The position numbers and the translations under genes were made by a program. A stretch of DNA of 43,431 bases from Elusimicrobiota bacterium (GTDB lineage Bacteria > Elusimicrobiota > Endomicrobiia > CG1-02-37-114 > XYA2-FULL-39-19), in assembly GCA_018816525.1 (NCBI GenBank), contig JAHIVV010000079.1, forward strand, positions 1 through 43,431, read 5' to 3'. Below are positions 1 to 43,431 of the stretch, in pieces. The notes below the pieces were generated by a model. The model searched no databases, was not told where the DNA came from, and saw nothing but the letters and a program-made list of their open reading frames with translations. Numbering within the stretch: position 1 is the first letter of the stretch; the number at the start of each line of letters is the position of its first letter.

Positions 1-28
1 AATAATTGTCGCAGACAAAAAAATTTAA
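1..28 (+). CDS. rplV: 50S ribosomal protein L22, C-terminal end (partial)
   Basis: The window opens in the last codons of an open frame ending at the TAA at 26-28, reading I-I-V-A-D-K-K-I. A hydrophobic strand followed by a short basic tail is how L22 proteins end, and rplV is the standard gene before rpsC in the S10 operon. The identification rests on position and this short tail only; the rest of the gene lies outside the window. Confidence 0.6.
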
Positions 29-51
29 TAAAATGTAAAGGACGGATTTAA

Positions 52-804
52 ATGGGACAAAAAGTATCACCAAAAGCAAACAGATTAGGTTATATCGAAG
101 ACTGGACGTCAAAATGGTTTAATTTGCGTGAACAGCCGGCGCTGATAGAAGAGGATTACAAAATCAGGCAGTATATAAAAAATAAGCTTAGAATGGCCGG
201 CATTTCGAAAGTTGTTATCGAACGTGTAGGGAAATACCTGAGAATTAACATATATACGGCCAGGCCTGGTATAGTTATAGGACGAAAAGGCCAGGAAATT
301 GAAAATTTAAGGCATGATCTAGAAATAATATCTAGCAAAAAGACTTTTATTAACGTCATGGAAATAAAAGAGCCGGCTTTAGACGCGCAATTAGTGTCGG
401 AAGCAGTTGCATTACAGCTGGAAAAAAACATTAATTATAGGCGTGCGATGAAACGCGCGATTGAGAAAACAATGTCATCCGGAGCCTTGGGAATTAAAAT
501 TATGGTTGGCGGCAGGCTAGGCGGAGCAGAAATAGCCAGGTCTGAATGGATAAGGGAAGGCCGCATACCGTTACATACATTCAGGGCTGATATTGATTAC
601 GGTTTCTCCGAAGCAATGATCAAAAAAGGAAAGATCGGCGTAAAAGCCTGGATCTTTAAAAAAGAATTTTATAGAAAAACTGATAAAGAGTTTCTTAAAG
701 AAAAAGAAGCAAAGCTGGTCGAAAGAGACAGGATTGAAAGCCTTACGGACCAGAAACCGATTGACGACTTGATAGCCCCGGTAGAAGGAACTGAAACAGA
801 ATAA
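52..804 (+). CDS. rpsC: 30S ribosomal protein S3
   Basis: S3 sits in the head of the small subunit at the mRNA entry site and contributes to the helicase activity that opens mRNA. The 250-residue product starts MGQKVSPKANRLG, the usual S3 start. It has a type-2 KH domain with the GxxG loop G77-R-K-G80, then the C-terminal domain containing GGRLGGAEIAR. It is somewhat longer than typical S3 (about 210-235 aa); the extra length is an acidic tail after residue 225. An AAAGGA ribosome-binding site precedes the ATG. It lies between rplV and rplP, as in the canonical S10 operon. Confidence 0.97.
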   Translation: MGQKVSPKANRLGYIEDWTSKWFNLREQPALIEEDYKIRQYIKNKLRMAGISKVVIERVGKYLRINIYTARPGIVIGRKGQEIENLRHDLEIISSKKTFINVMEIKEPALDAQLVSEAVALQLEKNINYRRAMKRAIEKTMSSGALGIKIMVGGRLGGAEIARSEWIREGRIPLHTFRADIDYGFSEAMIKKGKIGVKAWIFKKEFYRKTDKEFLKEKEAKLVERDRIESLTDQKPIDDLIAPVEGTETE

Positions 805-821
805 TTTTGAGGTAAGAAACG

Positions 822-1232
822 ATGTTAATGCCATCACGAGTAAAGTTCAGAAAACAACAAAGAGGAAGAATTAAAGGCTTGTCTACCAGAGGTTCTGAAA
901 TAGCTTTTGGTAAATACGGTTTGAAGGCCCTTGAAGGCGGTTGGGTAACTGCCAGGCAGATTGAAGCGTGCAGGTTATCTTTAGCTCGTTCATTAAAACA
1001 GGGCGGAAAGGTTTGGTTAAGAATATTCCCGGATAAACCAGTCACAAAAAAGCCTGCTGAAACCAGGCAGGGAAAAGGCAAAGGCGATCCAGATCATTGG
1101 GTAGCCGTGGTAAGGCCCGGCAGAATAATAGTTGAACTTGAAGGAATAAACGAAGCAGATGCCCGGGAAGCTATCCGTTTAGTAACTCACAAATTTTCCA
1201 TAAGAACGAAATACGTTCACAGAGCAGAATAG
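822..1232 (+). CDS. rplP: 50S ribosomal protein L16
   Basis: L16 binds 23S rRNA near the A site and central protuberance and is needed for late 50S assembly. The 136 residues begin [15 protein letters not shown], matching the conserved L16 start MLMPKRVKYRK, so the first ATG is preferred over the one at 828. The length equals that of E. coli L16. GAGG precedes the start, 17 bases after rpsC. The position between rpsC and rpmC is canonical. Confidence 0.97.
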
Positions 1233-1245
1233 CAAGAGGAATATA

Positions 1246-1276
1246 CCGCATACGCTTCTAAGCGCGTGGCATGCGG
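1246..1276 (+). other. Intercistronic hairpin between rplP and rpmC
   Basis: CCGCAT (1246-1251) plus ACGC (1252-1255) can pair with GCGT (1264-1267) and ATGCGG (1271-1276). The loop is TTCTAAGC and GGC (1268-1270) bulges out. The structure ends 16 bases before the rpmC start and leaves its purine-rich ribosome-binding site free. There is no following T tract, so it does not look like a terminator. Its role is unknown; mRNA processing or local translational tuning is possible. Confidence 0.45.
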
Positions 1277-1292
1277 AATTAAGAAGGAAGAA

Positions 1293-1496
1293 ATGAAAAC
1301 AAAACAATGGAATGAATTAAAGGATTTGACTTTACCTGAGTTGACTTTACAGCTGGACAATAAAATGTTAAAGTATTATAGAATTAAAGTCCAGCACAAA
1401 TCAGCACCCTTGAAAAATCCTCTTGAAATAAGAGAAATGCGCAAAGATATAGCGCGCATGAAAACGCTTCTTAAACAGAAATTTAATAAAGCATAA
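1293..1496 (+). CDS. rpmC: 50S ribosomal protein L29
   Basis: L29 is a small two-helix protein near the polypeptide exit tunnel that helps form the docking site for SRP and trigger factor. The 67 residues run [13 protein letters not shown], then a K/R-rich helix ending LLKQKFNKA, as in the family (about 60-70 aa). An in-frame GTG at 1266 would add nine residues that lie inside a hairpin and do not resemble L29. The ATG at 1293, preceded by AAGAAGGAAG, is therefore chosen. It sits between rplP and rpsQ as usual. Confidence 0.92.
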
Positions 1497-1507
1497 AAAG
1501 GATAGCC

Positions 1508-1780
1508 ATGGAAAATCAGCCAACAAGAAAAACAGTTACAGGAGTAGTAGTGTCCGATAAAATGGACAAAACCCGGGTGGTAAAAGTAATCCGCACGGTC
1601 CGCCATAGCAAGTATGAAAAAGTCTTGAGAATTCCGAAAAAATTTCACGCTCACGATGAAAAAAATGAAACTCATGAAGGCGATATTGTCGAAATAATTG
1701 AAACCAGGCCGCTTTCAAAACTAAAAAGATGGCGGATCGCAAAGATTTTAAATACAAAAAGTGAGGGATCTTTAAAGTGA
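1508..1780 (+). CDS. rpsQ: 30S ribosomal protein S17
   Basis: S17 is an OB-fold primary binder of 16S rRNA in the 5' domain of the small subunit. The 90-residue product has the family core [17 protein letters not shown], the HDE segment and the [18 protein letters not shown] strand that contacts rRNA. An AAGGA-type site lies upstream. The last codon overlaps the rplN GTG start (GTGA at 1777-1780), which suggests translational coupling. Confidence 0.96.
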
Positions 1781-2145
1781 TACAAGAACGTACAATGTTG
1801 ACTGTTATGGATAACACCGGTGCAAAAAAGTTAATGTGCATCAGGATTTTGGGCGGAACCGGACGCAGGTATGGTTTTATCGGGGATATTATAGTAGGCA
1901 CTGTGAAAGATGCTTTGCCGACAGCTAATGTTAAAAAAAGCACTGTTGTTAAAGCCGTGGTTTCTCGCGTTGCCAAAGAGCACAAAAGAAAAGACGGTTC
2001 TTATATCAAATTTGACGATAATGCATGTGTTATTATCGATGAAAATGGCGACCCTAAAGGAACTAGAATATTCGGGCCGGTAGCCCGTGAATTAAGAGAA
2101 AAGAATTTTTTGAAGATTATTTCTTTGGCTCCGGAAGTGGTATAG
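1777..2145 (+). CDS. rplN: 50S ribosomal protein L14
   Basis: L14 is a five-stranded beta-barrel protein at the subunit interface that forms bridges with 16S rRNA and is the docking site for the silencing factor RsfS. The product is 122 aa, the usual family length. It starts from GTG as M-I-Q-E-R-T, matching the conserved MIQ start, and contains the DNTGAKK motif and a basic C-terminal region. It overlaps rpsQ by four bases, and rplX follows after ten bases. Confidence 0.97.
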
Positions 2146-2155
2146 GAGGAATTTC

Positions 2156-2467
2156 GTGGCATTCTTAAAGAAAAAAGATAAAGTTGTTGTAATTGCGGGT
2201 AAAGATAAAAGCAAAAGAGGCGAAGTTTTGAGAACAATGCCTGAAGAAAATAGAGCGGTTGTCTCAAAAATTAATATTGTAAAAAAGCATAAAAAGCCTT
2301 CTCAAACCGATCCGGGAGGAGTAAGTGAAGTTGAGATGCCGGTAGCGATATCAAACCTGATGCTGGTTTGCCCTAAATGCGACCAACCGACCAGGGCAAA
2401 AAATGATTTTTTATCGGATGGTAAAAAAGTTCGAATCTGCAGGAAATGCGGTGAAATGATAGTTTAA
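2156..2467 (+). CDS. rplX: 50S ribosomal protein L24
   Basis: L24 starts 50S assembly by binding the 5' end of 23S rRNA and lies at the tunnel exit. The 103 residues contain a KOW motif near the start (KDKVVVIAGKDKSKRGEV) and the NIVKKHKKPSQ segment. Two CxxC pairs near the end (CPKC and CRKC) form a zinc-ribbon-like tail seen in many bacterial L24 proteins. Translation starts at GTG, and GGAGGAATTTC upstream supplies a strong ribosome-binding site. Confidence 0.95.
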   Translation: MAFLKKKDKVVVIAGKDKSKRGEVLRTMPEENRAVVSKINIVKKHKKPSQTDPGGVSEVEMPVAISNLMLVCPKCDQPTRAKNDFLSDGKKVRICRKCGEMIV

Positions 2468-2491
2468 TAATGTTGGACAAAGGAATGTAAT

Positions 2492-3058
2492 ATGAGCTCA
2501 AAACACGAACCAAGACTTAAAAAATTTTATTTAGAAAAAGTTATTCCGGGAATGATGGAAAAATATGATTTTAAAAACCGGTTGCAGGTACCCAGGATTG
2601 AGAAAATTGTCATTAATATAGGTCTGTCAGAAGCCAGGGAAAACGTAAAGGTGGTAGATCTGGCGATTGCAGAGCTTGCTACTATAACAGGCCAGAAACC
2701 CCAGATTCGACGGGCGAAAAAATCAATATCTAATTTCAAATTACGTAAAGGAATGCCTGTCGGAACCAGAGTTACATTGCGCGGAGATAAGATGTATGAA
2801 TTTATAGACAGGTTTATAACTGTTTCAATTCCGCGCATCAGGGATTTTCACGGCCTTGAATTAAAAGGTTTTGACGGGCAGGGAAATTACAATCTGGGGC
2901 TCAAGGAACAATATATTTTTCCTGAAGTTGAAATTGATAAATCCGACAAAGCCCGAGGTATGAATATTACATTTGTTACAACTGCAGAAAATGACGATGA
3001 ATCAAAGAACCTGTTAATTTTATTAGGAATGCCTTTTAAGAAACAGGAAAAAAAGTAA
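2492..3058 (+). CDS. rplE: 50S ribosomal protein L5
   Basis: L5 binds 5S rRNA and anchors it in the central protuberance, where it also touches P-site tRNA and S13. The 188-residue protein has the signature VPRIEKIVINIGLSEA near residue 35. It also has the TGQKPQIRRAKKSISNFKLR segment and the SIPRIRDFHGL loop. It is a few residues longer than the typical 179 aa because of a K-rich end. An AAGGAATG site precedes the ATG. The order rplX-rplE-rpsN is canonical for the spc operon. Confidence 0.97.
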   Translation: MSSKHEPRLKKFYLEKVIPGMMEKYDFKNRLQVPRIEKIVINIGLSEARENVKVVDLAIAELATITGQKPQIRRAKKSISNFKLRKGMPVGTRVTLRGDKMYEFIDRFITVSIPRIRDFHGLELKGFDGQGNYNLGLKEQYIFPEVEIDKSDKARGMNITFVTTAENDDESKNLLILLGMPFKKQEKK

Positions 3059-3085
3059 TAAAAAAGGAAATGGACGGATTTTATT

Positions 3086-3271
3086 ATGGCGACAATTGCT
3101 TCAATGGTAAAAATGCGTAAACCGCAAAAATTCAGCACTAGGTTCCGTAATATATGCAGGATTTGCGGAAGGCCCAGAGGGTTTTTAAGTGATTTTGGAT
3201 TATGCAGAATTTGTTTCCGCAGGCTAGCACATAAAGGCGAGATACCAGGTGTTACTAAATCCAGTTGGTGA
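3086..3271 (+). CDS. rpsN: 30S ribosomal protein S14, zinc-binding (type Z)
   Basis: S14 completes the head of the small subunit beside S3 and S10. This is the short zinc-binding form, with 61 residues and four ligands C24-x2-C27-x12-C40-x2-C43, followed by the usual [17 protein letters not shown] ending. The form without zinc ligands is about 90-100 aa, so type Z is clear. The start is preceded by GGACGG. It lies between rplE and rpsH. Confidence 0.96.
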
Positions 3272-3308
3272 GATAGAAAGGTAAAAAGCCACTTAGAGAG
3301 GAAATAAA

Positions 3309-3704
3309 ATGTCCAGTGATTTGATTGCAGATATGATAGCAATGATAAACAACGCTCAAATTAAATATCTTGAAAAAATTGATGCGCCTTCTTCAAAGAT
3401 TAAGGAGGAAATATGCAAGATTCTCAAAGAAGAAGGGTATATTGCCTCCTACAAAAAAATTGAGAATTATAAACAGGGGTTGTTAAGAATTTATTTCGAA
3501 TACGGCCAGAACAAAGAAAGGACTATTACTGAAATAAAACGCAAATCAAAACCCGGATTAAGAGTTTATAGAAAATGGAACGAAATACCAAAGATTTACC
3601 GCGGGTTAGGAATCTCTATCGTTTCTACGTCTAAAGGATTAATGACCGACAGGGACGCAAGAAAAAAACACCTAGGCGGGGAAATCATCTGCACGGTTTG
3701 GTAA
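3309..3704 (+). CDS. rpsH: 30S ribosomal protein S8
   Basis: S8 is a primary binder of the 16S rRNA central domain and, in E. coli, the translational repressor of the spc operon. The 131-residue product starts MSSDLIADMIAMINNAQ and has the conserved basic C-terminal domain with SKPGLRVYRKWNEIP and the end motif GLGISIVSTSKGLMTDRDARKKHLGGEIICTVW. Length matches the family (about 132 aa). GAGAGGAAATAAA precedes the ATG. No S8 autoregulatory mimic was identified near rplE. Confidence 0.97.
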   Translation: MSSDLIADMIAMINNAQIKYLEKIDAPSSKIKEEICKILKEEGYIASYKKIENYKQGLLRIYFEYGQNKERTITEIKRKSKPGLRVYRKWNEIPKIYRGLGISIVSTSKGLMTDRDARKKHLGGEIICTVW

Positions 3705-3717
3705 TGGAGCGAAATAT

Positions 3718-4302
3718 ATGAGTCGACTGGCAAAAAAACCCATAGTTATACCGGAAAAAGTCAAAGTTGAGCTTAAAGACCATGTTTTTACAGTAACCGG
3801 GCCTTTAGGTAAAATAACGCAAAAGTATGTACATAACATCGAGGTAAAAGCTGAAGATAATAAGGTTTCTATAAGCCGCAGCAGTGATAAACGTATAGAC
3901 CGTATGTCCCAGGGCCTGGTTTGGTCGTTGATGAGAAATGCAATAACAGGCGTTACCAAAGGGTTTAATAAGGATCTTGAAATCAGGGGAGTTGGTTACA
4001 ACGGTCAAATTATCGGCCAGGAACTTGTTTTAAGGTTGGGTTTCAGCCATCTTGTAAAATTTAAAATACCTGAAGGCATTAAGATTACCGTTGATTCAAA
4101 AGGAATCATTGTTTCGGTTATAGGTTATGAAAAACAGCTTGTTGGTGAAACAGCCGCAAGAATAAGAAGGATCAGGCCGCCTGAACCCTATAAAGGAACA
4201 GGAATAAGATACGTGGGAGAGCATGTAGCTAAAAAAGCGGGTAAATCAGCTGTAGGCGTAGGTACAGGTGCTGCCGGCGGTGGCGGGGGAGCTAAAAAGT
4301 AA
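3718..4302 (+). CDS. rplF: 50S ribosomal protein L6
   Basis: L6 binds 23S rRNA near the sarcin-ricin loop and the factor-binding site. It has two similar alpha/beta domains. The first runs from MSRLAKKPI to about residue 82. The second ends in the highly conserved RIRPPEPYKGTGIRYVGE motif near residues 153-170. At 194 aa it is longer than usual (about 177-180). The excess is a low-complexity Gly/Ala tail (VGVGTGAAGGGGGAKK) with no known role. It starts 13 bases after rpsH. Confidence 0.96.
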   Translation: MSRLAKKPIVIPEKVKVELKDHVFTVTGPLGKITQKYVHNIEVKAEDNKVSISRSSDKRIDRMSQGLVWSLMRNAITGVTKGFNKDLEIRGVGYNGQIIGQELVLRLGFSHLVKFKIPEGIKITVDSKGIIVSVIGYEKQLVGETAARIRRIRPPEPYKGTGIRYVGEHVAKKAGKSAVGVGTGAAGGGGGAKK

Positions 4303-4321
4303 AAAATTTTAGGAAAAAACT

Positions 4322-4684
4322 ATGACAATATCAAGAGATGAAAAATTAATACTGAATAAGCAAAAAATAAGAAATAAAATCAGCGGAACTTTGGGCTGTC
4401 CCCGGATAACTGTTTTCAGGAGCCTTAAGCATATTTATGCCCAGGCTATTGATGACGACGGTGGAAAGACTTTAGCAATGGCTTCTACAACTTCACTGGA
4501 ACTTAAAGGCAAACTTGAAAAAGTTAAAAAAATAGACCAGGCAAAAAAAGTCGGTGAATTGCTGGCAAAAAAATTGCTCGAAAAAAATATTAACAAAATC
4601 GTTTTTGACAGATCTGGTAGAAAATACCACGGTAGAATAAAAGCTCTGGCTGAGTCTGCCCGTACAGCCGGTTTAAAATTTTAA
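4322..4684 (+). CDS. rplR: 50S ribosomal protein L18
   Basis: L18 binds 5S rRNA with L5 and installs it in the large subunit. The 120 residues show the family pattern: a basic start ([16 protein letters not shown]), the [20 protein letters not shown] strand pair, and the C-terminal [26 protein letters not shown] segment. Length is typical. AGGAAAAAAC precedes the ATG. It is flanked by rplF and rpsE as in other spc operons. Confidence 0.96.
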
Positions 4685-4707
4685 TACCTGAAAAACGAAA
4701 GGGACCT

Positions 4708-5214
4708 ATGGCTGAACAAACAAAAAAATCAGTAAGTAATGAAGGCAATCCTCTTGTAGAAACAGTAATAGCAGTAAACAGAGTATCAAAAGTCGTAAAA
4801 GGAGGAAAAAGGTTTTCATTCAATGCTATTGTAGTAGTCGGCGACCAAAGAGGAAATGTTTCCCTTGGTTTGGGAAAAGCAAAGGAAGTCCGCGAAGCTA
4901 TTTCCAAAGCAACAAACAGGGCAAAAAAACAAATGACAAAAGTATCTCTTGTTAATACCACCATTCCTCATGAAATAATAGGAAGGTGCGGTGCATCAAG
5001 AGTCCTGCTGAAACCAGCTTCGATCGGAACCGGTGTTATTGCAGGCGGAAGCGTAAGAGCTATGATGGAAGCAGTAGGTATACAGGACATTTTAAGCAAA
5101 TGTTTGGGCTCGACAAACCCGATTAACGTCGCTAAAGCAACTATGGACGCGTTGATGAGATTAAAAACTGAAGACCAGATAAGGCAGATACTAAAAAAAC
5201 ATGAAACTACATAA
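4708..5214 (+). CDS. rpsE: 30S ribosomal protein S5
   Basis: S5 lies at the mRNA entry site with S3 and S4 and affects decoding fidelity. The 168-residue product has an N-terminal dsRBD-like domain ([24 protein letters not shown], then [12 protein letters not shown]). The C-terminal domain carries [23 protein letters not shown]. The end overlaps the rplO start by 14 bases. In most bacteria rpmD (L30) sits between these two genes; here there is no room for it. Confidence 0.97.
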
Positions 5215-5671
5215 CTTAAAGCCGGCAAAAGGCTCGAGGCATAAAAAGAAAATTTTGGGGCACGGAAGGGCAAGCGGGCACGGGGCGAGTTCTACCCGCG
5301 GGATGAAGGGGCAAAGGTCACGTTCAGGCGGGACAAAAGCTCCCTGGTTTGAAGGCGGACAGATGCCTCTTCTAAGGCGTATTCCTAAAAGAGGTTTTAC
5401 GAATCAGAAATTTAAAATAGAATATTATTTGGTAAATGTTGATACGCTTGAAAATATTTTTGAAACGGGCACGGAAATTACACCGGAGTTGTTATATGAG
5501 AAAGGGTTGATAGATAATATGGCCCTTGGCGTAAAAATACTTGGTGACGGTGAAATAAAGAAATCCTTCAGAATAAAAGCGCATAAGTTTTCCAGGACTG
5601 CCGCAGAAAAAATTAAAGCTGCAGGCGGGACTTATGAAGAAATCGGTATATCCGCAAAACAAGCTGGTTAA
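5201..5671 (+). CDS. rplO: 50S ribosomal protein L15
   Basis: L15 is a late-assembly protein that contacts many helices of 23S rRNA. The 156 residues begin [22 protein letters not shown] and continue into the Gly/Arg-rich extension [23 protein letters not shown], both diagnostic, then the [17 protein letters not shown] motif. The ATG lies inside the end of rpsE, so translation is probably coupled. secY begins at the base directly after the stop codon. Confidence 0.96.
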
Positions 5672-7000
5672 ATGTTAAAATCTTTTACAGATATTTTTAA
5701 AATTCCTGAGTTAAAAAGAAAAATCCTGATAACTTTGGGGATAATCATTGCTTACCGGGCAGGCGCAGCTGTTCCTGTATCGGGTATTAATCCTGATGCT
5801 TTGCGTTCTTTGTTTGATGCGCATAGTAATTCATTATTGGGTTTTATGGATATGTTTTCTGGTGGTGCAATGAGTAATCTTTCTATATTTTCCCTCGGGA
5901 TAATGCCCTATATTAATGCCTCGATTATAATGTCTCTTCTTCAAGGAGCTCATGTTTTACCCTGGGTTGACCGGTTAGCAAAAGAAGGCGAACATGGCAG
6001 GAAAAAAATAACGCAAATAACCAGGTATGCCACCGTAGTACTTGCACTGGTTCAGGGTTTCGGACTCACAATGATGATTTCAAAAATGCCAACACCAGGT
6101 GACTTAACGATAGTAGATAACCCGACATTCGCTTTTTATGCACTCACTGTTTTAACATTAGTGACTGGAACTATGCTTGTTATGTGGTTAGGTGAACAAA
6201 TTACGCAATTCGGGATAGGCAATGGAATTTCATTGATGATATTCGCTGGCATTGTAGACCGCTTGCCCGCTGCCATCAAAGATTTCATAAGAATGTTCAG
6301 GATAGAAGAATTGAGTCTTTTAAAGGCGATAGTTCTGCTTGTTTTCGTTTTATTAGTTATTGGTATTGTAATATGGGTTGAAACCGCTCAAAGGAAAATA
6401 CCGGTCCAATATGCGAAGAGAATTGTTGGTAGAAAAATGTTGGGAGGGGCAAGCACGTTTCTTCCTTTGAAAGTAGACCAGGCTGGTGTTATTGCTGTCA
6501 TTTTCGCTATTTCAGTTTTATCAGCGCCCCTTACAGTTCTTCAATTTATGTCGAATAACCCATGGGCACAAAAATTGATGGAATTCTGGCAGAGAGGTTC
6601 ATGGCTCTACGAGATAGTTTATGCTCTTTTAATAATTTTCTTTTGTTATTTTTACAACTCTATTCAGATGAATCCTACGGATATGGCAGAAAACATGAAA
6701 AAATGGGGCGGATTCATACCGGGGATCAGGCCCGGCGAAGCCACAGCAAAACACATACAAAGAATAATCGAACGAATAACTCTTAGCGGTGCGATATTTG
6801 TTGTTTTAATCGCTATTATGCCTGATATTTTAAGATCAGCATTTAATGCACCATTTTTCTTCGGAGGCACGGCATTGTTAATTGTTGTAGGCGTTTCTCT
6901 TGACACAATAGGACAGATAGAGTCACAGATGATCATGCGCCATTATGAAGGATTTATGAAGCAGGGAAGAATTAAAGGCAGATGGTTTAATATAAAATAA
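5672..7000 (+). CDS. secY: Preprotein translocase channel subunit SecY
   Basis: SecY forms the protein-conducting channel of the inner membrane, with SecE and SecG, and is driven by SecA or the ribosome. The 442-residue product starts MLKSFTDIFKIPELKRKIL. It has about ten hydrophobic segments, the plug/pore-ring region around GGAMSNLSIFSLGIMPYINASI, and the cytosolic loop containing QRKIPVQYAKR that docks ribosomes and SecA. The C-terminal MRHYEGFMKQGRIKGRW is conserved. It starts directly after the rplO stop and its own stop overlaps adk (TAATG). Confidence 0.98.
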   Translation: MLKSFTDIFKIPELKRKILITLGIIIAYRAGAAVPVSGINPDALRSLFDAHSNSLLGFMDMFSGGAMSNLSIFSLGIMPYINASIIMSLLQGAHVLPWVDRLAKEGEHGRKKITQITRYATVVLALVQGFGLTMMISKMPTPGDLTIVDNPTFAFYALTVLTLVTGTMLVMWLGEQITQFGIGNGISLMIFAGIVDRLPAAIKDFIRMFRIEELSLLKAIVLLVFVLLVIGIVIWVETAQRKIPVQYAKRIVGRKMLGGASTFLPLKVDQAGVIAVIFAISVLSAPLTVLQFMSNNPWAQKLMEFWQRGSWLYEIVYALLIIFFCYFYNSIQMNPTDMAENMKKWGGFIPGIRPGEATAKHIQRIIERITLSGAIFVVLIAIMPDILRSAFNAPFFFGGTALLIVVGVSLDTIGQIESQMIMRHYEGFMKQGRIKGRWFNIK

Positions 7001-7650
7001 TGAACATAATCCTTTTAGGTGCGCCGGGTTCCGGAAAGGGAACCCAAGCTGCAAACATTATAAAAGAATATAAAATACCTCATGTATCAACTGGTGATTT
7101 ATTCAGGGGAACACTCAAAAAGAATACGAAAATATCCAGGGAAATTAGAAAATTTGTCAATAAGGGAGCCCTGGTTCCTGATGATATAGTTATTGACATG
7201 TTCAAAAGGAGAGTAGAAAAATCTGATTGCAGAAAAGGTTTTATCTCTGATGGTTTTCCAAGAAATCTATTCCAGGCAAAAATATTAGACAGGTATTTTC
7301 AAGAAAAAAGTAAAAAAATAGACGCAGTATTATTTCTTAACTTAAGTTCAGCTGAAAGTTTAAAAAGGCTTACTGCCAGGTGGTTGTGCCCTTCATGCAA
7401 CAGGGGTTATAATATGATTTCGCAGCCCCCTAAAGCAGATAGCCTTTGTGATGTTTGTAAAGTCAAACTTGTGCAGAGAATTGATGATACTCCTCAGACT
7501 GTTAAAAGAAGACTGAAGATATACAAAGTTGAAACTTGTCCAATAGTAAATTATTATAAAAAACAAAAAAAATTATTCACAATTCAAGCCGATAAAAAAA
7601 TTGAAAAAATATTTAAAGATATAAAAAGAGCGCTTAATAAAATAAACTAA
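7000..7650 (+). CDS. adk: Adenylate kinase, zinc-binding LID type
   Basis: Adk converts ATP + AMP to 2 ADP in the cytosol. The 216 residues contain the P-loop GAPGSGKGT (8-16), the AMP-binding segment STGDLFRGT, and DGFPRN. The long LID domain has four cysteines (C130-x2-C133-x16-C150-x2-C153) that should bind structural zinc, as in Gram-positive and thermophile enzymes. The C-terminal helix ends in KRALNKIN. The start codon overlaps the secY stop by one base. The secY-adk-map order is widespread. Confidence 0.97.
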   Translation: MNIILLGAPGSGKGTQAANIIKEYKIPHVSTGDLFRGTLKKNTKISREIRKFVNKGALVPDDIVIDMFKRRVEKSDCRKGFISDGFPRNLFQAKILDRYFQEKSKKIDAVLFLNLSSAESLKRLTARWLCPSCNRGYNMISQPPKADSLCDVCKVKLVQRIDDTPQTVKRRLKIYKVETCPIVNYYKKQKKLFTIQADKKIEKIFKDIKRALNKIN

Positions 7651-8415
7651 TTGATAGAATTAAAAACCAAAGCTGAACTTGATATTTTGAGAGAATGCGG
7701 CAGGATTGTCAGTGAAATACTGGCTGAAGTAAAAAAGGGATTAAAGCCGGGAGTCACTACAAAAGATTTGGAAGAAATAGCTGATAGAAATTTTGATCTT
7801 TTCCATGTTGTGCCAGCTTTTAAAGGTTATAGAGGGTTTCCGGGATCTATTTGTGTTTCAGTGAACGAAGAACTCGTTCATGGAATACCCAGAAAGACAA
7901 AATCCATTAAAGACGGGGATATAGTCAAAGTTGACATCGGGATAAAACACAAAGGTTTTTTCGGAGATGTGGCGGAAACCGTGCCCGTAGGTAATATCAG
8001 CAACGAAATAAAGGATTTACTGAAGGCTTCTTACGGAAGTTTTGAAGCAGTTTTAAAATATGCCCGGCCTGAGTATATGCTTGGTGATATCTCTGCAGGA
8101 GTTCAGGACTATATTGAAAGCAGAGGCTATTCTGTAATCAGGGATTTTGTAGGGCATGGAATAGGCCGGATGCTTCATGAAAAACCGGAAGTACCCAACT
8201 TCGGGAAACATAACACCGGCCCCAGGCTTCAGCCGGGTTTAGTTATAGCAGCTGAACCCATGATTGCATTGGGCAGTTGGGAGATTCAGATTTTAAAGGA
8301 TAATTGGACTGTTGTTATGATTGACAAGAAATATTGCGCCCATTACGAGCATATGATTGCAATTACCGAGAATGGTCCTGAACTCCTTACGCAGTTGAAC
8401 CCAATTTTAGATTAA
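7651..8415 (+). CDS. map: Methionine aminopeptidase, type I
   Basis: Map removes the initiator Met from nascent proteins using a dinuclear metal centre. The 254-residue product has the expected ligands: Asp in VKVDIGI, Asp in FFGDVAETV, His in [12 protein letters not shown], Glu in AAEPMIALG and Glu in [13 protein letters not shown]. The [27 protein letters not shown] segment is typical of type I enzymes. Translation starts at TTG directly after the adk stop codon; no ATG fits the family start, and coupling to adk is likely. infA follows after 11 bases. Confidence 0.95.
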
Positions 8416-8426
8416 AAATTGAAATT

Positions 8427-8642
8427 ATGAAAGAAGATAAAATACAGGTTGAGGGCGAAGTATTCGAAACATTGCCGAATGCAATGTTCAAAGTAAAAAT
8501 AGAATCGGGTCATGTGATACTTGCTCATTTATGCGGCAAAATGAGGATGCATTATATCAAAATATTGCCGGGAGATAAGGTAACGGTAGAACTTTCTCCC
8601 TACGACCTAACAAGGGGAAGAATTACGTACAGAAAAAAATGA
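8427..8642 (+). CDS. infA: Translation initiation factor IF-1
   Basis: IF-1 is an OB-fold protein that blocks the A site during initiation and supports IF-2 and IF-3. At 71 aa it has the normal length. It matches the family closely, with the [19 protein letters not shown] strand pair, the [16 protein letters not shown] motif and the ending [17 protein letters not shown]. Its stop overlaps the rpmJ start (ATGA), giving the common infA-rpmJ-rpsM order. Confidence 0.97.
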
Positions 8643-8752
8643 AAGTAAAATCATCGATAAAAAAAATTTGTCAAAAATGTAAAATCATAAAAAGAAAAAG
8701 AATTGTAAGAATTATTTGTTCAGATGTAAGGCACAAACAAAGACAGGGCTAA
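8639..8752 (+). CDS. rpmJ: 50S ribosomal protein L36
   Basis: A 37-residue frame starting with the ATG at 8639, inside the infA stop, reads [20 protein letters not shown] and ends [10 protein letters not shown]. This is L36, the smallest 50S protein, which binds one zinc through C11-x2-C14, C27 and H32. It is the zinc-containing form. It ends ten bases before rpsM, whose AAGGAGGAG ribosome-binding site begins at the rpmJ stop codon. Confidence 0.96.
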
Positions 8753-8762
8753 GGAGGAGTTA

Positions 8763-9167
8763 ATGGCAGCTCGTATAGCTGGAGTAGATTTGCCGAAAGA
8801 AAAAAGAGTTGACGTTGCTCTTAGATACATTTTTGGTATCGGAAAAGTGTTGGCTGACAGGGTTTTAGAAACTGTACAAATTAATCCGACTACCCGTGTT
8901 AAAGATTTGACAGAAGAAGAAGCAGGAAAAATAAGCGCTGAAATCTCAACAAATTATAAGGTCGAAGGTGACCTGCGCCGCGAAATATCAGCAAATATTA
9001 AACGCCTTGTTGATATCGGCAGTTACAGGGGAATGAGGCATAGAAGAAATTTACCTGTACGTGGGCAGAGAACGAAAACGAACGCAAGAACCCGCAGAGG
9101 AAAGAGGAAAACTGTAGGCAGTGTAAAAGCAGTTAAGGCTAAAGCTGCACCAGCTCCGGCAAAATAA
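8763..9167 (+). CDS. rpsM: 30S ribosomal protein S13
   Basis: S13 forms intersubunit bridges from the 30S head to L5 and 23S rRNA and touches P-site tRNA. The product has a helix-two turn-helix region ([24 protein letters not shown]) and the conserved basic segment [28 protein letters not shown]. At 134 aa it is about 12 residues longer than usual because of an Ala/Lys/Pro tail ([13 protein letters not shown]). AAGGAGGAG gives it one of the strongest ribosome-binding sites in the window. Confidence 0.97.
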
Positions 9168-9174
9168 GGGGAAA

Positions 9175-9555
9175 ATGGCAACTAAAACGAATTTAAAGAA
9201 AAGAGTTGTAGGTATTTTTTGCAGGGTTTATATCCATTCTTCATTTAATAACACGATTGTTACGATTACTGACGAAAAAGGCAATACCTTAATTTGGGAA
9301 ACTGCCGGTTCAAGCGGTTTTAAAGGTACGAAAAAAGGCACTCCTTATGCCGCTCAGATAGCCGCAGGCAACGCTGCTAAAAAAGCAGTTGAAATGGGTG
9401 TTAAACAGGCTTCAGTTTATGTTAAAGGACCCGGGCCGGGCAGAGAAGTTGCCATCAGAGCGCTGCAAGCAGCGGGATTATCCATTTCTACGATAAAAGA
9501 CATAACGCCTATACCGCATAATGGATGCAGGCCGCCGAAGTCTAGAAGAGTTTGA
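9175..9555 (+). CDS. rpsK: 30S ribosomal protein S11
   Basis: S11 lies on the 30S platform near the mRNA exit and interacts with the Shine-Dalgarno helix. The 126-residue protein has [16 protein letters not shown], the [16 protein letters not shown] segment and the C-terminal [17 protein letters not shown], all nearly invariant in S11. It begins seven bases after rpsM. An 83-base gap with a strong hairpin follows before rpsD. Confidence 0.97.
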
Positions 9556-9565
9556 GTCGGACGAA

Positions 9566-9597
9566 ACTCCAAAACCACTACCGATAGGTTTTGGAGT
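9566..9597 (+). promoter_or_regulatory. Perfect 11-bp hairpin in the rpsK-rpsD gap
   Basis: ACTCCAAAACC (9566-9576) is an exact inverted match of GGTTTTGGAGT (9587-9597), with a 10-base loop. It is not followed by a T run but by an A/T-rich stretch and then the GAGGAG site of rpsD, 42 bases before the ATG. S4 is a known translational autoregulator in both E. coli and B. subtilis, and in the latter the target lies upstream of rpsD. This structure could therefore be an S4-responsive element or an mRNA processing site. The sequence shows only the stem. Confidence 0.6.
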
Positions 9598-9638
9598 AAT
9601 ATTAACAAAAAACTTATAACTGTCAAAAAGAGGAGATT

Positions 9639-10259
9639 ATGGGTCGTTACTTAGGTTCAGTATGTAAATTATGCCGCAGAGTAAACGAGAAACTGTTTTT
9701 AAAAGGTGAAAGGTGCGATATTAAATGTACTCTTGACAAACGCAAAAAAAAAGCAGGAGGAAAAACTTCACGTTTCCCTTCAAAACAGAGCGAGTATGGA
9801 AAACGATTAAGAGAAAAGCAAAAAACAAGGTTTTCTGCTTTCCTGAACGAAACGCAGTTTCACAATTATTATAAACAAGCTAAAAAAATGGCCGGTTCAC
9901 CAGGGCCTAATCTGCTCTATCTTCTTGAAACCAGGTTAGATAATGTCGTGAGAAGGATGGGGTTTGCGCAGTCAATTATAGGCGCCAGGCAGTTGGTTTC
10001 GCACGGAAATATTAAAGTTAATAACCGGAATTTGAGAGTTCCTGCCTACAGGGTAAGAATAGGCGATAAAATAGTATTGAATGATAAACTGAAGGAGAAT
10101 GCGGCATTAAAGAGATGGTTTGGCAATTATACCAAAGCGCCGACATGGCTTACTGTCAATAAGGAAAATTTCTCGGGAGAAGTAGTTTCTCTGCCCACCC
10201 GCCAGGACATTTCTTATCCTGTCGATGAAACTTTGATAGTAGAATTATATTCAAGATAA
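9639..10259 (+). CDS. rpsD: 30S ribosomal protein S4, zinc-binding form
   Basis: S4 nucleates 30S assembly on the 16S 5' domain and often represses its own operon. The 206-residue product carries four N-terminal cysteines, C9, C12, C26 and C30, the zinc site of the C+ form of S4. It then has the RFSAFLNETQFHNYYKQAKK region and an S4 RNA-binding domain (LETRLDNVVRRMGFAQSI, then ARQLVSHGNIKVNNR). Strong hairpins lie on both sides of the gene, so its mRNA segment may be separately processed or regulated. Confidence 0.97.
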   Translation: MGRYLGSVCKLCRRVNEKLFLKGERCDIKCTLDKRKKKAGGKTSRFPSKQSEYGKRLREKQKTRFSAFLNETQFHNYYKQAKKMAGSPGPNLLYLLETRLDNVVRRMGFAQSIIGARQLVSHGNIKVNNRNLRVPAYRVRIGDKIVLNDKLKENAALKRWFGNYTKAPTWLTVNKENFSGEVVSLPTRQDISYPVDETLIVELYSR

Positions 10260-10277
10260 AAAATAAAGCTGGAATTA

Positions 10278-10303
10278 TTGCTCAGGCATATGGGCCTGAG
10301 CAA
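10278..10303 (+). promoter_or_regulatory. Perfect 10-bp hairpin in the rpsD-rpoA gap
   Basis: TTGCTCAGGC (10278-10287) pairs exactly with GCCTGAGCAA (10294-10303) around a six-base loop, ATATGG. The bases after it (ACCGGAGGGTCCT) carry the rpoA ribosome-binding site rather than a T tract, so it is unlikely to be a simple terminator. It may stabilise or partition the mRNA between rpsD and rpoA, or act in regulation. Confidence 0.6.
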
Positions 10304-10320
10304 ACCGGAGGGTCCTAAAA

Positions 10321-11292
10321 ATGACAGAATTAGTTTTTTCTCAGCAATTGAGCACAGAAAAACAAGTTGATACATATGGGAAATTTATTGCTGAGCCATT
10401 TGAACCTGGCTATGGGCATACAATCGGCAATTCGTTAAGGCGTATACTCCTTTCGAGCCTGGAAGGGGCTGCCATCACAAACTGTAAAATTCGCGGGACA
10501 GGCAACTTCATAGTAAGGCACGAATATGACACGATAAAAAACATCAAAGAAGATGTCATGCAGATCCTTCTTAATTTAAAGAAAATAAGGCTCAAAATGT
10601 ATTCTTCAGGGCCTGAAACGCTTGTTCTTACCGTCAAAGGCGAAAAAATTGTCACGGCGAAAGATATAAAGGGGAACCCGAATATAGAAATCATTAATGC
10701 TGACCAGGAAATTGCTACTAGTGAGCCGGGTGGGTTGCTCGAAATTGAGATGGAAGTAACCCGGGGCAGGGGTTACGCTTTTGCCGAGCAAAACAAAAAA
10801 TCATCCCATTCGGTTGACGTTATTCCCGTGGATGCTCTTTTTTCGCCGGTTATAAAAGTGAACTACGAAGTGGAAAATGCCCGTGTCGGACATAGAACGG
10901 ATTATGACAGGCTTATTATAGAAATCTGGACTGATGGAAGCATCCTTCCGGCAGATGTTTTGGCTTATTCCGCTAAAATATTAAGAGACAGCTTGAATAT
11001 TTTTCTTAAACCGGAAAAAAGAGAGGAAGAAAAACCTGTTTCACATACTGAATTTATTCAAAAAGAAAAAATGGCGGAATTACTCAACCAGCCGGTTGAA
11101 ATACTTGGTTTATCATCCAGGCCTATTAACTGCCTGAAGTCAGCCCAGATAAAAATCTTGAAAGAGCTGGTTGAAAAAAACGAGGAAGAGATAGCAAGCC
11201 TTCGTAACATGGGAAAAAGATCTATGGATGAAATAAAAGAAAAATTATCGGAGCAAAACTTAAAACTTGGAATGACTACGGAGAGTAAATAA
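10321..11292 (+). CDS. rpoA: DNA-directed RNA polymerase subunit alpha
   Basis: Alpha dimerises to seed RNA polymerase assembly and its C-terminal domain contacts UP elements and activators. The 323-residue protein has the N-terminal domain with GHTIGNSLRRILLSSLEGAAIT (about 33-54). A linker follows at about 230-250, then a CTD with SRPINCLKSAQIKILKELVEKNEEEIASLRNMGKRSMDEI, including the helix-hairpin-helix region. GGAGGGTCCTAAAA precedes the ATG. rplQ starts with one base between. Confidence 0.98.
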   Translation: MTELVFSQQLSTEKQVDTYGKFIAEPFEPGYGHTIGNSLRRILLSSLEGAAITNCKIRGTGNFIVRHEYDTIKNIKEDVMQILLNLKKIRLKMYSSGPETLVLTVKGEKIVTAKDIKGNPNIEIINADQEIATSEPGGLLEIEMEVTRGRGYAFAEQNKKSSHSVDVIPVDALFSPVIKVNYEVENARVGHRTDYDRLIIEIWTDGSILPADVLAYSAKILRDSLNIFLKPEKREEEKPVSHTEFIQKEKMAELLNQPVEILGLSSRPINCLKSAQIKILKELVEKNEEEIASLRNMGKRSMDEIKEKLSEQNLKLGMTTESK

Positions 11293-11293
11293 A

Positions 11294-11620
11294 ATGCTTA
11301 CGACCTCTTCTGGAAAAAAAGCCCTGCTAAGCAGCCTTACGACTTCTTTGATTCTGCATGAAAAAATTAACACTACAATTCAAAAAGCCAGGCTTCTAAG
11401 GCCTTATGCAGAAAAGTTGATTACCTGTGCTAAACAAAAAAATCTGGCTTCTATCAGGAAAGTTGCAAGCGAAATTCATGACAGGCAGGCTTTGAAAAAA
11501 ATGAATGAAGTGCTCGTGCCCAGGTATGCAGACCGCAAAGGCGGTTATTTAAGAATAATAAAATTAGGAAACCGCGTAGGTGATGCAGCTTCTATAGTCG
11601 TGATAAAACTAGTGCAATAA
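11294..11620 (+). CDS. rplQ: 50S ribosomal protein L17, N-terminally short
   Basis: L17 lies near the tunnel exit of the 50S subunit. The body is clearly L17: GKKALLSSLTTSLILHEKINTT, then the LRPYAEKLITCAK helix and a C-terminal NRVGDAASIVVIKL strand. The product is 108 aa and begins MLTTSSGKKALL. The family's almost invariant start, MRHRKKGRKLGR, is absent. The same frame has a TGA at 11273-11275, before rpoA ends, and no start codon in between, so the missing segment is not simply mis-started. Confidence 0.9.
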   Translation: MLTTSSGKKALLSSLTTSLILHEKINTTIQKARLLRPYAEKLITCAKQKNLASIRKVASEIHDRQALKKMNEVLVPRYADRKGGYLRIIKLGNRVGDAASIVVIKLVQ

Positions 11621-11632
11621 AAGATTTCAACT

Positions 11633-12664
11633 ATGTTTAATTTCCTGTTCAGCCTATTTTCCAATGATATGGGTATTGACCTGGGTACTTCAAGTATACT
11701 AGTCTATGTAAAAGGGCAGGGAATAGTTTTAAGAGAGCCTTCCGTAGTAGCAATCGAAAAAAATACAAAAACTATTGTAGCCATCGGGACCGAAGCCAAG
11801 CGTATGCTTGGCAAAACTCCCGCGAATATTGTTGCCGTGCGTCCTCTGCGCAATGGTGTAATTGCCGATTTTGAAGTAACTGAAACCATGATCCGTTATT
11901 TCATTAAAAAAGTCCATAACAGGCAAAGCCTGCTTCACCCGAGAATAGTAATAGGTGTTCCGTCAGGTATAACGGAAGTTGAAAGGCGCGCCGTAAGGGA
12001 ATCAGCAATTCAGGCGGGAGCCCGGGAAGTTTTTCTCATTGAAGAACCTCTTGCCGCAGCTATTGGAGCTGAAATTCCCGTTCAGGAACCTCAAGGCAAT
12101 ATGATTGTAGATATTGGCGGCGGTACAACAGAAATTGCAGTGCTTTCTTTGGGCGGAATGGTAATTGCAAAATCTATCGGCGTGGCAGGCGACGAAATGA
12201 ATGAAGCAATCGTTCAGTATTTCCGTAAAAAATATAACCTTCTGGTAGGGGAAAATACCGCAGAAAACGTTAAAATAAAAATCGGTTCCGTGTTCCCGCT
12301 GGAAGAAGAGCTTTCTATTGAAGTTAAGGGGCGTGACCAGGTCGCAGGGTTGCCAAAAACGATTAAGGTTACATCCGAAGAAGTGCGTCAGGCGCTCTCT
12401 GAACCTATGAGGACCATAACTGAATTAGTTAAATCAACCCTAGAAGAAACACCGGCAGAGCTTTCAGCAGATCTTGTAGATAGAGGCATAATACTTTCAG
12501 GAGGCGGTGCTCTGCTTCGGGGTATGAGCGAACTTCTTTCCAAAGAAACAGAACTGCCTGTAAAAACAGCAAAGGATCCTTTAACCTGCGTTGTTTATGG
12601 GACCGGTAAATACCTCGAAGAACTTGATAACCTGAAAAGAGTGCATAAAACTCTAATACAGTGA
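11633..12664 (+). CDS. mreB: Rod-shape determining protein MreB
   Basis: MreB is the bacterial actin that forms membrane-bound filaments guiding the elongasome. The 343-residue protein has the hydrophobic membrane-binding start [14 protein letters not shown], the phosphate-1 loop [15 protein letters not shown], and the second phosphate loop [14 protein letters not shown]. The adenosine loop is [13 protein letters not shown]. It begins 12 bases after rplQ and its stop overlaps mreC (GTGA). This makes the cell-shape genes a direct continuation of the ribosomal cluster. Confidence 0.97.
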
Positions 12665-13464
12665 AACATCAACCTACCATTGTATTAACCTTCCTTCTCG
12701 GAATTAGCATTTTGCTGATTTTCTTTGATTTAAATTCAAAAGTTGACGCGTTAAAGGTTTTCTTTAATTATTTACTGGCACCAGCTCCGGAGATAGCTTT
12801 AAAAATTATTGATAGGCAAAGAGAGCTGGGCGAGAATATCGTTTCATTTGTGAATATTCACCAGGAAAACCGCAGGCTTAAAGAAGAAATTAACAAATTA
12901 AAATTTGTTGAAACGCAGTACGATTCCATTCTAAGAGAAAATGCAAACCTTTGCAGCTCATTAAGCCTTTCAGGTAAAGTAGAATACAAAATTATAGCTG
13001 CGAGAGTAATTTCCAGAGACCCGTCAAACTGGTTTAGGACATTAATAATTGATAAAGGCAAAAATTCAGGAATAAAGCCTGATATGCCGGTAATAATTTA
13101 TTTTAAGGACGAGGTAAACCTTATAGGACGGACAGCCCAGGTAGAAAACACTACGGCAAAAGTGCTAATGCTCACAGATTCAGTTTCCTATGTCCCTGTA
13201 AAAAATCTGCGTACCCAGGAAACTGCACTTATAAAAGGACAGGAAAAGGCTAATTTGGTCCTTGATTACCTCTTGCCTGATTCAGATATCAAGATAGGGG
13301 ACAAAATCATAACCAGCGGCATAGGAAAAGTGTTCCCACCGGGAATACCGGTTGGGCAGGTATATGAAATACCTATACAAGATAACATATATTACAAAGA
13401 GGTATTAATTAAGCCAATGATCAGCTGGAATAAAATAGGGGTAGTTTATTTGCTGACAAAATGA
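12661..13464 (+). CDS. mreC: Rod-shape determining protein MreC
   Basis: MreC is a periplasmic scaffold that binds and activates PBP2 in the elongasome. The 267 residues show a short cytoplasmic start, a membrane segment at about 7-24 ([16 protein letters not shown]) and a coiled coil around residues 60-100. A two-lobed beta domain follows, with the family motifs [23 protein letters not shown] and [16 protein letters not shown]. It starts at GTG within the mreB stop and ends in an ATGA overlap with mreD. Confidence 0.95.
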
Positions 13465-13967
13465 TTTATTTATTTTTTATTTTTTTTACATTAGTTTCAA
13501 CTCTTATTATACAAAGCATTTTTTCAATGTATTTTCCGTTATTCGGAACAGTACCTGAGCTGGTTTTAATAAGCGTTGTCTATTTTTCTTTAAAAGAGGG
13601 CGTAGTTTTTGGTGAATTTTACGGATTCGTTGCCGGTTTAATTCTCGATATTTTTAGCTTGCAGATATTCGGTTTGAGAGCTTTTCTTTTTACTTTCATA
13701 GGATTTTCAGTAGGAAAATACAGCCACAAGCTGGACGAATCTAAAATCAAGGTACAGGTATTGATTAATTCCATTGTTTTGATTGCCTGTATTTTAATAG
13801 CGAGGTTTGTTTCTTTGATATTTATTCCTTATTCGACCGCCCTTAATATTACAGGTTTGTTCTGGACGGTTATTTATAGTTGCATAATCGTGCCTTTTGA
13901 ATTTACAATTCTGGAGTTTTGGGTTAAAAAAATAAAAAAATGGTCTGGGAAGGCGAATCTAATATAG
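13461..13967 (+). CDS. mreD: Rod-shape determining protein MreD
   Basis: MreD is a small integral membrane protein of the elongasome that modulates MreC-PBP2. The product has 168 residues with about five hydrophobic segments, beginning [21 protein letters not shown]. It contains the family-like segment EFYGFVAGLILDIFSLQIFGLRAF, in which the acidic residue in the membrane and the D-x-F-S pattern are typical. Assignment rests on this segment, the topology and the position between mreC and mrdA. It overlaps the next gene by 28 bases. Confidence 0.9.
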   Translation: MIYLFFIFFTLVSTLIIQSIFSMYFPLFGTVPELVLISVVYFSLKEGVVFGEFYGFVAGLILDIFSLQIFGLRAFLFTFIGFSVGKYSHKLDESKIKVQVLINSIVLIACILIARFVSLIFIPYSTALNITGLFWTVIYSCIIVPFEFTILEFWVKKIKKWSGKANLI

Positions 13968-15733
13968 TCCAGGAAAAATTCCTGGCAAGATTAAACAGAA
14001 TATTTTTTACAATATTAGTAATTTTTTCTTTTATTGGATTAAGGTTCTTTTATTTTCAAATAATAAGAGGAAATTACTATTTGAAAGTGTCAGAGCAAAA
14101 TAGCAGTCATTTATTTTTGGAAAGAGCGCCAAGGGGAATTATATACGACCGTTATGGAAAACGTCTTTGTGAAAACAAACCCGTCACCCTCGTATTGTTT
14201 TATCCGTTTTCAAAAAAAAACAACAGATCTTTCCAGAATACAACGGAAAAAACAATAGAAAGAATCCTGCCGGGAACAAAAGATAAAATAATAGAAGGAT
14301 ACAATAATAGCAGGGTTGTTTCACTTGCTGAAGATATTGACAGAAATACTATGTTCAGGCTTCTCGAACAAAAAATAAACCTGAAAGATATATCTGTTGT
14401 AACTGAAATGAGAAGATTTTATCCCTATAATGAAATGTTCAGCAATATGATTGGCTATATCGGCGAAGTAAGCCAGCCTGAACTTGAAAGCATGACGTCC
14501 TATGGTTATAAGCAGGGCGATATAATCGGAAAAAATGGCCTCGAGAAACAATATGATGAGTACTTACGCGGTGAAGACGGCGGATGGGTTATAGAATCAA
14601 ATGCAAGCGGCAGGCAGTTGGGTATTTCTAGTAGAATCGAGCCTGTCCCCGGCAAAGATATTCATCTGACCATTGACCTGGAACTTCAAAAAGTAGCAGA
14701 AGATGAACTTTTAAAGACCGGCTGTGCCGGAGCCGTGGTTGGAATTGACCCGTCTAACGGTGCAGTAAGAATATTAGTTTCGCAGCCAGGTTTTGACCCA
14801 AACCTGTTTGTGGGCAATTCGAAAGAAAGGCTAAAATATTTTACGGATAAAAAGTTGCCGACTTTTAACAGGGCTGTCCAGGGCGAATATGCCCCCGGGT
14901 CAGTATTTAAAATTATTACTTCAGCGGCAGCTTTAAACGAAAACATTATTACTCTTGACGAGACATATTTTTGTCCCGGGTATTTTACGATTGGAAAAAA
15001 AACCTTTAAATGTTGGGAAAAGAAAGGCCACAAAAATATGTCGTTTTTTTCAGGAGTTCAAAATTCCTGCGGTGTTTACTTTTATAACATAGGATTAAAA
15101 GAAGGAATTGGGCCCATAATTGATTATGCTGAGAAGTTCAATTTAGGCAGTAAGTTGGGTATTGACATGCCTTCAGAAAAAAGCGGATTTATTCCTAAAG
15201 AAGAATGGCGCACAAAAAAATTTAAATATGGCTGGTTACCGGGTGATACGGTAAATATTGCCATCGGGCAGGGGTATATAACAGTTACGCCCCTGCAGCT
15301 TGCCAGTATGATTTCTACTGTTGCAAATAGGGGAAGAATCTGGAAACCCTATCTGGTGGAAAAAGTGATGTCGAACGACGGTTCCGTCGCGTTTGAGCAT
15401 ACGACCGAAAAACTATCTGAAGTGGAACTTAAAGATGCCGTCTGGGATGATTTAATAAAAGCATTAACAAATGTTGTCGCTCAAGGGACCGGGTACGGCG
15501 CACAGGTAGAAGGCATGAATATAGCAGGTAAAACAGGTACCGCGGAAAATCCAAGAGGCGCTACACATGCCTGGTTTGGAGCGTTTGCACCGGTGGAAAA
15601 ACCTGAATTGGCAGTTGCAGTTTTAGTAGAGCATGGAGGGAAGGGCGGATCAATTGCCGCTCCTATCGCAGGCAGGATATTTGCTAAATTAAAACAAAGA
15701 TACATTGAAAAAGACCTTCGGAGCGCCAATTAA
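13940..15733 (+). CDS. mrdA: Penicillin-binding protein 2 (elongasome transpeptidase)
   Basis: PBP2 cross-links peptidoglycan during lateral growth, paired with RodA. The 597-residue protein has one N-terminal membrane segment (about 18-38), the dimerisation domain with PRGIIYDRYGK, and a transpeptidase domain. The domain has the active-site S321-V-F-K324, a second motif S376-C-G and K531-T-G. The second motif usually ends in Asp or Asn (SxD/N); Gly here is unusual. The ATG at 13940 overlaps mreD by 28 bases; no later start would keep the membrane anchor. Confidence 0.96.
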   Translation: MVWEGESNIVQEKFLARLNRIFFTILVIFSFIGLRFFYFQIIRGNYYLKVSEQNSSHLFLERAPRGIIYDRYGKRLCENKPVTLVLFYPFSKKNNRSFQNTTEKTIERILPGTKDKIIEGYNNSRVVSLAEDIDRNTMFRLLEQKINLKDISVVTEMRRFYPYNEMFSNMIGYIGEVSQPELESMTSYGYKQGDIIGKNGLEKQYDEYLRGEDGGWVIESNASGRQLGISSRIEPVPGKDIHLTIDLELQKVAEDELLKTGCAGAVVGIDPSNGAVRILVSQPGFDPNLFVGNSKERLKYFTDKKLPTFNRAVQGEYAPGSVFKIITSAAALNENIITLDETYFCPGYFTIGKKTFKCWEKKGHKNMSFFSGVQNSCGVYFYNIGLKEGIGPIIDYAEKFNLGSKLGIDMPSEKSGFIPKEEWRTKKFKYGWLPGDTVNIAIGQGYITVTPLQLASMISTVANRGRIWKPYLVEKVMSNDGSVAFEHTTEKLSEVELKDAVWDDLIKALTNVVAQGTGYGAQVEGMNIAGKTGTAENPRGATHAWFGAFAPVEKPELAVAVLVEHGGKGGSIAAPIAGRIFAKLKQRYIEKDLRSAN

Positions 15734-15736
15734 CCA

Positions 15737-17059
15737 ATGGAAAAGCAAAGCATTTTGTTAAAGAGTTTAAAGAATATTGATTGGCTGATTGTCTCGATTG
15801 TGCTATTCCTGTCTGTATTGGGAATACTCCTTATTTACTCTGCAACACTGAGAACAGGGAATCCCTGGGCCTATGTTAGTAAACAAATAGCTGCTTTTAT
15901 AATAGGAATTGTTTTTTTGTTCCTGTTTGCCGGCATAGATTACCGTATTTACAAATTGTATTATAAGTACATCTACTATGTTACAATTTTCCTGCTTTTA
16001 AGTGTTTTGGTTTTTGGTACGGTTTTTAAAGGGTCTAGAGCTTGGATTGATTTCAAATATTTCGCTTTTCAACCGACAGAATTGACTAAATTATTGTTTA
16101 TAGTTTCTCTTGCAGGGTACCTTGATAGGCATTCATGGGATATAAAACAATTAAATAAACTTTTTTTACCTTTTGTAATGTTGTTTATAAATGTAGGGCT
16201 AATATTGTTAGAACCTGATTTTTCAGGAACCCTGGTTTATTTCCCGATATTTTTAGGTATGCTGTATTATGCCGGCGCGAGGTTTTTGCATTTGTCCGCT
16301 TTTGTCTTTTACGGTTTTGTAACCGTCAGTTTTCCTCTTTTAAAAACATTATTGGCTCCTTCAATCAGTAAAACTTCTGTTTTGATGAGAATACTCGATT
16401 ATCATTGGGAATTAGCTGTTTTCCTTATCATTATAGGATTTTTTATTTTCTTCTTGTGGTGGTTTTTGAAAAAATGGAAAATATTTATTCCTTTTTTCTA
16501 TTTTGTATGTATTTTTTTAATCGCTCTTGCCGGAACAGGGTCTTCGTACCTGGTAGGAAAAAGTATCAAGGAATACCAGAGGAAAAGGCTTGTTGTATTC
16601 ATTAATCCCGGAGTTGATACGCTGGGCGCAGGTTATAATATTAGCCAGTCCAAGATTGCAGTAGGCAGCGGCAGGTTTTTTGGAAAAGGTTTGTTTTCCG
16701 GGACGCAGGCGCAATTAGGTTTTGTTCCTGCGCAACACACTGATTTTATATTTTCGCTTCTTTCGGAAGAAATGGGTTTTATCTCCTCATTTTTTATAAT
16801 TATTATTTATGGGATACTTGTCTGGCGGATGGTCAATGTATCATACCAAAGCAGGGACCGGTATGGGTCTTTTGTAAGTGCAGGGATAGCTACGATGTTC
16901 GGGTTTTATGGAATAATTAATATTGGAATGGTAGTAGGCCTGATGCCTATTACGGGTCTGCCTTTACTTTTTGTTTCTTATGGTGGATCCTGTCTTGTTT
17001 CATCCCTTATAGCAATCGGCATTCTTTTTTCAATCTATCTGCGCCGTTTTGTTTACTAA
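15737..17059 (+). CDS. rodA: SEDS peptidoglycan polymerase RodA
   Basis: RodA polymerises lipid II into glycan strands with PBP2. The 440-residue multi-spanning protein has the family segments SATLRTGNPWAYVSKQ, FQPTELTKLLFIV, EPDFSGTLVYFP and PAQHTDFIFSLLSEEMGF. The C-terminal GLPLLFVSYGGSCLVSSLIAIG is the SEDS signature. RodA proteins are usually about 360-400 aa. The extra length falls in the middle, about residues 190-265, where two additional hydrophobic segments separated by a W/K-rich stretch appear. It starts four bases after mrdA. Confidence 0.95.
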   Translation: MEKQSILLKSLKNIDWLIVSIVLFLSVLGILLIYSATLRTGNPWAYVSKQIAAFIIGIVFLFLFAGIDYRIYKLYYKYIYYVTIFLLLSVLVFGTVFKGSRAWIDFKYFAFQPTELTKLLFIVSLAGYLDRHSWDIKQLNKLFLPFVMLFINVGLILLEPDFSGTLVYFPIFLGMLYYAGARFLHLSAFVFYGFVTVSFPLLKTLLAPSISKTSVLMRILDYHWELAVFLIIIGFFIFFLWWFLKKWKIFIPFFYFVCIFLIALAGTGSSYLVGKSIKEYQRKRLVVFINPGVDTLGAGYNISQSKIAVGSGRFFGKGLFSGTQAQLGFVPAQHTDFIFSLLSEEMGFISSFFIIIIYGILVWRMVNVSYQSRDRYGSFVSAGIATMFGFYGIINIGMVVGLMPITGLPLLFVSYGGSCLVSSLIAIGILFSIYLRRFVY

Positions 17060-17073
17060 AAATCACCAAAAAT

Positions 17074-19530
17074 ATGAATGAAATTCACGAAATTAAAGAA
17101 GTTTTAAAATTGATAAAAAGGCCGTCAAGGTATATTAATTCCGAATGGAATTCTATTCATAAAAACCACGCTGATGTAAATGTCTGCTTCTGTTTTCCTG
17201 ACCTTTATGAATTGGGTGCATCAAATTTAGGGTTGGAAATTTTATATCAAATTGTAAACAGCAGGCCGGACGCCGCGGCGCAAAGATGCTATTGCCCTGA
17301 CAAAGATTTAGAAGAACTGCTTATTTCAAGGAACCTGCCTCTTTTTTCTATTGAAACCCAGCAGCCCCTGAAAGATTTTGACATAGTCGGTTTTTCTCTA
17401 CAATATGAACTTTGCTTTACAAATGTCCTTACGATGCTTAAATGTGCAGGCATCCCGTTCAAAAGTATCGAGAGAGGAAACAGCAATTTTCCGCTATTGA
17501 TAGCAGGAGGGCCGGTATGTTATAATCCCGAGCCTATGTCCGACTTTTTTGATTTATTCGTTATAGGTGACGGAGAAGAAGTAATCGGGGAGATATTAGA
17601 CAAAATTAAAGAGCTAAAGGCCAAAGACCAAAGATCAAAGACAGAAATTCTTGTTGAATTGGCAAAAATACCCGGTGTTTACGTGCCGGTACTGCATAAA
17701 ACCTTATCTGATTATAAAATTGAAAAGAGAACTGTAAATATCGAAAAGTCATTCTATCCGGTGAAACCTATCGTGCCTTATATGCAAACTGTCCATGACA
17801 GGCTTAATATAGAAATAAGCAGGGGCTGTGTGCATGGGTGCAGGTTTTGCCAGGCAACAAATATTTATCATCCCTGGAGAGACCGTTCGCAGGAAAAGAT
17901 AATGCAGTTGCTGGACAAGGGAATAAAAAATACCGGTTACGATGAATTGTCATTATCAAGCCTTTCGGTCAGCAGTTACCCGGAAATTGATGAACTAATA
18001 AAAAAAGTCAATGAATACTGCCTCAATGAAAATGTTTCTCTGAGCATACCGTCGTTGAGATGCAATTCGCGTTCGGTAAAATTATTTCCATTTCTAATCT
18101 ATCCCAAAAGGGCAAATCTAACCTTTGCAATAGAGGCAGGTTCACAAAGACTGCGTAACGTAATCGGCAAGGAAATTTCAGACGAAGATGTTTATAATAC
18201 CATGCTCGAAGCCGGCAAATATGGATGGAAATTAGTCAAGCTATATTTCATGATAGGCCTGCCCGGGGAACAAAATGAGGATATAGAGGCAATTATCAAT
18301 ATGGTAAATAAACTGGTCAGACTGACGCCCAGAATAAATTACAATATTACAATCTCTCCTTTTGTCCCTAAGCCTCATTCGCCATTTCAGTGGGCAGGGA
18401 TGGAAAATACCGATTCACTCCAGGAGAAAAAAAATGTGTTAACCAGAAGATTGAAGGCCAGTGTTAAAGGTCATAATATAAATATGTCCAGGCTGGAAGG
18501 AGTATTTGCCCGCGGTGACAGTAAACTTTCGTCTGCATTGATATCAGCCTGGGAAAAGGGTGCCAGGTTTGACCATTGGCACGAATATTTTAGAAATGAT
18601 ATTTGGGAAAATTCGTTTATTGAGCACTCAATTGATAAAAGTCATTACCTTGGGCCAAGAAATGAAACTGATGAATTACCCTGGAGTCATATATCGGCAG
18701 GAAGAGACAGGGAGTATCTGCTAAAAGAATATAAAAAAAGCATTGAACTTGCGAAAAAACCTTTGGAGGAAACAGTTCCGGCCGAAGCAGTTATTAAAGA
18801 GCCGCAGGGTGATTTCGCCCGGCAGTTCCCGTGGAAAAATACCGATATAAAAAGGCAAAGAATAAATTACAGGTTAAGATTTGGAAGAAAAAATAAACTG
18901 AAATACCTTTCTCACCTGGAACAGATAGAATTGGTAAGGAAGGTCATCAGAAGGTCAGAGCTGCCTGTAAATTATTCGGAGGGATTTCACCCCCAAATGA
19001 ATATGTCATTCGGGCCGGCTATAACCGTAGGCTATGAGAGCAGTTCTGAATTTGTTGATATTGAATTAAGGCAAAGCATAGAAATTAAAAGCCTGGCTGA
19101 GAAAATTATGCGCCAGCTGCCTGAAGATTTTATGCTTATCGAAATAAAGCAAATGCTGGTTTCCCAGGGTTCAATTGATTCTATTGTAAACCTGATTGAA
19201 TATGAAATAAGAGGAATTCCGGAAATAGGCGATACCACCAAAATAAACAATTTGATTCAGGAAAATATGGCTAAAAGCTGCATCAATATTGACATACTTA
19301 AAAAGGGTAAAACAATTACCCTGGACGCAAGGCCCTTAATTTATAAATTTGAATTGAACAATAATGCGCTCAGGTTATTTTTAAGGGCCGGGCCTAAAAA
19401 AAATATAAAACCCGAGAAAATTATGGAACATGTTTTTAATTTGAATCAGGAACAAATAAACGGAATCAGCGTAAACCGGAAGGATATATATTTAGAAAAA
19501 AACGACGGCACGCTGGAGAGATTTATTTGA
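17074..19530 (+). CDS. Radical SAM protein fused to DUF2344 (TIGR03960/TIGR03936 type)
   Basis: This 818-residue protein has an N-terminal B12-binding-like region (about 30-190, with FPDLYELGASNLGLEIL). A radical SAM core (about 245-470) carries the cluster motif C252-x3-C256-x2-C259. A C-terminal DUF2344 domain (about 605-800) begins YRLRFGRKNKLKYLSHLEQ and contains SEGFHPQMNMSFGPA. I recognise this as the widespread TIGR03960 + TIGR03936 fusion, often found beside ribonuclease G and rplU and of unknown function. Here rplU follows but no rng gene. A role in RNA or ribosome modification is only a guess from context. Confidence 0.88.
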   Translation: MNEIHEIKEVLKLIKRPSRYINSEWNSIHKNHADVNVCFCFPDLYELGASNLGLEILYQIVNSRPDAAAQRCYCPDKDLEELLISRNLPLFSIETQQPLKDFDIVGFSLQYELCFTNVLTMLKCAGIPFKSIERGNSNFPLLIAGGPVCYNPEPMSDFFDLFVIGDGEEVIGEILDKIKELKAKDQRSKTEILVELAKIPGVYVPVLHKTLSDYKIEKRTVNIEKSFYPVKPIVPYMQTVHDRLNIEISRGCVHGCRFCQATNIYHPWRDRSQEKIMQLLDKGIKNTGYDELSLSSLSVSSYPEIDELIKKVNEYCLNENVSLSIPSLRCNSRSVKLFPFLIYPKRANLTFAIEAGSQRLRNVIGKEISDEDVYNTMLEAGKYGWKLVKLYFMIGLPGEQNEDIEAIINMVNKLVRLTPRINYNITISPFVPKPHSPFQWAGMENTDSLQEKKNVLTRRLKASVKGHNINMSRLEGVFARGDSKLSSALISAWEKGARFDHWHEYFRNDIWENSFIEHSIDKSHYLGPRNETDELPWSHISAGRDREYLLKEYKKSIELAKKPLEETVPAEAVIKEPQGDFARQFPWKNTDIKRQRINYRLRFGRKNKLKYLSHLEQIELVRKVIRRSELPVNYSEGFHPQMNMSFGPAITVGYESSSEFVDIELRQSIEIKSLAEKIMRQLPEDFMLIEIKQMLVSQGSIDSIVNLIEYEIRGIPEIGDTTKINNLIQENMAKSCINIDILKKGKTITLDARPLIYKFELNNNALRLFLRAGPKKNIKPEKIMEHVFNLNQEQINGISVNRKDIYLEKNDGTLERFI
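17616..17643 (+). repeat. Four-copy heptanucleotide tandem repeat inside the radical SAM gene
   Basis: Four consecutive 7-base units read AAAGGCC, AAAGACC, AAAGATC, AAAGACA. They encode part of a polar linker (K-A-K-D-Q-R-S-K-T) between the B12-like and radical SAM regions. Because seven is not a multiple of three, gain or loss of a single unit would shift the reading frame. Confidence 0.7.
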
Positions 19531-19555
19531 CATCAAATTAACAATTTGATATGAT
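19527..19555 (+). promoter_or_regulatory. Near-consensus sigma-70 promoter for rplU-rpmA-obgE
   Basis: TTGACA at 19527-19532 and TATGAT at 19550-19555 are separated by exactly 17 bases. That is a perfect -35 box, a -10 box with one mismatch and the optimal spacing. The expected transcript start is near 19562, about 34 bases before the rplU ATG. The -35 box overlaps the stop codon of the radical SAM gene. It is one of only two strong promoters I could find in the window. Confidence 0.75.
19532..19550 (+). promoter_or_regulatory. Palindromic operator candidate within the rplU promoter spacer
   Basis: ATCAAATT-AAC-AATTTGAT is a perfect 8-bp inverted repeat with a three-base centre. It spans the spacer from the last base of the -35 box to the first base of the -10 box. 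A dyad placed there is typical of a repressor operator. If it is upstream of the transcript start as predicted, it would act as DNA rather than RNA. No candidate regulator is encoded next to it. Confidence 0.5.
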
Positions 19556-19595
19556 AACCGGAAGGTAGTATTAATGGAATAAAGGGGAGACGAGC

Positions 19596-19910
19596 ATGTA
19601 CGCGATGGTTCTTATAGGCAGCAGGCAATATAAGGTTTCTGAAGGGGAAGAGATTTTGGTGGATAAAATTTCCAGCAAACTTGGCGCGGAAATTACCCTT
19701 GAGAATGTTTTGATGGTAAAAAAAGAAAATGAATCTGTTTTCGGAAATCCAATAATAAAGAATGCAAAGGTTATAGCCGAGGTTGTTGATCAGACCCGCG
19801 GCCCCAGGATTATTGCTTTTAAAAGACGCAGGAAAAAAGGTTACAAAAAAACCAGAGGGCATAGAGAATATTTGACCGGGCTCAAAATAAAGAAAATACA
19901 GGTGGATTAA
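19596..19910 (+). CDS. rplU: 50S ribosomal protein L21
   Basis: L21 binds 23S rRNA in domain II with L20 during 50S assembly. The 104 residues start [25 protein letters not shown]. They end in the basic segment [26 protein letters not shown], the diagnostic L21 C-terminal motif. Length is typical (about 103). AAAGGGGAGACGAGC precedes the ATG. It heads the conserved rplU-rpmA-obgE unit and probably follows its own promoter. Confidence 0.97.
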
Positions 19911-19911
19911 A

Positions 19912-20175
19912 ATGGCAAAAGGAAAACACGCGGTTAATGGAAGAGATTCAGCCGGCAAAAGATTAGGTACAAAAGCGGTAACAGGCCAGGTAGTAGCAGC
20001 AGGGAAAATAATTGTCAGGCAAAGAGGAACGAAAATCTTTCCGGGTAAAAATACCGGTTTAGGATCAGACCATACAATCTTTTCAAAAATAGCCGGCGTT
20101 GTGAAGTTCGAATGGGCCCGCGGTGGAAAAAAACTGGCCAGCGTTTATCCAATCTCTACAACAACAAATCTTTAA
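19912..20175 (+). CDS. rpmA: 50S ribosomal protein L27
   Basis: L27 reaches towards the peptidyl transferase centre and helps position tRNA ends. The 87 residues carry the [36 protein letters not shown] segment and the core [17 protein letters not shown], as expected. The N-terminus begins [10 protein letters not shown] directly, without the cleavable extension found in Firmicutes. It starts one base after the rplU stop. Confidence 0.97.
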
Positions 20176-20198
20176 TTCCTACTAAGTAAGCCTAAATT

Positions 20199-21524
20199 AT
20201 GTTTATTGATAAAGTAAAAATTTTTGTTGAAGCAGGTCGCGGCGGCGACGGGTGCTTGAGTTTTCGCAGGGAAAAATTCATTCCTTTCGGCGGCCCCAAC
20301 GGCGGCAACGGCGGGTCGGGAGGGAATGTCTATCTTGTGGCAGACAAAGACATGACCACTCTTCTTGATTTTTCTTTCAGGCCCCATTACACTGCTGAAA
20401 GGGGTGAACACGGCCAGGGAAGCGACAAGTACGGCAGAGGCGCGGAAGATATGTATATAAAAGTCCCCCGCGGCACGGTCGTATCTAAATTGGAAGAATC
20501 GAGCAAAGAATTCATCGCAGACCTTGTAAATGACGGCGATAAAGCGCTGGTTGCTAAAGGCGGAAGGGGCGGAAGGGGAAACGCAAGTTTTAAAACTCAC
20601 AGGATTACAGCTCCGCGAATTTCCGAAAAAGGCGAACCGGGAGAAAAGCTTACCATAGAGTTAGAATTGAAATTGATTGCCGATGTAGGGTTTATAGGAT
20701 GCCCTAATGCAGGGAAATCAACACTACTAAGCAGGATCACCTCTGCCCGGCCTAAGATTGCTGATTATCCTTTCACAACCTTATCTCCGAATTTAGGAGT
20801 TTGCAAGCATAAAGGCAGGTCATTCGTTGTAGCAGATATTCCCGGGTTAATCGAAAATGCCAGCCAGGGTAAAGGGCTTGGAATAGGTTTTTTAAGGCAT
20901 ATTGAACGCACCAGGATGCTTGTTCATCTTGTAGATGCTTACGGTTACGAAAACAAACCTTGCTGGAAAAGCCTGGTTTTGATAAATAAAGAACTTGCCA
21001 GGTACTCAAAGAAACTTATCAATAAACCCATGCTCGTTGCATTGAATAAACTTGATTTAATCAATGACAAAAAAGAACGCGCAATATTGGTTAAGAAACT
21101 TACTGAAGAAATAAAAAAGAAAAAAAATAAAAGCATTAATAAGAATGTGTTTTCGATATCAGCTGTAAGCGGTGAAGGCGTAAACGGCCTGCTTGACGAA
21201 ATAATAACGCAATTAAAGAGTTTTCCTGCGGAAATTATTAAAGAAACTGATGGTGATGTTGCTGAAAGCATAAAAAAATATACATTCCATCCGGATTTTT
21301 CCGTTCAAAAACAAAGCGGCGGGCATGTTTTTGTCGTATCCGGGAAAAAGGTTGAGAAGTTTGTCAGCATGACAAATTTCGGCCAGGAAGAATCTGTCCG
21401 CAGGTTAGTAAATATATTCAAAAAGATGGGTGTGGATAAAGCTCTGAAAAAACAGGGAATTAAAGACAAGGATTTAGTTAAAATCGGCGCGTGGGAATTT
21501 GAATATCAGTCAGATATTTTATAA
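20199..21524 (+). CDS. obgE: GTPase Obg, with C-terminal OCT domain
   Basis: Obg is an essential GTPase acting in 50S maturation and growth control. The 441 residues comprise the Gly-rich Obg fold (about 1-158, GRGGDGCLSFRREKFIPFGGPNGG). The G domain (about 159-330) has G1 GCPNAGKST, G3 DIPGLIENA, G4 NKLD and G5 SAVSG. A C-terminal OCT domain (about 345-430) contains FVSMTNFGQEESVRRL. Not all Obg proteins have OCT. The start is 23 bases after rpmA without an obvious strong ribosome-binding site. Confidence 0.96.
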   Translation: MFIDKVKIFVEAGRGGDGCLSFRREKFIPFGGPNGGNGGSGGNVYLVADKDMTTLLDFSFRPHYTAERGEHGQGSDKYGRGAEDMYIKVPRGTVVSKLEESSKEFIADLVNDGDKALVAKGGRGGRGNASFKTHRITAPRISEKGEPGEKLTIELELKLIADVGFIGCPNAGKSTLLSRITSARPKIADYPFTTLSPNLGVCKHKGRSFVVADIPGLIENASQGKGLGIGFLRHIERTRMLVHLVDAYGYENKPCWKSLVLINKELARYSKKLINKPMLVALNKLDLINDKKERAILVKKLTEEIKKKKNKSINKNVFSISAVSGEGVNGLLDEIITQLKSFPAEIIKETDGDVAESIKKYTFHPDFSVQKQSGGHVFVVSGKKVEKFVSMTNFGQEESVRRLVNIFKKMGVDKALKKQGIKDKDLVKIGAWEFEYQSDIL

Positions 21525-21533
21525 AATAATAAT

Positions 21534-22640
21534 ATGAGCAATAAGCGCATCGTCGTAAAAGTAGGCACAAATCTATTAACCAAAAAAGATGGCTCAATAG
21601 ATACGGCCCAGGTGAAACGGATTGTCCGCGATATTGCAAAAATATATGAAGACGGCAATCAAGTCATATTGGTTACCTCGGGCGCTATAGCCTGTGGTGT
21701 AAGCAGGTTAAAGCTGAAAAAAAGGCCTGTTGATCTGCCAGAGAAACAGGCTGCTGCGGCTATCGGCCAGCCTTTATTAATGAATATCTATGAAGAACAT
21801 TTTAACGAACATAATATTACTATAGCGCAGCTGCTTTTGACCTGGGAAGATTTTGATAACAGACAAAGGTATATTAACGCCCGGAATACCATATTTACTC
21901 TTCTAAAGTTGGGAGCAGTACCAGTAATTAATGAAAATGATACGATCTCGGCTGAAGAAATTAAATTCGGTGAAAATGATACTTTGTCTGCCCTGGTAGC
22001 AGTAAAAGCAGAGGCAGATATGCTTATCATTCTCACCGATGTTGACGGGCTTTGCACGGAAGACCCTAACAGAAACAAGAACGCCAGTTTTATACATGAA
22101 GTGAAGAAGATTACCGATGAAATAGAATGCTATGCCCGGGCTTCCCGGGGGTCGGATTTTTCAAGCGGCGGCATGGCTTCAAAAATTAAAGCCGCAAAAA
22201 TAGCAACAAAAAGCGGAGTTGAAACAATAATTGCCAATGGCTGCGTTGCAGGCTGTCTGCAGCAAATAGTTTCAGGAAAAGTAATCGGTACAAAATTTCT
22301 TTCCAATGACAAAATAATTGATTCGCGCAAGAGATGGATTGCTTTCGGCGCCAAGGTTAAAGGCGGTATTATAATAGATTCAGGCGCCGCTGAAGCTATA
22401 ACTAAACGCAATAAAAGCTTATTGTCTTCGGGTGTAGTTTCAATTGAAGGTAATTTTAACCTGGGCGATAATGTAAGCGTAACCGGAACTGATGGAAAAG
22501 AAGTTGCCCGGGGGCTGGTCTGGTTTTCATCGCAGGACCTGGCAAAAATCAAAGGAAAAAAATCTTCGGAAATATTTAGAATACTCGGCAAATCCGACTA
22601 TGAAGAAGTTATTCATAAAGATAATCTGGTAGTTTTATAA
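21534..22640 (+). CDS. proB: Glutamate 5-kinase, with PUA domain
   Basis: ProB phosphorylates glutamate at the gamma carboxyl, the first and feedback-controlled step of proline synthesis. The 368-residue protein has the kinase start RIVVKVGTNLLT, the VTSGAIACG loop, NENDTISAEEIKFGENDTLSALVA, and the GTKF segment. A C-terminal PUA domain (about 280-360) is present, as in E. coli ProB. proA is not in the window. The stop codon overlaps ychF (TAATG). Confidence 0.95.
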   Translation: MSNKRIVVKVGTNLLTKKDGSIDTAQVKRIVRDIAKIYEDGNQVILVTSGAIACGVSRLKLKKRPVDLPEKQAAAAIGQPLLMNIYEEHFNEHNITIAQLLLTWEDFDNRQRYINARNTIFTLLKLGAVPVINENDTISAEEIKFGENDTLSALVAVKAEADMLIILTDVDGLCTEDPNRNKNASFIHEVKKITDEIECYARASRGSDFSSGGMASKIKAAKIATKSGVETIIANGCVAGCLQQIVSGKVIGTKFLSNDKIIDSRKRWIAFGAKVKGGIIIDSGAAEAITKRNKSLLSSGVVSIEGNFNLGDNVSVTGTDGKEVARGLVWFSSQDLAKIKGKKSSEIFRILGKSDYEEVIHKDNLVVL

Positions 22641-23716
22641 TGGAAATAGGCATAATAGGCCTTCCAAATGTAGGAAAATCAACTCTCTTTAACTCGCTTT
22701 CGCGCCTCAATGTTCCTGCTGAAAACTTTCCTTTTACAACAATAGAACCAAACGTAGGCATAGTCCCTTTACCTGATGAGCGACTCAAAAAACTTGGCGA
22801 GCTGTTCAATCCCCAGAAACTTACTCCAACTACTGTGAAATTTGTTGATATAGCAGGACTGGTTAAAGGAGCAAGTGTAGGAGAGGGGCTGGGAAACAAG
22901 TTTTTATCTCATATAAGGGGAGTTGACTCAATAATTCAGGTGGTCCGGCTTTTTGACGCTGAAAATGTCGTGAATACGATAGAAAAGTGCGATCCTGAAC
23001 AAGAAATAGGCGTAATTGAAACGGAATTGATTCTTTCTGATTTGGAATTGGCAATTTCAGCGAAAGAAAAATTGGCGGGATTGATGAATTCCGGAAATAA
23101 AGAAGCAAAGATAAAAGGCGAAATACTCGTAACTTTAAAAAACTACCTGGACCAAAATAAAACCGTAAAAACCGCTTTAAAAGAATGCAATATTGATTCA
23201 AAAAGCATTTCTGAATACAATTTTCTGACCAATAAGCAGCTACTCTACGTTTTCAATATTAATGAAAAAACATCAGCTGAAGCATTAAAAAAAGCGAAGG
23301 ATTTTGTTAAAAACACTAAAAACAGCGATTCAGTAGAAATAAACGCGCAGATTGAATCTGAACTTAGCCAGCTGCCGGAAGAAGAAAGAGAAAATTTTGC
23401 CAAGGAATTAGGTGTTGAATCAAAAATTAACGTTCTTATAAAAAAATCGAATGATTTACTCAAGCTTATCCAATTTTATACGGTTGTTGGCACGGAAATT
23501 CGTGCCTGGTCAATCCCGGCAGGTACAAATGTTAAATCAGCGGCAGGTAAGATACATACGGATATGGAAAAAAGATTTGTGCGCGCAGAGGTCTACTCCT
23601 TTAAAGACCTGGCAGAACTTGGCAGCGAAAAAGCTCTCCGTGAAAAAGGGCTGGCCCGCATAGAAGGGAAGGATTACCAGGTAAAAGACGGGGATATAGT
23701 TTATATTAAATTTTAG
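22640..23716 (+). CDS. ychF: Ribosome-binding ATPase YchF (OLA1 family)
   Basis: YchF is an Obg-family NTPase that prefers ATP, binds ribosomes and responds to oxidative stress. The 358 residues have G1 GLPNVGKSTLFN at the N-terminus, the PFTTIEPNVGIVPLPDERL effector region, G3 DIAGLVKGASVGEGLGNKFL, and a helical insert. The C-terminal TGS domain ends EGKDYQVKDGDIVYIKF. The ATG overlaps the proB stop by one base. This ends the conserved part before the accessory cluster. Confidence 0.96.
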   Translation: MEIGIIGLPNVGKSTLFNSLSRLNVPAENFPFTTIEPNVGIVPLPDERLKKLGELFNPQKLTPTTVKFVDIAGLVKGASVGEGLGNKFLSHIRGVDSIIQVVRLFDAENVVNTIEKCDPEQEIGVIETELILSDLELAISAKEKLAGLMNSGNKEAKIKGEILVTLKNYLDQNKTVKTALKECNIDSKSISEYNFLTNKQLLYVFNINEKTSAEALKKAKDFVKNTKNSDSVEINAQIESELSQLPEEERENFAKELGVESKINVLIKKSNDLLKLIQFYTVVGTEIRAWSIPAGTNVKSAAGKIHTDMEKRFVRAEVYSFKDLAELGSEKALREKGLARIEGKDYQVKDGDIVYIKF

Positions 23717-23753
23717 GAAGGTGTAAGTATTTCAGGAATTTTACGTTATTTAT

Positions 23754-24284
23754 ATGAAAGCCAATGTAAGTGAAGCAACAGTAAAAGCACATATCGGGAA
23801 AGTTTTTAATATAGCCTATAGGTTCTGCGGTAATTATTCGGATGCCCAGGATTTAACCCAGGAAGTATTTGTAAAACTGATAGTTGCCTGCAAAAAAAAC
23901 AATTACAATATTGAAGGGCCGATAGATTCCCTTCTTTATAAAATGATTCGCAATAGGTATATTGATTTTATAAGAAAATCTCCGAAGATCAGGGTTGTTT
24001 CTTTGGATTCACCCGTTTGGGATACGATACCCTTAAGCGAAACGATTACGGACGGGGCTGGACAGCCCGAAAATTTGCTTGAAAAAAAGGAAAATGGGAA
24101 AAATATTCAGGATGCATTAAACAAACTCAAACCTCAATACCGAATGGTCCTGGTTCTTTCAGATATTGAAAATATTTCCTGCGGGCAAATCAGCAAAATT
24201 ATGGATTGCTCGATAAATAAGGTTTGGATAGATTTGCACCGGGCCAGGAAAATATTAAGAAAATTACTTGAAGCAAATTTATAG
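23754..24284 (+). CDS. ECF-type RNA polymerase sigma factor
   Basis: The 176-residue product has a sigma-2 region (about 10-80) with FNIAYRFCGNYSDAQDLTQEVFVKL and the -10 recognition helix YKMIRNRYIDFIRK. A linker follows, then a sigma-4 region (about 112-172) with LNKLKPQYRMVLVLSDIENISCGQISKIMDCSINKVWIDLHRARKIL. Having only sigma-2 and sigma-4 defines the ECF class. The next gene, 11 bases on, encodes a zinc-finger membrane protein of the anti-sigma type, so the pair should act together. I see no clear promoter in the 37 bases upstream. Confidence 0.9.
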   Translation: MKANVSEATVKAHIGKVFNIAYRFCGNYSDAQDLTQEVFVKLIVACKKNNYNIEGPIDSLLYKMIRNRYIDFIRKSPKIRVVSLDSPVWDTIPLSETITDGAGQPENLLEKKENGKNIQDALNKLKPQYRMVLVLSDIENISCGQISKIMDCSINKVWIDLHRARKILRKLLEANL

Positions 24285-24295
24285 GCAGGAAATAT

Positions 24296-24994
24296 ATGAA
24301 TTGCAAAAAAATACAAAAGTATTTAGCCGGGTGTCTGGCAAACGAACTTGATGAAGCTATAAGGAATGAAGTCAATATTCATTTGCAGGGTTGTCCTGCC
24401 TGTAATGAAGATTACCAAAGCCTGTTAAAAGTAAAAAGTATGCTGAGTTCTTTGCCCGGCGTTAAATTGCCGGACAATATTATGGAAAATATCGAGCAAG
24501 AAGTTGAAAGAAGGATGTCGGAAAAGAAGACCAGCTATATAAGATTTGCAATTCCTTCTGCGGCCCTTGCTTTAGCAGCGGTACTTGCGGTGTTTTTTCT
24601 AAAAATACCCCATCAAAAATACAGGAATAATTACATAACGGATATTTGCCTTGCAAGTGAAACGATTGTTTGCGGGTGCTGGGATAAAATAGGCGTAAAG
24701 TATCCCGGCCATGAAGTTTTATTGTCAAAAGAGAAAACAGCCAGGGATAAAGGATATGCTTCCATTAAAGATAAACACCTGAATATCAATTCTTCCGCCA
24801 TTTCTCCCGAGCAGTTTGTTGTTTTTACCAAATTTAACAGAGGCGGCGTGAAAGCGGTTCTTTATTCAGATGACGTTAAGGTATGCAGGAAAGTAGTTGA
24901 GAGTAAAAATAAATATAAATATATTTTTAAAAATCCTGCCTCTTACGGCCCGGGACAGCGCGATTTGGTAATAACTGTAACATTTCAAAGTTAA
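24296..24994 (+). CDS. Membrane-anchored zinc-finger anti-sigma factor (zf-HC2 type)
   Basis: The first 40 residues carry the ZAS/zf-HC2 pattern C3 ... H29-x3-C33-x2-C36, the zinc site of RsrA/ChrR-like anti-sigma factors. A helix-rich linker follows, then a single membrane segment at about 82-104 (FAIPSAALALAAVLAVFFL). The roughly 128-residue domain after it is predicted to be periplasmic. It has cysteines in ICLASETIVCGCW and a strand-like end, and I do not recognise it. It should sequester the adjacent sigma factor at the membrane and sense an envelope or substrate signal. Confidence 0.85.
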   Translation: MNCKKIQKYLAGCLANELDEAIRNEVNIHLQGCPACNEDYQSLLKVKSMLSSLPGVKLPDNIMENIEQEVERRMSEKKTSYIRFAIPSAALALAAVLAVFFLKIPHQKYRNNYITDICLASETIVCGCWDKIGVKYPGHEVLLSKEKTARDKGYASIKDKHLNINSSAISPEQFVVFTKFNRGGVKAVLYSDDVKVCRKVVESKNKYKYIFKNPASYGPGQRDLVITVTFQS

Positions 24995-25003
24995 ATATCG
25001 AAA

Positions 25004-25789
25004 ATGAAAAAAGATAAATTATTTAGCACAGCCATTTACGGATTTATGTTTTTTTACCCTATCGTCGTATTATCGCTTATTATAGCAGATATAAGTTATG
25101 TAAATATGGCGGCTATTAGAGAAGTTTTCCATTCGCAGGAAATAATGTATGCCTTGAAATTGAGCGTTATTTCTTCAACCATCTCGATATTTTTTGCTTT
25201 AGTTTTCGGGGTTCCATGCGCTTATGCGCTGTCAAGGTATAAGTTTTCCGGGAAAGCAATTGTTGATACAATCGTTGATATACCGGTTTTTCTGCCTTAT
25301 GTTGTTATAGGTTTAAGTTTGCTGATATTTTTCCAGACGCCGGTAGGCAGGTTTATTGAAAAGAGCGGCCTGGCTTTTGTTTATACTTCAAAAGGTATAG
25401 TTTTATGCCAGACAATAGTTGCCTGCGCTTATGTCATAAGAACAGTCAGAAGTACTTTTGATACCATTGACTACAGGGCTGAAGATGTAGCGAAAACCCT
25501 GGGATGCTCAGATGCAGGAGCGTTTTTTAAAATAACAATTCCCAATGCGAGAAATGGCATAATAGCGGGAGGAGTGCTGGGCTGGGCAGTATCTTTCGGA
25601 TTATTCGGGCCGGTTGTTGTATTCTGCGGGATAACCCGTTTTAAAACCGAGGTTCTTCCTTCAACGATTTTCCTTGAAGTGTCAGTCGGTAGACTGGAAG
25701 TGGCTTTGACAGTAAGTTTGCTAATGATCACAATCGCATTGGCGAGTTTGGTATTATTTAAAAAATTCGGGAACGAGAAATCTAAATGA
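25004..25789 (+). CDS. ABC transporter permease, molybdate/tungstate-like (ModB/TupB class)
   Basis: This 261-residue inner-membrane protein has about six hydrophobic segments. Its EAA loop, YRAEDVAKTLGCSDAGAFFKITIPNARNGIIAGG, has the spacing and LP/IP-x-A pattern of the ModB/CysT/TupB permeases. It starts nine bases after the anti-sigma gene and overlaps the ATPase gene by ATGA. The family assignment is reasonably firm; the substrate is inferred from the binding proteins and could be molybdate, tungstate or another small anion. Confidence 0.85.
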   Translation: MKKDKLFSTAIYGFMFFYPIVVLSLIIADISYVNMAAIREVFHSQEIMYALKLSVISSTISIFFALVFGVPCAYALSRYKFSGKAIVDTIVDIPVFLPYVVIGLSLLIFFQTPVGRFIEKSGLAFVYTSKGIVLCQTIVACAYVIRTVRSTFDTIDYRAEDVAKTLGCSDAGAFFKITIPNARNGIIAGGVLGWAVSFGLFGPVVVFCGITRFKTEVLPSTIFLEVSVGRLEVALTVSLLMITIALASLVLFKKFGNEKSK

Positions 25790-26514
25790 ATGATAAAAGA
25801 ATTCTTCTTAAAGTACAAGGGCTGAATTTTGAAATAGGCTCTTTTAGTTTAAAAGATATAAACCTTTCCGTGAATTCCGGGGATTACATGGTTCTCCTCG
25901 GCAAAAATGGCGCGGGAAAAACACTGTTTCTTGATTGTCTGTGCGGTTTAAGAAAATTAAAAAGCGGTGAAATATTTATTGGTGACAGGGATGTGGCCGG
26001 CCTTCCGCCCAGGGAAAGAAATATCGGTTATGTGCCGCAGGACTACGCCCTTTTTCCAAAAATGAAAGTAAAACAAAATATTTCCTTCGGGCTTGAAATC
26101 AGAAAAATAAACAAAGAGGTGATAAGGGAGAAAGTCGGCAGAATGGCGGATTTACTGGGAATTTCCAAACTGCTTGAAAATTATCCCAAAGGTTTAAGCG
26201 GCGGGGAAAAACAGAAAGTTGCTTTAGGGCGCGCTCTGATTATCGAGCCAGGGATGCTTCTGCTTGATGAACCGGTCAGCGCATTGGACGAGCCAACCAA
26301 AATGAAGTGCTGTCAGGAATTTTTAAAAATTCAGAAAGAAACTGGCGTGACAATCCTGCATGTATGCCATAATATAGACGAGGTTTTAATGGTAGCTCAA
26401 AGGGTTTGTTTTTTTGATAACGGAAAGATAGTCCAGTCAGGACCGCTAAATGAGTTGATCAAAAAACCCGCGAATGAAGTAGTTGCAGGTTTTTTTAAAA
26501 AAGAAAAATGTTAA
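25786..26514 (+). CDS. ABC transporter ATP-binding protein (ModC-like, short form)
   Basis: The 242-residue ATPase has Walker A G39-K-N-G-A-G-K-T46, the Q loop in GYVPQD, the signature LSGGE (137-141) and Walker B LLLDE (158-162). The switch His lies in HVCHNIDEV. It ends soon after the nucleotide-binding domain, so it lacks the C-terminal regulatory or TOBE domain found in typical ModC. It forms one unit with the upstream permease and the two downstream binding proteins. Confidence 0.9.
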   Translation: MNDKRILLKVQGLNFEIGSFSLKDINLSVNSGDYMVLLGKNGAGKTLFLDCLCGLRKLKSGEIFIGDRDVAGLPPRERNIGYVPQDYALFPKMKVKQNISFGLEIRKINKEVIREKVGRMADLLGISKLLENYPKGLSGGEKQKVALGRALIIEPGMLLLDEPVSALDEPTKMKCCQEFLKIQKETGVTILHVCHNIDEVLMVAQRVCFFDNGKIVQSGPLNELIKKPANEVVAGFFKKEKC

Positions 26515-26564
26515 AATAAAGCGGCAGAGTTTATAGAATTTGGCTGGGTGTGAGGGGGATAATT

Positions 26565-27341
26565 ATGAAAAAAAATAGAATGTTTTTGTCGGTGGCAGCG
26601 ATTTTTACGGTTTTGATCGGGGTTGCAGGGCTATACGGGCAGGAAACAGGAATAACTCTTTATTGCGGGGCGGGAATAAGGACGCCTGTTGCGGAACTGG
26701 TAGAAATTTTCAATAAAAAGGAAAACATAAATATAAATACTGTTTACAGCGGGTCAGGCTTGCTTTTGGGCCAGATAGACACTACAAAAAGGGGAGATAT
26801 ATATCTCCCGGGCGGTATGTTCTTTTTTGAGCAGGCAATAAAGAAAGGATACGTCTCTAAAGACACTATGAAAAGGGTTGCATATTTTGTTCCGGTCATT
26901 TTAACACAGAAAGGCAATCCTAAGAAAATATCAAAACTCAAAGATTTAACGAAAGACGGGATGAAAATCGGTATTGGAAATTTTGAAGCCTGTGAAATCG
27001 GACCTGTAACACAGAGAATATTCGATATAAACAAAATATCAGGCAAGATTAAAAAGAATATCGTCTACACTAGCCTTACAGTAAACGAATTAGGAAATGC
27101 AGTTAAATTAAAAACCATAGATGCGGCCATTGTTTGGGACGCGGTTGCGGCGATGTATCCGGATGATGGTTATATTGTTAAAATTCAGAAAAAAAATAAT
27201 GTAATTTCTATTATTCCGGCAGGCATCCTGCCTTTTTCGCAGAATAAAGAATTGGCTCAGAAATTTATTGATTTTATGGTTTCACCTGAAGGCCAAAAAG
27301 TTTTCAAGAAAAATAAATATGTAACGGAGGAACCGAAATGA
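26565..27341 (+). CDS. Periplasmic substrate-binding protein, ModA-like (copy 1)
   Basis: The 258-residue product begins with a signal peptide (MKKNRMFLSVAAIFTVLIG..., likely cleaved near residue 25) that lacks a lipobox. The mature part has the ModA-like pattern ITLYCGAGIRTPVAELVEIF, YSGSGLLLGQI and RGDIYLPGG, then IDAAIVWDAVAAMY near the C-terminus. An in-frame GTG at 26550 would add five residues; the ATG is preferred because GAGGGGG lies at the right distance. It is a clear paralogue of the next gene. The bound anion is unknown. Confidence 0.85.
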   Translation: MKKNRMFLSVAAIFTVLIGVAGLYGQETGITLYCGAGIRTPVAELVEIFNKKENININTVYSGSGLLLGQIDTTKRGDIYLPGGMFFFEQAIKKGYVSKDTMKRVAYFVPVILTQKGNPKKISKLKDLTKDGMKIGIGNFEACEIGPVTQRIFDINKISGKIKKNIVYTSLTVNELGNAVKLKTIDAAIVWDAVAAMYPDDGYIVKIQKKNNVISIIPAGILPFSQNKELAQKFIDFMVSPEGQKVFKKNKYVTEEPK

Positions 27342-28144
27342 AAGCAAAAATAATTATATTGACATCTTTTGCAGCAATGCTGGCTGTGGTTTCATGCACA
27401 AAGGTTTCAGAGAAAGAAAACCAGGCTTCGCTGTTTGTTTATTGCGGGAGTTCGATGAGGCCGCCGATGGAAGAAATTGCAAAGCTTTATGAAAAAGAAA
27501 AAGGAGAGAAGGTTGTTTTTACGTTTGGCGATTCAGGGACTATCCTTATTCAGGCTGAACAATCGAAGATGGGGGATTTATACGTCAGCCACGAACCTTT
27601 TTCAACTTTAACTATGAAAAAGAAAACCGCTGATGAAACAAAAACTATAGCTTATTTGTATCCGATAATTGCGGTAAGGAAAGGTAATCCCAAGGGAATA
27701 CACTCTTTTTCTGATTTGGATAAACAGGGAATCAGGTTAGGTTTACCGGATTCAAAATATTCAACCTGCGGGCAGATTGTCAGCGCAATGCTGAAAAAGG
27801 CCGGTTTAGAAGAAGCGGTTCAAAAAAATGTGGTTTTAAATACCAGGTCCAGCGGAGATCTTGGTAATGCTTTGAAATTAGGCACTATTGATGCGGCTGT
27901 AATGTGGGATGCTGTAGCGGCAATTTATTCCAACGAAATAGAAATAGCAAAAATTGAAAAGAAATATGAAATAGATGCAATCACTTCGGCAACTTTTGAG
28001 AAAGTTCGCATGGATAAAGTAGCTGTAACTGTTGTATTATTGAGTTTTTCCGAAAAAAAGCCCGAAGCCAAGCAGTTTATTGATTTTGTCTGCTCCCCTA
28101 AAGGCCAGGAAATTTTTAAACAAAAAGGTTTTTCTATACAATAA
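27338..28144 (+). CDS. Substrate-binding lipoprotein, ModA-like (copy 2)
   Basis: The 268-residue product has a lipoprotein signal with lipobox V-V-S-C20. It repeats the plan of copy 1: LFVYCGSSMRPPMEEIAKLY, FGDSGTILIQAEQSKMGDLYV, DLGNALKLGTIDAAVMWDAVAAIY and QFIDFVCSPKGQEIF. It overlaps copy 1 by ATGA. So copy 1 should be soluble in the periplasm while copy 2 is anchored. The pair arose by tandem duplication and then diverged widely, which suggests two substrates or two affinities for one ABC channel. Confidence 0.85.
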   Translation: MKAKIIILTSFAAMLAVVSCTKVSEKENQASLFVYCGSSMRPPMEEIAKLYEKEKGEKVVFTFGDSGTILIQAEQSKMGDLYVSHEPFSTLTMKKKTADETKTIAYLYPIIAVRKGNPKGIHSFSDLDKQGIRLGLPDSKYSTCGQIVSAMLKKAGLEEAVQKNVVLNTRSSGDLGNALKLGTIDAAVMWDAVAAIYSNEIEIAKIEKKYEIDAITSATFEKVRMDKVAVTVVLLSFSEKKPEAKQFIDFVCSPKGQEIFKQKGFSIQ

Positions 28145-28162
28145 AAATCTCTGGTTTTTTTC

Positions 28163-28191
28163 TTGACAAATCTCTCCTAAACAAGTAGAAT
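28163..28191 (+). promoter_or_regulatory. Consensus-like sigma-70 promoter for rpsF-ssb-rpsR-rplI-dnaB
   Basis: TTGACA (28163-28168) is followed after 17 bases by TAGAAT (28186-28191), one mismatch from the -10 consensus. The transcript would start near 28198, giving a leader of roughly 88 bases before rpsF. It sits at the boundary between the accessory transporter block and the housekeeping genes. Confidence 0.78.
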
Positions 28192-28197
28192 TATCAA

Positions 28198-28285
28198 ACA
28201 AAATAAGACCCTATAAAACTGTAACAGTCTCCCTTTGCTCCATAGCAAAGAAATATGAGGGCTTTAATCCAAAAAGGAGGACCAA
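28198..28285 (+). promoter_or_regulatory. Structured 5' leader of rpsF
   Basis: The predicted leader holds a perfect 7-bp hairpin, CTTTGCT (28233-28239) with AGCAAAG (28244-28250) around a CCAT loop, plus an upstream segment with AGAC/GTCT (28207-28210 and 28227-28230) that could pair. AAAAAGGAGGACCAA is the rpsF ribosome-binding site. Autoregulatory rpsF leaders bound by the S6:S18 complex are known in several phyla. Both partners are encoded downstream here, but I cannot confirm that the conserved binding motif is present. Confidence 0.4.
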
Positions 28286-28675
28286 ATGAGTCAATATGAG
28301 ACTATTTTTATCTGCAAACCCGACCTGCCAAGCGACAAAGTTGCAAGCCTGACTGAAAAAGTCAAATCAATCATCACAGAGTCCACAGGGACTATCAATG
28401 CCGTAAACGAATGGGGAAAAAGAAGGTTGGCATATCCCATTTCCGGTTGTCAGGAAGGGATTTATGTATTCTTTGATTTTACCGCGCCCAGCGAAGCCGT
28501 AAACAAAGTGGAGACCTTCTACAAAATTACGGAAGAAATCATCCGTTTCATTTCGGTAAGAAAAGAATCCAGGATGAAGAAGAAACCCTTGCGCAAACCA
28601 AAAGACTCTCTCCGGGCAATTAAAAAGGAGGACTCCAGAAATGCCCCAGAAAATAAGGTTGCCAGAACAGAATAG
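28286..28675 (+). CDS. rpsF: 30S ribosomal protein S6
   Basis: S6 pairs with S18 on the platform of the small subunit. The 129-residue product has the beta-alpha-beta start MSQYETIFICKPDLPSDKV and the INAVNEWGKRRLAYPISGCQEGIYVFFDF segment. A charged C-terminal tail after about residue 95 (KKKPLRKPKDSLRAIKKED) follows. The last 35 bases overlap ssb in another frame, so the tail sequence also carries the ssb ribosome-binding site. GGAGGACC precedes its own ATG. Confidence 0.96.
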   Translation: MSQYETIFICKPDLPSDKVASLTEKVKSIITESTGTINAVNEWGKRRLAYPISGCQEGIYVFFDFTAPSEAVNKVETFYKITEEIIRFISVRKESRMKKKPLRKPKDSLRAIKKEDSRNAPENKVARTE

Positions 28676-29099
28676 TGTTACCATCGTAGGAAGATTGGCG
28701 GCAGACCCTGTTTTAAGATATACGCAGAAAGGGCAGGGTGTTTGCCGTTTTGATGCAGCGGTTAACAGAAGCTACAAAGATGCTACCGGCGAATGGCAGA
28801 AAGAGGTTAACTTTATTCCTGTTGTTGTGTGGCGCGATGCTGCAGTCCGCTGCAATGAACGCTTGAAAAAAGGAAGCCCGGTATTTGTGACCGGCCGTTT
28901 AAAAAACCGTTCCTGGGAAGATAAATCAGGCCAAAAACGTTCATCACTGGAAATTGAAGCCCAAAAAGTTCAGTTTTTACAGGTCATGGGAGATGACGCT
29001 TCAGAAGAAGGCGCATCGGAAGAAAAATCTGCGGGCTTAAACAAGCCTGTTGCGGAAGTACCGGAAGAAACTGCCGGAGAAGAAGAAATACCATTTTAA
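28641..29099 (+). CDS. ssb: Single-stranded DNA-binding protein
   Basis: SSB coats single-stranded DNA and recruits repair and replication proteins through its C-terminal tip. The 152 residues have an OB fold (about 8-112) starting NSVTIVGRLAADPVLRYTQKG, with the QKEVNFIPVVVWRD and GSPVFVTGRLKNRSWEDKSG motifs. A flexible acidic tail ends EEEIPF, matching the usual D-D-[IL]-P-F tip. It starts inside rpsF with AAGGAGGACTCC upstream. The rpsF-ssb-rpsR order is standard. Confidence 0.97.
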   Translation: MPQKIRLPEQNSVTIVGRLAADPVLRYTQKGQGVCRFDAAVNRSYKDATGEWQKEVNFIPVVVWRDAAVRCNERLKKGSPVFVTGRLKNRSWEDKSGQKRSSLEIEAQKVQFLQVMGDDASEEGASEEKSAGLNKPVAEVPEETAGEEEIPF

Positions 29100-29114
29100 A
29101 AAGAGGAGAGGACA

Positions 29115-29390
29115 ATGGCTTTTATAAAAGGAAAAAGAGACAGCAAGGATTTTAAAGGCAAAAGGCCCAGAAAAATGATGATTTCAAGGCGTAAGGTCTG
29201 CAGATTTTGCGCTGAGTATATAGACATTGATTACAAGGACGCAAATTTGTTAAGAAATTTCATCACTGAAAGAGGAAAAATTCTTGCCGGCAGAATAACG
29301 GGTGTATGCTCAAAACACCAGAGAATATTGACGGATGCAATCAAAAGGGCAAGAGTTATTGCTATCCTTCCATTCGCGAACATATATTGA
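29115..29390 (+). CDS. rpsR: 30S ribosomal protein S18
   Basis: S18 binds S6 and the 16S central domain. The 91 residues contain a basic start, the [44 protein letters not shown] core, and the ending [17 protein letters not shown]. The C-x2-C plus C-x-x-H arrangement resembles the zinc-binding S18 form. AAGAGGAGAGGACA precedes the ATG. rplI follows after 46 bases. Confidence 0.97.
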
Positions 29391-29436
29391 CCAGCGGTTG
29401 AACTGATAGTTAAAACTTTATGGAGGTGTTTGTTAA

Positions 29437-29916
29437 ATGAAAGTCATTTTGAAACAAAATATCAGCGGAGTTGGTAAAATAGGCGATATAAAAGAAGTCA
29501 GCCCCGGGCATGCGAGAAATTATTTACTGCCGAACGCTTTAGCGTTATTAGCCAATGACAAAAATTTGGCAGTGGTCCAACGCGCAAAAGAAGTTATAGA
29601 GAAACAAAAGGGCGTGGAAAAAGGAACCTTGAAGGAATTTGCTGAAAAACTCAGCAAAGCTTCAATAAATATCGGCGTAAAAACTGGGGAAGGCGGCAAG
29701 CTTTTCGGAAGCGTAACCAAGGATGACATAGTTGAACAGATTAAGAAAGACCTGGGCCATGATATCAACAAAAAAGATATCGTTTTCGAGGACCCGATAA
29801 AAGAAACCGGCCTTTATTCTGTTGAAATAAAACTTAAATCAAAAAAATTCTCAGATGAAATATCAGAAACTGTTAAACTTAAAGTTTGGGTTGTCGAGAA
29901 AAAAGAAGGAAAATAA
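29437..29916 (+). CDS. rplI: 50S ribosomal protein L9
   Basis: L9 projects from the L1-stalk base and limits frameshifting and queue collisions. The 159 residues have the N-terminal domain MKVILKQNISGVGKIGDIKEVSPGHARNYLLPN, which is highly conserved. A long connecting helix (about 40-75) and a C-terminal domain with GGKLFGSVTKDDIVEQI follow. It is slightly longer than the typical 149 aa. ATGGAGGTGTTTG gives a strong ribosome-binding site. Confidence 0.97.
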   Translation: MKVILKQNISGVGKIGDIKEVSPGHARNYLLPNALALLANDKNLAVVQRAKEVIEKQKGVEKGTLKEFAEKLSKASINIGVKTGEGGKLFGSVTKDDIVEQIKKDLGHDINKKDIVFEDPIKETGLYSVEIKLKSKKFSDEISETVKLKVWVVEKKEGK

Positions 29917-29919
29917 ACC

Positions 29920-31269
29920 ATGCCGGAAATGTTAGATAAGGTGCCGCCAAATTCTGTCGAAGCGGAAATGGCTATCCTGGGTTCGATGATTATCGAAAAG
30001 GAAGCTATCGCAAAAGCGCTTGAAATAGTGGATGAGATCCATTTTTACCGGGATACGCATAGAAAAATCTTCAAAATTATAAAAAGATTCTATATGGAAA
30101 ATCTCCCGGTAGACACCGTTTCAATCATTGAAGAATTGAAAAGGGAAAGGCTGCTCGAAGAAATAGGCGGGGCTTCTTACATAGCGACCCTGATAAATAC
30201 TGTTTCCACTGCGGCAAATGTTGAACACTACGCAAATATTGTGCTGAACAAAGCAATATTAAGGCAGCTTATTCAGGCCGGCACACAAATAGCTGAAGCC
30301 GGGTATAAAGCTTCTGACGAGCCCCGGACTTTAATTGACCGGGCCGAAGAAATGATTTTTGCCATCGCCCAGACAAAAGAAGGGCAGGGTTTCACTCAGG
30401 TAAAAGCGACTGTTCAATCCATTCTTACAAGAATTGAAACGCTTATGTCTGATAAAACCGCCCAGCCGGGGCTAAAAACCGGTTTTGCTGAACTTGATGA
30501 AAGAACGGCCGGCCTGCAGCCCTCAAACCTTGTAATAGTCGCTGCGCGCCCTTCAATGGGAAAAACATCTTTTGCCATGAACATAGCGGCAAATGTCGCC
30601 ATAAAAGATAATCTGCCTGTGGGTATTTTCTCAATTGAAACTTCAAAAGAAGAGCTGATATTTAGGCTTATTTGTTCCGAAGCCTGGGTAAATTCGCACG
30701 AAGTCCGCAGGGGTATTTTACCGAAAAAATCCTGGGCAGTTATTACATCTGCAGCAGAGAAGGTTTATAATGCGCCTATTTATATCGACGATACCACAAG
30801 CATTTCTCCCCTGGAAATCCGTACCCGCGCCAGAAGGCTTGCCACTGAACTTGCGACAGAAAATAAAAAATTATCTTTAATAGTAATAGATTATATCCAA
30901 ATGATGCGCGGTTCAGGCAGGACCGATTCCAGGCAGCAGGAAATATCCGAAATTTCACGTTCATTAAAAGGTTTGGCAAGAGAGCTGAACGTCCCTGTTA
31001 TTGCGCTTTCCCAGTTATCAAGAAAACCGGAAGAGAGAGGCAGGGAAGGCGTGCCGCAGCTTTCCGATTTGAGGGAATCCGGCGCGCTTGAACAGGATGC
31101 GGATGTAGTCATGTTCATATATAGAAAGGAGGTTTATAGCAAATCTCCTGATGATGAAGGCAAAGCAAATATAATGATAGCGAAACAGCGTAACGGCCCT
31201 ACGGGTGAAGTAGAAATGAGATTTTTTAAGGAATATACGAGATTCGAAAGACTTGATAAATCTTCTTAA
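29920..31269 (+). CDS. dnaB: Replicative DNA helicase DnaB
   Basis: DnaB is the hexameric 5'-3' helicase of the replication fork. The 449-residue protein has the N-terminal domain (about 1-105, PPNSVEAEMAILGSMI), a linker, and the RecA-like C-terminal domain. It carries Walker A with K215 (ARPSMGKTS) and Walker B LIVIDYIQMM. The later motifs include SRSLKGLARELNVPVIALSQLSRKPEER and DLRESGALEQDADVV. No intein is present. It starts three bases after rplI, the usual rpsF-ssb-rpsR-rplI-dnaB arrangement. Confidence 0.97.
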   Translation: MPEMLDKVPPNSVEAEMAILGSMIIEKEAIAKALEIVDEIHFYRDTHRKIFKIIKRFYMENLPVDTVSIIEELKRERLLEEIGGASYIATLINTVSTAANVEHYANIVLNKAILRQLIQAGTQIAEAGYKASDEPRTLIDRAEEMIFAIAQTKEGQGFTQVKATVQSILTRIETLMSDKTAQPGLKTGFAELDERTAGLQPSNLVIVAARPSMGKTSFAMNIAANVAIKDNLPVGIFSIETSKEELIFRLICSEAWVNSHEVRRGILPKKSWAVITSAAEKVYNAPIYIDDTTSISPLEIRTRARRLATELATENKKLSLIVIDYIQMMRGSGRTDSRQQEISEISRSLKGLARELNVPVIALSQLSRKPEERGREGVPQLSDLRESGALEQDADVVMFIYRKEVYSKSPDDEGKANIMIAKQRNGPTGEVEMRFFKEYTRFERLDKSS

Positions 31270-31273
31270 AAAT

Positions 31274-32407
31274 ATGAAATTTTCCAGGCCCAATTGGGTA
31301 GAAATTGACATTAACAAAATAAAAGGAAACGTAAAAGAGATATCAAAATTAATTGGCAGTAAAACAAAAATTATCGCTATCATAAAAGATAATGGGTACG
31401 GCCACGGAGCTGCGGAGATAGCAAAATCTTTATTAAAAGACAATTCTGTATGGGGTTTTGGAGTTGCTTCTAATGAAGAAGGAATCACACTGAGGGAAAA
31501 TGGTATTACCAAACCGATTTTACTGCTCGGAGAATTTTATCCCCGTAATTATTTAAAAGAATCGATACAGTTTAACCTCACGCCAACAATAGTCAGTTTT
31601 GAAAGCCTTGAATTCCTGTCAAATTCTTCATTAAAAGCTTCACCGGCAAAGCCGGTGAAATTTCATTTAAAGATAGACACCGGCATGGGCAGGATCGGTA
31701 TTTTACCGTCAGATGTTTCCCGTTTTATAGATAAACTGAAAGAATACAAGAATTTGAAAATGGAAGGCGTGTTCACGCACTTCGCCAGCGCAGACTGCAA
31801 TGTTGATTATACCCTGGAGCAGATAAATGAATTTAAAAGGGCAATAAAATCGGTTAATGATGCAGGTATAAAAAATGTTCTTTTTCATGCCGCAAATTCG
31901 GCTGCGCTGATAAAATATCCTTCTTCTCATTTTTCTCTTGTAAGGCCCGGAATTGCATTATATGGTTTAATGCCTTTTAAAGGGGTTGAAAAATTTATAA
32001 AGCTGCAGCCCGCGTTATCCTGGAAAACTAAAATTGTTTTTATAAAAAAAGTCCCTATAGGAAAGTCAATAAGTTACGGCTGTACTTTTACCGCCAGGCG
32101 TAATTCTCTCATAGCAACCTTTCCGGCAGGTTATGGCGACGGCTATAACAGAAAATTATCGAATTGCGGCAGTGTTATAATAAATAATCACAAAGCCCCG
32201 GTTGTCGGAAGGGTTACAATGGATCTCACGATGGCAGATGTAACAGATGTGCCAGGTGCCCAGGCAGGAGACGAAGTAATATTAATAGGTTCATCAGAGA
32301 ATGGATTGAAAATAACCGCTGATAATATAGCTGAAAAATGCGGAACTATAGACTATGAAATAGTATGCAACATCAATCAGCGCGTGCCGAGAATTTATGT
32401 TAAATAA
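31274..32407 (+). CDS. alr: Alanine racemase
   Basis: Alr makes D-alanine for peptidoglycan with PLP as cofactor. From the ATG at 31274 the product is 377 aa and starts MKFSRPNWVEIDINKIKGN, close to the family start. The TTG at 31253 would add seven unrelated residues, and is rejected. The PLP lysine is K38 in IIKDNGYGHG (usually KANAYGHG). The segments HLKIDTGMGRIG, LVRPGIALYG, SYGCTFTARR and GRVTMDLTMADVTD follow. It begins four bases after dnaB and overlaps mlaE by 11. Confidence 0.94.
   Translation: MKFSRPNWVEIDINKIKGNVKEISKLIGSKTKIIAIIKDNGYGHGAAEIAKSLLKDNSVWGFGVASNEEGITLRENGITKPILLLGEFYPRNYLKESIQFNLTPTIVSFESLEFLSNSSLKASPAKPVKFHLKIDTGMGRIGILPSDVSRFIDKLKEYKNLKMEGVFTHFASADCNVDYTLEQINEFKRAIKSVNDAGIKNVLFHAANSAALIKYPSSHFSLVRPGIALYGLMPFKGVEKFIKLQPALSWKTKIVFIKKVPIGKSISYGCTFTARRNSLIATFPAGYGDGYNRKLSNCGSVIINNHKAPVVGRVTMDLTMADVTDVPGAQAGDEVILIGSSENGLKITADNIAEKCGTIDYEIVCNINQRVPRIYVK
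31639..31659 (+). repeat. Perfect 9-bp palindrome inside alr
   Basis: TTCACCGGC (31639-31647) and GCCGGTGAA (31651-31659) pair exactly around an AAA loop. It encodes S-P-A-K-P-V-K just before the conserved KIDTGMGR segment. It is G+C-rich compared with its surroundings. No second copy was noticed in the window. Confidence 0.5.
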
Positions 32408-33176
32408 AATTGAAGGAAAATTTATAGCTATTTTAGACGGGTTGGCAAAAAGTTTCGTTCTTATTTACAAGATAGTTTATTCATGTTTCCTTAAACCTTT
32501 TGAAGCCAAGCTGGTAATTTATCAGATGGTCAGCATAGGGTTCAGGTCTTTGCCAGTAGCAATGCTTACAGCTTTTTCTGTCGGCATGGTACTGGCCCTT
32601 CAGGCAGGGTATTCCGGCATGTATGTTTTCAACGAACCTTTATATGTCGGTACGATAGTGTGTTTTTCTATCATAAAAGAATTGGGCCCTGTATTAACCG
32701 CTACCGTTATTACCGGAAGAGTCGGCGCGGCAATTACGGCGGAGCTTGGAACCATGAAGGTTACCGAGCAGATAGATGCTCTCTATACGCTCGGTACAAA
32801 TCCTGTAAAATACCTGGCAGTTCCCAGGTTTCTTGCCTGCATTACAATGATTCCGATACTTACCGCAATATCAAATATTTTCAGCATATTAGGAGGATAT
32901 GTTGTTGCTAGGTATAAACTGGACATTTCCTCGACAGTTTATTGGTCTGACACGCTGGATTATGTTAAATTGGATGATTTTTTCCATGGATTCATTAAAT
33001 CAATATTTTTTGCCGGAATCATTGCATTCGTTTCAATTTATAAGGGATTCGGAACAAAAGGCGGGGCTGAAGGAGTGGGAAGAGCAACAACACAGGCGGT
33101 TGTCACTACGCTGGTTTTGATTATTGTTATTGATTATTTCCTTTCCGCGCTGCTTGTTGCTTTAAAAATAGGTTAA
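32397..33176 (+). CDS. mlaE: Phospholipid ABC transporter permease MlaE
   Basis: MlaE is the inner-membrane permease of the MCE system that moves phospholipids between inner and outer membranes. The 259-residue product has about five membrane segments. It carries the family motifs GFRSLPVAMLTAFSVGMVLALQAG, IKELGPVLTATVITGRVGAAITAELGTMKVTEQIDAL and PRFLACITMIPIL, plus a C-terminal GAEGVGRATTQAVV. The start overlaps the end of alr by 11 bases. mlaF and mlaD follow. MlaB and MlaC are not in the window. Confidence 0.95.
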   Translation: MLNKIEGKFIAILDGLAKSFVLIYKIVYSCFLKPFEAKLVIYQMVSIGFRSLPVAMLTAFSVGMVLALQAGYSGMYVFNEPLYVGTIVCFSIIKELGPVLTATVITGRVGAAITAELGTMKVTEQIDALYTLGTNPVKYLAVPRFLACITMIPILTAISNIFSILGGYVVARYKLDISSTVYWSDTLDYVKLDDFFHGFIKSIFFAGIIAFVSIYKGFGTKGGAEGVGRATTQAVVTTLVLIIVIDYFLSALLVALKIG

Positions 33177-33179
33177 AGC

Positions 33180-33935
33180 ATGATAAAAATTGTTGATGTT
33201 CACAAGCATTTTAATAGTAATTATGTTTTGCGCGGCGTAAATCTTGAAGTCCACGCCGGCGAAACATTGACCATAATCGGCGGATCCGGTTCCGGAAAAA
33301 CCGTACTGCTGAGGCATATTGTCGGTTTGTTTCTCGCTGAAAAGGGAATTGTGGAAGTTGACGGAGTCAATCTTGGCGGCGTAGAAGAGCATGAACTTCA
33401 TGAGGTTCAAAAAAAGATCGGGTTTTTGTTCCAGGACGGCGCTTTATTTGATTCTCTTTCAGCAGGCGAGAATGTTGCCTTTGGATTAAGGCATCAGGGA
33501 CTGTCGGAGAATTTATTACGGAGAAAAGTGTCTGAGTGCCTTGATCGCGTAGGATTAAGCGGTATTGAAGATGTGCGGCCTTCTGAATTATCGGGCGGTA
33601 TGAAAAAAAGAGTTGCCTTAGCCCGCGCTATCGCAAGAGATCCTAAATACATGCTTTATGACGAGCCTACAACAGGACTGGACCCGATATTTTCAGACGT
33701 AATTAACGATCTCATGCTATATTTACAAAAAAGTCTTAAAATGACATCTATCATTGTCACACATGACCTTAAATCAGTGTATAAGGTTTCATCCCGGGTT
33801 GCAATGCTGTTTGAAGGCAGAATAATAGCAACAGGAACACCCGATGAAATCAAAAATACATCAGATCCTTACGTTCAGCAGTTTATAAGCGGTTCAAGCA
33901 AAGGGCCGATAAAATTGAAACTAAAAGAATATTAG
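33180..33935 (+). CDS. mlaF: Phospholipid ABC transporter ATPase MlaF
   Basis: This 251-residue ATPase powers the MlaE permease. It has Walker A G34-G-S-G-S-G-K-T41, the Q loop in GFLFQDGALFDSLSAGENVAFGL (the FDSL/NV pattern is typical of MlaF), the signature ELSGGMKKRVALARAI, and Walker B MLYDEPTTGLDPI. The switch His is in VTHDLKSVYK. It starts four bases after mlaE, and mlaD follows after 22 bases with a GGAGG ribosome-binding site. Confidence 0.95.
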   Translation: MIKIVDVHKHFNSNYVLRGVNLEVHAGETLTIIGGSGSGKTVLLRHIVGLFLAEKGIVEVDGVNLGGVEEHELHEVQKKIGFLFQDGALFDSLSAGENVAFGLRHQGLSENLLRRKVSECLDRVGLSGIEDVRPSELSGGMKKRVALARAIARDPKYMLYDEPTTGLDPIFSDVINDLMLYLQKSLKMTSIIVTHDLKSVYKVSSRVAMLFEGRIIATGTPDEIKNTSDPYVQQFISGSSKGPIKLKLKEY

Positions 33936-33957
33936 AACAAACTCGGAGGCTTATAAC

Positions 33958-35319
33958 ATGAGAAAAGAAACGCAATTAGGCTTATTCATTCTTTTGGGCA
34001 TTATAGCGATTGCCGTAACAATAATGACTATTCAGAGCGTTACTCTTGCAAAAGGCTATAGGCTTAATATAACTTTCAACGATGTTTCAAATCTTATGGA
34101 CAAAGCCTGGGTTCGTATTTCCGGGGTCAAAGCAGGTAAAGTCGAATCAATTACGCTTTATGATAAAAAGGTAAAAGTTACCGTATGGATAAAGGATAAT
34201 GTGAAAATCCATAACGATGCCGCCGCAAGTATCCAGTCAACCGGTATTTTAGGCGTGAAATATATTGAACTTACGCTGGGTTCGGATGACGCGCCGTTAT
34301 TTAAAAACGGAGATTTCATTGAAGGAAAAGACCTCATGTCTCTGGACAAGATGCTTTCAGACGGGCTGGGAGGCGTGGGAAAACTTACGAAATCGCTGGG
34401 CGAGATCGTAAGTGACGGGAGCCTGGGGAAAAACCTTAATGAGCTATTGAAAAATGCAAAAGAAATCAGCGAAAAATTAAACCGCCAGCTTGATGAAAAA
34501 AAACTGGCGAATATTGTAGACAACCTTGAAGAATTTTCCCGGCAGGCGAAAAAGCTGTCTCAGGACCTCGCTGAAATAACCGGCGATGAAAAAACGGATA
34601 TCAAGCTTATTGTAAAAAATGTCAAATCATCAACTGAAAAGCTGGATAATATACTTACTAAGGTAACAAACGGAGAAACCACCATCGGAAGGCTATTGGC
34701 TGACGAACAAATGGGCAATGATTTAAAGAGTACCGTAGAATCTCTCAAGGTTGCCAGCAATGAGGCCAAAAAAACAATTTCCAGGTTTACACTGTTTCGG
34801 TCGTACTGGGATTACGAGCTAAGGTATAGCGCAATTGACAAAGAATATAAAAGCGATATCGGCATACAGATAAGGCCCAATCCGGATAAATATTATTTCC
34901 TTGGGGTATCAAATGCAGGCGACCCAGCTGCCATATCTGGAGAAAAAGTCAATACGCTGGATTTAAATATCGGTAAAGATTTAAAGCTGGGTGATCAGAA
35001 ATTTGCGACTGTCTATGCGGGTATTTTAAGGTCCAGCGGCGGACTCGGGCTTTCGATAAAACCTATGTGGATGTGGAACCCGTGGAACAGGTTGGATGTT
35101 TTTATAGAATCCTATGATTTTGCCAGGGTAACGGCAAGTGGTGTTAAAAAACCCAGAATAAACGCCGGTGCAAAGGTAAAGCCAGCCAAGTGGCTTGCTT
35201 TAGGCAGTGCAATTGAAGATATAAACGAGAAAAGCGATGTGCATACTTCGGTCAATTTAGTCCTTGAAGACGAAGACTTGTCCTATCTGCTCGGTCTTAT
35301 CGGCTTGGTTGGTAAATGA
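33958..35319 (+). CDS. mlaD: MlaD-like MCE protein with long C-terminal beta-rich domain
   Basis: The 453-residue protein has an N-terminal membrane anchor (about 8-28) and one MCE domain (about 37-118, with LMDKAWVRISGVKAGKVESITL and GILGVKYIELTLG). A helical, coiled-coil-like stretch follows (about 130-280), then a C-terminal region from about S282. That region alternates polar and hydrophobic residues and aromatic ends (YWDYELRYSA, YYFLGVSN, GLGLSIKPMWMWNPWNRLDVFIES), like outer-membrane strands. Typical MlaD stops near 180 aa. It overlaps radA by ATGA. Confidence 0.9.
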   Translation: MRKETQLGLFILLGIIAIAVTIMTIQSVTLAKGYRLNITFNDVSNLMDKAWVRISGVKAGKVESITLYDKKVKVTVWIKDNVKIHNDAAASIQSTGILGVKYIELTLGSDDAPLFKNGDFIEGKDLMSLDKMLSDGLGGVGKLTKSLGEIVSDGSLGKNLNELLKNAKEISEKLNRQLDEKKLANIVDNLEEFSRQAKKLSQDLAEITGDEKTDIKLIVKNVKSSTEKLDNILTKVTNGETTIGRLLADEQMGNDLKSTVESLKVASNEAKKTISRFTLFRSYWDYELRYSAIDKEYKSDIGIQIRPNPDKYYFLGVSNAGDPAAISGEKVNTLDLNIGKDLKLGDQKFATVYAGILRSSGGLGLSIKPMWMWNPWNRLDVFIESYDFARVTASGVKKPRINAGAKVKPAKWLALGSAIEDINEKSDVHTSVNLVLEDEDLSYLLGLIGLVGK

Positions 35320-36701
35320 AAAAACAAAAAGCACAGACAGCCTTTGTTTGTCAAAGCTGCGGTTATAGTTCTCAGAAATGGCTTGGCAAATGCCCTGAAT
35401 GCAATCAATGGAATTCTTTAGTTGAAGAAACCTCTTTCAAAAACGCGGATCAAACCGCCCGCAGGTTAACAAACTTTTCATCGGATGTATTGGAACTGGA
35501 TAAAATTTCAGTTTCGCAAACCGACAGAATCTCAACAGGAATAAAAGAGTTTGACAGAATTCTTGGCGGCGGTATTATGCCATCTTCGCTTATTCTATTG
35601 GGCGGAGCGCCCGGTATCGGTAAATCCACCTTGATGCTTCAAGCCGCCAATAAATTGGTAAGCTCTAATGATAAAGCTGTCAAAGTTTTTTATGTTTCAG
35701 GTGAAGAATCGCTGGAACAGATAAAAAACCGCGCTGAAAGATTAGGGATAAAGAAAAGCAAGGATTCTTCGCTTTTTTTTATGTCGGAAACAAATCTTGA
35801 AAGTATAATTGAGCAGGTAAATAAAATTTCTCCTGACGTTCTGGTAATAGACTCTATTCAAACAACTTACAGGCAGGATTTATCCGGAGCTTCGGGCTCC
35901 GTAGGCCAGATCAGGGAATGCACTGCGGAATTACTGCATTTGGCAAAAGGAAAAAACATTACTGTTTTTTTGCTGGGGCATGTGACAAAAGAAGGCGACA
36001 TTGCAGGGCCCAGGGTGCTAGAGCACATTGTAGATACGGTGCTGTATTTTGAAGCCGAAAAGCATCATACTTACCGGATTTTAAGGTCATATAAAAACAG
36101 GTTTGGCCCTACATCTGAAATAGGTGTTTTTGAAATGAGGCCTGACGGCCTTCAGGAAGTTTCGAATCCTTCGGCAATTTTTTTAAGCGAAAGGTCAAAG
36201 GATAGTTCCGGTTCCATTATAACTGCGGTTATAGAAGGTACCAGGCCGATTTTACTGGAAATCCAGGCGCTTGTTACCAGGACGGATTTTGGATTGCCGC
36301 GCAGGATGGCTACGGGTATTGATTTTAACCGGATGATTGTACTTATTGCAATTTTGGAAAATAGGATCGGGCTAAGCCTTGGAAATACCGATGTTTATGC
36401 AAACGTGGCAGGCGGTGTAAAAATCAAGGAGCCGTCAGTCGATTTGGCGGTCTGCTGCGCTATTTACAGCGCACTCACAAACGTTCAGGTACCGTCGGAT
36501 TCTGTTTTTGTGGGAGAAGTTGGGCTTTCAGGCGAAGTCAGAGGAGTAAGTTTTGTTCAGGAAAGAATTAACGAGGCAGAAAAATTAGGGTTTAAAAAAA
36601 TATATATTCCAAAATCAAATGACCGCGGGATAGAAAAAAAGAAAAATATTGAAATATTGGCGGTTGATAAATTAGCGCAAGTAATTGAAAAGTTGAGGTA
36701 A
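35316..36701 (+). CDS. radA: DNA repair protein RadA (Sms)
   Basis: RadA is a RecA-like branch-migration helicase in recombination. The 461-residue protein has an N-terminal zinc finger C12-x2-C15-x10-C26-x2-C29. The ATPase core has Walker A GGAPGIGKST, and the RadA-specific KNRFG motif is in YKNRFGPTSEIGVFEM. A C-terminal Lon-protease-like domain contains GGVKIKEPSVDLAVCCAIYSA and FVGEVGLSGEVRGV. Its ATG lies in the mlaD stop codon. Confidence 0.96.
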   Translation: MKKQKAQTAFVCQSCGYSSQKWLGKCPECNQWNSLVEETSFKNADQTARRLTNFSSDVLELDKISVSQTDRISTGIKEFDRILGGGIMPSSLILLGGAPGIGKSTLMLQAANKLVSSNDKAVKVFYVSGEESLEQIKNRAERLGIKKSKDSSLFFMSETNLESIIEQVNKISPDVLVIDSIQTTYRQDLSGASGSVGQIRECTAELLHLAKGKNITVFLLGHVTKEGDIAGPRVLEHIVDTVLYFEAEKHHTYRILRSYKNRFGPTSEIGVFEMRPDGLQEVSNPSAIFLSERSKDSSGSIITAVIEGTRPILLEIQALVTRTDFGLPRRMATGIDFNRMIVLIAILENRIGLSLGNTDVYANVAGGVKIKEPSVDLAVCCAIYSALTNVQVPSDSVFVGEVGLSGEVRGVSFVQERINEAEKLGFKKIYIPKSNDRGIEKKKNIEILAVDKLAQVIEKLR

Positions 36702-36707
36702 AAAAAC

Positions 36708-37865
36708 ATGTTAAGGTTTATGACTGCAGGTGAATCGCACGGGAAATGTCTTACATCAATTCTTGAAGGGCTTCCGGCAGGGCTGAAAATCACGCAGGAA
36801 TATATCAATTCTGAACTTGAACGCAGGCAAAAAGGTTATGGCAGGGGCGATCGCATGAAAATTGAAAGCGATGAAGCCCAAATATTGAGCGGTGTCCGCT
36901 GGGGTAAAACCACAGGAACCCCAATTTCTCTTCAGATAGAAAATCGGGATTGGAAAAATTGGGAAAAAGTAATGTCGCTGAACCAGGAAGATAGAAGTAA
37001 AAATGTTTTTATCACAAAACCCAGGCCCGGCCATTCGGATTTACCGGGCGTGTTGAAATTTAACCTTGAAGATGTCAGGGATATAAAAGAGCGCGCTAGC
37101 GCCAGGGAAACTGCTTCCAGGGTTGCTGTCGGTTCAGTTTGTAAAAAGTTTCTTTTAGAGTTTGGAATTAAATTCTTCTCGGTAGTTGAAGAAATCGGAG
37201 GGATCGTTTCAATGGGAAAACTTTCTGAAATTGAAAAAAGATATTCGGCAATCGAAGGATCCCCTTTAAGGTGCGCGGATATAAATGCAGAAAAGAAGAT
37301 GATAAAGCTTATTGATAACGCAAAATCCAAAGGTGATACCCTTGGCGGGAAGTTTAAAGTTGTTGTAAAAAATTTAATTCCCGGGCTGGGCAATTATATT
37401 CAGTGGGACAAACGTTTGGATGGCAGGTTAGCGCTTGCGCTGATGTCTATCCAGGCAGTGAAAGGTGTTGAGCTTGGCAGCGGGTTTGGTTTCTCCAAAT
37501 TGCTTGGGTCCCAGGCGCATGATGAAATAGGCTACAGTAATAAAAATTTCTTTCATAAGACAAATAATTCTGGCGGTATTGACGGCGGGATGACTAATGG
37601 CGAAGATATCGTTTTAACCGCTGTAATGAAGCCGATTCCTACGCTTATGAAACCTTTAAAGTCTATAGATATTGCCAGCAAAAAAATAGTAAAGGCGGAA
37701 ATTGTGCGTTCAGATGTCTGCGCGGTTCCTGCATGCGCGGTGGTGGCAGAATCCATGGCGGCTTTTGAAATAGCTAACACGCTCTTAGAAAAATTCGGCG
37801 GCGATTCCATCCCCGAAACCAAAACCAACTTCGAAAACTATAAAAAGCAATTAAGGAATTTCTAG
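36708..37865 (+). CDS. aroC: Chorismate synthase
   Basis: AroC converts EPSP to chorismate, the last step of the shikimate pathway, using reduced FMN. The 385-residue protein has the signatures GESHGKCLTSILEGLPAGL near the start, KPRPGHSDLPG, and RASARETASRVAVG. The late SGGIDGGMTNGEDIV segment is also present. It starts six bases after radA. A truncated small ORF resembling the start of aroK begins five bases after its stop. Confidence 0.97.
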   Translation: MLRFMTAGESHGKCLTSILEGLPAGLKITQEYINSELERRQKGYGRGDRMKIESDEAQILSGVRWGKTTGTPISLQIENRDWKNWEKVMSLNQEDRSKNVFITKPRPGHSDLPGVLKFNLEDVRDIKERASARETASRVAVGSVCKKFLLEFGIKFFSVVEEIGGIVSMGKLSEIEKRYSAIEGSPLRCADINAEKKMIKLIDNAKSKGDTLGGKFKVVVKNLIPGLGNYIQWDKRLDGRLALALMSIQAVKGVELGSGFGFSKLLGSQAHDEIGYSNKNFFHKTNNSGGIDGGMTNGEDIVLTAVMKPIPTLMKPLKSIDIASKKIVKAEIVRSDVCAVPACAVVAESMAAFEIANTLLEKFGGDSIPETKTNFENYKKQLRNF

Positions 37866-37869
37866 CAAA

Positions 37870-38010
37870 ATGAATATCGTTTTAACTGGATTTATGGGTT
37901 CGTGTTGCGACGAACAGGAACAACAAACTATGAACGGGTGGTTGAGCAGAGCGAAAACACACAGGCTGGACATGAAGCCGACAGATGCAATTATTTTGGG
38001 GAACAAATGA
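37870..38010 (+). pseudogene. Small ORF duplicating the shikimate kinase start (aroK remnant or uORF)
   Basis: The ATG at 37870 opens a 46-codon frame that begins MNIVLTGFMGS and ends at a TGA (38008-38010) overlapping the true aroK ATG (ATGA). Its first ten or eleven codons match the real aroK start MNIVLTGFMAT, but almost every codon differs at its third base (AAT/AAC, ATC/ATA, GTT/GTC, TTA/CTT, ACT/ACC, GGA/GGC, TTT/TTC). After S11 the frame (CCDEQEQQTMNGWLSRAK...) matches nothing I know. It could be a recombination remnant of a second aroK allele, or an upstream ORF retained for coupling. Confidence 0.6.
37898..37915 (+). repeat. Inverted repeat at the breakpoint of the aroK-start duplication
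   Basis: GTTCGT (37898-37903) and ACGAAC (37910-37915) form a 6-bp stem around GTTGCG, exactly where the small ORF stops resembling aroK (codons 10-16). This may mark the junction of the inserted segment 37903-38006. Confidence 0.45.
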
Positions 38011-38528
38011 ACATAGTCCTTACCGGCTTCATGGCCACGGGAAAGTCTACGGTTGGGAAAAAGCTGGCAGAGAAGCTGGGCTGGCAGTATGTGGACACCG
38101 ACGAAATTATTGAACACGAAATCGGAATGAAAATTGCCGAGATTTTTGATAAACGAGGCGAGCCGTTTTTCAGGGACGTGGAAACCCGGGCCGCAAGATT
38201 TGCTTCAAAAAAAAATAATTGCGTAATTGCTACCGGCGGTGGAATTGTGCAAAAAGCTGAAAATATGAAAATATTTGAAAAAAACTCAATAGTTGTCAAT
38301 CTTACAGCTAGCCCGGAAGTTATTTTTGAAAGAATCAAAGGCAACACTGACCGCCCTTTGCTTAATAAGCCGGACCCCATGGCAGAAATAACCAGTTTGC
38401 TCGAATTCCGCAGGCCGTTTTACGCGCGCTGCAACATTTCAGTCAACACCGATAAACTTACCGTCGATGAAATCGTAGAAAAAATCTCAGAATATGCCAG
38501 AAATAAAACTAAAAAGTATACAAAATAA
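38007..38528 (+). CDS. aroK: Shikimate kinase
   Basis: AroK phosphorylates shikimate at the 3-hydroxyl. From the ATG at 38007 the product is 173 aa, the usual length. It has Walker A G7-F-M-A-T-G-K13-S14, the shikimate-binding YVDTDEIIE (D residues) and FRDVETRAARFA, then ATGGGIV and the lid-side segment GNTDRPLL. The same frame is open back to 37902, but that extension is unlike the family and is rejected. It overlaps the next gene by 35 bases. Confidence 0.95.
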   Translation: MNIVLTGFMATGKSTVGKKLAEKLGWQYVDTDEIIEHEIGMKIAEIFDKRGEPFFRDVETRAARFASKKNNCVIATGGGIVQKAENMKIFEKNSIVVNLTASPEVIFERIKGNTDRPLLNKPDPMAEITSLLEFRRPFYARCNISVNTDKLTVDEIVEKISEYARNKTKKYTK

Positions 38529-39540
38529 GCTCAAGGCCCGGAAAATTGAATGTTTCCTGGTTTGTGATCCGATGGATTTATTTTACCTGACCGGTATTGA
38601 CCTGCAGGGCGGGTATTGGATTGTTGTAACAGCAAAAAAAGCTACCATTATAACTTCTGAAATGCTCTATCAACAAGTTTCTGATTTATTGCCCGGATTC
38701 GAAGCGGTTAAAAGCAGAAAGTTCATTGAAACACTGAAAACAATATTAAAAACAGAGAAAATTAAGGTATTGACCATTGATCCCAAAAAAATGTCCTTAG
38801 GATTAGGGGATAAACTGCAAAAAGCTATAAAAAAAGTTAAATATGTTTCCGTTTTTTTTGAATCATTGCGAGAAATAAAAACTGAAAATGAGATTTTACT
38901 AATAAAGAAATCCTGCAATAGCGCTGTTAATGTTTTTAACGAAATTAGGAAAGAAATTAAGCCAGGAATGACAGAGATTTATATAGCTGACAGGATTATG
39001 GAATTGCTGTATAAAAACGGAACGGGCGCAGCTTTTACACCGATAGTAGCTGGAGGCATCAATTCGGGGTATCCTCACCATATAAACTCTGAATACGCCA
39101 TTAAAAATAATGATTTGTTAATTATAGACCTGGGTGCCAGGTTAAAAGGGTACTGTTCAGATTTGACAAGAACAGTTATTTTAGGTAAAATACCGGAATT
39201 ATGCGACAAGGTTTACAATTTAGTAAAGCTTGCGCATAATGAAGCAATAGCGGCAGTAAAACCCGGAATAAAGGCAAGTTTTGTTGACAAAAAAGCCAGG
39301 TTTTTAATAAACAAAGAAGGGTTTGGCAAAGAATTTACTCATGGTACCGGCCATGGAGTGGGGCTGGAAGTGCATGAGTTACCCTCGGTAAATTCTACAG
39401 GCAATGCAATTCTCAAACCCGGAATGGTAATAACAGTTGAGCCGGGTATTTACATTAAAAATAATTTCGGCGCGAGAATGGAAGATACTGTTCTTGTGAC
39501 TGAAAATGGGCGCGAAATACTAACAAGAGGTGCAAAGTGA
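38494..39540 (+). CDS. pepQ: M24 family Xaa-Pro aminopeptidase/dipeptidase
   Basis: This metallopeptidase should cleave N-terminal residues next to proline. The 348-residue protein has a creatinase-type N-terminal domain (about 1-125) and a pita-bread catalytic domain. All five metal ligands are visible: D in IIDLGAR, D in YCSDLTRT, H in THGTGHGVGLEVHE, E in TVEPGIYI and E in GARMEDTV. It begins inside aroK (35-base overlap) and shares a GTGA overlap with efp. pepQ-efp-accB-accC is a common order. The exact specificity (PepP or PepQ) cannot be told. Confidence 0.92.
   Translation: MPEIKLKSIQNKLKARKIECFLVCDPMDLFYLTGIDLQGGYWIVVTAKKATIITSEMLYQQVSDLLPGFEAVKSRKFIETLKTILKTEKIKVLTIDPKKMSLGLGDKLQKAIKKVKYVSVFFESLREIKTENEILLIKKSCNSAVNVFNEIRKEIKPGMTEIYIADRIMELLYKNGTGAAFTPIVAGGINSGYPHHINSEYAIKNNDLLIIDLGARLKGYCSDLTRTVILGKIPELCDKVYNLVKLAHNEAIAAVKPGIKASFVDKKARFLINKEGFGKEFTHGTGHGVGLEVHELPSVNSTGNAILKPGMVITVEPGIYIKNNFGARMEDTVLVTENGREILTRGAK
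39163..39191 (+). promoter_or_regulatory. Possible internal promoter within pepQ, ahead of efp-accBC
   Basis: TTGACA (39163-39168), 17 bases, then TAAAAT (39186-39191) gives a good sigma-70 match about 350 bases before efp. However, the -35 box encodes the conserved metal-site segment D-L-T-R-T, so chance cannot be ruled out. Confidence 0.25.
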
Positions 39541-40097
39541 TCGATACTTCGGATTTTAAAAATGGGGTAACATTCGAGTGGGATGGGCAAATTTACACCA
39601 TCATCTGGTTTCAGCATCATAAACCGGGCAAGGGCGGGGCCGTAATGCGTACCAAAATGCGCAATATCCGTTCAGGTTCAATTATTGAACACACATTCAA
39701 ATCAGGCGTGAAATTCCGTGAAGTTGAAATAGAACACAAGAAAAAGCAATATCAGTATAACGACGGAAAGAATTTTCATTTTATGGATTCCGATACTTTT
39801 GAGGACATTGCAATTTCTAAAGAACAAATAGGCGATACGGCAAAATTTTTAAAAGAAAACATGGAAGTCGAAGGTTTGTATATAGACGGAGGTTTCCTGG
39901 GGATTGATTTGCCGATGAATATAGAACTCAGGGTTACATCAACAGTTCCCGGTGTAAAAGGCGACACTGTATCAAATGTGACTAAGCCTGCAACCGTAGA
40001 AACCGGCGCTGAAATTTTTGTGCCTCTTTTTATTAACGAGGGTGACACAATCAGGGTTGATACGCGCACAGGCGAATATTTGGAAAGAGTCAGTTAA
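39537..40097 (+). CDS. efp: Elongation factor P
   Basis: EF-P rescues ribosomes stalled at polyproline. The 186-residue three-domain protein has the domain I loop HHKPGKGGAVMRTKMRN, where K32 (the E. coli K34 position) could be modified. Domain II follows, and domain III has the PKx-like VPLFINEGDTIRVDTRTGEYLERV ending with the EFP signature. A loop lysine suggests lysine-type modification, but no epmA or epmB is in the window. Start is GTG within the pepQ stop. Confidence 0.97.
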   Translation: MIDTSDFKNGVTFEWDGQIYTIIWFQHHKPGKGGAVMRTKMRNIRSGSIIEHTFKSGVKFREVEIEHKKKQYQYNDGKNFHFMDSDTFEDIAISKEQIGDTAKFLKENMEVEGLYIDGGFLGIDLPMNIELRVTSTVPGVKGDTVSNVTKPATVETGAEIFVPLFINEGDTIRVDTRTGEYLERVS

Positions 40098-40118
40098 AGC
40101 AGCACGGAGGAGTTATAA

Positions 40119-40571
40119 ATGAGTACTCAGGAAATAAAAAAATTCATAGAAATTCTTAAAGACACTGACATTGAAGAACTTCAGTGGGAATCTGACGATA
40201 TGAGAATTTCCCTGAAAAGGCATGAAGGGGAATCGTTTCCGACGGCTCAGGCAGAAGAGTCAAAAGCCGAGGCAGTATCCCGCTCAGGCAATGCTGCAAA
40301 AACACAGGAAGTGAAAGAAAATAAATTGTTAACGATAAAATCACCGATGGTGGGGACTTTTTTAAGGGCCCAATCCCCTGATTACCCTCCGCTTGTTATG
40401 GAGGGAAATCACATTATACCCGGGCAAAAGATTGCTTTAATTGAAGCAATGAAAATAATGAAGGATGTGGTTTCGTCGGTAAAAGGCAAAATAGTAAAGA
40501 TTTTCGTGGAAAACGGCCAGCCCGTTGAATATGGCCAGGAACTTTTCCAGATTGACCCGGAAAACAAATAA
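40119..40571 (+). CDS. accB: Biotin carboxyl carrier protein of acetyl-CoA carboxylase
   Basis: AccB carries the biotin that AccC carboxylates for malonyl-CoA synthesis. The 150-residue protein has an N-terminal helical region, an Ala/Glu/Lys linker (about 45-70) and a C-terminal biotinyl domain (about 74-150). The biotinylation site is E-A-M-K112-I-M. The SPMVGTF start of the domain and the thumb-like SPDYPPLVMEGN are typical. ACGGAGGAGTT precedes the ATG. accC follows after 36 bases. Confidence 0.96.
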   Translation: MSTQEIKKFIEILKDTDIEELQWESDDMRISLKRHEGESFPTAQAEESKAEAVSRSGNAAKTQEVKENKLLTIKSPMVGTFLRAQSPDYPPLVMEGNHIIPGQKIALIEAMKIMKDVVSSVKGKIVKIFVENGQPVEYGQELFQIDPENK

Positions 40572-40607
40572 AATTAAAAAAAATGGGTATTCAAAAGGAA
40601 ACAAATC

Positions 40608-41960
40608 ATGTTTAAGAAAGTATTAATTGCAAATCGCGGAGAAATAGCAGTCAGAGTTATAAGAGCTTGCAGGGAACTTGGAATTCTTACGGTGGCGGTT
40701 AATTCAGAAGTTGACAAAGATTCCATGCATGTAAAATTGGCTGATCAGTCTATTTGTATCGGGCCGGGCCCGGCAATAGAAAGTTATCTTAATATCCCTA
40801 ACATAATTTCTGCGGCAACTATTTCCGGGTGCGACGCTATACACCCCGGTTACGGTTTTTTGTCCGAAAACACTTATTTTGCGGATGTTTGTGAATCCTG
40901 CGGATTGAAATTTATCGGCCCTTCAAAAGAATCAATTCAGAAGATGGGCGATAAAATCGAAGCCCGTAAAATCATGATTAAAAACGGCATAAATGTAGTT
41001 CCCGGAACCACCGAACCCATAAGCTTGGACGATCCGGGACTGGATAAGATAGCCGAAAAAATTGGTTATCCGCTTATAATCAAGGCCGCAATGGGAGGCG
41101 GAGGCAGAGGAATGCGCACCGTACCTTCAAAGGAATCTTTGCAGACCGCAATCTCTACTGCCAAGACAGAAGCAAAGGCGGCTTTCGGAGATGATAAAGT
41201 ATATCTTGAAAAATTAATTGAACAGCCCAGGCATATAGAGTTTCAGATAGCCGCTGATAACAAAGGCAATACCTGCTATTTTCCGGAAAGGGACTGCTCA
41301 ATTCAGCGCAGGCACCAGAAACTTGTTGAAGAAAGCCCTTCGCCTTTTGTTGATAAAGACCTTAGAAAAAAAATGGGAAAGCAGGCGGTTAAAGCGGCGA
41401 AAGCCGTGAAATATTGCACGGTGGGCACGATAGAGTTCCTGGTTGACAAAAAGAGTAATTTTTATTTCCTTGAAATGAACACCAGAATCCAGGTTGAGCA
41501 TCCAATAACTGAAATAGTTTCAGGAGTTGACCTGGTAAAGCTGCAGATTAAACTTGCAGCAGGCGAAGAACTGAAACTTGATTCGGATAAAATAAAGGTT
41601 TGCGGCCATGCCATTGAATGCCGCATAAATGCCGAAGACCCGGACAAAGATTTTATGCCGTCACCAGGCAGAGTAAGCGGATTAATACTTCCGGGCGGGC
41701 CCGGGGTGCGCCTGGATACGCATATTTATGAAGGATACCTGATTCCGTCGTTCTATGACAGCCTTATTGCAAAACTTATTACTTACGGATATAACCGCAA
41801 GGAAGCCATCAGCAGGATGGAAAGAGCCCTCACTGAGTTCAAGGTTACAGGCATCAAAACCACGGCCCCTCTTCATAAAAAAATTATGAAAAACGATTAC
41901 TTCCGTAAAGGGGATTTTCAGACTGATTTTATTTTAAAACATATTTACGGGAATTTATAA
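40608..41960 (+). CDS. accC: Biotin carboxylase subunit of acetyl-CoA carboxylase
   Basis: AccC carboxylates the biotin on AccB using bicarbonate and ATP. The 450-residue protein starts MFKKVLIANRGEIAVRVIRACRELGI and has the GYGFLSENTYFAD region. The ATP-grasp glycine loop is KAAMGGGGRGMR. The catalytic segment FLEMNTRIQVEHPITE and the AIECRINAEDPDKDFMPSPG motif follow. Length matches the E. coli enzyme. AccA and AccD are not in the window. Confidence 0.97.
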   Translation: MFKKVLIANRGEIAVRVIRACRELGILTVAVNSEVDKDSMHVKLADQSICIGPGPAIESYLNIPNIISAATISGCDAIHPGYGFLSENTYFADVCESCGLKFIGPSKESIQKMGDKIEARKIMIKNGINVVPGTTEPISLDDPGLDKIAEKIGYPLIIKAAMGGGGRGMRTVPSKESLQTAISTAKTEAKAAFGDDKVYLEKLIEQPRHIEFQIAADNKGNTCYFPERDCSIQRRHQKLVEESPSPFVDKDLRKKMGKQAVKAAKAVKYCTVGTIEFLVDKKSNFYFLEMNTRIQVEHPITEIVSGVDLVKLQIKLAAGEELKLDSDKIKVCGHAIECRINAEDPDKDFMPSPGRVSGLILPGGPGVRLDTHIYEGYLIPSFYDSLIAKLITYGYNRKEAISRMERALTEFKVTGIKTTAPLHKKIMKNDYFRKGDFQTDFILKHIYGNL

Positions 41961-41967
41961 TAAGAAA

Positions 41968-42540
41968 ATGAAAAGCAGAGTAGCAAAAATTGTTCGGGAC
42001 AGCCTCGAAGTTAAAGAAAAACTGCTCAAGGAAAATCTTGAAGTTATCGTAAAGGTAACGGAAGCTGTCCTTAGCGCATATAAAAAAAATAAAAAAGTCA
42101 TTGTATTCGGTAACGGCGGCAGCGCGGCAGATTCACAGCACCTGGCTGCGGAATTGGTAGTAAGATTTGAACAAAACAGAAAAAGCCTTGATTGCGTGGC
42201 TTTAACCACTAATTCATCCGCGATTACTGCAATTGGAAATGATTACGGGTTTGACCAGATTTTTGCCAAGCAGGTTGAATCAATTGTAAAAGCCGGGGAT
42301 GTAGTAATCGGTATTTCTACAAGCGGTAATTCCCAGAACGTTTTATCGGCTATTGAGCAGGCCAAAAAACAAAAAGCCCTGACAATCGGCTGGACCGGCC
42401 GTTTTGGGGGCAGAATAAAAAATATTGCGGATTTATGTATCTGCGTGCCTTCAGAAAATACCGCAAGGATCCAGGAAGGGCATGTTTTAATTATTCATAT
42501 TATTTCAAAACTCGTGGAAGAAGAATTGTTTAAAACGTGA
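41968..42540 (+). CDS. gmhA: Phosphoheptose isomerase
   Basis: GmhA turns sedoheptulose 7-phosphate into D-glycero-D-manno-heptose 7-phosphate, the first step towards LPS core heptose. The 190-residue SIS-domain protein has VIVFGNGGSAADSQHLAAELVVRFE, the TNSSAITAIGNDYGFDQIFAKQVES segment, GISTSGNSQNVLSAI, and a C-terminal EGHVLIIHIISKLVEEEL helix with the active-site Glu and His. Its stop codon overlaps the next gene (GTGA). Confidence 0.95.
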   Translation: MKSRVAKIVRDSLEVKEKLLKENLEVIVKVTEAVLSAYKKNKKVIVFGNGGSAADSQHLAAELVVRFEQNRKSLDCVALTTNSSAITAIGNDYGFDQIFAKQVESIVKAGDVVIGISTSGNSQNVLSAIEQAKKQKALTIGWTGRFGGRIKNIADLCICVPSENTARIQEGHVLIIHIISKLVEEELFKT

Positions 42541-43010
42541 AAAACAACAAAATAAAAAGCAGAAAAGAAATATTAGCTATTGTAAAAAAAATAAAAAAAC
42601 GGAATAAAAAGGTAGTTTTCACTAACGGTTGTTTTGATCTTTTGCATGCCGGGCATATCAGAATATTTGAAAAAGCAAAAACTTTGGGAGATGTCCTCAT
42701 AGTCGGTGTCAATTCTGATAAATCGATAAAAGAGCTCAAGGGCCCCAAAAGGCCTATTGTTCACGATAAATATCGTGCCGAGATTATAGCAAGCATTCAA
42801 TATGTTGATTATGTAACCATTTTTAATGAAAGATCCGTAATTCAACTCGTTAAAGAAATTCATCCCGATGTTTTAGTCAAGGGCGGGCATTATACGGTAA
42901 AAGAAGTCGTTGGTTGGCAGTATGCAGAAAAAGTAGCAAGAGTTCCGGTAGTCAAAGATTCTTCGACTACGAATATTATTAATAAAATTACAGACGTTTA
43001 TGGTAAATAA
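42537..43010 (+). CDS. hldE: Heptose 1-phosphate adenylyltransferase (HldE C-terminal/RfaE2 type)
   Basis: This enzyme makes ADP-heptose from heptose 1-phosphate. The 157 residues form one nucleotidyltransferase domain with the FTNGCFDLLHAGHIRIFEKAK motif containing HxGH, the GVNSDKSIKELKGPKRP segment and a late KDSSTTNIINKI motif. E. coli HldE also has an N-terminal ribokinase-like domain, absent here. It is therefore the stand-alone form (RfaE2/HldC), and the kinase must be elsewhere. Start is GTG in the gmhA stop. It overlaps the next gene by 11 bases. Confidence 0.93.
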   Translation: MKNNKIKSRKEILAIVKKIKKRNKKVVFTNGCFDLLHAGHIRIFEKAKTLGDVLIVGVNSDKSIKELKGPKRPIVHDKYRAEIIASIQYVDYVTIFNERSVIQLVKEIHPDVLVKGGHYTVKEVVGWQYAEKVARVPVVKDSSTTNIINKITDVYGK

Positions 43011-43422
43011 TCGCAGGGCTGGCGTATACAGGCTCCTTGATGCGAATTTAAACCGTGCCAGTGAAGGCATAAGAGTAATTGAAGACACTTACAGGTTTAT
43101 TTATAACGATAAAAAAATATTCGCGGTTTTAAGAGTTTTAAGGCATAAACTTAACAAAATAACGCAAAAAGCATACCCTGATCTAATTTTATCACGCGAT
43201 AGCCAGCAGGATTCCGGCAGAAAGATGGCTGAACAGGGGAGGAATAATTTAAAAGCCCTGCTTGCGGCCAACTTTAAAAGGATTGAGCAGGCTCTCCGGG
43301 TGCTTGAAGAATACTCGAAGCTTTTTTCAGCATCTGCAGGATCCGAATTTAAGAAAATCAGGTTTAAATTATACACATTGGAGAAAAAAAGCTGTGACTT
43401 TAATCGACCTGGCAAAAAGTAA
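43000..43422 (+). CDS. ThiD2-like protein (stand-alone ThiE N-terminal-type domain)
   Basis: The 140-residue, mostly helical product has the run RLLDANLNRASEGIRVIEDTYRFIY, then LRVLRHKLNKI, and a second NFKRIEQALRVLEEYSKL. I recognise this as the domain found at the N-terminus of some ThiE proteins. It has been described as ThiD2, a monofunctional HMP-phosphate kinase of thiamine synthesis unrelated to classical ThiD. Here it is stand-alone, without ThiE attached. It begins inside hldE with no visible ribosome-binding site. The function is from family knowledge. Confidence 0.75.
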   Translation: MVNNRRAGVYRLLDANLNRASEGIRVIEDTYRFIYNDKKIFAVLRVLRHKLNKITQKAYPDLILSRDSQQDSGRKMAEQGRNNLKALLAANFKRIEQALRVLEEYSKLFSASAGSEFKKIRFKLYTLEKKSCDFNRPGKK

Positions 43423-43431
43423 TACCGCAGT
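43394..43431 (+). CDS. Possible start of a further gene (partial)
   Basis: A GTG at 43394, ten bases after a GGAG, opens a frame reading V-T-L-I-D-L-A-K-S-N-T-A to the window edge, overlapping the previous gene by 29 bases. Such overlaps are common here. The short N-terminus is compatible with ThiC or another thiamine gene, but twelve residues cannot decide it. Confidence 0.3.
   Translation, partial: MTLIDLAKSNTA

Follow-up and report, generated by a model that had tools for sequence, protein, structure and literature searches.

In a draft genome of the bacterial phylum Elusimicrobiota, the shikimate kinase gene aroK is preceded by a second, diverged copy of its own start, and the two starts are separated by a 65-nt twin-hairpin element and a 44-nt tail. 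The element, referred to here as EL, belongs to a palindromic family spread across the phylum. On balance, it is probable that EL, the tail, and the 5' end of a relative's aroK were imported jointly and that the native start of the gene was stranded upstream of them. Read in this way, an odd duplication of the aroK start becomes an insertion scar with parts that can be dated against each other. The window, i.e., the whole stretch of DNA analyzed (43,431 nt), is contig C79 of a draft genome (G000) of 1.6 Mb in 93 contigs; all features described below lie on its plus strand unless stated otherwise.

The chorismate synthase gene aroC (36708-37865; PF01264, E = 8e-118) ends 4 nt ahead of the additional start, copy A (37870-37897), which is regarded as the displaced native start of aroK. 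Copy A encodes MNIVLTGFM followed by the G of codon 10, and its last bases are ATGG. It opens a 46-codon reading frame, ORF46 (MNIVLTGFMGSCCDEQEQQTMNGWLSRAKTHRLDMKPTDAIILGNK; 37870-38010), which begins MNIVLTGFMGS 4 nt past the aroC stop, continues through the element, and overlaps aroK at an ATGA; the encoded 46-aa peptide has no Pfam match. The intact aroK, which carries copy B of the start (38007-38528; PF01202, E = 4e-47), begins MNIVLTGFMAT, 137 nt downstream of the first base of copy A. Over a copy length of 28-33 nt, the two starts form a direct repeat (30 nt, 73%) that ranks first among the repeats of the region. Of 33 bases, 22 are alike and 11 are different. In particular, all seven of codons 2-8 are changed, in each case synonymously, and the amino acids are the same through codon 9; codons 10 and 11 differ in the amino acid they specify. 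An identity of nine residues at the canonical position of aroK is far beyond chance. These data bear out the initial annotation, which had described a second aroK start directly before aroK that diverges from it at third codon positions. It had also proposed, as one of two alternatives, that 33 bases of another allele were left behind; the copy of the aroK start does exist, but it ends at 37897, at the edge of the element, and the final codons for Gly and Ser may belong to the element. An 88-aa open reading frame on the minus strand (37851-38117) was set aside as mechanical. The P-loop of the intact AroK reads GFMATGKS, and the codon corresponding to 38034-38036 specifies Gly, Cys, or Ser in the starts listed for 22 relatives.

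EL occupies positions 37898-37962 and was delimited by ungapped homologues, covariance models, and covariation. Hairpin 1 consists of an outer stem (37898-37904 paired with 37929-37935), an inner stem (37905-37908 paired with 37920-37923), the loop GACGAACAGGA (37909-37919), and a 5-nt bulge (37924-37928), while hairpin 2 has a single stem (37936-37943 paired with 37955-37962) and the loop GAGCAGAGCGA (37944-37954). The 65 nt align without gaps with a copy at locus L045 and, twice, with L043. They score 80.3 bits with the covariance model R1, which was built with the window copy, and 42.6 bits (E = 1.3e-6) with the model R2. The conserved loops are intact and the stems are partly decayed; the window copy is degenerate and, taken alone, no longer folds into the family structure. 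The small inverted repeat noted earlier at the breakpoint is hairpin 1 of EL. Moreover, the 104 bases between the two starts, which had been said to have no recognisable origin, are for the most part this phylum-wide hairpin element (up to 37962), followed by the 44-base tail.

The first search, with the insert against genomes of the same class (n = 96), yielded two weak 37-base matches in the Elusimicrobia genome RIFOXYA2_FULL_47_53 (G024). A pattern derived from this match and scanned against 84,980 genomes was found only in two Elusimicrobia and in one Omnitrophota contig. R1 retrieved further copies, including one in a genome of the same genus, and also matched many relatives of 58-60 nt whose loop is GACGAATAAGGA. 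With R2, the family was detected in 33 of 341 Elusimicrobiota genomes, with up to at least 16 copies per genome among the matches listed. Its members are palindromes of 58-66 nt with two adjacent hairpins: hairpin 1 comprises a 7-bp stem, an inner stem, a loop of 11-12 nt (GACGAAYARGGA or GACGAACAGGA), and a 5-nt bulge on the 3' side; hairpin 2 has a stem of 6-8 bp and a GA...GA loop. The window copy conforms to this plan, with its stems partly decayed. In an alignment of 76 matches, both sides change in 16 of 19 base pairs, and 87.5% of the cells are paired, compared with 72.4% in shuffles, none of which (0/500) reaches the observed value. No EL copy scored at the gathering cutoff of Rfam 15, where only tRNAs near other copies were matched. 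Likewise, plasmid and phage records, IMG/VR searched with the EL core motif, and the literature searched with the loop string contained no relative. The analysis has uncovered a phylum-wide palindromic family, absent from Rfam, whose stems covary strongly and whose insertion sites follow a recurring pattern. In the single-contig genome G019, nine copies of an 80-nt variant with a shared inner insertion in hairpin 2 have identical scores (L122-L130), a sign of recent mobility. In G024 (L189-L200), palindromic repeats are densely nested, EL lies within GTCATTCC...GGAATCC palindromes, and short blocks are shared mosaically among the sites, as seen by BLAST.

The insertion sites were surveyed in 100 non-redundant copies. 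EL is preceded by GG in 76 of them and by CA in 18, and its typical edges read TGG-G and C-CGG (the hyphen marks the boundary). The sequence to the left of EL recurs to the right at 33 sites, at 27 of which it abuts EL exactly; at 47 sites, there is neither a duplication nor a tRNA nearby. Many copies lie within other palindromic repeats. At genes, EL is arranged in a characteristic order: the 5' part of a tRNA gene, EL, a tail that in most cases measures about 30-110 nt, and the intact tRNA. This order of partial target, EL, tail, and intact target was observed at tRNA-Ser, Ala, Asn, Gln, Glu, Arg, Pro, and Thr. The only other EL found in G000 (C50:688-748, locus L188) is of this type, with 18 nt of tRNA-Ser, EL, 42 nt, and the intact tRNA-Ser. 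The tRNA-Ser unit is also found at L097, L179, L180, L208, L214, and L219, across families of the phylum, with a tail of about 35-42 nt that in most cases ends in a GAACGNAGTG-like motif, which suggests that the arrangement is old or was formed repeatedly. The layout in the window (28 nt of aroK, EL, 44 nt, intact aroK) matches that of the tRNA sites. Furthermore, the window copy follows the family site pattern: it lies after GG, with the left edge ATGG-G, its left flank is repeated to the right, and aroK starts at +45 after EL. Among 95 sites checked, no other start of a protein gene showed the EL layout, and aroK is the sole case. A partial target beside an intact tRNA raises the question of how such small repeats, which carry no genes, gain entry to single-copy genes while the host survives.

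The same site pattern bears on the quality of the assembly. As the genome is a draft of 93 contigs, the two starts might have come from two strains joined in a chimeric contig. The break, however, is placed exactly at a GG-preceded edge of EL, as elsewhere in the family, gene order and reading frames are kept on both sides, and the genome contains no close copy of the window EL and hence no repeat on which a misassembly could have occurred. A chimera is thus extremely unlikely.

Gene order and spacing indicate which of the two starts is native. The order aroC-aroK-pepP-efp is shared with a genome of the same family (G002), and in this genome and many other relatives aroK starts no more than about 20 nt from the aroC stop. 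Because copy A has the aroC-aroK spacing seen in relatives such as G002, it occupies the native position. Compared with the aroK start of the same genus, copy A agrees at 28 of 33 bases and the present aroK at 25 of 33. The junction comparison did not include the same-genus genome G001, which is incomplete: no aroC was found in it, and its contig begins 183 nt before aroK.

The degree of divergence within the junction allows its parts to be ordered in time, with the reservation that the argument consists of counts on short stretches and not of a phylogeny, for which copies A and B, at 33 nt, are too short. A hand count gives about 4 of 65 sites at which EL deviates from its family, and the tail deviates from aroK at 1 of 14. 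A noncoding copy A that drifted at 11 of 33 bases would be expected to lose its amino acids, which argues that the alleles were already different at insertion; judged from these sequences, the two aroK starts most likely differed as functional alleles before the insert was formed. The two starts are unlikely to have drifted apart after a local duplication, because the decay of EL and the tail is far smaller than the divergence between A and B. These observations weigh on a scenario in which an in-place duplication of aroK, or of its 5' end, was followed by an EL hit on the upstream copy, by deletion of the remainder of that copy, and by drift of both starts. Such a course of events would resemble many tRNA sites, where an EL-broken tRNA adjoins an intact copy and decaying remnants lie in the tail. 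At aroK, however, a useless copy A should have lost its amino acids and yet differs in codons 2-8 only synonymously, the changes in EL are far fewer than those between A and B, and the tail contains no trace of aroK in direct orientation. Tandem duplication is therefore considered an unlikely origin of the two starts.

Joint import is further consistent with the composition of aroK itself. The first 60 codons (38007-38186), which are putatively imported, have a GC3 of 37/60; this value is reached by 0.04% of 9862 60-codon segments drawn from the ORFs of the whole stretch and is the most extreme there. In codons 61-120, GC3 returns to normal (17/60). Across 22 relatives, the corresponding drop averages 1.4 (sd 5.4) and does not exceed 12, against 20 in this aroK. 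If a single change point is fitted, its best position is codon 32 (permutation p = 0.013); a model with two breaks places them at codons 62 and 109, with none of 150 permutations as good. The present aroK thus looks like a mosaic whose front end was borrowed, although something else may have produced the GC3 step, and the single change point reaches no better than p = 0.013. Distant import of the entire gene was rejected: AroK as a whole looks vertically inherited, its closest relative being found in a genome of the same genus (74% aa), and, since the whole protein is nearest to that genus, either the imported segment was short or the donor was close. Of the two alternatives offered by the initial annotation, recombination with a second allele is the better supported, given the position of copy A, a divergence between A and B that, judging by the decay of EL, is much older than the insertion, and the outlying composition of the 5' part of aroK; what had been missed is the element that marks the break.

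According to the import model, copy A would be the lineage's original aroK start, 4 nt past aroC. EL, the 44-nt tail, and a diverged 5' part of aroK would already have been neighbours in a relative and would have entered as one piece. The left join would lie at EL's GG edge (ATGG-EL), and the right join would have arisen by homology within aroK, at roughly codons 32-62, to give the stranded start A, EL, the tail, and a mosaic aroK. A homologue of ComEC is encoded in the genome, which was counted in favour of import. We infer that the joining resembled homology-facilitated illegitimate recombination, which is described for natural transformation and combines one homologous with one illegitimate join (PMC6382021 and references there). 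As in that process, a short foreign insertion would lie beside a mosaic gene; the composition step fits a foreign segment and GG is present at the left join. The process is known from laboratory systems, whereas the aroK case would have to be read from a single fossil junction. The search for a donor returned no locus with EL upstream of aroK.

The tail (37963-38006), which lies between EL and aroK, has no match outside its own genome among the 96 class genomes. It contains an inverted copy of aroK codons 6-10 (TGGACATGAAGCCG; 37967-37980) that is complementary to 38024-38037 at 13 of 14 positions (93%), a match equalled by 1 of 2000 dinucleotide shuffles. This inverted copy fits the present aroK and not copy A; pairing between copy A and the tail was not significant (353/1000 shuffles). 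The tails of the tRNA-Ser units are similarly complementary to the start of the tRNA, with a Y/R position that fits in 10 of 11 comparable units (hand count). It is conceivable that EL insertion is self-restoring, i.e., that replicative template switching leaves the 5' end of the target, EL, an inverted piece of the target, and an intact target, and that the aroK start was later swapped with a relative's allele. The recurrence of the order of partial target, EL, tail, and intact target at eight kinds of tRNA would follow from such a process, as would the complementarity of the tRNA-Ser tails to the partial copy, including the Y/R agreement in 10/11 units, and the inverted copy in the aroK tail. 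Nevertheless, 47 of 100 sites have no duplication or nearby tRNA, the arms of tRNAs are partly self-complementary, so that inverted tails are to some extent expected, and inverted-repeat tests on single tRNA-site tails were mostly not beyond shuffles. Self-restoring insertion is judged improbable. The broader proposal that EL represents an undescribed class of gene-less mobile hairpins is just as doubtful. Such hairpins would insert near the 5' end of conserved genes (tRNA genes and, in this case, aroK) and restore a complete target on the downstream side, with a partial target, EL, and an inverted target left ahead of it; if it were true, even essential single-copy genes would be open to entry.

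Several known systems share individual features with EL. Rickettsia palindromic elements are palindromic repeats within coding frames that stay open, and EL likewise sits in a frame left open; it differs in lying at the very start of the gene, which is saved by a second start and not by read-through. Site-specific integrative elements, such as tRNA-targeting islands and phage 21 in icd, generate duplicated or re-coded gene ends. The arrangement at EL is comparable in that a displaced partial target lies beside an intact one, the end of which may have been supplied by the element, but EL contains no integrase or other gene. REP elements are imperfect palindromes of 20-40 bp that include the GTAG and CGTC superfamilies (PMC3733652). 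Like them, EL is a short non-coding palindrome that lies mostly between genes, occurs in multiple copies, and is nested with other palindromic repeats; unlike them, it measures 58-66 nt, forms two hairpins, lies beside partial tRNA genes, and is present in only two copies in G000. Inspection of the aligned copies found no GTAG or CGTC tag at the edges of EL. It is therefore a REP-type-like repeat that is not a member of the GTAG or CGTC superfamilies of PMC3733652. REPs mobilised by RAYT (PMC2817692) are also non-autonomous palindromic repeats, and some EL host genomes carry Y1 transposases. However, the EL-rich genomes G019 and G026 lack Y1_Tnp, and EL occurs in none of the 30 Y1 loci examined; RAYT is thus unsupported as the mover of EL.

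The second alternative of the initial annotation, in which the peptide start is conserved as a leader ORF, found no support when the aroC-aroK junctions of related genomes were compared: none of the relatives inspected has a copy of the aroK start upstream of aroK. A functional leader, in which ORF46 couples the translation of aroK to that of aroC and the helix between tail and aroK regulates the latter, is accordingly very unlikely. ORF46 does remain open across the element and ends at the ATGA of aroK, and in the RNA fold predicted for the region the tail-aroK helix is stronger than any other part, its duplex being matched by 35 of 1000 shuffles. The fold of the whole region is, however, unexceptional (z = -1.8), open frames of this length are not rare, and the layout is missing from the relatives inspected. 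Other palindromic repeats do occur at this position: in the same-genus genome G001, they lie just upstream of aroK (L003, 1-183), and in an order-level relative (G003), they are located in the aroC-aroK gap (L004, about 1280-1500). The spot upstream of aroK may be prone to the insertion of palindromic repeats.
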